Assembly (NCBI RefSeq): GCF_000787575.1
Contig: NW_012236513.1
Span: 248,001 to 312,000, forward strand
Origin: Acytostelium subglobosum LB1
Taxonomy: Eukaryota > Evosea > Eumycetozoa > Acytosteliales > Acytosteliaceae
DNA length: 64,000 bases
Direction of reading: 5' to 3'
In this document: positions 1 through 64,000 of the stretch, piece by piece
Position numbering within the stretch: position 1 is the stretch's first letter
How the letters are laid out: every line of letters starts with the position of its first letter
The notes under the pieces: model-generated
Told to the model about the DNA's origin: nothing
The model's input: the letters and a program-made list of their open reading frames with translations, nothing else
The model's database searches: none
Program-made: the position numbers and the translations under genes

Positions 1-176
1 GTTGGTCAATATTGGAACAACTTACACATGATCTAGAACACTCAGACTTTGAGATATTGAGAGAGTGGTGTTGTCGTTTCCGGTCTACATTATTGATCTC
101 GGGAGGGAGGGGGATCATGAAAGTATAAGTAGAGAATGAAGAGTATCACGATCATTATTGAATCAACAAAGATAAT

Positions 177-1169
177 ATGAATAGAAAATTATTATTATTA
201 ATATTAAATATATTTATATTTATTAATATTAGTTTTGAGATATCCAATGCCTCAAGAATTATTCCTGGATCACTACCTTTTTTCTATTGGTTAAGGTCAA
301 CTGGAAAATTATGTCCAAGGGATCCATGCCCATCATGGAGGATTGATCGGGTCAATCTTGAAGCAAGTGGTCATAACTTTGTTGAAGTGCACTAATTGAA
401 GTTTGAATCGAATATCAACTCCACAGAGTTATTTGAAGCAGATGAAGATGATCGTATTGTTAAAGGTACTTGGCGCGTCGACATGGTTGATAATGAACGA
501 GTGGTCGAGTTTTCAGTTCGTCAAGCCTACACAAAGATGGACATTGATCAAGAACCCATTCTCCCTGGAAATCTTAAATACTTGTTCTAGTAAGTCTTAA
601 TCAAAAAAAAGATAATCAATCCCATTTTAATTAATTAATTAATTAATTAATTATTTCTATTTATTTAGTTCTAAAACTTCACCAGAAGAGTATGAATTGG
701 AAATGGTAAACAATGAGAATGTTAATGGAATAATTTCATATCCATTTTATAATCCTTACTTGGACAATCCGTATATTAATAAAATATGGTTGGAACATAA
801 ACTTGGAAAATCATTATTGAATTATAGATAATTGTACAAGCATCAATGGACACTTCACCAGATGGCACTCCAAGAATACTATCAATCTTTATCAATTTAG
901 AAGACCCTCCACTTGACTATGGTAATGTACCAATTTGTACTTTACCAGCACTTCACAAACTTAGTGAACTAGCACAGGTTTTCAATCGTACTCAGGAGAG
1001 ATGTGTAGTATGGGATGGATATGTGATGGCTGGAGAATGTATCCTCACCAAACCAGTATGTCCAAAAGGATACTACCTAGTATCAATTCCATCTAAACCC
1101 CTAGGATGTCCAAGACACTACTGTGATCCTGATTTCCTCAGACATACCTGGTATGATGAAAATAAGTAA
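177..1169 (+). pseudogene. small secreted protein gene, broken
   Basis: The first reading frame starts at 177 with a clear signal peptide (Met-Asn-Arg-Lys followed by a run of Leu/Ile/Phe), then short Cys-containing sequence (motif KLCPRDPCPSW). An in-frame TAA at 393–395 is followed in the same frame by 64 more plausible codons. A GTAAGT donor near 591 and an AG at 667–668 define an intron of about 78 bases that contains a (TTAA)n run. Coding then resumes and shifts frame near 828. The final block, from about 828 to 1169, is Cys-rich (CPKGYYL, CPRHYCDPD) and ends with TAA. I do not recognise the family. One stop and one frameshift suggest a pseudogene, or assembly errors. The extracellular location is inferred from the leader. 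Confidence 0.5.
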
Positions 1170-1656
1170 ATAACTTACTTACTTAAAATGATTGATATGT
1201 TCGAACTTTAATTGATTGATCGAAGTTCACAAGTTGGAGGTTCGCAATAAAGCTCCACAAAGGAAATTAAAAAATTAATTAAAATTTGATTGGTGGGGGT
1301 TGTTTGTTTGTTCAAGATGGAGTAGTGAGTTTGAATGGATGATGATGGGTGTGAGGTGAATGAAGTGTTGTAGAGGGACACGTACACACTCGTAAATTAA
1401 CTTTGAACACAGTGAAAGAGATAAAGAGATAGAGATAGAGATAGAGATATAGATAAGAAGTATAGATACTATCTTATCATCCTTATATATATTATATATT
1501 CATATTGTACATACTTTAATCAATCAAATCAAATCAATCAATCATAGCATATCATATAACTGGTCTTGTGATTGTATTATTGTTGTTGTTGTTATTTTAG
1601 AAGAAAAGAGATAGAGAGATTGATAGGTTGATTGATTGATCGAGATCACAAGAGAA
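1170..1656. other. intergenic spacer with GATA-rich simple repeat
   Basis: No coding potential is visible. The spacer holds A+T-rich sequence and a short tandem repeat of the type agagat/gataga around 1411–1455. It leads into the first exon of the HECT ligase at 1657, so it probably carries that gene's promoter. Confidence 0.5.
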
Positions 1657-4600
1657 ATGAAGACAAGACAACAACATGTGGCAAAGACCTACAAAGTAGT
1701 ATGTATCTCAATTGATTGAATGATTGAATGAATGAGATAACTAACAACATTGATCAACAACAACAACAACATATAGGAGTCGGGCCAGAAACAGTTGATC
1801 GAACTACTCTTGAATGCTCCCGAAGATAGGATGTTTCAGTATATCATGCCAATCCAAGAATGGCCATTTGATATTGTAAGTTCAATCAATCAATCAACCG
1901 ATCAATGAATGATCATGTGTTCATTCACTCACTAACTCAATCATTATACAATCACAACAGGATGACATCAGTCATTGGAATGACCTGTTAGAGCGCTTTC
2001 AAGATATAACTCATCGAATCATTCATAAATATACACCTCCGTCCATTAGTGAGCTCATGCAACAGCAGCAACAGAGTGCCCACAACAAGAATGCGTCACA
2101 GCCACATGGACCTCCCTCATCCTATATTCCCGTTCTGATGCCACTGCCCGAGCAGGCCGCCGAGTTCAAAGTCGACAAAGACAACCTGATGCAGTTGCTC
2201 AAGTTCCTCAAGTTGTTGCTCTCCAATTGCAACAACAGTCATCTCTTCCACTCATCCGAGGTATGTTATATGTTTGATTGATTGATTGAATTACACATAC
2301 TAACTAATACTTGAACGTACATAACAACAGGAACTACTTCAACTATTCTCATTCAATGACTATGACGTCAACAGTGAGATATTGAAGATACTATATATAC
2401 TTTTGTCGGTGCCGAAATACATCAGAGAGAACGAATACTTTATCCACAATCATTTGAATCCTAGACTGAAGGTCTTTGCTACAGGCTTCCCCGAGAATCA
2501 TCTCGACCTCCTCTCCTGCTGTTCCAACGAGCTTGTTGTAAGTCCTCGCTCACTCCCTCACTCCTCCTCGCAATCATTCAACCATACTTACTCACTCAAT
2601 CAATCAATCAAACATATAGATACCATCATCTGTTACAAGCTTTAATGTAGAGTTCTATGAACGTACGGACAATATTGGTACATACGCCACAGCCATTGAC
2701 AATGCGAGTAAGATATCTGTGAGACTGGACAACGTCGACAGCAACCCTGACTCGGCGTTTGATATTGCCTACAAGGGCCTGTTTGCCAAGTACTCATTGT
2801 TTGAGGAGGATCAGTTCCACATCTTCTATCGCATCTCGCTGGCCAAGCAGTTTGGCGTGGTGGAGCAGCGCCACAAGTGGCTGCAGATGCGTCTGATGTC
2901 CATCAACGCGCTCTATCACACCACCGAGCAGGCCTACCACACACAGATCATGGTGGAGGAGCCCGACTTTGTAAACGAGCTGCTGGAGCTGCTCCGACGA
3001 CACATGGTCGTGCCACAGGACGTGCTGGTCGCGGCCGTCTACGCACTCTCTTCCATCTCACCTTCGTTCCTCAACGGTGTGCTGTCCAACACACTCAACT
3101 CGGCTCTGTCGCAGGGCTTCTTCCAGTCGATCGTGCGCAAGTGTGTGGCCGTCATCACAGGCAAGGTGCCCGCCGAGCACCCATTCAGCGTCAACTTTAT
3201 CAAGTCAATATTCAACCTATTGTTCACCATCTCCTCGCTGAACAAGGCGATCTTGCACAATTCGGGCATCTTCCAGTCGCTGCTGCCCATGCTCAAGCTG
3301 CACACCACGGTGGTCAGCACGATCAACTTCCAGCTGGCGACGTACCGCATCGTCGAGATGATGCTCTTCTTCAAGACACTTAACATTGAGATCTTTGGCG
3401 AGTCAGACAACTTGCGCGAGTTCATTCAGGGTCTCGGCAATGAGATTGACTACATGATCGCACATCCATACGTCGTCGACAAGAAGGAGGACATGGTGGT
3501 CGAGTGCAGCATCGCTCGGCCCACCTATGGCGTCGACAAGCATCGCTTCAAGAAGCCACCATTTGCCATCAGCAGCAGCAGCACCGCGCCAGCGTGGAAA
3601 CCCAAGCAACAGTTGGGTGGCGCATTCGACGAGACTCAAGTGGACAAGCGACTTTTCGAGGCCAACTACCCACTGCTGGTGACCAACAGGAAGATGTCAC
3701 TGGTGGTTGAGATGTTGCACACGCTGATACCAATTGTCAGCTCGAACGGTGTGCCAAGGACCATACTCAATCAGATCATCGACGGCTCCATCGCCGGACT
3801 GAAGCGTATCTTTGAGAACCACAGCAGCTTCTCGCCAATGATCCTGCTGCAGGCCATCATGCTGCCGACTCGCCTCATCCAGAATGAGCCGACCTGCTTC
3901 ACGGCGCTGCAGAGCAGCGGCCTGATCGGTGCGCTGTTTGACTACATCACCAACAACGAGCTGCCCAGCGAACTGATCTTTGTGATCACCAACGTGCTCA
4001 ACTCATTCTGTCTGAACTCGGCGTTCAAGCAGGTGTTGCTCGATTCACACTTCCTCGAGAAGTACATATCAGTGTTCTCCAACCCCAAGTACTCGATCAA
4101 CAATCGCACATCCAGTCCAGTGGCCGTAGGCCTGGTCGAACTCATCCGCCACCACAACGAGATGCGCCCAATCATCATTGACTCGTTTGTCAAGTTGCTC
4201 GATGATGTCCTCGCTCTGGACTTTGAGGGGGACAAGACCACGGTCAAGACCGTGTGTACTACAGTCGTCAGCCTGCTGACCGTGTTCTTCCGTGACGGCA
4301 GCGCCGTCGACAATGAGCGTGCGTTCATCCAGAAGGGCGGTCTTGACAAGCTGGTACAGATCTTCTCTCACCCAAGCTGTCCTACCAAGAGCTTTGTTGT
4401 CTTCAAGGAGCTTAGCGTGAACAACACATCGGCTGTTCTAAAGGAGATCATCAAGCAACTCAATCTGCAGTTTGGCGAGTTGGACCAGCTGTGCGGCTGG
4501 CGCACATCGCGTATAGTGCGCGATTGGGTCGAGCAGGAGGTGCAGAACAAGGACAAGATTCATCGCTCGATCCGCATCATTGGCTCATTGGTACAGATAC

Positions 4601-7600
4601 TCACTAGTCTCATCCGCGACCATCCCGAGGACATTCCCATCTCTGTCCTGGACGAGTGGGCTGTTGAGGCCGGCATTGCTGCCAGCTCCTCACTCAGCGC
4701 GCTCCAACGCGCACTCTATTGGGAGATGGTCATTGGAAACAATTCACTGTTATCGGCTCCCATCTCAAAGCGATCGGCACTATCACCCAAGCAACCTGTT
4801 GCCGTGGTCGCCGAGCCACCCGCGCCCGTCGCTGCCGCTGGCGGTGATGTTGAGATGTCCACCGCTTCTTCTTCATCATCTTCGTCCGTCACCAATGTCA
4901 CTGAGCAACACGAATTCCTGTTCAACAGCCAGATCGCAGACTTGGAGTATCTGTCGCACTACTTTGTCGACTGCCTCAATCCCCAGAACAAGCGCGAGTC
5001 ACTCACCGAGGCCAAGTCTGAGGTGTTCATCAAGAACATCGCCACCAACCTGTTCAATTGGCTTGCATGGCGCCCAGAGGATGACGACCCTTCCCTGGGT
5101 CTGTGCACCAAGTACACCGGTCACGTGATGGAGGAGATCTCCAAACTGTTGTTTGCCCACCTCATCAACAGCCTGCACAGCCTGGGTTTCTACGAGAAGT
5201 TCTTTGCCATTGTACATGAACTGCTGGCGCAATACCAAGGCGAGTCAAGCGATCTACACACACCACTCACAAACTGTGGCCGCATCATCAATGTCACTGT
5301 TCACGCTCTGACACTCAAGGCTCAGACCGCGCCAGTCAAGTTGATGGCCGAGCGCGTGCTGCCCACAGTGCTGGGCGAGGTGGCCAAGATCTGGGGCATG
5401 CCCCAATTGGCCCAGTACCCTCTGAAAAAGGACGTGCTCGAGGCGATCTACAACTTTTTGAACAAGCCAGAGGACCAGCCACTCGTAGAGAGACGGCCGG
5501 CCAAGCCAGCGCCGCAAGTGTTTGTACCAAGCGAGGCGGCTGTGTCTCTCCTGCAGGACATGGGCTTCCTCCGTGAGCACATCGTCAAGGGCATGAAGAC
5601 CCTACAATCAAACAACGTGGAGCAGGTCACAGACTGGATGTTGAACCATCCATATGTCCCAGAGGACGAGCCACCCAAGGCCACCGAGGCCGCACAGCCA
5701 GCAGTGGCAACACCACCAGCACCCAAAGAGAAGGAAAAGACGTCCCTCGAGACATTGGCGCTCGAGATCAAGCCGACATTGTTGGAGCGATCGCTCTCGT
5801 TGCTGACTGGCAGCGTTGTCGAGGACTTGCCACTATGTGAGAGTGTCTACCGAATGCTGGTCTTTATCACCAAGGATTGTAAGACACCAGAGGCCAAGGA
5901 GATGATTGTCGACCGCCTTATGAAGGAGGTTCAGCTTGCCTTTGGAGACTTCTCGATCGCAAACGCCAAGCAGCTCGTGGCCTACTTCAAGATTACCCAG
6001 CGCCTGAACGAACTACCCGACGTCCACGGCATGTACATAGACAAGGGCTTCCTGATGATTCTCGTTGGCTACCTCGCAGACCTACTGCATAACAAGTCAA
6101 CAGTCATCTTCCCCACCACCACCATCAGCGACGACAACAACAACAACAACAATGCGGATACACAACAGCAATGGCAGAGCTATTTGAACAGCTTGTTGCT
6201 GCTAATCATTGACATGGTCAGACTTGGCTCGATCAAGCCCAACACGTTTGAATTTGACGAGGAATTCAAGAAGGACGAGTCTGTGGACCCCGAGCTCAAC
6301 ATGCTTCTGGACAGCTGCATCAGCCTGCTCAAGGTGCCGCCATCGATCATCGATCTGACCCTGCTGCGGCTGACCAAGGAGCTGACAAAGAGACACGCGC
6401 TTGCCCTCCAATTCCTCGAGGAGGACGGTCTCACCCTTCTCTTTGCCAAGGTTTACGCCCCAAGCAACATTCGTGATGCGCAGCCAATCGCCAACGCCAT
6501 TGTTCGACAGATATTGGAGGACAAGGGCACTATGCTCAGGGCCGACCATACATTGATCAAGAACACACTTGGCTCAAACAGGAGCACCAAGGGCATGGCC
6601 ACAAAGACATTCTTGACCTCGTTAGCCAAGAACGTTGCACAGAACCCCGTGGTGTTCTTGCGTGCCAGTGCTGACCTGTGCCGTCTGAGCCAGAGCAGTA
6701 CCCTGGCGCTGGCAAAGACCCCAACGATCACAACCACCGACAGCTACGATGCCACCCACATCTTTAAGGTGTCCGAATTTTTGATCAAGGCACTGCTGGC
6801 CAAGGACTCGGTTCCTACACCAGCTCCAACCACAACAACAGGCGGCGAGCAAAAGAGACAGAGCACAATGAGCACATCGCGAGCTGCGGCCAAGGCAAAA
6901 TTTGACAACAAGGTGCAGCTTGAAGTAAACGAGTCCAAGACATTGTACACCAAGGCCAGCATCTTGAACTTGTTGGAGGAGCTCAATATCAACAATAGTG
7001 TATTCCTTCAAAACGTTCTGACATATCCCGAGGAGGACATCTTGCAGTATACCATGGACAACTTCTTGGTACCCGCGCCTAGTGACGGCCCCGCCATGCA
7101 CACGCACCACGCCTCAATTCGCTTCATCCTCTCGCTGTTTGGCAGCCAGATTGGCCGTAACCTAGTGATTGATTTCATCTCGAGAGACCTGACCAAGGCA
7201 AAGGGCGAGTACATTCTCACGCACGACAAGGCCGTCCAGAATCGTATCGTTTACCTCGTCAACCTCGTGGCGGTCATTCTCAACCTGCAACCACATGCGT
7301 ACACCAACGAGCTGTACCGCCTGATGGTCGAGCATGACATGATCAACCTGCTGCTAGAGGTGTTGGGTGCCATCGACATGAGCACCAACAACGCGTCGGT
7401 CATGGTGATCACCATGCTGCAGACAATCGGTCATCTTACCAAGTACGCATCCAACCCCGACAAGGACAAGGAGAAGGACGAGGGTCGCCTCAACATCTTT
7501 GAGCTTCCCCTGTCCAACTTTGACATCTACCTGAGGAACAGTCGCGACGCGATGTATGCCAACCCCCCATCATCTCGCAATGGCCAAGAGGAGAACGAAT

Positions 7601-10600
7601 GGCATTCGATGGGCAACACCTTCCTCCACAGCCTTAGCTCATCAATGCTGGGCGACCGACTTGCACTGAATCAGCGCGTGGTGCAGCAACCGGGCGGTGA
7701 CTATGATGACGACTCTGACGACAGCGACGACATGGATATCGATGGCCAGGACGACGACGAAGAGGACGACGACGAAGAGATGGACCAGGAGGACGACGAG
7801 GAAATCCCCGACGACGAGGAGGACGAAGAGATCGACGACGACATCTTTGACGGCGAAGAGTTTGCCGAGTTCCAAGACAACATACTGGGGCTCAACGTCA
7901 ACGATGCCCGAATGCTGTCCAATATCATCGACCCTGGCGTGCTTAACCAGCTACTGCAGATGAACAACGCTCTGCAGATGCCCCCACACTTTGATATCAA
8001 CAATCTGCCTCGACCAAGAGGTGTCCAGCTCCAGTACCCTATGTTCCCACAACAGCCCAACGCCGGTGTTGGCGTCAACATGAATGTGGTGCGCGAGCAG
8101 GACGACGTCAACTACGCACTCTCGTTCGAGCCGGATCTGATAAAGATCCTGTCCAAAATCACAAAGGAAGAGGAGGCTGCGCTCAAGCTCAAGGAGAAGG
8201 AGCTCAAGGCTAAGGAGAAGGCGTTGAAGCAGCAACAACAACAAGCATCGTCAGAGGCTTCGTCATCATCGATGCCACCCGCAACGGAGTCGACACAGGC
8301 CACTTCAACATCGAGTCCACAACTTCAGAGTAGCAACTCACAGGTGCCAATGGTGGTCGAGACAAGCAACTCAACCACGACACCGACGTTACAACCAATG
8401 CAATCGCCCCAAGTATCATCAGTATCGTCCCCATCGACTTCAGTGTCATCATCTGCATCATCAATGCCATCTTCCATCTCGCAGTCACCACTCTTGTTCA
8501 ATCCAGACATCGATCTCAATGTATGGAGGAACAACATGGATATCAATCAGATTGCGACCAACATTGTACAGCCACCAACCATCCCTACCAATGAGCAACA
8601 GCAACAGGATGCACCGCAATCACCAGCTGTAGTAGCAGCCGAGACAACCAACAATCAAGATGTTGATATGCATGAGGCAGAGGCAGAGGAGGAGGACGAG
8701 CCACAGTCTTCATCATCGTCTACGACCACAACGACAACCACCTCTACTACGACCACTTCTGAACCTGCCGCACCCCCTGCACCTGCCCCTTCAGCACCTC
8801 CAGTAGTCGCACCACAGCAGCCAGTCCAAGTTGATCTTGGCATTGACCCAACCTTCTTGGCTGAGCTCCCCGCTGAGCTTAGAGCAGAGGTCATCTCGGC
8901 CCAACTGGGAACGATCTATCAGACCGAGAACAGACCAGATATTGTGATCAACCCAGCCAGCATGGCTGTGCTGCCAGAGGAGATACGCAATCAGGTATTG
9001 GAGCAGCAGAGAGTGATCTCTCAGCGTTACAGAGCTGCCCCACCACCCGCCGACATCTCACACGCACAGGAGATGGACAACGCGTCGTTCCTGGCCACTC
9101 TCCCACCAGACTTGCGTGAGGAGGTGTTGATGAGCCAGCCCGAGGCATTCTTATCGACCCTCCCACCCGAGTTGCATGCCGAGGCCGTTCGTCTGCGTGA
9201 GCGTGATCGTTTCGAACTGCGCAATGCATTCGAGCGCAATGTCTATCTGCCGCGTGGCACTGCCATGAAGAATGCACCGTTGCCAAAGCCTAAGGCGTCA
9301 CTCAATCAGAGTGGTGAGTTGATAAAGAAGGAGAACTTGATACCCTTGCTCAAGATACTCTACCTCGACCAGCCATGGAATCGTCAGCAGTTCTACGCCA
9401 TCCTACAACAGATCTGCTCATTCACAGACAACAGGAACCAGCTGCTCCAGTATCTGTTCCAGATACTCACGGCGTGTGAGCGTCCCAACCTGCACCGTGG
9501 CGCCGTCAAAGACAACTTCTCGCCCCTGGACGACCCGTGCCACCCAACACTCAAGTTCAAGCACTTTAGGACGTTCGAGGAGGCTGATCACCCGCCCCTG
9601 CTGGTCATCCGTCGCATCTTGGACATTCTCCAGAATCTGATCTCCAACAACAGCAACACAGTACAGTGGGTTTGCACTGAGCAAACGATGCCACTGCCAC
9701 CCTCCAAGAAGGGAAAGGAGAAGGGCGATGCCAACGAGACATTCATGCCATTGTGGCGTCTGTGTTCACTCGTCTCCAATAAGGACATCGTCAGGAAGTC
9801 CTCGCATCTTGAGAAGCTGGTCACCATCTTCCTGTCCGTGCTGGACACGGTCAAGGAGGTGCCGACCTTCCCCAAGCAGTTCATCGACAGCTTCATCGAT
9901 GCCATGTTTGTGAGCGGCGACAATAAGGTGGCACTCCTACTTGTACATATTGGAACGACCGAACAGAACAGGGCCTCGACACTAGATGAGCTTACCTCCA
10001 CGGCCAAGAAGCTTGTTCACAAGGTGATCCACAACCTCAACAGTCTAAAGTCATCGTTCAAGGAGTCTTCAGGAGGAGTGTCGCCGTCTCTCATCGTGTC
10101 ACTGTTGCCCAACTCGACCAATGAGCAGAACCTGCTTCAAACACTCCAGACCATGTCCTTGATATTGGCGCCCAAGAAGGAGGTCCCTCCAGCTGCTGCT
10201 GCTGCTCCACAAGCTGCCGCGCCACAAGCTGCTGCGCCACAGGCTGTTGTAGCACCACAGGCTCCTCCAGCAGATGCAGTTGTCGAACCAGCAGTCAATC
10301 AACCAGACCAAATGGTCATCGAGCCACAAGAATCTGTTTCCACCACCACCACTACGACTACTACCACAACAACGACATCATCGTCAACATCATCGAAAGC
10401 TGAACCAAAGATCACGACTATTGGCGAGCACTTCAAGTACAACCCAGAGTTTGAGACATTGTGGGATGCAATCAAGTCATTCCTCACGTATATCAACGCG
10501 ACTGAGAAGCACGATCAGCCAGAGCCAAACAAACCCAAGCAGCTTACAAAGAAGAAGAATTCCAGCGTACCCATGTCCAACTTGGTGCTGCCACTCATCG

Positions 10601-12055
10601 AGATATACTTCCATTTGAACTCGCCCAACCCAGAGAAGCTCAATGTCAACACAGTGCCCTCGTCGCCAAGTCTGACCGGACTGAAGCTGTCATCACAGGG
10701 CACCAACACACCGCCAGCCGCCGACTACCAGACGATGCGATTCTTTGAGTTTGTCGAGCAGAACAAGAACCTGATCAACGACCTTGTGCGCCAGGACAAC
10801 TCCCTACTCAGTGGCTCGTGCAAGATCCTGGTGAAGCTGCCTCGTTTCCTGGACTTTGACAACAAGCGAACATATTTTAGACAGTTCTTCCAATCAAAGA
10901 AGGATCGTGCCAACTCAATCCGACTCAAGATTCGCAGGAACCACATCTTTGAGGACTCGTACACACAGCTGCGCATGCGCCCTGCCGATGAGTTCAAGGG
11001 CAAGCTGCACATCCAGTTCTCAGGCGAGGAGGGCATTGACGTGGGTGGTCTGCTGCGTGAGTGGTACCTGGTGCTCTCCAGAGAGATGTTCAACCCAGGC
11101 TACGCCCTGTTCAAGACATCCGCGGACAATGTCACCTTCCAGCCCAACCCCGAGTCATACATCAACCCGGACCATCTGTCCTACTTCAAGTTCATTGGAC
11201 GCATCATTGGCAAGGCGCTCTACGACGGACAGATGCTCGACGCCTTCTTCACGCGTAGCTTCTATAAGCACATGTTGGGTCTGCCCATCACCGTGACCGA
11301 CATGGAGGCGATCGACCCCACCTACCACAAGAACCTCATCTGGATTCTCAACAACGACATCACCAATGTGCTCGACCTGACCTTCTCGACTGAGATCGAT
11401 ATCTTTGACTCGACACGCGTCATTGAGCTCAAGCCGGATGGCGCCAACATCCAGGTGACTGAGGACAATAAGATGGAGTATGTGCGATTGGTGGCCAACG
11501 TACGAATGACCAACTCGATCAAGGAGCAGATTGCCAGCTTCCTGGAGGGCTTCCACGAGCTCATCCCCAAGACATTGATCAGCATCTTCAACGAGCTCGA
11601 GCTCGAGCTGCTCATCTCTGGTCTCCCAGAGATCGACATTGACGACCTGCGCGCCAACACAGAGTACAGCGGATACACGGCTGAGTCGTCTCAGATCAAT
11701 TGGTTCTGGAGTGTTGTACAGAACCTAAGCAACGAGGAGAAGGCCTTGCTACTTCAGTTTGTCACTGGTACTTCAAAGGTGCCACTTGATGGATTCAAGG
11801 CATTGATAGGCATGACAGGTCTACAGCGATTCCAGATACACAGGATCAGAGGAAATGCTCATAGATTACCTACTGCTCATACTTGGTAAGTTTGTTGATT
11901 GATTGAATGATTGACCATGATGATAGTATCTAACATTATTTATTCTTTATAGCTTTAATCAAATAGATCTGCCCGAATATGATTCAGCGGAACAACTGGA
12001 GAAGATGCTCAAGATTGCCATTAGCGAGAACTCTGAAGGATTTGGATTCCATTGA
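1657..12055 (+). CDS. huwe1: HUWE1/Tom1-type HECT E3 ubiquitin ligase
   Basis: This gene encodes a giant E3 ligase that passes ubiquitin from an E2 to substrates through a thioester on its HECT cysteine. Six exons read in one frame (1657–1698, 1777–1875, 1961–2260, 2331–2537, 2620–11885, 11953–12055), giving 3,338 residues, close to yeast Tom1 and shorter than human HUWE1. The N-terminus matches the family around the LLERFQDIT region and continues as a helical, armadillo-like half (DUF908/DUF913 type). A UBA domain (LLQDMGF) lies near residues 1187–1226, and a strongly acidic stretch near 1910–1965. Ubiquitin-binding LP-type motifs (LPAELRAEV, LPPDLREEV, LPPELHAEA) lie near 2289–2407. The HECT domain covers roughly the last 340 residues and ends EGFGFH. 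The catalytic Cys, in LPTAHTCFN, is residue about 3305, and its codon is split by the last intron. Poly-Q, Ser and Thr tracts are typical of dictyostelids. The frame has no breaks. Nuclear and cytosolic action is known for the family. Confidence 0.96.
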
Positions 12056-12260
12056 TTTAATAATATTATTAAACTTATATATATTTTATTAAATCCAGGT
12101 TTGCTTTATTGGATGAATGGAATAATATACATATAATATATTTAAACGAACCATCATATTCATAAAAATCATTGGATCACTCCTCAATCCATTGGGGAAT
12201 ATTATTCTTATATTATAATAATATAAATTTTTATTCGAATAAATGTTTAGTACTACAACT
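12056..12260. other. convergent intergenic spacer
   Basis: This short A+T-rich spacer separates the 3' ends of two convergent genes. On the minus strand an AATAAA lies at 12230–12235, about 27 bases past the stop of the glycosyltransferase, and is a likely polyadenylation signal. I see no canonical AATAAA close behind the HECT ligase stop. Confidence 0.55.
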
Positions 12261-15156
12261 TTATCTCATATGTGGGACACCCTTGGTAAAGATCTGAGAG
12301 AACTGGCTCCATTCCCATTGACTTCCTTGATAGAACCAAAGGATCAAGCACCAAATGAGAAGTAACAAGACCATGTAGTGTCTCATGCTGATGGACATCT
12401 CTCTGCCTACAGAATCAGTTTTGTCAAACCGATTTGGGATAGCCGCGGGGAAAAAGTACTTCTTGAGGTTATGAAAGTACACCGAGAACAAGAAGTAGGT
12501 CACCTGGAACTGAAGATTAATAGAGTAGAACGTCAGGAGCAATCCAAGGAGCATGGCCGACATGTTGCTATGGTCCAGCAAGTGGTCATTCATAATGGTT
12601 CTAAGACTGAACATTGAATAGATGATTCCGGAGACAAAGAGACCTAGTTCGATGACGTTCACAACAAACACCAACTTAGTTTGGAGTGAACTAGGTTTCC
12701 AACTGGGTTTTCCAAGCTTGGACTTGGAGACCAGAATAAAGGAAGAAATGACCAATGGCCAGAGAGCAAACCAGTTCTGTTGACCTCGCCAGATGTACAG
12801 ATCAGACACACCCGCCCAGCTTTGAACAATGTTGGTCATAATCCATTGTACCAGCATGATTACTAGGCACCCTGTCATCATCACCTGAGTGTTAAAGACG
12901 AAAGGAAGCCTCAAAGTAAACAGGAGCCAGAGGGGCATCACTTCGAGCCAGTAGATGGCTGTGACCGGACCAGTGAACCAATAGGAGACATTGACGACCC
13001 TTACCAAGAAGGCACTGACCTCAAATGCTTTCATGGCCAACATGAAGCATAACAGTACAAGGTAGATGGCGCCTGTTAAACCGACAAAGATCCACTGAGC
13101 ATGGATCACCCAATACACCAGGAAGGTGCACAGAGATGGAAAGACAATAAACAGGAAGATACTGGCAATACCTGTAGTCGCGAACTCCAGAGCCCAAAGC
13201 TGGATTGCTCCGGCTGCCCAACGAGCTGGGGCCTCACCATAACGTTCGGGCTCCTTAGCAGATCCAATACAAGGCAGTGTGGAATGTAGGCGGAGCATTC
13301 ACCATTCTTTTGGGAACCAATGGCTTGACTCGGTATCCTCAATGAAAGTTAGTTTCTTGAGCTCAAAGTCTCCATCGAGGCGCCATAAGGCATTGGTACC
13401 ACAGCTTGTGACTGTTCCAATTTGGTCTCTCATTGGATTCATGTAGAGGTAGTTGTTGAAGTTGTTTCGATCGAAAGTGTCACTCTCGGCATTGACCATT
13501 GGAAAGTACTGCATAACTTGAACAAATCGAAGGGTAGAGGAATGTTTTTTTCCAAACTCTGGAACTGTGGCTCTCCAGAACTTTGGACCTACCATATGAC
13601 GGGCGTCAAAGATGGCCAAGTAGGCATTCGATAGTTGTTTATGGTGTTGGGCAACTGCATGGAGACCAGCCGCCTTTCCAGTGATTGATAGGTCATTATT
13701 CTTGACAATAATGACCCTAACATTGATACCATTTCCACATACGTTCTTCCATAGAGTAGAGTTTGTAATAGTATCCACTTCGAAAAAGTTGTATCCATTA
13801 TCATCTGCTCCATTGACGTTGAAATTGTTATTTGGAGGATTTTTGACGTTCCATTGATCGATGAGGTTGCCGATGGTATCATTGATGTTTGAAGGAAGAA
13901 TGTCTTCCATTTCTTTATCAGTTGGACTGAATGGGACATTGCAAAGTAATTTCCAGAGGCTGCGGGTGTCCAAACGAGGATTGCTCATGAGATGATAGAA
14001 CTGTCTGACAAAGCCTTGGAAGTTGAGCATCCCTACCACTATTGTCTAGGATGTAGTGTGTGATAGTTGTGTTTTCTCTATTTTTGTAGGGAATACCAGA
14101 GAAGGAATGTGCCACTCCAAAGATGTTCCGGAAGAAGTGGAATGGTCCTTCAGAGCACAACACTGACACTGCAGCATAATTGCAAAGTCTCTTCCTTCCT
14201 TTCCACTTCGGTAATGGAGGTCGATTCAAAGGAATGACTTCTTCCGTCACATTGGGGTGCCAGAGAGCCATGAACCTTTGAAGGGCTGCTCCAAATGGCG
14301 AGAAATGTTGGACCATGAAAGAGATTAAACTCATAAAGGATAGGTATAAGAAAGTAATGGAGGCGGCGCCACTGGACAACGTGTTTGAATCCTGGACTAC
14401 ATCAGTGCATGAAGATTCAGAGTCTTCAGAGTTGGAGCAGGGGATACTGTTTGACGAGAGCAAGAGGGTGTTGTTGATCACGTTGTTGCTTAGGCAGTAA
14501 GGTGGTGTCTTGACCAAGGAGGAGCAAGTTCCACCACAATAACTTCCAAGGGCAAGACAGTATCCATCGAAAGGAGGTCCACGCATTTGTTGGCCCTGGG
14601 TGAACTCGACACCCTCTCTTGGAAGACAAGCGACAATGTAGATGCGACCAGCTTCTCCATAGCATCCTCCGTCAATTTCCCAAGTCTGGGTCAACGATGT
14701 TAGAGGTTCATCAGAGGTGGCCGCCACATACCAATGGTTCTCATTTGGGAAATTTGTAGAAGCAAAGATCACTGGTTTGGTACCTGAGGTCGGGGCAGTT
14801 ACTAGATTTGAAGTCACCTCCAAAACGAAAGTCATCTGGTCCTTGCAAGGTAGTGCATTTGGAGCTGATTTGGTTGGAGACTGTAAGCATTTGAGGCATG
14901 GGCATATGGCCTTGGTTTCGGTGGGTATGGTAACGATATCATTGATCCAAAGTGGAGCAAAGAAGATCAGGAATATGTAGCAGAAGAAGTACACAAGTAG
15001 GGAACAACTTCCAGCCCTTTTGGTCCTATAACTTTTGAACACAATGTCATTGTGTTCGGATTGATCTAAATATTTTAATTGAAGGTCAATATGGTCGTAT
15101 CAATTATGTTTTGATCAATATAAATAAATAATTAATTTACCTTTTGAAGCCATCAT
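12261..15156 (-). pseudogene. membrane glycosyltransferase, family GT2, with frame breaks
   Basis: A tiny first exon (15141–15156, Met-Met-Ala-Ser-Lys) is spliced over 15066–15140 to a long second exon; together they would give about 940 residues. One membrane segment follows the N-terminus (LLVYFFCYIFLIFFAPLW), then a Cys-rich lumenal or outer region and a second segment near residues 230–250. The GT2 signature comes next: YILDN, TGKAAGLHA, FDARHM in the place of the usual DxD, TSCGTNALWR, IEDTESS, and APARW before a block of about eight membrane helices. This is the layout of cellulose- or chitin-synthase-like enzymes; the sugar cannot be told. The frame changes once near 14040. A stretch of about 20 codons at 13260–13315 reads better in a neighbouring frame (motif SAYIPHCLVLD), giving a TGA at 13299–13301 in the main frame. 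Either the gene is recently decayed or the assembly has small indels. Confidence 0.7.
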
Positions 15157-15783
15157 ATATTGTTGTTATTTATTATTTGATGATCCAGTATCTTATACTT
15201 CAACTTCTGAATTGATCACCTTTAAATATTGTCATCTTTTGGACCAACTTTATACACTGGAAATTTCAAAGTTTCATTGATCTCGGTCAAATCTTATTCG
15301 GATTTTAAACTCAATCACACCTGAAGAATCAAGAACAACAACTTTTGAAGTGCAAGTTTGACGACTTTGGAAGTAAAAGTCGATCAAAATGCGCCTGGTT
15401 CGATCCAGATATTTATTTTTGTTTCTTATGATATGTGAAAAGTAAAATTTTATTTCATTGAGTTGGCACTGACCTTCCATCAACTTCAGTTTTCCAAGTT
15501 TCATTCTAACTTATTATTATACTTTTGGCGTTACTTTTTTGATTTTGATTGGATTCTGGAAGACTTTCAAAAGATAAACGCTCCAGAGTGTGAGCAATGG
15601 TTCAGAGTGGGAAGGCCCTTTCATAGAAGGGCTATTTCTCTTCCAAACAGTATCCCTGAAACACAAGATTAAAGATATACACTATCTTCAGGATCACATT
15701 GAACCAATTGGTGCATCCAAAGATGAGTGACGCTTGAGGCTGTGGCGAACTCCAACTTCCAAGTCGATGTATGTATCGATTTA
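15157..15783. other. intergenic spacer, no supported gene
   Basis: This A+T-rich spacer lies between the 5' end of the glycosyltransferase and the 3' end of the large ankyrin/SecA-like gene. An open stretch on the plus strand at 15463–15672, and a short leader-like start at about 15390, could be parts of a small gene. Neither has family support or a convincing splice pattern. Confidence 0.35.
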
Positions 15784-18700
15784 TTAATTTGATCTAATTA
15801 ATTGAGATATAATTATCTCTAGATGTTGAATGGTATTAATCGAAAGACATCCTGCCATTGAATGTTTGTTCCACCAGGCAAGACAAGTGTTCATATCAAC
15901 TTTGGACTCCACACCCTCCGACATCTCTGTGAAGACTTGTGCCCATTCCTCTTGAATGTTCTGGATAACCATCTGTTCCACTCTTCCAGCGATCAACTTT
16001 GCCATCCTTGCGTTGGCTGTGTAGCTTGTTGTTGCTGCCGAGTTTTTGTTGTTGTTGTTGTTAACATCTGGAGATTGATGATGTTGTTGTGGATCAAATG
16101 ATACTGAACATGTACTCCAAAATGATGTCCACAGTTGATGAGTGCATTGACACTTTGAGTACTTGTTGGCTGTGTGACTACCATCGATCATATATTGAAT
16201 GATCGTCTCAAACTCGTTGCTGCGACAAGTTGATCGTATCTTGTCCATTAGCTCGTAGAACATGTTGAGTATATCATCAGTTTGATCACCCAGCAGTTTC
16301 TTCACTCTTGCCTCTGATACAGCCTTGCATGATCTAGTCCTTGATTGATCAAGTACCTCGTTGATGTTGAGCATGTGTTTCGCCGCTTGAATGGCACCAA
16401 CATACTCTCTATTGAGTCCACTCTCCAAACAGATGATGCGGGATGATCCTGGCTGTCCTTGTCGTCCTGCTCGTCCAACACCTTGGTTCTCCACTCTACT
16501 GTTGCTTGGGTAGAATCCAACGATCACATGCAATCCACCTGCCTTTAGTGACTCTGCTGTCAGCTTGATGTCTGTTCCTCGACCAGCTGTGTTGGTCGCA
16601 ACTGTTACGCGACCAGGCTCACCAGCATGGGTAACCACATAGTCCTCGTCCTCTTGTTGGAACTCATTGAGTAGCTGAGCATGTATGTCACCAGCTCTGA
16701 GCAATGGTATGAATTTTTGGCTGTCCTCGATAGTGGGCAGGAGTACGAGGACGGGTCTGCCCTTTGCCACGGCAAAGAACTGCACCTCCTGGCATACTGC
16801 GTTCTGGAAGTCGGTCACAGTGTTGCACAGCTGCATCGGAAGTGATTCGCGCTCTGAAGGACGGTAGCTCACCACGTTAAAGCTGTCAACGTTGTAAACC
16901 TGTCTGAGCTCATTACGTTCGAACTGGTCACCACACGTGCCTGTGAGACCAAAGAGACATTCATATCGCTTAAAGTATGATGGATGAGAGATAGCTGTGG
17001 CCGTGAGGCTGCCCCGTGCGGCAGGGAGATCATGCTTGACCTCTAGGAACTCGTGAAGGCCACCACAATGTCTGCATCCAAAGAATAGTCGACCAGTGTT
17101 CTCCTTGTCCACAATGACCACCGTCTTCTTGCCTGATGCCCTGTCCTCCACAAGTGTTGTCACAGCATAGTCATGATCCTCCTTGAGCTCGAATGACTTG
17201 AGTGCGTGTATCAACAACTGTTTGACCTTTGCTTCACTCAATGCTTGTGCCCATTCAATCGCTCGGTTGATACCTTGGGCATCGAATGGTAGCTTGTGGG
17301 CAGCATCCACCATCACCTGTCTTGCCTTGATCACATGATTGTTGGTCACTGGGATGGTGACATGGGCGTGTGCATAGAGTGAGAGTGGCTTGAAGATGAA
17401 GCTGTGATCGGTTGACATGGTGATGGCCAGACGTGCAGAGCTGAGTGAAGTGTCAATGACTGAGATCACTTGGGTGCAGTACGGGAACACGCCAAACTGG
17501 TACAGAATGAGCCAACGCAGCCTGGCAAGCATTTCAGCAGCGATGTCTGGCGCATTAATGAGTGGGCGAGAATGTCTGGGCACCTTTGTCGCCAGCTCTT
17601 TAAGGCGATCAATCAATGTTTGTTGAGGATCTTTGTCCATCGATTGCTGCAACTGAACAATCTTGAGATAGATTCGGTGGGTCGTGTCCATATCCAGTTT
17701 TGAAAGAGGATATTGGTTGTGATCGATGTTGGTGAATCGATTCCAGAACTCGGTGAACTCTTTCTGTTTGAGCTTGCCCTCAATATCCTTGCTCTGGTGA
17801 CTGGACAACAATTTGGTGATGCTGTCAAAGTTGTTGGAACTGTTCCAGATGGTTGTGCGGGGTATTGATCTGGCCCACGGTGACAGGAGCTGTTGGATCA
17901 AACTGAGCATGGCCTGGATTGATTGAGCGCCTGTAAGGGTCATATTGCGATCGACTGTGATCATTGATTGAATGAATGATGGAATAGAGAAATGACCGAT
18001 TACTCTACAAAGTGATGGAGTGAGTGAGATGATCTGATCAATGTGGCCAGCTGCCTCCATGTCACCATTAATCAATATATCTTGGTAGTCGTCCAACAAC
18101 AGAGTGTTCAGGTACTTGATCAATGATGTCTTGCAACTTGTTGGTAGTTCGTGGATTGGGTCCATTGCGAGGAGACGTCGAAGGCTGGCCAGTAGCTGAA
18201 CGATGAATGATGGATGCGTGTGGTTGAATTCCAGCAGGCTCATGCGAGCAAACACATCAAGTATGAGTGCAGAGCACAAACAATCATTCTGCACATGTCT
18301 GGCGTTGTGTGAGGCGGACGTGGCCAGGACTGTCTGGCATGTGACGAGATGACTGTCTTTGACGGCGTGTCGGACCAGGTACTCGATGTGATCGTTGGCG
18401 CGGGGGTAGTAGGTCGAGAACTGCGGCCTGGAAATGTCTGAGTCGGCCTTGTTTGTTGAGTGAATCAATAGCCAATTGTAGGTTGCGACGTCCACTCTTG
18501 AGTTGGAACGACAACTGGATGTGTCGAGGTGGTCGCGAGAGATAGGCGATGGAGTCAATGCCATGATCTTCGATCAGGGTTGTAAGAGAGTCGACAAACT
18601 TTGTGAACGAGGCCACGGCATCAATGACGTTGTCATGGTCAAGATGGAATCGATGTGTTGCTGTGAAGTGGACCAAGAACCAATCAAACAATGTCTTGTT

Positions 18701-21700
18701 CCTGGGATGCAGATCCAAGATACGGGACAACAGTGTGACGAACTTGCTGTCAAAGAGTGGGCCGATGAATGCCCATGACATGCCAATTGCTTTGTCGAAT
18801 GATTTGAGCAACCCGTCATGGGATGGAGCGCTCGACATGGCTGTGAAACACTTGTGAAGATCAATGATGGCAGTCTTTGGCAAACTGTCCACATTGCACG
18901 CGAACTGATTGAGTTTGCCTATGAACTCTGGACTGAGCTTGTCAAGACACAGTCTCCAGAATGATCGTACGTCATTGTCATTGACGCGAGCGATATCGAA
19001 TGTTTGTGATCGAGAAGTGATCAGCTCAAGTGGTCCTGTAAATGTTGATTGATCGTTCTTTGTTGAATGGACATTCATCCATCGAATGTTGATAATGTCA
19101 ACACTCTTGATGCGAGTGAAACCGAGAAGCTTGGCCACCGCGTCCATGCTATGACCTTGCACTCGTGGGTCCATTATCCTAGTCTTGCCCAACATATCCA
19201 TGAACACCTTCAACTCTGGATGCTTGTGTGCGAGGAGGTCTGGTTTGATTGATCGATCACCAAAGATTATCAACAACTTGCACAAGTACTCGACGGTCGA
19301 CCATGGCAACTTGGTGTTGCTATTGATGAATGATGTGATGAGCTCGAGTGCATACTGTCCACTGATCACGCACTTGGGATACACTTGCATCAGACATAAT
19401 GAAGTTGGGATGTGTCCTCCGTGAAGTGCCAGCTGCAGGGCAGAGCGACCGCCAGCCGACCGCTCATTATGTCCGAGCAGCGAAGAGTAGCTCTCTTCAG
19501 GGTTGTCATTGTAATGAATGATACGCAGCAGCGTGATGATGAACTTGGTATTACCAAGTGATGCGGCCAACTGGATTGGCGTGAATTGATCGACTTGTCT
19601 GGCGAGTCCAAGGTTCACACCAATGTCCACCAACAATCCAGTGATTCGATGACAGTTGAACTGTGCGGCAATGTGCAATGCGTTCATTGTGCTGGCTGGG
19701 TCGACGGTCAGTAGGTCGTGGGCGCTCTCCAGGGCGCCAATCATACTTGGGTCATCAGCCTTCACAACAGTCTGCCACAAGCTATCGATTGGAGAATGGA
19801 CGAACGAAGTAAGCAAGTCGATCAGTCCGATCCTGTTACATTTGATCGCGTTCTCCAGTGGGGTGACGGTGCTGCCTGGTTCCTCAGCCATTCCAATCTC
19901 ATCAATCACCTTGATCATGGTGCCACGACTAGCATTGGCGAGCACAGGAAGACTGATCGTTGACGATAGGTTCTCCAAATAGATAGTCTTGATCTTCTTT
20001 GTACTCCTAAGTTGATGCACTGGTGACGTGTCCGAGTCCGAGTCCTTGGGTCCCTTGAAGATCGGTTCAATCAACCTTCGATGTGTGATCATTGACATGA
20101 GGTTGGTGGTGTTGTCTCCATTACATGCCCATTTGATTGATTGGGCAGCATCCTGTTGACCGCCTAACTGGAGCAGGTTGTGGACGTATTGATGCAGGCT
20201 TGGACTACAAACAATGCGATCGAGGATGTAGATACCCTTGTTGGTGGGAGTTGATATTATTGCTCGCGAGTATGGCAACAGGGCATCGATGATCTCCCTT
20301 GGTCGCTCGTTGGTCCTGTCGAATGCGTAGTACAACGCTGATGCGCCGTTGATGTTGAGCCGGGTGGCATCAGCGCGACTGTACAACAATGCTTTGACGG
20401 CTGAGATGTTGCCGGAGGCCGCGGCACTCATGAGTGGCGTACCGAGATACTCGTCAACACTATCAACCCACTGTGCGAACCTCTTGTAGTAGCGACTGGA
20501 AGGGTTGAGCCAGTGTGCGACCCACGTTGATGATGATCGACTGCTGGCACTGTGCAACATCAAGATGTCCATTGATTCAGAGGGGCGTGCAAAGAACTCG
20601 TCGTCCGCTGTGTTACCGCCCAAGTCATATCCGAATGAGTTTGCGAGGCACTCCAGGGGCTTGAGTCGGTTGGGCTGGTCCTTGAATTCCTTGAACAATC
20701 CTTGAAGCTTTGCTGGTGGCAGGTATGGCAGCAACAACTCCCAAAAGGTCATTCTGGACAGTGTCCCGGTAGTTGCGTCATCATCAACATTGACGATGTG
20801 GCCGAGACATGACAAGGGCGCCTTTTGATTGAACATGTGAGTGAGTGTGTCCTGATCCAGGCTGTCGTAGAGTATTGATAACTTGGCAATGATGCTGCCT
20901 ACACCACTACACAAGAGGAAGATGAGTCCATTGTCCAGAGGACTACATCCTTTGCTCACGAGGTATTTAAATGTCCTGCCACAGTGATGGGAGAGTGCAT
21001 GATGTAGCAGTGGCAGTGATGGCGCTGTGCCCTCGTGGTCCAATGGGAATCTGATCTGATCGAGATTATGTTCCACCGCCATGGTAGTGAGAATTTGGAG
21101 TGCCTTTGAATCATCCTTCATCGTGAATGCCTTGCCCAATGATTTGATCAGCTTTGGACTGATCGTCTGGAACTGGGGTATAGGTACATGAAGGTGTTCT
21201 GGCGGCGATTGGCCATCAACCTTGGACAAAAGTGTCCAACAACGGGATGCCTCCATGAATGAACAATATCCATATATTGAGGCGTCTGATGGAATGTTCT
21301 TTGATGACAATGACACGAGTGAATATGTTTGAACAGGGTCAAGGTCAACATGCTTGATGAATATGTCCAACATTTGTTCATTATCAGTGTTGATGGCTGT
21401 GAATGCTGCCAATGCAAAATGGTCCACGGTGAAGGGCCATTGGCTGAGATGACGTGCCATCACCATGTTGTTGGACTGCACAGCTTCGATCAACAATGAC
21501 GATGGAGGTAACACCAGCAAAGGATGGTTAGGCTGGCCAATCTGCGGGCGCAATGCGTTGAGTGCCAGCGTCATCTCCTCGACCAACACCTTTTTGGCCA
21601 ATATTCTGCGAGCATCGTGCTGCAACGCCATGCGGTAGATGTGGAGGTACAATGTCTGGCGTAAGGTCTGATGCTTGGTCTCCTTGACATTGTCGTTGGG

Positions 21701-24700
21701 CGTGACACGTGATTGATCAAGTACATGATTGAGCGCAGTGGCATAGGCACGAATCGATTTGACATTGTCCATCATGATGGCAGCGTCGAGGAAAGACAAT
21801 GGTGACTTTAAGTTGAGTGCGGGGACCAGTTGCAGACCATGACTCTGGAGCTGAGGTAGCAGTGTGTGTTGCCCAGTGGCCAGGATGACAATGAGTGTCG
21901 TGTTGCCAAAGGGGTCCAATGCTCGGTTGAGATCGCCAGCACACCATGTTGTGGAAATGGCATTGATCATTCGAGGCGAGCGACTTAGCAAAGCGTAGTA
22001 CAACAAGTATGTGCCATTCTCTGGTTGAACAACGTATGGTACTGATTGATTGATTGGTGCGCTGATCAGATGATGGATCATCAAGTCCAAGCATTCAACA
22101 CTGCCATTGTAGGCGGCCAGCTCCAGAATGGTCAACGTGCGACTAACTAACTCGTTGGGCAAGATGGTATTGAAGCGAGGCCAGTGGAGATCTGGTGGGG
22201 GTATCGACTCCATCCATTTGGACAAGATGCCCACATGGTTGGCCTTGACCCCTGCCTCGATATACTCATCGATTGAGTACGGTCTCATTCTCTTTGTAAG
22301 GTAATCGATCATCTGATGATCCTTCTGCAACAAAGCCCACGCAAAGTATGAGTAGAATGTGTTTGGAAGCATGATGTGTGGCTCCACAGTGCAACCAACC
22401 AGCTCGAGGAGAGTGGTGTGACAATGGAGTATGATGAGGTCCAGCAGCGACATGCCCTCCTTGTCTTTGTGATCCCAACTCTCTTGGCCGAGTGCAATCA
22501 ATCTATGAGCAATGTCCGTGTATCCGCGGGATACTGCCAGCATGGTGGCGGTTGAGCCCTTCGAGTTGACAAAGGTCTTGTGGCGGGATGACTGTACACT
22601 TTGACTGACGATATCATTGTCATTGCCATCCAGACGAGTGTTGGCCGTGTGCCCACACTTGTCGAGTATGAGTCTGGCCAACTCTGGTTGTGATGTCTCC
22701 AATGCCAAGATGAGGGGCGTGGACCCATTGAGTTGTTGTATACCACATGAGTATCCAACATCAATGAGCAAGTCCACAACATTGTATGATCGATACTCGA
22801 CTGCAACATGTAGTGCTGTGCCCTGTGATGGCAGCAGACGATCAATGTGCTCGGCCAGCAGTCCTGAATCAAACAATCTCTTTAGGAATGATGTTTGATT
22901 GAGTGATGCCGCCACTTCAATTGGAGAGTAACCATCTGATTTCCTCGCGATGGACAACGACGCGTCATTATGAGCAAGAAGGAATGCGATCTCCTCTTGG
23001 TCAGTCTCCAGCGCGACATGTAGACATGTGTTCTCATCATTTAGTTGTAGGTGGGTGTCTACTTGGTTTGTTTGGATTGAGTTGATGAGCTTGATGGCAA
23101 TATGTTCGTGTCCTTCGAGAATGGCGGAGTACAGGGGGAATATCTTGTCATTGTCCTGAAGCTGTGCGTTGGCGCCATGTCTCAGGAGTACCTGCACACA
23201 CTCCAGATTGTTCTTGAGGACAGCGCATGCCAACGCCGTCAATCCGCTCTGGTTGCGGGCGTCAATGTGAGTGGACTTGGTCGCCTCGACCATCAATGCC
23301 AATGCCTGGTGATGACCCCTTGTCGCTGCTATGTGCATGAATGTGTTGCCGGCCTCGTCTAAATGAGTGAGCAGTTCAGGGTTCTTGCAGCATTGTTTGA
23401 GATGATATAACTCTGACACCTTGCGGTCAAAGTCTGGCGACATGACCCAGAGTCGGAAAGCCACAGGATCAGAGGGTAGGACCATGTCTCTATATTTGTC
23501 ATCGACTAGATCGTCGTCACCCATGTCGATCACTGTCTCGGGCCCATCCCATGGCACAATGTCGAGTGTGATGGCGTTCATTCGGACTGAACCGGGCGAC
23601 ACCTTGGACAAGAGAGCGTGGTCGATTTGAGTCCAGATGTGTTGGTGATCCATAGTAGTCTCGTTGACAAATGTTGCCAACTCTTGGCATTGCTCTTGGT
23701 TGAGTGACTTGAATGAGGTCACCTTCTGTTGAGTAAATGTGAGTCCGCATCCACCCCACACTCTATGCTTATCGACGCCAGAGTCAAGGTACTCCTGATT
23801 GGCAATGTCAAACTTTGATGCATAGATGTTGCCAAGTGGTGGTGGAGGTGGGGGCGATTGAGTGTCCAAAGCTGGAGAATGAGGACTCGCACCCTTCTTC
23901 TTCGAGGCCGTATCGGCCAAGTGAAGTCGTTGCTGGATTGAGTCCACTTCACCACCAATTGTTGAGAACAGGTCTGTGTCATCTCCATCCAGAGCTTCCA
24001 GTAGATCATCGGGCTTGGTGCACAACTTAAATGTACCGTCGGCAAGAAGCATATCATACTTGAACTGTGCTTCCACTCGATCACACCTCTCGCTCGAAAA
24101 TATGCTGTAGAAGTCATCGAACAGTTCTTCGATCGTCAACTCATCCTTGTCCATGTGCATCTCCAAGAACTCTGCACAATTTGGTTCGAGCTTGGCATTG
24201 GCGCGGCAGACTGAGGCAAGGTCGAACACCGAAACAGTGTGTTTGGTGGGGTCGGCCATGCATCCCGAACACGACCCTGACTTGTGGATATCCATTATTG
24301 AGTCAAAGACCTTCATCATTGAACTAATTGTATCATCCAATCCAAGACCAGCCTTCCTCATCTCCTCAATGAACATGCCAACAACTGGATGAGGGTCCAA
24401 CCTCTTACTCAACTCGAGTGATGGTAACTAATGATTGATTGATTGATTGAGTGAATGAGTGAGTGATGGTTAGGGTTTGATGGAGACGGTATGGAGGTCG
24501 AAGAAAACTTACAAACTTATTGATGTCAGGATTGAACTCGCTTGACTTGGGCAAGGGCGCTGAGTGCTGATGGTTGGGATTGAGCTCCTCCAATTGCTTG
24601 AGGAATGGATGGATGCGGGCCAAGATATGACCCATGTATATGTTGCTAAAGATTCTACTCTCTGTTGCCAATATCATCATAAACTTCTTGGTCAGTTCTC

Positions 24701-26757
24701 TGACGTATGGTGCCAGGTCAATGAGTTGGCGAGCGTCAATATCCAGATTGTTCAATTGTTCGTTGAGTAACCTATTGATGATAGTTGACACGACTGTTGA
24801 CATGGCCGCAACATCTCCATCACCATCGCCAAAGAATGAACGTTTGAAGTACTCTGTCAAAGTCATCAATGATTGATTGTCGGCGGCGATCTCCTTGGAA
24901 ACAGACTTAACAATCAATGTGACTGTCTTCTCCTGGTAGGAACGAACGGGGAGAGGTGGCAGCAGACCAGGAGTGCGCTTGCCCACGGCCTTCCACAATA
25001 CCTTGGACAGGTCGGGTATCTGTCCATTGGCCTTGAGTGTGTGGAGATAGGACGAGAGGAATGAGATCAGACTGAGCATCGAGAAGTACTTGCGACAGGG
25101 CTGAAGCTGGGGTAACTGTACGTGGATAGCATTGGCAGCTTCAGAGTACAGCTCGTTCTGGACATTAAAGCCGTGTGGCATACCACCAAACACGGCTGCG
25201 TACGCGGTGAGGAACTGTTGGTAGATGGGCGTGGGCTCCATCGTGTAGGCCACCTTGAAGTCGCCATCCATCAGCCAAACGCCGTCGACACACTGCGCCG
25301 ACTTCTCCTCGGCTAGGATACGGAACGACGTCTGATACAACAGACCCTTCTCCTCTTTGATCTTGTTGTATACCTTGCGCAACACTTGTACGGCTTCACC
25401 ATTGGCTGTGCCCTCGGCCTGTCTCATCTGGCCCTCAAGCTTGTCGATCGCAGCTTGGCCCTCGATGCCCATCTCAAAAGCACGTTCTCTGAGTGATCGA
25501 TAGTGTACGCGGTCTTTGAGATCGGTCCACTGACCAACATTCAACTCTCGCTTGATGTCCACCATGAACGCGCGGAGCACTTCTTCCTGGAGTGTACGTT
25601 GAAGGCCATCATCCCGATCCCACTCATCGACATTCTCCTCGAGCATGAAGCCACCATTGAGGAAGCCCTTCATGTAGTAGTCCAGTATGAGGATGACGTG
25701 GCCCACCAAGGTGTTGGCGTAGGCCGGGTGTATGACTGGGAACATCGTACCATCATTGTTGAAGTGCAACGAGAAGAAGGGCATGGTGTCGTGGTAGTAG
25801 ACACCATCGATCAGCTCGGTGAGTATCTGATGGAACTCGTCGGCCGATACCGAGTCTGCGATTGGACGAATCTTGATGTGATCGGGCGCGAGGATGACGT
25901 GAGAGGGCCGTGTGACAAAGGCCATGTTGTCAGCCCAGCCTGTGAACAGTCCAGCAGTGACAGCCACGCCACCAATGCTCTTTGATGCGCCATGTCCGCG
26001 AGTCTCTGCAAAGTGCTGATGAAAAGTCTTGTTCGGATTAGATCCCTTGTAGCTATTGATCAAGTTCAACTTGACCAACTGCTGAGCGAACTTCTCAATC
26101 GATCCTTCGTCATCAATAGTGATTGACTGTTTGTTGTTGATGTTGTTGTTTTGGTTGTTGTTGTTGTTGTTGTTGCCACCACCACCACCGCCACCACCTC
26201 CATTGCCACTGCCACTTCGATCGCCGCGGTAGGTACTGCCTCGCAGCACTGTGCATCTCTTTGAAGCGCATTAACCTCTCTTGAGGGTCCCTGATGGTCA
26301 ACAACTTGTCGAGTGCCTCCTTCCACAGACGGTTGTAGACAGGGTGCGCCTGATGCACGAGAGTCCGAGTCGTGAAGGTATCGGACTTGTCACCAACCTG
26401 ATTAGGCATCAACTTGATGTTGGCGAATTGATTGATGAACCTGTCGTTGACGTCGAATTGGGCATTGGGCCACATCGCTTGCGCAACCATTGTTACCGCC
26501 GGATGGTTCTTGAATGTCTTTGGACATATGTGATGGGCATCGACTCGAGACCAATTCATCCAACGTCCATTCTTGAGTTCTCTCAGAAACCTCGGTATTC
26601 TTCGATATAATACATCTTTAAATAGTGAACCTTTATAAACATAATGAGGATCATCATACTCTTTACCCCTATCGTTCGTTCGTTAAATTCAATCAAACAA
26701 GTTAATAAATAATTATTCGAAATAAACTCGAGACTTATTAACTTACTCTTCAGACAT
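15784..26757 (-). CDS. giant ankyrin-repeat protein with SecA-like motor half and AHH nuclease-like N-terminus
   Basis: Exon 1 is 11 bases (26747–26757, starting MSEE), followed by introns 26669–26746 and 24428–24512 and a very long last exon; in all about 3,600 residues. The N-terminal block (about 26300–26560) has DAHHICP, then Asn residues, and HQAHPVY about 60 residues later, as in the AHH family of HNH/ENDO VII-fold nucleases. A Gly/Asn linker follows. An unrecognised domain of about 500 residues covers about 24520–26060. Ankyrin repeats fill much of 23380–22270, with more near 20470–20250 and 19830–19390 (LHVAVEYRSYNVVDLL, LHIAAQFNCHRITGLL). The C-terminal part matches the second half of bacterial SecA: LFGLTGTCGD (about 16935–16955), TNTAGRGTDIKL (16561–16596) and GRAGRQGQPGSSR (about 16435–16480). 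No Walker A or DEAD-type first motor half is visible, so ATP-driven translocation is unlikely. The gene is interrupted about twice in this assembly and may be partly decayed. No close named relative is known to me, and I infer no function. Confidence 0.75.
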
Positions 26758-27285
26758 GGTGCACTACTGTTACTCTGTGATTGATTGATTGAATGTATTA
26801 TTATTAATTTATAAATATATGAATGATTAGAATCGTTTCATTGATTGAATGATTGATTTATTATGTTATTATTTACATTATTGGATTGTCGATCCATCCT
26901 TACGAGATAATAATTCTAATGAGGAATCAATGAGCAAACTTGTATGATCAAGTTGATTGTCCAGAAGTGTCCATAAGATATTTTTTTTGATCAAAGGACG
27001 AGTGGGGGCGGCATAGATTGAATCACCTCCCACCCATTTTAGGTAAAGTAGGGTCAACAATAGTCAACAACATTTTATAAAACTGGAAATCCAAGTTGAT
27101 CACTTTAGATACATCAGTGACTTATTGACTGGATGACTAGACATTCGAATGTTCCGAAGGATCGGGATGAACTTCTGGCCATTGGATTTATTGATGGAGT
27201 GTATCCCCCTCTACTTCGTTAGGTGATGAGCGAGAGCGATTGATCAACGTATACGTTGAGGTCCTGCTGATCCATCGTTCTTCTT
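26758..27285. other. intergenic spacer
   Basis: This A+T-rich spacer holds the promoter side of the ankyrin/SecA-like gene and the 3' flank of the next ankyrin gene. A 60-codon open stretch on the minus strand at 26878–27060 has no recognisable family and may be chance. Confidence 0.4.
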
Positions 27286-28975
27286 TATTTGCGAACGTTG
27301 ATGTTGGTGATGTTGTTAAAGTATGTGACGAGATGGAGTTGTCCATGTCTGATAGATAGGTCGAGAGTGTACTCGATGAGAGACTCTGGCATATCAAGGG
27401 TGTCGAACACAAGCTGCACACAGCTGTACCAGTTGTTGAGGACGCACTTTGCCAATGCATTCGAATATGAATTTCACTGCCGATCAGCACCTCCTGTTTA
27501 AGCATCTCCCGTCTCAAGTGCTGTGTGTCGTGTGCCAATTGTCGGTCATACTGGATGATCATGCCGTCTGGTGACGCCCAAATGACAAGGGATCGCGGAT
27601 CAAGCTACCAATGGCATTGAACGAGCAGGCTCGAATTGGCGCATCGAGAGGAGGAATTCAAAGACCAGAGTGTGACCACCTCTACAGGCGCCAGAGTAGG
27701 CTGCGGATGTGCAGCCTTCGGTCCGGTTGTTGTAGAGGTAAGTGACAACATCCAAATGTCCATTGGAAGATGCAACGTCCATTGCCTCTGTGGATGTCGC
27801 CACTTTTTTTCGATGTGTTGTCGATACTCCACTGTCTCCAAAGTGCCGGATCGGGAGGCACTGACGATTGTATGATTGATGTCCCAACGGTGTGGATAGT
27901 TGCGGAGAAGATAGCGAACAAAACACAGGTTTCCATTGCCCAGTCCCATGTTGGTTGTGTTTGTGTTTGAGAAGAAGACGAAGAATGTCGAGCCTGCCAT
28001 CTCTGGACACACCATCAAAGGCATACTCTGAGTAGAGTTGTACATTTGGATACTTGTCACACAGGGGCTGTACCAGCTCATAGCATCGGCGAATCTCGTC
28101 GATTGGATAGGATACTGCTTTGGCCGATCGGTAATAAGGCTTGATGATGTCGCTGTCCAGTAGTCCTTGAAATAAATCGAGCTTGGTGTTGGCATCTTTC
28201 AAATCAAAGAGTGACCAACACATGCATTTGGCCAGGTCGTCCAAAGTGAAGTGATGTCGCTCTGGCATGCACTCCATGATGGCTGTTCTGACATGGGGGT
28301 TGAGCAAGTATTTTAGATTGTAGTCACTGTCTGGATCGACGACGAGTGCATTGGGATGATTCAGAAGAAAGGAGCGAACCAGCGATGCAGTGGTGGTTGG
28401 AGAAATGAGGAAGAGTTGCCAATGCAATTAAGTATATCCTCATATCTGAAATTGTATAGTTGCTGATGTTGTTGTAAATTATCGTCCAAGAATTGAAACA
28501 ACTCAAAGTTTCCAGCTAGAATTAGACATTCGCGTGATCTAGTGGCATCGAATCTGATGTATGGATGGGAGATCAGGCGTTGGATGAGTTCCCTCGATTG
28601 TATCGATGGAGCAATCTTTTCGATCTCCATCTTCTGGTAGTCGTCGTGGTGATCCAACAGGAACGAGACAATCTCCAAATGGCCAAGCTTTAGTGCAAGG
28701 GGAATTAAATTTGGTCTAACAGTGAATGGCTCGCCAAGCTGGGCACAATGAACATGGACATACTGAACCAGTTGATAGTCTCCATTTTGCACGGCGGTGC
28801 GGACAATGTCGCCAGGAGCAAAGTCAAAGTTGTGGCTCCTTACCTTCTTGAATTCCATCATCATAATATTCGTTGGGCAGCAAGCGCAACTGATTGTTTT
28901 GCAGACAGAGATCAAGTTGGCGAGGGTAGGATAAGGGTAGGGTAAGGGTAGGATATCTGATACATATTTACGCAT
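27286..28975 (-). pseudogene. dictyostelid ankyrin-family gene, broken
   Basis: Ankyrin-like units run through the locus in several frames: DIVRTAVQNGDYQLVQYV, LALKLGHLEIVSFLL, AMDVASSNGHLDVVTYLY followed by NNRTEGCTSAAYSGACRGG. The NRTEGCT phrase is the hallmark of the large dictyostelid ankyrin family of unknown function. The C-terminal block ends RHGQLHLVTYFNNITN and TAA near 27287. The frame changes at least four times: near 28420, 27970, 27800 and 27455. A stop also falls in the frame near 27600. The ATG at 28975 lies in a GGGTA-like simple repeat, so the ATG cluster near 28862 is a better start candidate. Multiple breaks make a pseudogene more likely than assembly error, though both could contribute. 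Confidence 0.7.
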
Positions 28976-29002
28976 ATAAATAATACAGTTGGAGGTTTAT
29001 TA

Positions 29003-31135
29003 TTACAGCTTGACACTTAGAAGGTATGAAACAGCATTGTTATGTTGTAGTAGTACTACAAGTGGCAGGATGAAACAGTTGGTGATGAAGAAGAAGGCCA
29101 CGTCTGGCTTTCTCTTCCATACACGGTATCCTTGACGCACGAGATCAATGCGATATACTCTCTTCAATATCACTCGGAACACGATCAGTTGCACGAATGA
29201 TGAGACAATCGAGGCAGTGGCATACACCAACGTCAGGTTGTAGGCGTCGGCATCCAGCGAGTCGATGGTCTGGTAGAACTTCTTGTTGGGCCCAAAGTAG
29301 ATCACGAGCGAGAAGACGATGTAGCTGAAGCCTGCCAGTGATCGCGCCACACAGTTGAAGAAGAAGAGCTCGAGTGAGACGGTGCGGTCCAGCTCGCCAC
29401 TCTGTCCCAATATGTTGTAGACCATGTAGCCCTTGTATGGCTTGTCGCTAAAGATGCTGTACACTGACTCAAACATGCGGATGAGCAGTGAGCGCACTGA
29501 TGATGTGTCGGCAACCACCTGCAATGTCAGACTGATTGCTTCAACAATCAGATACAGCAAGATCATGTACCAACTGCCAACATGTGGGAACACCATCGAG
29601 AAGAAACAGTGAGAGCTGAGCTCAAGCCAGAAGAGGAACAATATTCTACCATCCTGAAATACTCTGTATGATTGGAATTGAATGTTTGATTGAATGAGTG
29701 TGAGTGAGTGATTGATTGATTGATATATATGGCCAAGATCTAAGATCAGATCTAAGATATATGATCAACATATATGATCAAGATATATATGAGTGAGGAA
29801 GACTTACCTGATTGGAATGTAGGGCAGGTGGAAACGCATGCGATGGAATGAGAGACGGAAGATAAGTTTGTAGAGGACGATGAGGACTTGGAAACCGACG
29901 ATGAGGAGTGATTGGAAGAGGTTGGATGTAACTGAATAGAAAGCCAAGAGGAAGAGATGGAAGAAACAGTAGCCAAATGGTCCGAGGAACAATGTTGACG
30001 CCACAACCCAGAAACGGAAGAGGAATGTTGTCTTGGGAGTTTGCGTGGCAGACTGCTCCTTGACCGTGATCTCGAACGCTGCTGCTGCCGCCTTGTTGAT
30101 GGCAGCCTGCGCCATGTCTGATGATGAGATTGATGAAGAGGATGATGTCGAGTTGGACGATGCCGCCGACTTGTCCGACAAGCCGATCGAGTCAGTTGAG
30201 CTGTGCTGCGATGAGATTGATACATTGTCCAAAGAGGTGGCCGAATCTGATATTATGGGCGATGATTGGGTGGCTGTGAGCTGTGGCATGGGGATGGCCT
30301 TGGGATCATCCCACTGGATGGTGGGGCGACGGAAGGGGTTGCGACGGAGATGTGCAGGCATGGACGCCCAGACGATCAGGTAGATCAGTGGCACGCCAAA
30401 TCCAAACGAAACGATGATCCACTCAAAGGGCACAGGGAAGATGTGGCCGGCCATCGACAACACGTGCACACCGATCTGGATGGACACCCAGACAAAGGCG
30501 AACAGGAACAGGATGACGTTGGCATTCTCGGGCACACGCGACAGGTTCAGGAAGCAGTAGGTCAGCGAGAAGAAGACGGCAAAGCAAAACACCGCCACAA
30601 TAGGGATGTACACCAATAAGTACGTCAGGTTGTTGATGCTCAGGTAGTTGGTCTGTTGGTAGAGTGGACACACGACCACCAGGGCCATGATCAAGTAGGC
30701 GATGATTATACTTGGCAGGGGGTTCCTCAGGAAGCCAAACAACTTTGACTTTACATTCTGTTGTTCAAACAAGTGATAGTACAATGCCTTGCCCATGCCA
30801 TCCTTATCCAAGAATACATTGTCTGTTGTTGATGTAGTTGGTGATATTTGAGCATTTGTTGTAAGAGTTGATTGAGTGACTGTGTCGGCACCATCATGTG
30901 ACGGGGCTTGAGCATGGATTGGGGTTGAGGATGTAATTGAGTTTGAGTTTGAGTCTGAGTTCGCGTGTTCAGTTTGTAAAAGTGGAGGTGGAGATGATGC
31001 TTCGGGGACATAGGGCGTGGTCAACGAGACCTCTTGCAATGATGATGTACGTGGTGCCATTGTAGGTGGACTAAGTGTTGGTATATATGGTGCCGACATT
31101 GACAGTGGCGACGTAGGCGTTGACTTGTCGTCCAT
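29003..31135 (-). CDS. polytopic membrane protein, unknown family
   Basis: Two exons (29808–31135 and 29003–29645) joined at a GTAAGT donor and a TAG acceptor keep one frame, giving 656 residues. The first 135 residues are Pro/Ser/Thr-rich and probably cytosolic. About ten membrane helices follow, for example SIIIAYLIMALVVVC, LVYIPIVAVFCFAVFFSL, WIIVSFGFGVPLIYLIVWAS and, in exon 2, LFWLELSSHCFFSMVF and FITNCFILPLVVLL. A Ser-rich loop of about 90 residues separates the fourth and fifth helices. I see no transporter, receptor or channel signature. The frame is intact. The exact acceptor was chosen because the nearer AG at about 29655 would break the reading frame. Confidence 0.75.
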
Positions 31136-33197
31136 GATTATTTTGATTGATCAAGTATATATTTGTATAATTATGTATTTAAATATAATATATATATATA
31201 TTCAATAATTATATATATATACTTTTAGTAACTAGTTAACTAACTAACTAACTAAATAACTTGAGGAAGGCACCTATGAAGAATGATCAAGTCAAGTAAG
31301 CAGGCTTGGTTGACGATTGGATTTAGGACCGGTAAGGTTTGAGGAATGATATTATTATAAGGTAGGATGGTTGGATGGATCACTAAGTACTTGTGTGCAC
31401 AACAACACGATGTGATTGATGATGATACTGATCAATAAGTGATTTAGAACTGAGAGTAAGTGTGTTGTGTGAATGAATGAATGAGTGTGTGATTGAGTGA
31501 AAGAGTATGAATGAAATGTGTGTTGGAATGTGGCTGGCGGAGAATGGACGTGATGGGCGTTGGAGAGTGGCAAGTGTCGGGTGATTGAATGGACAATAGT
31601 AAGTATACTCGGGAGAATGAGATGGGTGATGGATATATATGTTGTAGAACCAGAGTGTGATAGTTCCGGCTTGGGTTTCTTTCTTTGTTTGATTGTTTGT
31701 CTGACTGATTGATTGTTATGATTGATTGATGGTCGACAAACCCGGTTTGTCAAATGATGATCATGTAATGTATTATATAACTGTGTGATTGGTGACTCTG
31801 TCAGAGAATGGGTGAGGTGGCACTGCTTGGTATATGTGTGTATGTAACTAGTGGGCTTGAGATATATGCAGAGAGAACTGAAACAGGACCAGGAATGGAC
31901 TGGAAATGACTCTCATTCAATCACCTCACTCACTCACTCTCCCATTCAAGCTGCCCAAACCTACCAAACCAACCTGGCATGCATCATACATCATCCATCC
32001 ATCCTACCTTAAATAAACAAAACAAACAACAAAAAAACAAAGTACAAAGTAAGCAAGCGGATAACCGTCCATCATCAAACCAATGTACATTACATTACAT
32101 TACATCCATTTAAATGAATTAATATTAATAATGAAGCTGCTGATCAAAGGTGATTGATTGATAGATTGCAATCAGTCAGTATTACGCCCCAACACATCGA
32201 GATGGTACTTATATTGTGTGTGTGTGCTGCCCATCTATGAGCCATCAAGCTTGTGGGCAACATATTGTTGATGTTGATTGATTGGTTGTGTGAATGAATG
32301 AATGAGTGTGTTGTGTTGAGTAGCTTGGGGAGCGTGGCTGCAGTTCACACAACACTTCCACACTTCCATACAAGCAAGTATAAGTATACCTGTTACTGTT
32401 GGATGGATCATTCATTATAAGTTGATCTTGATCACACATGATCAAATTAACAATCCAAGTGTGTGTGATTGATTATGTGTGTGGTGTGTGTATAAATCTG
32501 AAACGACAATGCATGTGGGTGATGCAACAGGCAATCAATCAATCAATCAATCACTTACTTTTTTTACCTTATAAGTCGACTCTCTGTTTGGGGATAGGCA
32601 AACAACAACAGGTTGGGTGATGTTGACAATATAGTATGTATGTTTGTATGTGTGTATGTGTGTTATATATATCTAGTTTATGTGTATATGTATGAATATG
32701 ATAGATTGATTGATTGAATGTAGATTGGCAAAGGCGTGTCGAGATGATTAATCAGGAGCGAGCATTATCTGCCCATTACCAAAGGACATTTTGAAAGCTT
32801 TATGCTTGTTGGTGGGTCCTAGTTGGCCTTTGCGTGGCCCATTTATATAAATCAGTCGAAAGTTGGCCCAGCCCTCGCGCCCATAACCCCATGTTTAGAC
32901 CAAAGTCGGCTGATGTAATGCGCGAACATCATATGATTGGCCCAACCAATCACCCATCATCCGGTGATCATTCCGTCTGGTGACAAACTTAGCGACGAAT
33001 GAATAATTGAATGAATGGATGGATGACACACTTCAAAGTGAATGTATGAGTTGATGGGCATTCACTCATTCATTTCAAACAAACTGACTGTTGGGTTGGT
33101 GAACGTAACGAACGAACTTTCGTTTACTTTAAATTAGCGAACATCAATCGATCACTCGCGAGTTGTCAATCGCATCAATCAATCGTGGACAGACTGT
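31136..33197. other. 2-kb non-coding region
   Basis: No gene is supported here. The left edge is strongly A+T-rich (repeated TATATA) and should be the promoter of the membrane-protein gene that starts at 31135. It carries short tandem repeats such as (CTAA)n near 31228–31255 and ACATT near 32085–32105. A less A+T-rich island at about 32740–33000 has a TATA-like block near 32840 and several CCAAT/GCCCA motifs and differs from its surroundings. The 132-codon minus-strand open stretch at 31355–31753 is low-complexity and looks like chance. Confidence 0.5.
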
Positions 33198-36100
33198 CTA
33201 TTGTTGGCCAACTGTTCCATTGGGTATGGCTAGTGAAGTTGATGACGTTGGTGTTGATGAGGTAACTGCAGGAGATGTTGATGACGTTGATGATGATGTT
33301 GATGTAGATGTTGAAGTCAGAGATGCTGTTGTGTTGGCCAAAGTCTCCTCAGAGTTGTTGCGCGCTGCACCAAGACTAATACCATGACCATGTCCACTGG
33401 GTGAAAGTATCTCTTTCCTGCCTTGCAGGAAGCTTGGACGTGGCTGTCGACCAGAGCCCACGTGCAGACCACTCTTGATGATGCTCTGACGAATGGCCTC
33501 GCGTGAGTTGATGTAGGCTGATGGTGGCAGCGTGACGCCCAGTCGACCAATGCCATCGTGCAGCGCCTTGGCCACCTGGAGCTCAGCCGCCGTCGGTGTG
33601 TTGTCATTCCTCATGTACTGTGTCAGCTGCAGGTTGCAGATCTCGGCAAAGCCTTCCTCGAGTAGTTGTTGGGTGGTCTTTGGTTGTTTGCTCGACGTCT
33701 CGCTCGTCGCGGTCGTCGCTGATGTTGACGCGTCGCTGGCAATGTCTTGGGAGGCTGGTGGAGGTGTTGCTACAAGTGGCGTCGAGTCGGAGAAGTCCTG
33801 CTTCGCCGGCGATGCCATCGCTGATGATGTGTGTTGAAGTTCATTTACAGGTAAGACGATGTTGTCGAGGAATGAGAGATCAACGCCATGATTCTTGAAT
33901 GAGCTGGCCAGTTGCTTGACCGAGTCGGCGCTGAGCAGACTCTCCACAGCTGGACTGTTGCTGTTGCTGTTGCTGTTGTCCTTGACGCTCCTCAGCACAG
34001 TCCTGCGCATCAGTCCGTCGATGTGCGACTTGAGCTGCTCATCCTGCTCCAACTTGCCCTTGCTTAGCAGGCTTGTCATCTGTTTGTTGAGATATGATAG
34101 GCAGTCTTGTGAAAATGAGTTGGCCAGTGAGTTGGCGGCCTTGGCCGATGATGTTGCTGCTGCGCCATTGGCGACGGACGACTTCTCGGGGCCAACGTAG
34201 AGGAAGTTTGGCAAACCATTCAATGTGACTGGTCTGTCGATACCATACTCCCTCTTGATCTCCACAATCCTCTGTTCATTGATCCATTGAGACGTGGTGT
34301 CCATTGGTTGTGTCTCCTGTTGTTGTGACTGTGGCTGTTGCTGTTGCTGCTCAGTCATCATCGTTGTATGTTGGTTCGTATCAATCTCCATTGCATCCTC
34401 TGCTGTAGGATGTGTGGCGATTGGGGCAAACTCTGTTGTGGCCTCGGTTGTTGTGGTGGTGGTGGCCTCAGTCGTTGTTGTGGTGGACTCATTGGTGGCC
34501 TCAGTTGTTGTTGTTGTTGTGGCCTCAGTCATGGTAGTGGTAGTTTCGGGCGTCTCTGTAGTTGTTGATGTTATCGATGATGTCATTGTGTTGTTGTTGT
34601 TGTTGTTGTTGTCATCCATCTTCGCCTCTGTTGTTGCTTGTCCCTCATAAGTGTCCTCATTTGACTCCTCTTCACCCTCACCCTCGCCTTCGCTTGACTC
34701 CTCTTCATCATCATCCTCCTCCTCTTGTTGCTGTTGTTGTTGTTGTTGTTGCTGATGATGATACTGATATTGCTGTTGCTGTTGTTCTTGTATCTGTCTC
34801 TGTAGCCTGTAGTACTGCTCGCGCTTCTCCTTCTCAATCCTGAGGTACTCCTGGTAGCTGGTGGTCTTGGCCAGGAACTTGGGATACAGCTCGTCCGTGA
34901 TCACACTATAGGCGCCATGGACCGCGTCCGTCCTGCTCTTATCTTTGGGAATGTACATGCTATAGGTGTGCGGGCCGGCAATGTTGTGCGGCGACACCAA
35001 TATGTCCTTGCCCTCACTGATCGACTTGGTCACGGCGAACGAGGACTTGAGCGTTGGCGGTATCGATTGGGTGTGTGTGTTGGCCTCGGACGTGCCCACC
35101 TTGACGTACTTCCTCTTGGGCAGTGACACGTTGGTCGACTGGGGCAGGGTGTACTGGTCGGCCGTCATTGAGAACATGTGCGAGCCAGGGTGGTCATGAT
35201 GCGCGGGCGGCATCAGATGGAGATGGGGCGGAGCCTGTGGCATGGCAAATGGTGCCATGCCCTGGGTGTTGTACACGACGGGCGTGGATGGCGCTGCGTA
35301 GACCTGTGAGTTGCGCATTTGAGGCGCATTGTTCTGTTGAACCAAGCCAGGCTTGCTCTTTGTCCTGGTCATTGGCGAGATCTTGGTCGCTGAGACTGAC
35401 AGCGACTTGCTCTGCTCCTCCTTGGCCTCGTTGGCTGCGGCCGAGTGATGGCCTCTTGAGTGGCGAGTGGGCGTGGGTTGGGGCGATGGGCTGGGGTCGG
35501 CGCTCGCGCGACGCTCGCGCTCACGGAGAGTAGCGGCGGATGGCTTGGCGGTGACGGGGCCCGTGAGCATGGGCTTGCCTGCGGGCGAGGTGCCTTGCTC
35601 GGCGCTGGCGGGGAGACCGGCAGCCGACGGCACTTTGTTGGCGTAGGACTGGATCAGCACGCGGCCCGCAGTCAGCAACTTCCTGGCCTCCTTGAAGAAG
35701 GTCGAGTCCGACTCGTTGTACAGCATGCAGTTCTCGCAGATCAATGTGAAGTCGTACAGCACCTGGTCCAGCGACAAGTACTTGCCGGCCGTATTGCGAT
35801 TCTTCATCGTCTTGAAGTCCATTGGCTCCTTGATATAGGTGAAGTAGTTGGGCGCAATGTCCTCGGTGACGGGCTCCATGAAGAACATATTCACGTCCTT
35901 CTTCATCAACAAATGTATGATGATGTTGACAGTCTTCTTCATGCTCGCCACATGCTCGCTCGATACTGTCGCGGGATCAATGTAAGGGAATCCAGGCCTC
36001 TTCACTGGCTCGGCTGTCTGTTGTTGCGGTTGTTGTTGTGATTGTGTCTCACTCTCTGGTGCTGCTGTTGCAGTTGTCGCGGCAGTCTTTGCAATCTTTG

Positions 36101-36799
36101 GTTGAAGCAAGTCCTTCTTGATTCTGATTGTCGTCAGCTTGTTCTGTGGTGATGTGACAGTCGCCGTAGTCGTTGTAGTTGTCGATGTAGTCTCGGTGGG
36201 AGCATGATCAGACGTTGACGAAGACGACGATGTTGTCTCCATTGGGGTCGCTGGCGCCTCCTCCACCGACTTTCTGGGCCATCTTCCACGACCTTTCTTT
36301 GGGGTGTCTGCTGGTGGGGCTGGTGTGGACGCAGCCGCAGCAGGGGCAGGCGCGACAGCCTCGGTTGTTGGAGTGACTGCAGCAGCAGTCACCTCAGTCT
36401 TCTTCTCAGGCAACCTGATCGTCAACTTTAGATTGCTCTTGCTGAGTGGCGGTGTGGGCAGGGCAGGGGATTCGTCGATGCTCACATGCTCGTCCTCAAC
36501 GTCATCGCTCTCATCATGTTTGATAGTCTTTTCGCGAGACGAGGCGGGTGAGTTCCTGCGTCTATTGAGTGAGGGTGGCGTCTTCTCGATGGCAGCGGCC
36601 CTCAATCGCTTTGTCGACGGCGATGGTGTGGTCGCGGTCGCATTCGCATTCGCAGCGGCGCTGGTATCCTCCGCCGTCTTCCTCTTCTTGTCGTCTGTGG
36701 TTGGGGTGCCCTTTGGCGGGATGACTATCACCCTCCTGGGCGTGACCGATGCCGCTGCAGCAGGTGTCTTTGCCGTTGGGCTAGTCGGAGATAGTGGTG

Positions 36800-36831
<32 letters not shown>

Positions 36832-37064
36832 GGTGAACCCTTTGCATAAACAAAGTCCTTGTTTTGTGGTGTTGCCGATGATCTCCTCGGTCTATGTGTA
36901 ACAGATGATCCCTGATCACCATCTATAACACTCTGTTGCTGTTGTTCAGGTTCCTCCTTTGTTGGAGTTGACACTGCAGACCCTTTTTGATTGATTGAAT
37001 GAGTTAGTACATCATTGAATGAGTATGTTCAGATACACAACATACCTCTTGATCGTGTCATCAT
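33198..37064 (-). CDS. bromodomain protein with low-complexity flanks
   Basis: Exon 1 (37046–37064, Met-Met-Thr-Arg-Ser-Arg) is spliced over 36974–37045 to a single long exon, giving 1,264 residues. A bromodomain lies near residues 345–450, with EPMDFKTMKNR, DFTLICENCMLYN including the acetyl-lysine-binding Asn, and FFKEARKLL. This fold binds acetylated histone tails, so a nuclear chromatin-reader role is likely. After it comes a conserved-looking segment (GPHTYSMYIPKDKSR, ITDELYPKFLA) and a basic-coil segment (EYLRIEKEKREQYYRLQ). Long poly-Q, Asn, Glu and Thr tracts fill much of the rest. The domain order resembles BRD7/BRD9-type subunits of SWI/SNF complexes, but I cannot confirm the downstream domain. 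The frame is fully open. Confidence 0.85.
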
Positions 37065-37615
37065 TAAGTATATATGTTGTATGTATCTGTCTGTATATCT
37101 GTATATCTGTGTATATGTATATGTATCTGTATCTGTTTGAGTAAAGTAATATATATGTATTTCTTGGGTCAATGAATGTCGTGTGTGATTAATTAATTTA
37201 AGACACGTTAGGGGCGCGCGTGTGTATATTCAAATGAATAACTTCTGATCGATCAGAATGACTTTGAGTTGAGTTGAGTTGTCAGACGATGAGTCGTGCC
37301 TACTTATTTGAGTGAGTGTTTGCGCTCAAATGAATGAAAGTGAACTAATTTATGAGTTCGTGAGGGAGTGAGGTGAATGAAAGAGAATAGAGAGTGTCGT
37401 TGACTCACACACATCTCATTGTCCGTTGAATTCAAAAAAAGAAAAATAAATTTGAATTTCAACCCTCAACCCTCGACCTAACCCTTGCCCTCGCATTGTT
37501 GATTGACTTGGCATGATTGGTTGATGGATGGGTGGATACTTTATTGTTGTGACGGATTGGATACAATTGAGAGAGTATGATGTGTGGCTCTCATTGGATC
37601 TTGAGAACTCTTTGT
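37065..37615. other. intergenic spacer
   Basis: This spacer lies between the start of the bromodomain gene and the 3' end of the Sec23 gene. It is A+T-rich with TATATG/TATCTG runs next to the bromodomain start, as expected of a promoter, and an A-rich stretch near 37430–37455. I see no coding signal. Confidence 0.5.
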
Positions 37616-40223
37616 TTAGGATTGAACAGCAAACTTCTTCAAATGCTCCAAGAATACATGTAGGTTTACATCATCAGTGAACACAATCTCACCCTTGGTT
37701 GGATCCTGTGGCGTGTTGCTAACATGAGTCAAGTTGGGATCGATCGTTGCCAACAGGAAACGTGCCTCACCCGAATGTTGATCACAATCAATGTAGCGAG
37801 GGTATGGGAATCTATCTTTTAGGATGGCCTGTTGATGTGTTATGTATATGATGCGTTAGTTACCTTGCCTTGCCTTGCCTTGCATTACATTGTCAATGAA
37901 ACATACATTAGCATCGTCCTTTGGAGCTTGGAGGAGAGCCTTAAAGTTGGCGTATTGTGGGTTCTTGTCGTAGCCCTCCTTTCTCCACTTGGCAACGGTC
38001 TCACCGTGGAAGATGAGAACGTGGAAGAAGGTGTCGAGCAGGAGTATTGTGTCACTGGTGATGCTAGTTGCTGACAGGGCAACAGGCTCTGGTGCACCAT
38101 TGAACGAGTACTTCTCCAACGTTGGCTGAATCATAACCAGTGTGTTTGAAACGTTCTCTCTGTTCAACATAAATCTGTATAATGATTGATCGATTGATTG
38201 ATTGGCGGCATGTTAGAGGAGATGCCAATGCCTTCTCAGTGTCGATACTACATACCTATAAAATGATGACTCGTCTGGACTGTTGTTAAAGGCTTGCAGG
38301 AAGTTGGAACGACGCAGATGGAACATGAAGTGAGGATAGATGGCAAAGTTCTGTGCAAGCTTGAAGGAGCGTGGGTCGTCCTTTCTAAAGTCAGCGTACT
38401 TTGACACGAGACGGATCAGCATCTTGTCGAGCCAACGAGTGATGTCGGGCAGCTCCTCAGTCTCGGCCTTGTAGACGGCAAGACGCGCCATCAGGGCGGC
38501 GGAGGTCTCCTGATCGAATCCGTTGGCCAGCAGGTTGACCGAGGCGTTGGCATCGGTCCAGTCACGACGCACGGTCGTCACACGCATGATCCTCTTGCCC
38601 TGAGTGTTCTGGTAGGTCGTGATGAACTGAATCAGACCCGGCTGGTCGGCGGGGATTGCGTTGGTGTGCTGGTTGGCGATCTCAAAGTAGAACGCGAATG
38701 TGCTGTTCTGGTCCAGGCCACATATCTTCCAGCTTGATGTACCTCCAATGCCAATTTCCTGTTTGATTGATTGATCGGTAAGTATGTGGACAGTGTCACG
38801 TGGATCAATGATTGAACACTTACATTCTCGCTGACGTTTGGTGATGAGACTGTGAGTGAGGACAGATGTCCAATGGCACCGCACACCTTGAGGTAACGTG
38901 AGGTGGACACTTGGATGTCGGCGTTGTAACCCATGTTGAACTGATGATCAGTGTCACGAGTGAAGATCTTCTGGAAGGACTGCTGGAACATTGGATGGAA
39001 GAAACCATCGGCCAACACCATGAAACCTCCCGTCATCTTGACCATCTCCCTCATCTCATACAGACCAACCTGGTCCAATGAGCAAGAGAATATATCAATG
39101 ACGTGTCCAGAGCTGACTGCCTGTTCTGCGATACCCTTGTAATGCTGTGATGTGATGTGTTGAGATTAGTGAATGATTGATTGATTGAATGATGGTCAGT
39201 CCGTCGACACATACCAGGTAAGCCTTTGATGAATGCTTTGCCTTGTTCTTGACAATGTCGTGATGAGAACGGAGTGGCTCGGCCAAATCCTCGCTGACGA
39301 CAAGTCCGAGTCCAACGGTGGCAGGTCCTCCAATGAAGGCCATGATACGCGCTCCAGTGTTTGGTGCGATCGCCTGCAAGAGGGAAGCGGCAACAGAGAA
39401 TGCAGTGCCAGTGGCACGCTGTGGACGCTTGTCGTTTGGCACACGACATGGGTCCTTCTGGATCTCCTCAAGGATCGAGGTCAGGTTGAACTCGCACTCG
39501 CCAACGGGCACCAGGAATCGCTTGGACACCAGGTTGAAGGTCTCTGGTGAGCCCAGCTTCTCAATGAGCGTGGCGGCCTTGAAGGCGGCCGTGGCGTTGC
39601 CTCGGAACACGTAGGACTTGGGACAGGCGGTGAAGCCCAGCTCGTAGAGCTGCACCATCGAGCCGAATGTGATGAGGCCGACGTACGAGTCCTGTGGCAG
39701 TAGCGACAGCGACATGGTCAGCGAGTCGGTCAGCGCCTGGAGCTCGTCGTCCTGCAGACACGTGTCGACGATGTACAAGTAGATTGGTGGAGATGTCTCC
39801 TTGGTTGGCAGCATATATTCAATCGTCGTTGACTGTGGTAGCAGCTCAGTCGGTCTGCTCGTATCTGTAATACATCCATTATAATGTGGAGGGAACTGAT
39901 TATGTTGCAAACAGAATGGGCATACCCATGTTCTATACGGTGGTACTACAGTGCTGTATGTAATGAGGAGTCAGTCCATGTTCAATCAATCAATCATGTA
40001 CACATAACAACACATACCAGTATGGGTTCAAGACTGCAGTGCATAGACCTTTGCAGTGTAGGGGTGGGTAGGGCAATTGAACAATCTCTGTGCTCTGCTT
40101 CATTGGTGTGTACATGCAACCCAATGGAACAAGTAGTTTACGTGTAGCCTCTACACGAGATGTTGGCCAGATGTTCCATGAGAATCTGACTCCATCCTTA
40201 TCCTCAGCCTGATCGAAATTCAT
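37616..40223 (-). CDS. sec23: Sec23, COPII coat GTPase-activating subunit
   Basis: Sec23 pairs with Sec24 in the inner COPII coat on endoplasmic-reticulum exit sites and stimulates GTP hydrolysis by Sar1. Six exons read in one frame (40018–40223, 39215–39953, 38824–39144, 38256–38758, 37907–38174, 37616–37828), giving 749 residues, the usual length. The N-terminus has [19 protein letters not shown], then the zinc finger [14 protein letters not shown]…[14 protein letters not shown]; one Cys codon is split by intron 1. The trunk domain follows ([35 protein letters not shown]), then the beta-sandwich and helical parts, and a gelsolin-like C-terminus with [15 protein letters not shown] and [17 protein letters not shown]. 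The stop is TAA at 37616–37618. Introns are 64–81 bases with GTATGT or GTAAGT donors and (TCAA)n upstream of several acceptors. The frame has no breaks. Confidence 0.97.
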
Positions 40224-40590
40224 TCTCTACTCTATCTTTGTATTCAATGACTATGTCAAATCGTGTCTCAATGAGTGTCAATGTATCTGTCTCTATATTA
40301 TCTACTTAATAATAGTAAGTAAGTTATATGTATATATAAATGTATATTTGGTATAAGTAAGTGATTGATTGAATGAATGAATGAGCATAAGTGTGAACAA
40401 GCTCAACTTGATGAGCCCACCCCTCAAGGAGTCATCAAAGTTGATGATTCAGCACACTTTGAAAAACTTTATTGAAATTGAAGTTCATTCGTCTTTTGAT
40501 TGATTGACTATGACGCCCACAAATGATCTGGAATCATCCCAGAGCCAGAATGATCAGTTTACAACAGTGAAGGAATAGAATCATCCACAT
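40224..40590. other. intergenic spacer, Sec23 promoter side
   Basis: This spacer holds A+T-rich sequence with TATATGTATATATAAATG-like runs about 100 bases upstream of the Sec23 start, probably its core promoter. I see no gene in it. Confidence 0.45.
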
Positions 40591-41748
40591 TTATTCATCG
40601 GACTCAAGAGCCTCACCTTCGTCAGCTCCATCGACTACGTCATCTTCATGAGCTGCAGTGTCGTTGGTGGTGGTGGATGATGAACCACGCATCTTCTCCA
40701 ATGCATGACATACTCCAACTAGTTCGCAAACGTCATCGTTGGAAAGACTGCCTTTATACTTGTCCAAATCTGCTTTGGACTTGGTCTTCTTGACACCTGC
40801 GTCAAATGCTTTGATACAGTTGCCAATCGATGCGATCGTGGACTTGGTGACGTCCTTGATTTCCTGTGCCTTCATGCCCTGTTTGTAGAGCGCTGTGTTC
40901 ATGTAGTGCTTGCCCTTCTTGACCTTGTCTGGCATGCGGATATAACGGTAGTCGCGACCAAAGTAGTACTCCTTGTCCTTGCGGTACAGCTTCATCGTGA
41001 GGCCGACACGGCCGGACGCGATGGGCTTCTGGACGACGGGCTTCTTGAGTGCGGCGTGGTCGCGCATCACCAGATGCATGTGTTTGTTGTCGCCGGGAAG
41101 TAGAGAGGTGCCGTGCTTGGCGACGAATGCGTCGATGGTGGCCTCGCCCGCAACCTTGAGCAGGTGGTCCACGCACAGGGAGGGGCCGTCGATGAGCACC
41201 GGCTTGTTGTCGACGCGCTCGATGCCTCTGATCAGGATTCCGGCAAAGGCGGTGCCGTCGCCAAACGTCATGTCCAGACCCTTGTACGAGGCGGTCTTGT
41301 ACGCGCCACCATTCTGGCGATGGAAGTACCACGTGCACATCTTTTGCTGGTTGACGTCGCCGTGTGCGTACTGGTCGACGTGGTTGTAGCCCTTGAAGTA
41401 GTACTCGATCTCGTTGAGCATGTGTGGCACGCCGCCCACCATCAGCACAACATCGTTCAGCAGTCTGTTGGCCATCGTATCAAACACAGCATGGAACTCA
41501 TGCTCTGTCAACTTGTCAATGTTGTCAATGTGAAATATATCCATTATCCTCTTTGATTCATCGTCAGCGTCTGTCTTGGCTGACTTCTTCTTTGAGTTTG
41601 TTGTAGTTGTAGTTGATGTAGTTGAAGTTGTTGATGTTGTGGCGGTGTCATCATCATCATCTTGCTCTTCTTCATCTTCATTGACTTGATCAACTACCTC
41701 CTCTTCAGATTCAACTTCCTCTTCTTCTCTCTTTGTTCTCTTTGGCAT
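40591..41748 (-). CDS. conserved protein of unknown function with acidic N-terminus
   Basis: This is a single open exon of 385 residues starting MPKRTKREEEEVE. The first 65 residues are acidic and Thr-rich, with a Lys cluster that could serve as a nuclear signal. The central domain (about residues 75–330) looks like a real globular fold: LLNDVVLMVGGVPHMLNE, EIEYYFKGYNHVDQYAHGD, CTWYFHRQNGGAYK, KGLDMTFGDGTAFAGILI and DGPSLCVDHLL. The arrangement of a Glu-Ile-Glu-x-Tyr strand followed by an Asp-…-His pair is faintly like the methylpurine-DNA-glycosylase fold (ExExY…D…H), but this is only a resemblance. The C-terminus is acidic again. Neighbours give no clue: Sec23 is downstream and an FNIP gene is divergent upstream. 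Confidence 0.7.
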   Translation of the reverse strand: MPKRTKREEEEVESEEEVVDQVNEDEEEQDDDDDTATTSTTSTTSTTTTTNSKKKSAKTDADDESKRIMDIFHIDNIDKLTEHEFHAVFDTMANRLLNDVVLMVGGVPHMLNEIEYYFKGYNHVDQYAHGDVNQQKMCTWYFHRQNGGAYKTASYKGLDMTFGDGTAFAGILIRGIERVDNKPVLIDGPSLCVDHLLKVAGEATIDAFVAKHGTSLLPGDNKHMHLVMRDHAALKKPVVQKPIASGRVGLTMKLYRKDKEYYFGRDYRYIRMPDKVKKGKHYMNTALYKQGMKAQEIKDVTKSTIASIGNCIKAFDAGVKKTKSKADLDKYKGSLSNDDVCELVGVCHALEKMRGSSSTTTNDTAAHEDDVVDGADEGEALESDE

Positions 41749-42313
41749 TATTGTTATTATCTATATATATATTTAAGTTGTACAAGCACAAGTATACTTG
41801 ATTAATGACTCTTTCGTCCACATCATTCATTCATTCATCTTTGACATCACAGCTTATCTTGGAAACGAAGAAAAGAGATATTTATTGGAAATTCAAAATT
41901 AACAAGATTGAGTGTTTTGCGCGGGTGTTCACCTTTGAGCTCACTCAATCAAACAACAAGGTGTAATAATAATAAATAAATAATGACACTGTGTTGGTGT
42001 CACCTCTCATCCAGTATTGTTAATTCCCCTCAATTGCAACATTCATAACTTACTCATTGCTGTATTGCCATGAGCACACCCAATGAGCAGTAATATGAAC
42101 GTCGTCGAATGTTTTTGGAAAGTTAATAGCTTTACGTGGCTTATTGAAAATCGAATATGTGTCGTAGTTAAACTAAGAATGAATGATTGAAATGATGAGT
42201 ATGCTGATGTTGCACGAATGATGGAACACTAAAGTGAATCACTTGCCCCAACCCTAACCCTCACAATGCTTTGCAACACTTTTTCATTTATTCATTTGAC
42301 TAAAACACACTAG
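41749..42313. promoter_or_regulatory. divergent promoter region
   Basis: This region lies between two divergently transcribed genes and should hold both promoters. TATATATATATT sits just upstream of the minus-strand gene. The last 30 bases before the FNIP gene (ATTCATTTGACTAAAACACAC and following) are close to the sequence upstream of the second FNIP gene near 55760, which suggests a shared promoter element. I see no coding sequence. Confidence 0.45.
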
Positions 42314-43690
42314 ATGCATATATTATCTCTTCCCAACATATTGATTGTTGAATTGATTAGATTGTTGGATGAGGAACAGACATTATCATCTAGATTGGAT
42401 ACTTGGTGTTTGGCTCTATCATGTAAACAACTACACAGTACAACAAACAGTGTTATCAATAACATAATCAAACGTGAACAAGATGTAATCAATAATAATA
42501 ATAACGATAGAATCACTCGTGAGCTACTACTACAGAAACAATTAGGAGAATTCTTTGAAGCATTTGACAGAGGCAATGACAAAGTCATGAAGATATCAGA
42601 GATGCCTCTCCCAGCCATACCTCTACTTGACACACGACCACCATCACCACCGGTGACATCGATGAGGCTGGATAAATGTTCGTACTTTGATAATGATCCA
42701 ATCTCATCATTGCCGCCATCAATTACTGAGCTAACACTTGGTCATCGCTTCAATGGATCGATTCGCGGATTGGCACTTTTATCGTCACTGGAATCACTCA
42801 TAATAATTTGCCCGCTCAAACATAGCTTGGTCGGGGTACTGCCAGCATCGCTCACTCACCTGTCCTTGTTTGGCCACTTTAAATATCAAGATGAGCACGT
42901 TGTTGAGTCGTTTGCCAATGCCTCACAATCACTGCCACGCAGTCTTATCACGCTCAACATTGGCAATTGGTTTAATCGTCCTCTTCAATCGCTGCCACAC
43001 GCTCTGACCTCGCTCACCTTTGGCGATCACTTCAATAGTCCACTCCCTAACCCACTACCACGATCATTGATTACGCTGAAGTTTGGCCAAGACTTTAACC
43101 AGCCCCTCGACCAAGAGCTCCCTCACTCAATCACATCGCTACACTTTGGCTACTGCTTCAATCAGGTGATTGAACCACTCCCCGCATCACTAACATCGTT
43201 GCGTCTGGGAGATATAAATGGACACTATAGTCATTCATTCAAGCTCCCTTTGCCCAAGTCACTTACCGCACTTTGGATGAGCAGCTGGACAACGGTAACA
43301 TCAGGCGACATCAAGACACTCACATCCTCCAGTATATCAGTCTGCCAAGACATCGACCGCATTGTCTCAAGTGGTGGCATGGCCTATCCCGAGAACTTGG
43401 TTATCGAGCATCTTACACAGGGACATATTCAAGAGTTTGGAGAACGCCAATTTCAAATGCAGTTGGAGTCACTGACTGTGGAGGAATTTACATATAGACG
43501 ACGACCAGTCGCGGCGCTGATCAACCTCCTCCCCAATGCCAGGACATATCATCTGTCTACAAGAAATGAGCTTAAAGGAATTACCGAATCACATTGTTGT
43601 CGAAGGATTGACAAAGATACAGTACTATGTTGCCATAGCCTGTTGGACTCTATGCACTTCCACAAGCTTACACTTGAGACATATCAATAA
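42314..43690 (+). CDS. FNIP-repeat protein, copy 1
   Basis: This is one open exon of 458 residues starting MHILSLPNILIVELIRLL. The N-terminal 60 residues look F-box-like (SRLDTWCLALSCKQLH). At least five FNIP/IP22-type repeats of about 22 residues follow (about 42690–43260): SLPHALTSLTFGDHFNSPL, PRSLITLKFGQDFNQPLDQ, PHSITSLHFGYCFNQVIEP. The C-terminal region (NLLPNARTYHLS, CCRRIDKDTVLCCHS) is shared with copy 2 at 54292–55740. FNIP proteins are a large dictyostelid family; a substrate-adaptor role is often proposed for those with F-boxes, and none is proven here. The stop codon overlaps an AATAAA-like signal (CAATAAATG). Confidence 0.9.
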   Translation: MHILSLPNILIVELIRLLDEEQTLSSRLDTWCLALSCKQLHSTTNSVINNIIKREQDVINNNNNDRITRELLLQKQLGEFFEAFDRGNDKVMKISEMPLPAIPLLDTRPPSPPVTSMRLDKCSYFDNDPISSLPPSITELTLGHRFNGSIRGLALLSSLESLIIICPLKHSLVGVLPASLTHLSLFGHFKYQDEHVVESFANASQSLPRSLITLNIGNWFNRPLQSLPHALTSLTFGDHFNSPLPNPLPRSLITLKFGQDFNQPLDQELPHSITSLHFGYCFNQVIEPLPASLTSLRLGDINGHYSHSFKLPLPKSLTALWMSSWTTVTSGDIKTLTSSSISVCQDIDRIVSSGGMAYPENLVIEHLTQGHIQEFGERQFQMQLESLTVEEFTYRRRPVAALINLLPNARTYHLSTRNELKGITESHCCRRIDKDTVLCCHSLLDSMHFHKLTLETYQ

Positions 43691-43768
43691 ATGTTAGAGA
43701 GAGGATTTATTGATTTGATTGATTTGATTGATTGCTTTGATTGAGTGATTGGAATAGTTCCTTCTTCA

Positions 43769-44125
43769 TTATACCCAAACCAACAAAGTTAGGATGATCA
43801 TTATTGGAATATAATGATTGAGGGTTAGCTTGGAAGAAGAACCTTCATCATTGTGTTATGATGAATGATCATGTGAAGATGAATGATCATGTGATGATGA
43901 TGAAGATGAGTCTGGTGGGAAATAGACCAGTGGAATGGTGTTGGAATCTCTTCCCAAAGGAGAAAGGTACACTGATCCACTTGTGGTAGTTGATTGGCAA
44001 CTGTAGACATTGATATCAATAATACTGATTGTCGAGTATTGAGTGTTTCCAATATTGATCAATAACAACTCCAATAGATTTGGCATTGTTGTTGGATTGG
44101 TGTTGCCCCTGTCATAGAAAGTCGG
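43769..44125 (-). pseudogene. isolated terminal exon of an IPT/TIG surface-protein gene
   Basis: This block matches the last exon of the neighbouring IPT/TIG genes: MPNLLELLLINIGNTQYS, then INVYSCQSTTTSGSVYLS, a Ser/His/Asp stalk and a hydrophobic tail (SSSKLTLNHYIPIMIIL) ending TAA at 43769–43771. A TAA at 43856–43858 interrupts the stalk. No upstream ectodomain belongs to it. It is a leftover of a deleted or duplicated copy at the end of the tandem series. Confidence 0.7.
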
Positions 44126-44187
44126 GACTTTGGTGGGTAATGGTGTGGAGCGACACTGACATCATCTTTATTTGATTGAACATAATA

Positions 44188-47100
44188 CTAAACAGAAAGG
44201 AAGAGTGATAGGACGGTGATGAAAGTTGTAAAGATATGATTGAGAGACAACTTTGATGAGGAGCTGGAGTTAAGTGTTGACGAGGAGTCATGTGATGTCG
44301 TAGTCGATGTTGATGTCGATGTCGATGTCCAAGCCGATGTCGATGTCGATGTCGAGTCGATGTCGTGGTCGATGTTGAGGAGTCATGTGATGTGGACGAC
44401 GATGATGATGGAGTTGGAGTTGGATCATTGCAGACCAGAGGAATGGAGTTGGAGACCCTGCCAAGCAATGATACAGATACAGTTCCAGAGGTGACGCTTG
44501 CTTGACAACTGTAGAGATCGTTACCAATCATTCTAATTGACTCACATTGAGTCTATCCAACTTTGATCGACAACAACTCCAATAAATTGGGTATAACTGT
44601 TTGATCGCATGAAAGAGCTGCTGTCACATTCACCTGAGTACCATTGGACACGGCCACCCACAACGTTGGATTAGCTGTTTGAATGATTAATTGATCTAAT
44701 GTTAGTGTATGAGGGGAGTGGATGGAATAGTTCCATGATACATACCATGATAGTATATCTGGGTGAGGTTGGTCATTCCATTCCTGTAGTTGAATCTGTT
44801 GCATTTGGCCAGACAGTCTCCACATTGGGTTAGATTACATATGGTGATGTTGGATCCGAAACTACCACCAGTGCATTTGGTCTTGGGATAGAATGATCCA
44901 AATTGAATGTATTGACTTTGGATGTTTGATCCAACTATCGTTGCCATCGATTGCTCATTGATTGTTAAATTCTCCAGTGTTGGCTTTAGAATGCGGATGG
45001 TAATATTGTTGGAAACAATGGCGTTGAAGGCCACCAATTGAATATTATAAATGGTCTCATCATATGAGTTCTTGTTAAACTGTACTATGGTGGTTGACTT
45101 GAAATTGGCCGTGAAGATTTCGGGACCATAATAACTACCATTGAAGCAAGAGACCAAAGGCATGTGATCCAATTGAGTGCCTGTGATTAACATAGTACCA
45201 AATGACCCAGAGTAGCTGCCGCTCACCTGGGTGTAGGTAATTGTGTCCAAATATGGCAATGGGATTGCTGATGTGAACGATGAATTTTGGTGCATGATGG
45301 AGAGTTTGGCTGTCAACGTGGCTGTTTGGCCACCCTGTGTGGCGACCAAGGGCTCGTCCAGGTAGAAGGTGGACCTTGTGGCGCCATTATCCTTGATGTA
45401 TGCAGGTTGATTGTTTATGGTGAAAGAGTATTTGAATGATTGGCCTTTCACATTAAAAATACTGAGGTGTTTTCCAGAGATGAACAGATTGCCATCGAAT
45501 GCCAAGTTGGTGATAACAGGCTGCAGATTCAATGTGGAGTCGTTGGAGACAAATCCGGATGCGTATATCTGATACACGCCAGATATGTATGTATCTGGGA
45601 ATTGGAAGAAGGCGGCGATCGAGGTCTCTGACACGGGATTAATCTTTTGTTTTCCGCTTATAGAGAGGTAGAGGTAGGGCGAGAAGTTGATTCCAATGAC
45701 CTCCAATGTTGATCCAGTGAGTGGAGTGTTGGTGATCACTGGTTGATAGTCGAATAGGTATTGGTTGGATCTGACACCGAGGTACACGGCGGAGAAGTTG
45801 CCCTTGAGGATTAGGTTCCAGCATCTGATCAAGGTGTCATTGACAGTCACGCACTGCAGAGTTTGTTGGGATAGCTATACCTCAGATTCGTACAGAATTG
45901 ATTGATATAGGTGAGTACCAACAATGTTGAGCTGAGTTTCCGTTGGGGTGTACGAAGGAGTGATTGAGAGGATTGATGGAGCGATAAGGTCGAATTGAAC
46001 ATTGAACGGATCACTTGGTCCGATTGATGAGTCGGTCGTGATCACGACTGGTTGTTCGCCAGGGCTGGCTGGGTTGTTGGTCCAACACAAAACACTACCA
46101 AGGTTATTGCTGATCACGGTGCACACTTGTGATCCAACCATCACTGAGCTCGATGCACCCATTGTGAGGTAGCCACCAGTGATTGTGAGTCGGACAGTAC
46201 CAATCAAAGTATTATTACTAATGGTCACACTCAGGATGTATGGCCTGGCTTTGTAAATGTATGAACCTGAGGACAGACCACTGCACTTCAAAGTGAATTC
46301 ACCAGTGATTGGTATCCCGATCGGGAGAACAAAGAATGCTTGAGTGGTGGTCGACAGGGGGGTTGCATAGATGACTATGTTGGAGGGTAATGTCACCAAG
46401 GTGGAGCCATTGTCAAAGCCCACTCCATCGACCACTAACACATTCTTGACGACCTTGTTGTTTGAGACGGATGGACCATAGTTGAAGTAGATGTAATTGG
46501 TCAGCAACTGATTGCCAACCATGTCTGTGCAGTTGATTGGCACCCGGAGTCCTATTCCAGCTGGGATTGGAATTGAATAACAATTAAATGGTCCAGTGAT
46601 TAACTTGTCGCCAATGGTACAGTTGGCCAACTGAGAGGTACAGTAGGTCTTGTCTTGGGCCACGGGCAGCGAGCCACCGCCCAGGGGCACGCCATTGTTT
46701 ACATAGATGGATGGTCGAGAGTAGATGTTAAATGAGTTGGAGTTCTCACTGTTATCAGGCGAGAAGTACAAGGTCAAGTTTGATCCTATATTGGAATTCT
46801 GTCTTAAGTTGAATGTCAATGTGTTGTCGGAGATCCAGATATGAGTAAGGGCGGTAGGCGAATAGGCAGGTAACACATAATAGATGTTGGACATAAATTT
46901 GACATAGTTGGCCACGGTCATTGTCATGGTGCTTGGGTCGTTGGTGTCATTTGGCCGTATGACTCCATCACTGTAGCGTTGTAGTTGGGGGTGAGCTTGC
47001 CAAGACCACCAACTAGGTCAATGGAGAGCTGACCTGTTAACACACCCACGCCTTGGGGATAGACTAGCACCATCCGAGTGTTGTCTTGGGGGTCAATGGA

Positions 47101-47509
47101 CACGCCGGTGAATTGATACTTGAAGTTTCTAGAGTTGGTTGAGTAATATTGTGCTTGGATGTTGGTTTTGGAGTTGTTTGAGCGATAGTAGTTGAGGTAG
47201 TTTCCGGTGATCGTGAAGTTGCCACCAAGTGTGTTGAGCACTGGTGATAGATCATTGATTAATGGGGTGAGGTTGACGTTGATGAAGTTGGAGATCGATT
47301 AGTTGGACACCAGATACAATGGACCATTGCGTGCTGTCAATGGTAGTTGAACAATGATCATTGTTGACGATATTGGTAGAGGTGCAGTTATATTCAATGA
47401 ACCAAAGATGACCTGAGTCTCAATGTTCATGAAATAGTTGCCATAGATCGTGATCACTGGTTGGCCGTCATGACGGACCGAGCTCAATGTTGGGAACTGG
47501 GCATTGCAA
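44188..47509 (-). pseudogene. IPT/TIG surface-protein gene, decayed copy
   Basis: This is a relative of the gene at 50281–53982. The locus starts directly at the acceptor of the ectodomain exon (top at 47509, NAQFPTLSSVRHDGQPV), and no signal-peptide exon is visible upstream. The ectodomain has IPT/TIG features (VRLTITGGYL, SVMVGSQVCTVISN) and the shared Cys module NLTQCGDCLAKCNRF. An intron at 44675–44745 leads to the terminal exon and a hydrophobic tail (SKLSLNHIFTTFITVLSLFL) ending at 44188–44190. Breaks: TAA near 47300, frame change near 46945, TAG near 45876, TAG near 44554, and a one-base loss in the TCGACA repeat of the stalk near 44350. It is probably not functional. Confidence 0.8.
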
Positions 47510-47795
47510 CTGTGATGGTTTGTGTGTGTGTGTGTGAGTGTGTGGGAGTGAGTGTGAGTGTGAGTGATCAGGTGGTGGGGTGGATGGAATGAATCCAATG
47601 ATGTTTGATTACATCACCAACCTGGAGTCACATTCACCTGTGCACTATTGGACAACCATCACATGTGGTAATGATGAAGTTGAATCTTCCACCTTGTCAT
47701 CTAGTTGGTATTATCCAAAATATATAAGTTGACTGATGAGGTATGATCCTGTATCTTGGCAAACGATTGATCATTGATTTATTATTAAGATTGTT
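47510..47795. other. spacer with relic of a TIG terminal exon
   Basis: This short spacer lies between two tandem IPT/TIG loci. It has a (TGTGTG/GTGAGT)n stretch near 47520–47575. At about 47621–47655, read on the minus strand, a piece (SNSAQVNVT) resembles the start of the terminal exon of these genes (SNGTQVNVT). It looks like debris from duplication. Confidence 0.5.
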
Positions 47796-49937
47796 TTAAA
47801 CTAAGAGTATAATTGATAGGAAGATGATGATGAAGGTTGTAAGAATATGATTGAGTGGTAGCTTTGATGAAGAGTTGGGATTGACATAGTCGAGAGATAT
47901 AGAGTTGGAGTCCCTGCCCAGAAGTGATACTGATACTGATCCAGAGGTGATATTTGTTTGGCAACTGTAGACATCATTACCAATCATTCTGATTGACTCA
48001 CATTGAGTGTTTCCAATATTGATCGACAATAACTCCAATACATTTGGTAACATTGTTTGATTACATGACAAAGCAGTTGTCACATTCACCTGAGTACCAT
48101 TGGAGACAGCCAATTTCAACACAGGATTAACTATTTGATTGAATGTTTGATTGATATGAATTTGTTAGTGAGTGAACGAGTACATTTATGTGATTGATGA
48201 TTGATGGATACATACCATGATAGTATATCTGAAAGAAGTTGGTCATTCCGTTGGCATAGGTGAATGTGTTGCATGTTGCCAGACAGTCTCCACATTGTGA
48301 TAGATCACATGTTGTGATGGTGGAGTTGAATCCACCACCTTGGCAATTTTTTGGTGTGTAAGTTCCAAATTGAATGAAGTATGTTGAATATGCTGATGCT
48401 GGGCCAAAAGATATCTCATAGCTGGGTAGGTTTGATCCATTGATAGTTGCAATCCATTGATCATTGATTGACACACTCTCCAATTTTGGCTTGAGAATGT
48501 GAATCTCAATAATATTGCTCATCAATATATACCTACCACCGGGGGAAATATATAATTGAATGTAGAATATAGACTCTGCATGTGCGTTTCCATAATTGTA
48601 TATCTGTACATGGTTCGGCGATGTGTGGTTGACATAGAGACCTACATAAAACTGATTGTAATTGTCAAAGATTGTGACCTCTGACATATGGTCCAAGGAA
48701 GTGCCAGTCAACTCGAATATACCATAAGATGATTCATTGCTTCCATTTACTTGCTTGTAAGTAACAGTATCCAGATAAGGCAATAAGATTGTTGAAGTGA
48801 ATGTTGCTGCCGACATGTTCATGATAGAGAGAGAGGCTGTCAAAGTGACTGATCGAGTCGTCTCATTTGCCACCACTAGATGAGGTAAGCAGAATGTGGT
48901 CCTGGTGGGACCATCTTTTAAGATAATCACATCTTGACCATTGATTATGAGGTAGGGTGTTGACAATGGTTGGCCATTCTGATCGTATGAACTGAGGAAT
49001 CTTCCAGAGATGAACATGTCACCATCGAATGACATGTTGGTGATCACAGGTTGCAGATACAACATATAGTTGTCGGAAACAAAACCTGATGAACATATCT
49101 GGTACCGTCCAGAGTGGAATGAATCTGGAAACTCGAACAAGGCCTGGGTCGAAGTCAAAATCACCGGATTTATCGATTGTGATGGTCCCATACAGAGATA
49201 GAGGTTGGGTGAGAAGTTGAAGCCATTGACCTCCAAGTATGTACCGTTGAATATTGGAGCGGCACTGATATTAGCTTGATAGTTGAAGTCCACTTTGATT
49301 GAACTGACACCAAGGTAGACTGCGACCAAGCTACCATTGGCTAGTTGGATCGAGCAAATGTTGTTGTTGTTGTTGTCGTTGGGAGTGCTACACTGAATTT
49401 GTTGTTGTGGTATTGGTACACCATTGTTGACGATAGTTGATAGATTGAGGTATTGACCAACAATATTGAGTTGAGTTGATGATAGGAAGTATGTTGGATT
49501 GATTGAATAGATTTTCGGGGTTCTCAGGTCGAATTGAACAATGAAAGGATCACTGTCGGAAGAAGAGTCGATGGAAATCACAAGGGGTTGAGGGCCAGGG
49601 CTAGCAGGGTTGCTAGTCCAACACACGATGGTATCTTGGGTAATATTTGTGACATTACATAGTTGTGAACCTACCTTAACTTCCCTTGTTTCACCCAAAG
49701 TGAAGAAGGTTCCAGTGATTGAAAGTTGAACATTTCCAATCAATGGGACTCCATCACTAACAAAATTGGAAAGAGTTACATCCTTGATGATGGGCTTGTC
49801 CTGAGCATAACAACTATTATTATTGGATTTTAATTCTTAGTTAGTATTTTGAATTTGTTTGATTGATAGGTACTATTGAGTACTTACCAAGCAATGAATA
49901 AAAAAATAATAATTGATCTATATTTGTTTAATAACAT
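47796..49937 (-). CDS. IPT/TIG surface protein, short form
   Basis: Three exons (49888–49937, 48216–49813, 47796–48130) keep one frame, giving 660 residues. Exon 1 encodes a signal peptide (MLLNKYRSIIIFLFIAC), and the codon split at intron 1 gives Cys. The ectodomain begins in the middle of the longer relative: the N-terminal 400 or so residues found at 50281–53982 are missing, and the join keeps the frame. IPT/TIG-like strands (IIGNVQLSITG-type, EVKVGSQLCNVTN), many N-glycosylation sites and the module DLSQCGDCLATCNTF follow. The terminal exon ends in a short Ser-rich stalk and a hydrophobic tail (KLPLNHILTTFIIIFLSII) without a cytosolic domain, which fits a GPI anchor signal. It is likely at the cell surface, perhaps in cell contact as for dictyostelid Tgr proteins (inference). 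Confidence 0.85.
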
Positions 49938-50280
49938 TTTTAGAATTAATATTTATATATAATATAGTTTATTATATCTTTGAATATTTTGGTTTAAGTA
50001 TAACTGTTTATCTTAGGTCATCACTTATTAATATCTTATTATTAAGTTTTAAATCTTTAATTCATTGATGAGGGAACTAAGTCGTCTTATCTTTGGTTTT
50101 CAGGTGATAGTGATGGATGTCAAAATGATCCAACTGCAAGATTGGCGCGGGTCAAAATCAGGATGTCCCCCCCCCCAGGGACCTTTTCCGGACAAAGACG
50201 AGTGGTTGACAACATTTACTCCTAGATCCACCTTATATGGTTAACCTTATTAACTAGTTTATTGAATATTCAATATATCT
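49938..50280. other. spacer with C10 run
   Basis: This A+T-rich spacer lies upstream of the short TIG gene. It contains a run of ten C at 50167–50176 in a locally GC-rich patch (about 50140–50210) that stands out from its surroundings. No gene is visible. Confidence 0.45.
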
Positions 50281-53200
50281 CTATGTAAAAAGTACAAGTG
50301 ATATGAGGATGATGATGACGGTTAGAATATGATTGAGTGGCAACTTTGATGATGAACTCGGTTTAGGATGTGATGACGATGATGACGTTGAGTTGTCATG
50401 TGATGACGATGAGTTGTCATGCGATGAAGATGAATTTGAAGATGGATCGATATAGACCAGTGGCAAGGAGTTGGAGCTCCTTCCAAGTAGTGATACTGAT
50501 ACTGATCCGGATGTGAGTGTTGATTGGCAACTATAAACATTGTTATCAAGCATACTGATTGGCACACATTGAGTGTTTCCAATATTGATCGATACCAACT
50601 CCAATAGATTGCGTATAGTTGATTGAGTGCATGACAGAGCTGCATTCACAATCACCTGAGTACCATTGGCCACGGCTGCTATCAAAATTGGATCAACTGT
50701 TTGATTGATTGAGTGAGTGTGTGAGTGTGAGTGAGTGGAATAGTTCCATGATTGGATCATTGATTACTAATACATACCATGATAGTATACCTGAGAGAAT
50801 GAGGTCATTTCATTGTCATAGGTGAATGTGTTGCATGTGGCCAGACAGTCTCCGCATTGGGATAGGTCACATGTGGTCATGTTGGAGTTGAATCCGCCAC
50901 CAGCGCAATTTGTTGGTTGGTATGTTCCAAAACGCATGAGTTGACTGAGGAGGTATGATCCCTTGATAGTTGCAAACGAATGCTCATTGATTGTTACACT
51001 GTCCAGTGTTGGCTTTAGAATGTGGATTGAGACATTGTTGCTCCATACTGCGGTGGGATATGTCGTCAACACAAATGTGTAGATGGTCTCGGTCAATGTG
51101 AACAATGCGAATGATGCATTCGTTGGTGAGCTGTTTTTGATTGGATATGGTCCATTCTCAGGACCAATGATGAGATTGGGTACGCAGTCCAGGTTGGTGC
51201 CGGTAAATATAATGGTGCCACGTGAGAGGGTACTACTACTGGTGTCTATGTTTGGAATGAATGTGACATTGTCCACTTGAGGCAATATGATCGATGCCTG
51301 GTACGTTGAGCTGAGCTTTAGGATGGTGAGGTCGACCTGCACTATGGGCGATGATCCATTGGGGAGCGGCACGATAGGTTCATCAAGTGCGAAGTATAGC
51401 TTGTTGGTATAGGACACGACGGTATCGATGCTGGCAACAGGTCTCGAGTTGACATTCAACGAATATTGAAGTAGTTGGCGGTCGAACATCATAACGTCCA
51501 GGTATTGTCCACTGATGAACAGGCCACCAGTGTCCAATCCTATGTTGGTGATCACCGGTTGAAGGCTCAATACCAATTCAGAGGAGAGGAAGCCTGAGGA
51601 GAAGATCTGGTATGGTCCCGATTGGAATTGAGCAGGCAGTTGGAAGATTATCTTGGTGGATGTGGCTGATGTTGGTTGGAAGGTGAATTGGGAAGACGAT
51701 GTTTGGCGAGTCATGTAGGCGAATGGGGAGATGTTGGTGCCGAGAATGACCAATGTTGATCCTGTCAGTGTTTGATTGCTGATCACGGGTACAAAGTCAA
51801 AGGCCAAAGGTATGGACACAATGCCCATTCTCACGACACTCATGCTGCCCTGGGCAGCAGTACCGTTTGGATACTTGATATCACAAATGATCAATGAGTC
51901 ATTGATGGTGTTGCACATTCCAGGTAGATAGGCTTGATTGTTGGAATTGATCAATATTGATTGACCAAGTCCAGTGCCCTGGACATTGAGTTGAGTGAAG
52001 TTTTCGTTGTATGTTGGAGTGATCGATGTGATCGATGGTTGGAACAGGTCGAATTGGACATTGAACGGATCATTGGTGGTGGAGTCGATCGTGATCACAA
52101 GTGGGAGTGGACCAGAGCTCTGGGGTGTGCGAGTCCAGCACACAATCACACCGTCATCATTGCTGATTATGGTACACCACTCTGATCCAACCTTGACAGT
52201 TGAACCAAAGTTTGATGGTTGTACATTGAGGAATGCACCTTTGATAGTGAGTTGGACATTTCCAATGATTGGAGCAGTTGCTGATGATACAACCGATGAT
52301 AGTGCTAGACTGGAGATGTATGGTTGTCCTCGGTAATTGAATGGTCCAGCTTGTTGACCACTGCTTCTCACATTGAATGTGCCGGTCATTGGTGCTGTTG
52401 GTGGTACCATAAAGTATGATTGAGTGGTCGTCGAGTTGGCCGTGACTTGCACCCATGGTCCATTGGAGAAATGAGGCCCAAGTGTCACCCAATGCAAAGC
52501 CCAGTCCATTGACCAGCAAAGTTGAGCCGCCGCCAGAGATGTGGCCATTCGCAACTGATGGACCATAGTTGAAGTGGATGACCTCTGTGAGCAACGGGTT
52601 GCCATTCACATCAGTGCAATTGATGGGCACTTGAAGTCCAACACCAGCCGGTATTTGTATGTTTGAGCACTCAAATGGTCCGTTGATCAACTTGCCGGCA
52701 ACGGTACATGCTCGAAGTTGTGTGAAGCAGGCTGTCTTTGGGTTGTTACTCTGATCTGACACTTGGAGCAGGCCACCAGTCGTTGGCACACCGTTGTACA
52801 CAGTGATGGATGATCGAGGATAGACAAGGAAGTCGGGACGGTTACTGTTTCCGCCGTCTGGTTGGAACCACATTTTGACCGGACACTCCAGTTGTTTGTT
52901 TCCATACCTTGGGATTGGTTGAATGTATGAGAATGTCATTGTATTGTCGTTGATCCATTTCATGTTGAGATTGGCCACACCATTCCAATAGTTCCAGAAC
53001 TGGATATTGGACAATTGTTGATTATAGTTGGCAATAGTCATGGTTACGGTCCATGGGTCGTTGGGGTCGAGTTGGGCATATGATACCAAGGTTGTGGTGT
53101 TGTAGTTGGGAACAAAGACACCAGAGTTGGGCTGGGAGTCGATCACAAAGGTACCCTTCAACAGTCCAATACCGGGCGGATAGGTCAACACAAGTTGAGT

Positions 53201-53982
53201 GTTGTCATGGTTTTTGCCAACTTCAGGGATGATGAAGGACATCTCAAAGTTGCTGAAGCCGTTCTTTGACACGTATTTGGCAGCGATGTCGGTTCGGATG
53301 TTGTCCCAGCGGTAGTAGTTGAGGAAGTATCCGGTGATGGTGATGTTGCCACCGTGGATATCAAGCATAGGTGATGCATTGAAGTATGGGGTCAGGTTGA
53401 CATAGATATTGTTGGAGGTGGCACCATTGGACACCAAGTACAATGGTCCGTTGCGTGCTGCCAATGGTAATGGGACAACAAGCTGAGTGGACGATACAGG
53501 TAGTGGCGCACTAAAGTTCAATGAACCAAAGAAGACCTGAGTCTCAATGTTCATGAAGAAGTTACCAATGATCGTGAGCACAGGTTGACCATCATGGCGA
53601 TAAGAACTCAATGTTGGGAACTGAGCTTGGCAACTGTGTTTGTGTATGTTTGGAATTGGTTAGAAAGATTGATTGAATGTGTGAGCGAGTGATTGATTGA
53701 GTGTTAGGATGGTTCCAGAAAGATTGATTGATTGTGTGAGTTTTATTGATTGATTGATTGATGGAATAGTTCCAGTGTGAGTGAGAGTGAGTTGGAATGA
53801 GTTATTGATTGAAGGCAACATTGATTGAGTGATGGAATTGTTCCAGATAATGATTGATTAGGTGATGGGATTGGAGTGACTGATAGTGTGATGGAGTGAT
53901 TGAGTGAGACTTACCAAAGAGGTGATATCACAAGGATGAGCAATAGAGTATATACTAATAATAAAGAATTGTATTTGTACAT
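50281..53982 (-). CDS. IPT/TIG surface protein, long form
   Basis: Exon 1 (53915–53982) encodes a signal peptide (MYKYNSLLLVYTLLLILVIS). Intron 1 (53634–53914) is long, and the codon across it gives Cys. Exon 2 (50778–53633) holds the ectodomain. Exon 3 (50281–50696) holds a Cys pair, a Ser/His/Asp stalk and a tail (KLPLNHILTVIIILISLVL) that fits a GPI anchor signal. In all there are about 1,112 residues. Several IPT/TIG-type immunoglobulin-like domains are suggested by repeated phrases (GQPVLTIIGNFFMN, GNITITGYFLNYYR, GNVQLTIKGAFLN, VKVGSEWCTIISND). The Cys module DLSQCGDCLATC sits before the second intron. One frame change lies near 52485 in a CATTTCTCC context; otherwise the frame is open, so a single-base assembly error is plausible. 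Known relatives (Tgr-type) act in cell recognition; that role is inference here. Confidence 0.82.
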
Positions 53983-54291
53983 TTTGTAAGTATGTTTGTA
54001 TCGATTGATTACTGATTGACATGTCTCTCTGTTGTACGAATAAGGGGTACAAGTGACCTTTGAGACATACTTGCTTAATGAGGGTACAAGTACGAGGAAA
54101 ATGATTAAAAACAAACACATATATAACCTACTTACTATAAAAGGATAAACGGAGAACTTGGAAAACATTAGACATGTGTCAAACGTGATTTTGATCACGT
54201 GAATGATGCCAAGATGTCAAACAACATGTCCAAACGATCAAAAAAAAAAAAAACGAGACAACCATCATTTTTTAGACGAAGTTCATTCGGT
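53983..54291. other. intergenic spacer
   Basis: This spacer holds the promoter side of the long TIG gene and the 3' flank of FNIP copy 2. It contains an A14 run at about 54240–54253. No gene is supported. Confidence 0.4.
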
Positions 54292-55740
54292 TCATTTAGT
54301 AAGCATGTGATAGTGCATGGTCTCCAACCTGCTTCGGCAACAAAGTACTGTATCTTTGTCAATCCTTCGACAACAATGTGTATCGGTCCTTTCTTCCTTA
54401 TCATTCCTAATTGGTGCCGATAGGTGGTAGGTCCTGGCATTGGGAATCAGTTTGATGAATGCCCCAACAAGTTGTCGACTGTATTGATACAGGTTCACGG
54501 TCAATGTCTCCAACGGCATTGGCAACTGGTCGTGTTCTCCAAGGTGTTGATTATTAATAAGACTCGGTTTGAGGCAATCGATGACTACGTTCTTGGGATA
54601 GGGCTTGTCCATGTCTCCACCACCACCACTTAATGCAATGCGGTTGATATCTTGCAGCTTTCCAGTACTTGAGAATGTGTACGTCTTGCTCTTTCCCGAC
54701 GGTGCCTCAAACCAGATGTTCGACCTCAGTGAGGTAAGTGACTTGGGCAAAGGTAACATGAATGAATGTGCATAGTTATCTCCCAGGCTCAACGATGTAA
54801 GTGATGCGGGCAGTGGTTCAATCACCCTATTGAAACATTCACCAAAATGTAGCGATGTGATTGAGTCAGGGAGCCTTTGGTCGAAGGGCTGGTTAAAGTC
54901 ATGGCTAAACCTCAGCGTGACCAATGATCGTGGCAGGGGGAATGAAAGAGGATGATTGAAGCCCATGCCAAAGGTGAGCGAGGTCAGACCCTGCGGCAGT
55001 GTTTGAAGAGGATGATTAAACCAATTGCCAAAGTTGAGCGATGTAAGCCCAAGTGGAAGTGTTCGCGATACATTGGCAAACGCCTCAGAAACATGCCCTT
55101 CGTAACAAAGGCCATTCAAGGACAGGTGAGTGAGCGATGCTGGCAGTGTCCTGACCAAACTTTCATAGAGCGGGCCATTTAGTGCGAGTGATTTCAGTGA
55201 CGAAGGAAGTGCTCCGCGGATTGTGCCACGGAAGCCGCTACAGATTGATAACTCGGTAAGTGACGGAGGGAGTATTCCTTGTATTGAATGCTTGTACTTA
55301 TTCCACCCGATCCTCATTGACAATAATGAAGAGGGTAGTTGACGATGAAATGCAACGTCGCATTTGAACAGTGCCAAAGATGTCACTGATGTTGGCATGT
55401 TGTCGTGAAGTACTTTGTGAGCGTTCTCAACATCATATCGATGATATTGCTTACTAGGATGCAGAGAGAGTGAGGTTACTGATGATGGTATGGTAATATT
55501 CTGATCATATTCATGAATGATCATTGTAGTTGGATGTACACTCTGTTGTTGTTGTTGCTGTTGTTGTTCAAACACCTCTTGTTTGATAATTTTATTGATA
55601 ACATTGCTTGTTGTATTTAGTAGTTGTTTACAAGTCAGAGCCAAACACCAAATATCCAATCTAGATAACAATGTCTGTTCCTCATCCAACAATCTAATCA
55701 ACTCAACATTCAATATGTATGGAAGAGATAATATGTGCAT
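54292..55740 (-). CDS. FNIP-repeat protein, copy 2
   Basis: This is one open exon of 482 residues starting MHILSLPYILNVELIRLL, nearly identical at its 5' end to copy 1 at 42314. The N-terminus is F-box-like, followed by a poly-Q run. At least five FNIP/IP22 repeats lie at about 55350–54750 (TLPQGLTSLTFGMGFNHPL, PRSLVTLRFSHDFNQPF, PDSITSLHFGECFNRVIEP). The C-terminal module ends in CCRRIDKDTVLCCRS. It differs from copy 1 by an extra repeat block near the N-terminus. Only 72 bases separate its start from the stop of the next gene, so its promoter must lie in or near that gene's 3' end. The motif ATTTGACT upstream is shared with copy 1. Confidence 0.9.
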   Translation of the reverse strand: MHILSLPYILNVELIRLLDEEQTLLSRLDIWCLALTCKQLLNTTSNVINKIIKQEVFEQQQQQQQQSVHPTTMIIHEYDQNITIPSSVTSLSLHPSKQYHRYDVENAHKVLHDNMPTSVTSLALFKCDVAFHRQLPSSLLSMRIGWNKYKHSIQGILPPSLTELSICSGFRGTIRGALPSSLKSLALNGPLYESLVRTLPASLTHLSLNGLCYEGHVSEAFANVSRTLPLGLTSLNFGNWFNHPLQTLPQGLTSLTFGMGFNHPLSFPLPRSLVTLRFSHDFNQPFDQRLPDSITSLHFGECFNRVIEPLPASLTSLSLGDNYAHSFMLPLPKSLTSLRSNIWFEAPSGKSKTYTFSSTGKLQDINRIALSGGGGDMDKPYPKNVVIDCLKPSLINNQHLGEHDQLPMPLETLTVNLYQYSRQLVGAFIKLIPNARTYHLSAPIRNDKEERTDTHCCRRIDKDTVLCCRSRLETMHYHMLTK

Positions 55741-55812
55741 CTTTATGTGTATAAGTCAAATGAACGAATGAACGAATGTTTGGTGAGGGCAAGGGTTCGA
55801 AAATGAAATCAT

Positions 55813-58800
55813 TTATTGTGAAGTGATGATTGTTGGCTCGCAGGTTGCAATGATGATTGATGGATAGGTAGTGGAAGAGGTAATGTTGAATGTGATATCA
55901 ATGTTGGTCATTGCTGGTATTGTGTTGTTGTAGAGATAGAGTTGTCCTGTCAACTGAACAAGTGTGTTGGATGTGAATGATGATACCTCATCATTGGCTT
56001 GAGATATGTATAATGTTGTCGTTGAGACATCACTTGTACCATAGTTTGATAGTTGGAAGGTACATTGATGTCTTGTGGCATCGTCTACATCGACAGTACA
56101 TTGTTCAAAGGTCGACTCGATCACTGTGAGGTTCGCCTCACATGATCGATCGTAGGAGTATGAGTGATTGAACGACTTGGAGATCGATTGAGTGGTGTTG
56201 GACATCATCACGATGAGCGTCTTGTTGTCTTGACCATCGTAGGCTGGAATAGTACACCTTGTCGTGTTGACATTGATCACGCTGCAGTTCAATCCAGTTG
56301 ATGGTGTGGCTGCGTCTGCAATGAAGGTATCGTTCATCGAGAGTCTGTTCCAATAAACATTGCGAATGTCCACGATGGCGCCAATGACAGGGATGCGACT
56401 AATGCTATCCAGCAAAGTAGGATCATACAACTCCAAAGTATCCGTTGAGCAATTCAATGTGATCTCATATCGTCTGGTCTCGTTCAGTAGTTCGATCAAC
56501 ATGGTACCCTCCTTGATTACCGACACAAACATGTCTGAGCGTATGCTGAATGCCAAGGACACCATTGATTCGTTGTCGCACCATCCAAGGTTGTTGAATA
56601 TGGCAGCGGACATCAATCCATAGGGGATGGAGATTGATTGATCAGACGCGGAACCATTCCTCAAGACCTGCAAGGTGTTGGCCGGAAGATCATTGATCAC
56701 ACCAACTGCGAGCTGGACTGGTGTGCTGACGTTGGTCGAGTTCAAGATGGCCATCTGGTAGTTGAGCACTGGGGTCACTGTCGCCGATGTTGTATTGGGG
56801 ACCAAGTACACGGTCGAGTTGCTTGGTATGTCGATTGAGATGGTCGTTGGTACTGTTCCAATCGGGTATGATCTGGAGATGGCTTGTTCGTTGCCAATCG
56901 TAGAGTTGACGATCAAGTTGAGTGTGGTGGTTGGATCGATGATAATTGTTGTATTCGCGTCATCATGCAATCCATTCATGTTGGCGTCGTTGTAGAAGGT
57001 GACGTTCATGTCTGCGATGTAGGTGATAGTGATGATCACATTGTCACTTCGAGAGATCTTGCAATATGATGGGAAGTCATATGACACCAATGTATTGGCA
57101 TCATCCAGAGACACGTTGAAGTTGCTCATGTTGAATGTACCATATTGAAGGGTCATCGATTGATCCAAGTTCGTGTTCAATCTACCAACACATCCAAGTG
57201 ATGCTGTTCATGTGTTCATTCATGTTAGTATCTACGTATGATTGAGCGAATGGGTTGGACTTACATTTCTGGAAGACTGAGAGATTGATGATCTCGGACT
57301 GAGTGACATTGATAATGGTGGGCAATGAAAGGAAGAATGAAGAGTTGGATGGGATGGATACTTGATAGACACCTGGTGACACTGTGGCGAATTGGAAGTA
57401 ACCTGTGGCATCAGAGTTTGTGACGTAGACATTGGTGTTGTTGGTGTCGGTAGTGTTCATTCCTGTTAAGATAACTGTGATGTTGGCTAATGGAGTACTG
57501 GTCGAGGCATTGTTGTTAAAGTCGATGTCATTCAGCACGATACCTGTGATGTTGGGCTGGTAGGTGAGCGTGTATGGTGGTGCCAATGACTTGGCCAACG
57601 TCTGATTGAACTCAATTATATAGAACCTCCTGTTGAATGGACCTCCTTTGTACGGTGGTATGGTGCAGTTGATTGTGTACTGATCGAGAAGGTCGCACGT
57701 GAGATTGCGGCCATCCAATACATATGTTGGCTGGATGAGGTAGATGTTGGCCAGTGTGATATTGGCGCCGCTCATTGGGACGGGACCGATGAAGTTGAGG
57801 AACAGAGGGTCGTGCATCAGCATCGTGTCTATGCCTTCCAGGTCCAGGGTGTAGGCCATCTTGGGAGTGTATGTGATTGTGACCAGGGTCTGCTCGATGT
57901 TGGTCGAGTTGTAGAACTGGACAGTCTGGTATTGCGTGGGCTCGAGTGATACGACCGATGAAGTCCACTTGACATTGGCAAAGAGTGACGTCAGGTTGGT
58001 CTTTCCGTAGGGTATGGCGATGGTCTCCCTCATCGTGCCTTGGAGCTTGACAAAGTCATAGCCAGGAAGTGGGACGACGGGCAGGCTGACGTAGATTGGT
58101 GTGGCGGACTCGGATGGGGTGGCCAGCGGGTCATAGACAGTGGTGACCAACTCATCAGACCTCGGTGGTATGTTGATTGTGATGTTGTTGAGCATTGATG
58201 TTTGATTGAATGCATATTGTCTGAAGAACTGAATGATTGTCGTTGAAGGGATGTCCACTAACATGTTCCTGTTGATGCTGCCGATGGTCATGCTCCTCAA
58301 CCACTTCTTTCCATCAACCATTGAGATGAGTGATAGTGATGCTGTTGTAGGCACATTCACCAAGCTCTCATCGACACTCTCCAATCCATCTCCATTCGAA
58401 TCAATAAATAATCTAATGTCCAGGAGTGAACTATATTTGATTGTAATGTAGTCCTTGAATATGTTGACTGAGCAATATGATGGGAATTGGAGAGTGGCAA
58501 TGCTTGAGTTGGTTGCATGGTAGGCTGGGAGGTAGTACACGCCATACTGAAGCTGGACCGCTGGTCCATCCATCTTGTTGATGTTACCAATACATCCATA
58601 TCCATTCTTTGAATGAACGGCAATGTCAATGCCAATTGTTGAACCCTCGATAGTGATTGGAACTGAGATGTTGTTGATCGGCAGGTAGAAGGAGGTAATG
58701 TTGGGGGGGATCACTTGAATGAAGTATGTGCCCAACTCTTGTACTGTGAAGAAGTAGTATCCATTCTTATCAGAGAGTGTTGATTGAGTGGTAGGTCCTC

Positions 58801-61800
58801 CAACCAGGTTGACTGTAACATTGGCCATGGTCCTATCCTGTTGTGGATCAAATTTGTTGTCAACATTCAAATCATTGAATACTCTTCCACCGATGTATGA
58901 TGGGAGGCCACTTCCACCTGTTGTCGTTGTCGTGGTGGTAGTTGCCGGGGCGGTAGTAGTTGTCGTGGTCGTGGTGGTAGTTGTGCCTGAGGTTGTGCTA
59001 GATGTAGTGCCTGAGGTAGTAGTGCCAGTGGTTGTGCCAGAGGTTGTGGATGTAGACGTGGTCGTTGTTCCTGAGGAAGTAGTCGATGTAGTTGGCGTTG
59101 ATGTGGTGGAAGTTGTAGAGGAGGAGGTTGACGTGGCGGGGATGTAGGCGATGTTTGATGGGAAGAGATCAACGTTGTTCCATTTGAGTTGGATGGGCTT
59201 GATGAGACTACCGCCAAACATTGGTGGGATGCTGAATGTGATGTTCTCGTTTGTTTGTACAACTGTTATCTCAAACTGACCGACAAATGCTTTGAGGTCA
59301 TCAGTGTTGTACACTTGGGGCAGGACCACTGAACCACCAGTAGAAGGCTGATCGGGCAGGGTCAAGAACTGTGGTGACAGCAACTCAATCGATTGAGTGG
59401 CGTCCAATCCCTGAGCCAATGTATGAGTGATCTGTTGTGAATAGAACACAGGCGATGTGTTGCCAAGACCTGTGATCACAACGAGTTGCTTTGAGCTGTC
59501 TGTGAGCTCAAGCGTTAGCGGGCTGCCTACGACCTTGAATCCAACATTGACAAAGAATGATGGCTGTAGCTTGCCAAAGGGCAGAGTAAGCTCCTGATTG
59601 TCCGCATCGGACACAATCAATGTCAGCGCGGGATTGACGTAGAACACTCCAAACATCATCTCGGTGTAGGTGATCGTGTCAGGATCACTGATTGTGATCT
59701 GCTTGTTGTTGATCGTGGCCAATGTCCATGGGTCAACCGACTGCTTGGCATTGAATGTGAGGGTTGCCGATGATGGGAGATTGAGTAACAATGATGTACG
59801 AATGAGATCAATGTCATACTCGACTACAAGAGGCACGCCTGCCAATGAAGTGCTGACGACCAGTGTGCCCTCTGTAGGATATGCAACAGTCTCGTCTCCA
59901 ATATCCATCAATCCATTCATATTGAGATCATAGAACATTGTAACATTGACAGTTGATGAGTACCTAATCACTGCGTCTGTTCCTTGAACAATGAGCTCAC
60001 AGTAGCCAGGGAACTATATATGAATGATGTTAGTATGATTGATTGACTGAGTGATTGGATGAGTGATGATATGAACGTACGTTATATTTTTTGATCATGG
60101 AGAAGCTCCATCCATAGTTGGCCAAGTTGAACACTCCATATTGGAGCACGAGTGCATTGCCTTGTTGATCAGAGATGGTTCCAACACATCCGAATCGAGC
60201 TAAAGTGAGTGATTGAATGAATGAGTGATTGGAAGTTAGTTATCGGAATGATTCCATGCCCGACTGATTGATTGAATGAACTTACATTTGTCGAGTACTG
60301 AGATATCCTTTTGGATTGTTGATCCATATTGGAGGGTAAAGGTTGAGGACTTGAGCGGGATGATGACAGAGGACAGGAGTGAGATGTCCATGATGAGTGA
60401 GTAGGAGGCTATTCCAGTTGGTATATCAAAAACAGTGAATTGGTAGTATCCTGTAGAGTCTGGAGTGTAGCTCTGTTGATAGTTGTACGGTCCGACGAGG
60501 TATATGACCAGGCCACCAATGCCATGCTCTCCACTATCCCTGACATTGTTGATGTTGGTATCATTGTAGATGTATCCTGTGATTGTTGCCACTGGGAATG
60601 TACCACCTGTTGTTGAACTTGTCGTTGAAGATGTTGTGGTACTGGCTGTTGTTGTTGTGGTGCTTGTTGTAGTGGTTGATATCAAGGGAATGACGGTTGT
60701 GGTGTATGGTGGTGTTCCAATTGGTGTTACATCAGTTGTGCCACCGATTGGTGGTATGGTTGGACCAACAATGGGAGGATATGGACCTGTTCCAACATAA
60801 GTTGTTGTGGTTGGATGTGGTGAATGATCGTCTGCGCCAGGTCCATCAGGTCCACCTGGGTTGCCACCTGGGTTTCCGCCGGGATTGCCGCCTGGATTGC
60901 CACCTGGATTGCCACCTGGATTGCCACCGGGATTGCCGCCTGGGTTTCCACCTGGGTTTCCACCTGGGTTTCCACCTGGATTGCCTCCGGGATTGCCACC
61001 TGGATTGCCACCGGGATTTCCACCGGGATTGCCGCCTGGGTTTCCACCTGGATTGCCACCTGGATTGCCACCTGGGTTGCCACCTGGGTTACCACCTGGG
61101 TTACCACCTGGATTGCCGCCTGGATTGCCACCTGGATTTCCACCTGGATTGCCGCCTGGGTTGCCACCTGGATTTCCATCAGGGCCGTCATCGTCATTTC
61201 TGTGTTCTGAAGAGTCCTCCTTCTTGGTGTGGAGGAAAGTGGATGTTGCTTGCTGACCATGGAATGTGAGCTTGATCACCTTGACACCAGCTGATCCAGG
61301 TGGTACCGTGCATGTGACCAATGATGATAATTGAGCAGTGGCACCACTACATGTTGTACCGCCAACAATAACACTTGGGTTGTCGCCCATTAGTCCCAAA
61401 TCAGTTCCAGTGATCTCGATTGGAGTGCTAGACTCTTGATCAGCAGAGTATGGTGACACCTTGCTAATCACTGGAGCCTTGAATGAGAATGCTGTGTTTG
61501 TGTTTGATTCTTGATCGCCCACAGTGACCTTGATTGGGATTGATCGACCGCCTCCACTCTTGGCCATGAATGTGATCTTCTCATTCTCGAGTGTTTGGAT
61601 TGTGACGTCCTTGTTGTTGAATGACACAGTAGTGGTCGAGTCCTTCTCGACAAAGTTCTTGCCATCCAATGTCAAGAGGTAGCCGCCATCGACGCCGCCA
61701 GTCTCGGGGGTGACACGATCAATCTTTGGCGGACCATAATATGTGAACATCACATCCTTGTTGGAGTCTTGTGAATCGACTGTGACCAACACCTCCTTAT

Positions 61801-64000
61801 CACCTTCGCTGGATGATGTTGGCGTGTTGCACTGGATCTCGCCATCTTCAGTCTTGACCAGCGTGCATGACACGCCACCGATCTTGACCTTAGGGTTGTC
61901 ACCAAAGTTCTTGCCCTTGATCGTGACCAGAGTGTTCTTTGATGTTCTGCCACGATCGGGGTCGATCGAGTCAATGTGAGGTGCCTCGTAGGAGAAGTAT
62001 TGGTTGGTATTCTCCAGAAATTGCTTGCCAACCTTGACGGTGATGGGCTTGTCGCGTCCTGTTCCCTTGGGTGTGTGACAGATCAGCGATAGATGATCGG
62101 TCCAAGTGATCTGTGTGCAATCCTTTCCATCAATCTGTACGTTGTTCTCGTCCTTCTTTGAAGTGATCGAAGTATCCTTGCCCAATGACTCTGGTATGAA
62201 GTTGTTGCCTTGGATTGTAATATCGCCGCCAACAGTTGGTGACGTATACTTCTGATTGTCCAGCTTAGGTGCTAATGTTTATGGCGAGTTAGTGATTGAC
62301 CGAGTGGAATGATACCATTGAGTGAGTGATTGGACATACGATTGTAGGACATGGTGATGTTCTTCTCAGGGGTCTGGCCACCAATGGTGATGTTCAATGG
62401 GACATCCTTGCCAATGCCTGGTGGAGCTGTACACTTGATATCTTGCTCGGACATCCATTGAGGGGATGAGCATTCCTTGTCATTGACGGTCACCTTGCTG
62501 TCAGCAGGGTCGACACCCTCCGGTACAAGGTTGTCACCTTTGATCTCAACCTGTTGGCCATTGGTATCACTGTTGGTGCAGCTCTCAAGTGAAGGACGCT
62601 TGTAGGACATGGTAGATGAACACTTCTCGTTTGGCTTGTCGGTAACACATGCCTGTCCACCAACAAACACTTCAACAGTATGATTGGCACCAATACCTGG
62701 CTTCACTGTACATGATATCTGTGATGAGTTGGTCCACTTGATCTCCGAGCAAAGTTCATTCTTCACCGTAACATTGCTATAATCAACTGTACCTGGTTCG
62801 ATATCCTTTGGAATAAAGTTCTTTCCATCAATACTGATCTCGCCTCCACTTGTTGGGAGCATGGATACATTGTTGACTTGAGGAGCTAATGTGATTGATT
62901 GATTGATTGAGTTAGTATGTGTTATCAATCAATCAACCGTGCATATGAACTTACCATGATAGCTGAAGTAGTAGAGTGATGAATCGTTGTTGGTCATTGG
63001 TTGAAGTCCTATTGTGACGTTGATGAGGTGTTTGGCACCAATACCAGCGGGTATGGTCATGTTGATGAGTGTCGAGTTGGTGAACTGAGTGTTGTTCAAC
63101 AGTCGATCACCAAGCATTACGAATGTGTAGTTGAGTGGGCCAGAGATGTCGACGTCTAACTTGCTATCAGCTGGATTATCAATATCATAGTACATGATAG
63201 TATACTCATTGGGCACAAAGTTGTTGCCTGTTACAATGGCTGAGTATCCACCATCAGTGTTGGTGTTGCCAGCGCTTTCCATTGATGTACCATTGATGGT
63301 AGGTGGGAGGTATGAGATGGTCTCGGTGGCGACATTGGACCTGACTTTCTCAAGCTCGACAGTGACAAACAATTGATTGGGTCCACCAATGCCCGGAGGG
63401 AGCTCGCAGCGCAGACAGTCAAAGTCGATGGTCGAGCGGAAGGATGGTTTGAATGCGATGTAAGGGTCGAACGGTGTGTCTGGAATTTGTACAGTTGGCG
63501 CGTCGATCGTGTTGCCATTATCATCAATGTACTGCTTGTCCATGTAACAGCTGTCCGAGTCATCAATACATTCCACAGGCATTTGATCATAGATGAATAC
63601 AAAGGGCATCTCATCAATGACTGGGCCGAGGTCAGTGCCAGCCACCCAGAATGAGCCGCCAATGGCAGTGGGCATTGGCTCTTGGACGACTTGCAGGATG
63701 AATGGATCCTTGTACTTGTAGAGCTGGGTGCTGGGATCGGATGTTTGGCCGTTCGCCGAGAGTGTGACTTTGTTGGCGCCATTTCCATTGGGTACAACAC
63801 ATTCGACCTCTGTGTCGAGTGTGATCATCTTGGTCGACAAGCAGGGATCAATGTCAATCCACGCCTCGATGTTTGATAGTCCATTGATTGCATCGCCAAA
63901 GTATTTGCCTATGATCGTGAGTATGTCTCCGCCACTTAGTGATTGTGCGGGGCCGACAAACGATGTGACGATTGGTGCTATGTAGTCGACTGTGAATTTC
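55813..64000 (-). CDS. giant secreted protein with IPT/TIG, NPGG repeat and SdrD-B-like modules (5' end beyond window)
   Basis: Exons 62955–>64000, 62340–62885, 60286–62271, 60081–60199, 57265–60013 and 55813–57203 keep one frame; the start lies off the right edge. The upstream part is a chain of IPT/TIG domains (GGDILTIIGKYFGDA, TLVTIKGKNFGDNPKVKI, YLLTLDGKNFVEKD, PIEITGTDLGLMG) with paired Cys. An Asn-Pro-Gly-Gly repeat follows, then Thr-rich stalks. Three SdrD-B/Cna-B-like domains come next (ITGYIYNDTNINNVRDSGE, IGGRVFNDLNVDNKFDP, ITGIVLNDIDFNNN), each ending in GYYQF/GYFQF. Each is followed by another repeated module (FGCVG…LQYGVFN…FPGYCE…DLNMNGLMD) with Asp/Asn-rich loops that could bind calcium. 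The C-terminus has neither membrane helix nor anchor signal, so it is likely a soluble or matrix protein. The frame is intact. An AATAAA lies about 10 bases after the stop. Confidence 0.85.
60852..61180 (-). repeat. 12-bp minisatellite encoding (Asn-Pro-Gly-Gly)n
   Basis: About 27 tandem copies of a 12-base unit (plus-strand form CCACCTGGATTG and variants) encode an uninterrupted Asn-Pro-Gly-Gly repeat inside the giant IPT/TIG–SdrD gene. Variation is almost all at synonymous third positions (Gly GGA/GGC/GGT, Asn AAT/AAC), so the protein repeat is kept by selection or by very recent expansion. It would form a flexible, turn-rich spacer between the IPT/TIG part and the Thr-rich stalk. Confidence 0.92.

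What the first reader, a model, noticed from the sequence alone, without database searches (positions are those of the whole stretch)
15784..26757. SecA-motor half fused to ankyrin repeats in a social amoeba
The C-terminal part carries clear SecA second-half motifs (LTGT, TNTAGRGTDI, GRAGRQGQPGSSR) in a spliced nuclear gene that also holds many ankyrin repeats. SecA is a bacterial and plastid secretion ATPase and dictyostelids have no plastid. The architecture suggests an acquired bacterial domain turned to another use, perhaps in host–bacterium conflict or as a scaffold. The gene is interrupted about twice here, so it may be decaying.
Basis: partly seen in the sequence, partly recalled or inferred. 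Interest (0 to 1): 0.9.

Follow-up and report, generated by a model that had tools for sequence, protein, structure and literature searches.

The report
Amoeba gene with dead secretion motor
A social amoeba carries, in its own nucleus, a giant gene related to proteins of amoeba-dwelling bacteria; it joins a nuclease domain, ankyrin repeats and a secretion-motor domain that has lost its fuel-binding half, and it may be either a young broken gene or one put to a new use.

Summary
Minus-strand gene 26757-15784 of Acytostelium subglobosum (annotated SAMD00019534_089340) has two good introns, an ankyrin array and a SecA-derived C-terminal half (SecA P-loop E 5.8e-27; generic helicase 9.7e-5). (1) The N-terminus is an AHH nuclease, whose motif the public model cuts off. 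(2) A ~400-residue domain without a Pfam family marks a protein family found mainly in Legionellales and Chlamydiae (21 of 25 loci): 14 of 140 genomes of Legionella nautarum's family, 16 of 151 of a chlamydial phylum, 2 of 398 of Legionella's phylum. There the ankyrin protein and a SecA-like ATPase are neighbouring genes (12 of 16 loci read). One metagenome protein, P0237, has the amoeba's order AHH-domain-ankyrin-SecA. (3) The amoeba copy lacks Walker A and B, lost in frame; 130 of 131 relatives keep both. So it should not be an ATP-driven motor. Two frame changes stand in the assembly, yet 3,574 other codons hold no stop. Best reading: a shared ankyrin-SecA giant, motor-dead, either young wreck or ATP-independent protein. 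Eukaryotic SecA-like giants were already known; this is a new variant.

The parts
26747..26757 (-). exon 1 (ATG, 11 nt)
   Evidence: sequence read; joins exon 2 in frame
26669..26746 (-). intron 1, 78 nt, GC 0.26
   Evidence: GTAAGT donor, GATAG acceptor
26287..26574 (-). AHH (HNH/EndoVII) nuclease domain with its [AG]HH, N, H, H, Y residues
   Evidence: PF14412 E 3.5e-8; only one found in the genome; residues aligned
26113..26270 (-). frame change between the AHH frame and the middle-domain frame (the public model bridges it with a 61-nt intron 26275-26215, GC 0.56)
24900..26099 (-). conserved middle domain (motifs PFFSLHFN, LDYYMKGFLNGG), no Pfam family
   Evidence: BLAST to 34 of 306 other proteins held; alignment; model pLDDT 78.4, pTM 0.81
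24428..24512 (-). intron 2, 85 nt, GC 0.40, GTAAGT...ATTAG
19355..23362 (-). ankyrin repeat array (within open frame 24427-18287)
   Evidence: PF12796 E 3.9e-49, 7 stretches; last repeat by BLAST
18284..18573 (-). frame change between ankyrin and SecA frames, near the place where bacteria have a gene boundary (public model: intron 18599-18515, GC 0.52)
17458..18405 (-). helical region homologous to the N-terminus of the SecA-like proteins, upstream of their Walker A
   Evidence: hhalign probability 98%, E 1.1e-12, 285 columns; reversed-sequence control 0.1%
17457..17458 (-). junction of an in-frame loss that removes Walker A through Walker B
   Evidence: alignments
17041..17277 (-). SecA preprotein cross-linking domain, partial
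   Evidence: PF01043 E 1.7e-5
16396..16833 (-). SecA second nucleotide-binding fold (P-loop_SecA), with TNTAGRGTDI and GRAGRQG

Best explanation
The gene is a nuclear copy of a giant protein family shared with bacteria that live in amoebae. In those bacteria an ankyrin protein carrying the conserved middle domain is encoded next to its own SecA-like ATPase, which probably drives or switches the big partner (inferred). In the amoeba the two are one gene region, tipped with an AHH nuclease, but the ATP-binding half of the SecA part is deleted. Shown: domain order, relatives, introns, the loss of Walker A and B. Inferred: the gene came by horizontal transfer, it can no longer work as an ATP-driven motor, and what is left would act, if made, by ankyrin binding and nucleic-acid cutting without ATP. 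Whether it is made whole is open: I give about even odds to a recently disabled gene and to a protein kept for an ATP-independent use.
For: Middle domain, ankyrins and SecA in this order in P0192 (Candidatus Jidaibacter acanthamoeba), P0233 (Monosiga) and metagenome proteins; AHH before the same three parts in P0237. Close-by genes in 12 of 16 bacterial loci read, 9 of them directly next to each other. 25 loci in the bacterial genome collection: 15 chlamydial, 5 Legionella or Legionellaceae, 5 others; 14 of 140, 16 of 151 and 2 of 398 genomes. The window grouped with canonical SecA is rejected, AU p 0.0198. 130 of 131 relatives keep Walker A, 131 of 131 Walker B; the window keeps neither. The remaining parts still model as SecA. 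Other genes of the window are of ordinary amoeba kinds (HECT ligase, bromodomain, FNIP).
Against: The direction of transfer is not settled: the window's place inside the group differs between trees, and a clade of the window with the other amoeba SecA giants is not rejected (p 0.312). Nuclease tips are rare: AHH in 3 of the 119 other listed relatives by the precomputed domains, no known effector domain on 10 bacterial and 7 other N-termini. No expression data were available here. The deletion was seen in one assembly only. The nearest frames on both sides gave no Pfam family.
Confidence: 0.68

Rival explanations
1. Young pseudogene: the captured gene is no longer under selection; the deletion and both frame changes are real lesions.
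For: Two frame changes and a motor loss seen in none of 131 relatives; both public introns that bridge the frame changes are GC-rich (0.56, 0.52) against 0.26 and 0.40 for the two good introns, and codon scores in the ankyrin frame stay positive inside most of the second one; AHH similarity seems, weakly, to run on past the first one's donor; the assembly is Sanger plus Illumina (PMC4334915, passages).
Against: No stop in 3,574 codons outside the frame changes, which bounds neutral change at about 0.7% per site; the deletion is in frame.
Confidence: 0.4
2. Domesticated, motor-free protein: the ATPase half was dropped and the AHH-ankyrin part is kept as an ATP-independent nuclease or scaffold; the frame changes are assembly errors or unusual introns.
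For: AHH catalytic residues kept; long open frames; in-frame deletion; no stops.
Against: No positive sign of selection or expression; would need two errors in a Sanger plus Illumina assembly, or two GC-rich introns.
Confidence: 0.35
3. Two genes, not one: the frame change at 18573-18284 is the old boundary between a bacterial ankyrin gene and its SecA gene, and the two are read separately.
For: The SecA frame from ORF residue 57 equals the whole N-terminus of Legionella-type SecA partners; bacterial pairs overlap or abut.
Against: The ankyrin frame runs about 300 residues past the last repeat seen; other SecA partners have longer N-termini (Walker A at 454-660 of the open frame in 6 of 12), so the boundary may lie further up. 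Promoters were not looked for.
Confidence: 0.12
4. Working SecA-type translocase retained by the amoeba.
For: SecA fold retained in the second half.
Against: No Walker A or B; the missing part was not found elsewhere in the genome.
Confidence: 0.03

Closest known systems
Eukaryote-like SecA giants (wBol1_1091/1092 and insect and protist homologues; Duplouy et al. 2013, PMC3639933; phage WO module, PMC5062602; passages read; first author recalled)
   Same: Very long proteins with a non-canonical SecA domain outside plastids, moving between bacteria and eukaryotes
   Different: The passages I read tell of no middle domain, AHH tip or motor loss; mosquito and ant members fall in another tree group
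Other A. subglobosum SecA giants SAMD00019534_001180 and _001220, Heterostelium 'helicase'
   Same: Dictyostelid SecA-like proteins in long single frames
   Different: P-loop start with a GTPase-like motif (MMR_HSR1 below cut-off), Walker A and B present, no ankyrin or middle-domain match; long separate branch
Middle-domain ankyrin protein plus SecA-like ATPase gene pairs of Legionella, Chlamydiae and others
   Same: Same parts, usually in the same order
   Different: Two genes, Walker motifs intact, no AHH found on 10 N-termini scanned
P0237, metagenome protein of 3,432 residues
   Same: AHH, middle domain, ankyrins, SecA in the same order
   Different: One open frame, full SecA_DEAD (profile 11-288 of 290)
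Polymorphic toxins with AHH (Zhang et al. 2012, PMC3482391, passages read) and giant actinobacterial toxins with SecA-like domains thought to aid secretion (PMC8195603, passages read)
   Same: AHH nuclease as an exchangeable tip; ankyrin repeats and SecA-like parts noted in effectors or toxins of conflict systems
   Different: Toxin tips there are usually C-terminal and paired with immunity proteins; here AHH is N-terminal and no immunity gene was sought

Membership tests
SecA ATPase | SecA-type second nucleotide fold above cut-off | tested here: met
SecA ATPase | curated cut-offs of canonical SecA or SecA2 models | tested here: not met
   best 182.3 bits against a cut-off of 862
SecA ATPase | Walker A and Walker B of the first nucleotide fold | tested here: not met
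   absent in the window; present in 130 and 131 of 131 relatives
SecA ATPase | preprotein cross-linking domain | tested here: met
   PF01043 25.8 bits, cut-off 23.5, profile 36-110 of 110
SecA ATPase | ATP-driven protein movement | not testable with these tools
   no assay; expected lost
AHH nuclease (PF14412) | profile score above cut-off | tested here: met
   33.9 bits, cut-off 22.3
AHH nuclease (PF14412) | [AG]HH, N, H, H, Y residues (list from PMC3482391) | tested here: met
   alignment of four sequences; activity not tested
Middle-domain ankyrin-SecA family (defined here) | middle domain with ankyrins and SecA-like part | tested here: met
Middle-domain ankyrin-SecA family (defined here) | intact ATPase partner | tested here: not met
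Polymorphic toxin system | exchangeable effector tips on a common body | tested here: inconclusive
   AHH in P0237 and Scabin-like domain in P0253; no known effector domain on 10 bacterial and 7 other N-termini
Polymorphic toxin system | adjacent immunity gene | not tested
   no search for immunity genes was made
A solved fold for the middle domain | structural match over most of the domain | tested here: inconclusive

The most novel reading that the evidence does not exclude
The middle-domain ankyrin protein and its neighbouring SecA-like ATPase form an undescribed two-part conflict machine of amoeba-dwelling bacteria, in which the SecA part moves or unfolds the giant partner; a social amoeba captured the fused, nuclease-tipped form, removed the engine and keeps the nuclease and ankyrins as its own defence or regulatory protein.
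Probability: 0.22. Interest if true: 0.85.

Novelty: new variant of a known kind. Interest (0 to 1): 0.6.

Why it matters
SecA is thought of as a bacterial and plastid secretion motor. Here its fold is a module of giant proteins shared by a social amoeba and bacteria of amoeba-dwelling groups, with a conserved domain that no Pfam model covers and a gene pair in Legionella and Chlamydiae that points to a working partnership. The amoeba copy is a natural experiment: engine removed, rest kept open. It makes a concrete question testable, namely what these SecA-like proteins do away from the usual Sec channel, and which part of the giant matters.

Tried and rejected
Generic DEAD helicase: rejected, SecA profiles and SecA structures score far higher. 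Relatives in viruses: four scans of the viral collection gave none. Recent duplicate of the amoeba's own SecA giants: unlikely, 38-39% identity over about 85 residues, although a joint clade is not rejected. Missing ATPase part elsewhere in the genome: the SecA_DEAD profile rings only in the two C55 giants and in this gene's own remnant. Crude motif counts of Walker sites (both in 76 of 119, and misses in 4 of 12 partners) were replaced by a profile alignment, as the first script often looked in the wrong stretch and used narrow patterns. A third clade test (window with P0237) did not finish. Middle domain: no Pfam family, only one weak SAP hit below its cut-off in 1 of 9 members, no PDB sequence match better than E 0.34, no firm structural match. 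AHH part against PDB sequences: none at E 1. Literature: nine searches listed no paper that I could recognise, from titles, abstract starts and the passages opened, as telling of this gene, the middle domain or the ankyrin/SecA pair; most subscription papers are not held. One search was swamped by rye (Secale) papers.
Full report
What is there. The stretch 26757-15784, minus strand, is one gene region of the social amoeba Acytostelium subglobosum LB1. Reading from the start: a tiny first exon, an AT-rich intron, an AHH nuclease domain (PF14412 E 3.5e-8, above cut-off), a first frame change, a conserved middle domain, an 85-nt intron, an ankyrin array (PF12796 E 3.9e-49), a second frame change, and a SecA part. 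Only one AHH domain and one middle domain were found in the genome (exon-by-exon searches).

The missing engine. Alignment with 15 relatives shows the window jumping from the segment before Walker A to the segment after Walker B. A profile of that core, run on the 119 other long relatives listed and on 12 bacterial partners, found Walker A in 130 of 131 (P0201 reads GEGKA) and Walker B in 131 of 131; in the window both are gap. The missing piece was not found elsewhere in the genome with the SecA_DEAD profile. The loss is in frame. By established knowledge of SecA, without these motifs the first fold cannot bind and hydrolyse ATP, so this copy should not be a working motor (inference).

Relatives. 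A search for long proteins with the window's SecA part gave 339 hits, of which the 120 best are listed. Many carry ankyrins and SecA: Candidatus Jidaibacter acanthamoeba, Monosiga brevicollis, two further protist-collection proteins (P0234, P0246), many metagenome proteins. Of 306 other proteins held, 34 match the middle domain at E 0.05 or better. P0237 has AHH at residues 12-92, then middle domain, ankyrins and full SecA. Other relatives carry other tips: a Scabin-like domain at the N-terminus of P0253, and AHH, Ntox17 or an endonuclease at the C-terminus of P0292, P0297, P0299 and P0308. Such tips are the exception: AHH is on 3 of the 119 by precomputed domains, and 10 bacterial and 7 other N-termini gave no known effector domain (one of the 7, P0212, has a glycine zipper).

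Bacterial gene pairs. A scan of 84,980 bacterial and archaeal species genomes with the middle domain gave 25 loci (three of them from one MAG): 15 chlamydial, 5 Legionella or Legionellaceae, and one each from a Coxiella MAG, a gammaproteobacterial MAG, Verrucomicrobia, Neisseriaceae and Margulisbacteria. I read 16 of the 25 for neighbours; 12 have a SecA-like gene close by: directly downstream in 8, directly upstream in 1, and with one or two small frames between in 3. The 4 misses are L028 (3.8-kb contig), L029 (contig ends soon after), L041 (match near a contig end) and L036 (domain split over two frames, no SecA in the 5 kb that follow). That these are amoeba-dwelling groups is general knowledge. 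The pair in bacteria and the fusion elsewhere suggest that the two parts work together (inference).

Tree. 105 of 106 SecA regions, 285 columns (P0117 dropped for coverage). Canonical SecA forms one side (99/89). The window lies among ankyrin-linked forms, but its nearest neighbour differs between the quick tree (P0203 and P0223, 84) and the careful one (P0190, 94/66), and the bootstrap had not settled. Window with canonical SecA is rejected (p 0.0198); window with the C55-type eukaryotic clade is not (p 0.312). So a place outside canonical SecA is supported, the direction of transfer is not.

The frame changes. Codon scoring places the switches near 26265-26230 and 18450-18400. The public model bridges both with GT-AG introns, 26275-26215 and 18599-18515, and starts inside the AHH domain. 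Those bridges have GC 0.56 and 0.52, the two good introns 0.26 and 0.40; AHH similarity seems, weakly, to continue past the first bridge's donor. The second change lies near the border between the ankyrin frame and the region that equals the N-terminus of Legionella-type SecA partners (hhalign 98%, E 1.1e-12; 255 residues of the ankyrin-frame tail and a reversed control give nothing), so an old gene boundary is a rival reading, though 6 of 12 partners have longer N-termini. Outside these places 3,574 codons hold no stop; with about 408 expected per unit of neutral divergence, neutral drift is bounded near 0.7% per site. Any decay is therefore young, or the frame changes are not in the living genome. 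The published assembly is Sanger plus Illumina (PMC4334915, passages).

What is known. Giant SecA-domain proteins in insects, protists and Wolbachia, and their exchange, were described in 2013 (PMC3639933, passages; it names Polysphondylium and Tetrahymena among hits) and in phage WO (PMC5062602, passages). SecA-like parts in Amoebophilus effectors and AHH as a toxin family are in PMC3482391 (passages); SecA-like domains in giant actinobacterial toxins, thought to aid secretion, in PMC8195603 (passages). A Legionella fallonii SecA DEAD-like protein is listed among horizontally acquired eukaryote-type proteins in PMC4256840 (passages). My nine searches listed nothing that I could recognise as the middle domain, the gene pair, or a motor-less nuclease-tipped member.

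Verdict. New here are the AHH tip, the shared middle domain with its distribution, the bacterial gene pair, and the clean loss of the ATP-binding core. I rate it a new variant of a known kind.

Noticed in passing
G000 contig C55:270998-292033 (L015, L016): Two giant proteins in long single frames and one shorter relative in tandem; the two giants have a P-loop, GTPase-like start (below the Pfam cut-off) and a SecA-like end with Walker A and B.
   Followed up: partly
G000 contig C55:292652-302865 (L014:1690-3687 scanned): Proteins alike to one with a delta-endotoxin N-domain (PF03945, E 1.6e-32; one scanned) lie right after the SecA tandem.
   Followed up: no
window 26747-26757 and 26287-26574: The public gene model SAMD00019534_089340 starts inside the AHH domain and misses its AHH motif.
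   Followed up: yes
L017-L041: Middle-domain ankyrin gene and SecA-like ATPase gene lie close together in Legionella, Chlamydiae and others.
   Followed up: partly
P0196-P0198, P0206, P0216, P0279, P0301: SecA-like domain with a ubiquitin C-terminal hydrolase domain (PF00443) in 7 of 119 listed relatives.
   Followed up: no
P0292, P0297, P0299, P0308: SecA-like giants that end in an AHH, Ntox17 or endonuclease domain.
   Followed up: partly
window 2620-11886, plus strand: A 3,089-codon open frame with a HECT ubiquitin-ligase end and UBM motifs.
   Followed up: no
window 26099-24900: The middle domain gives a confident model (pTM 0.81) without a firm match among solved structures.
   Followed up: partly
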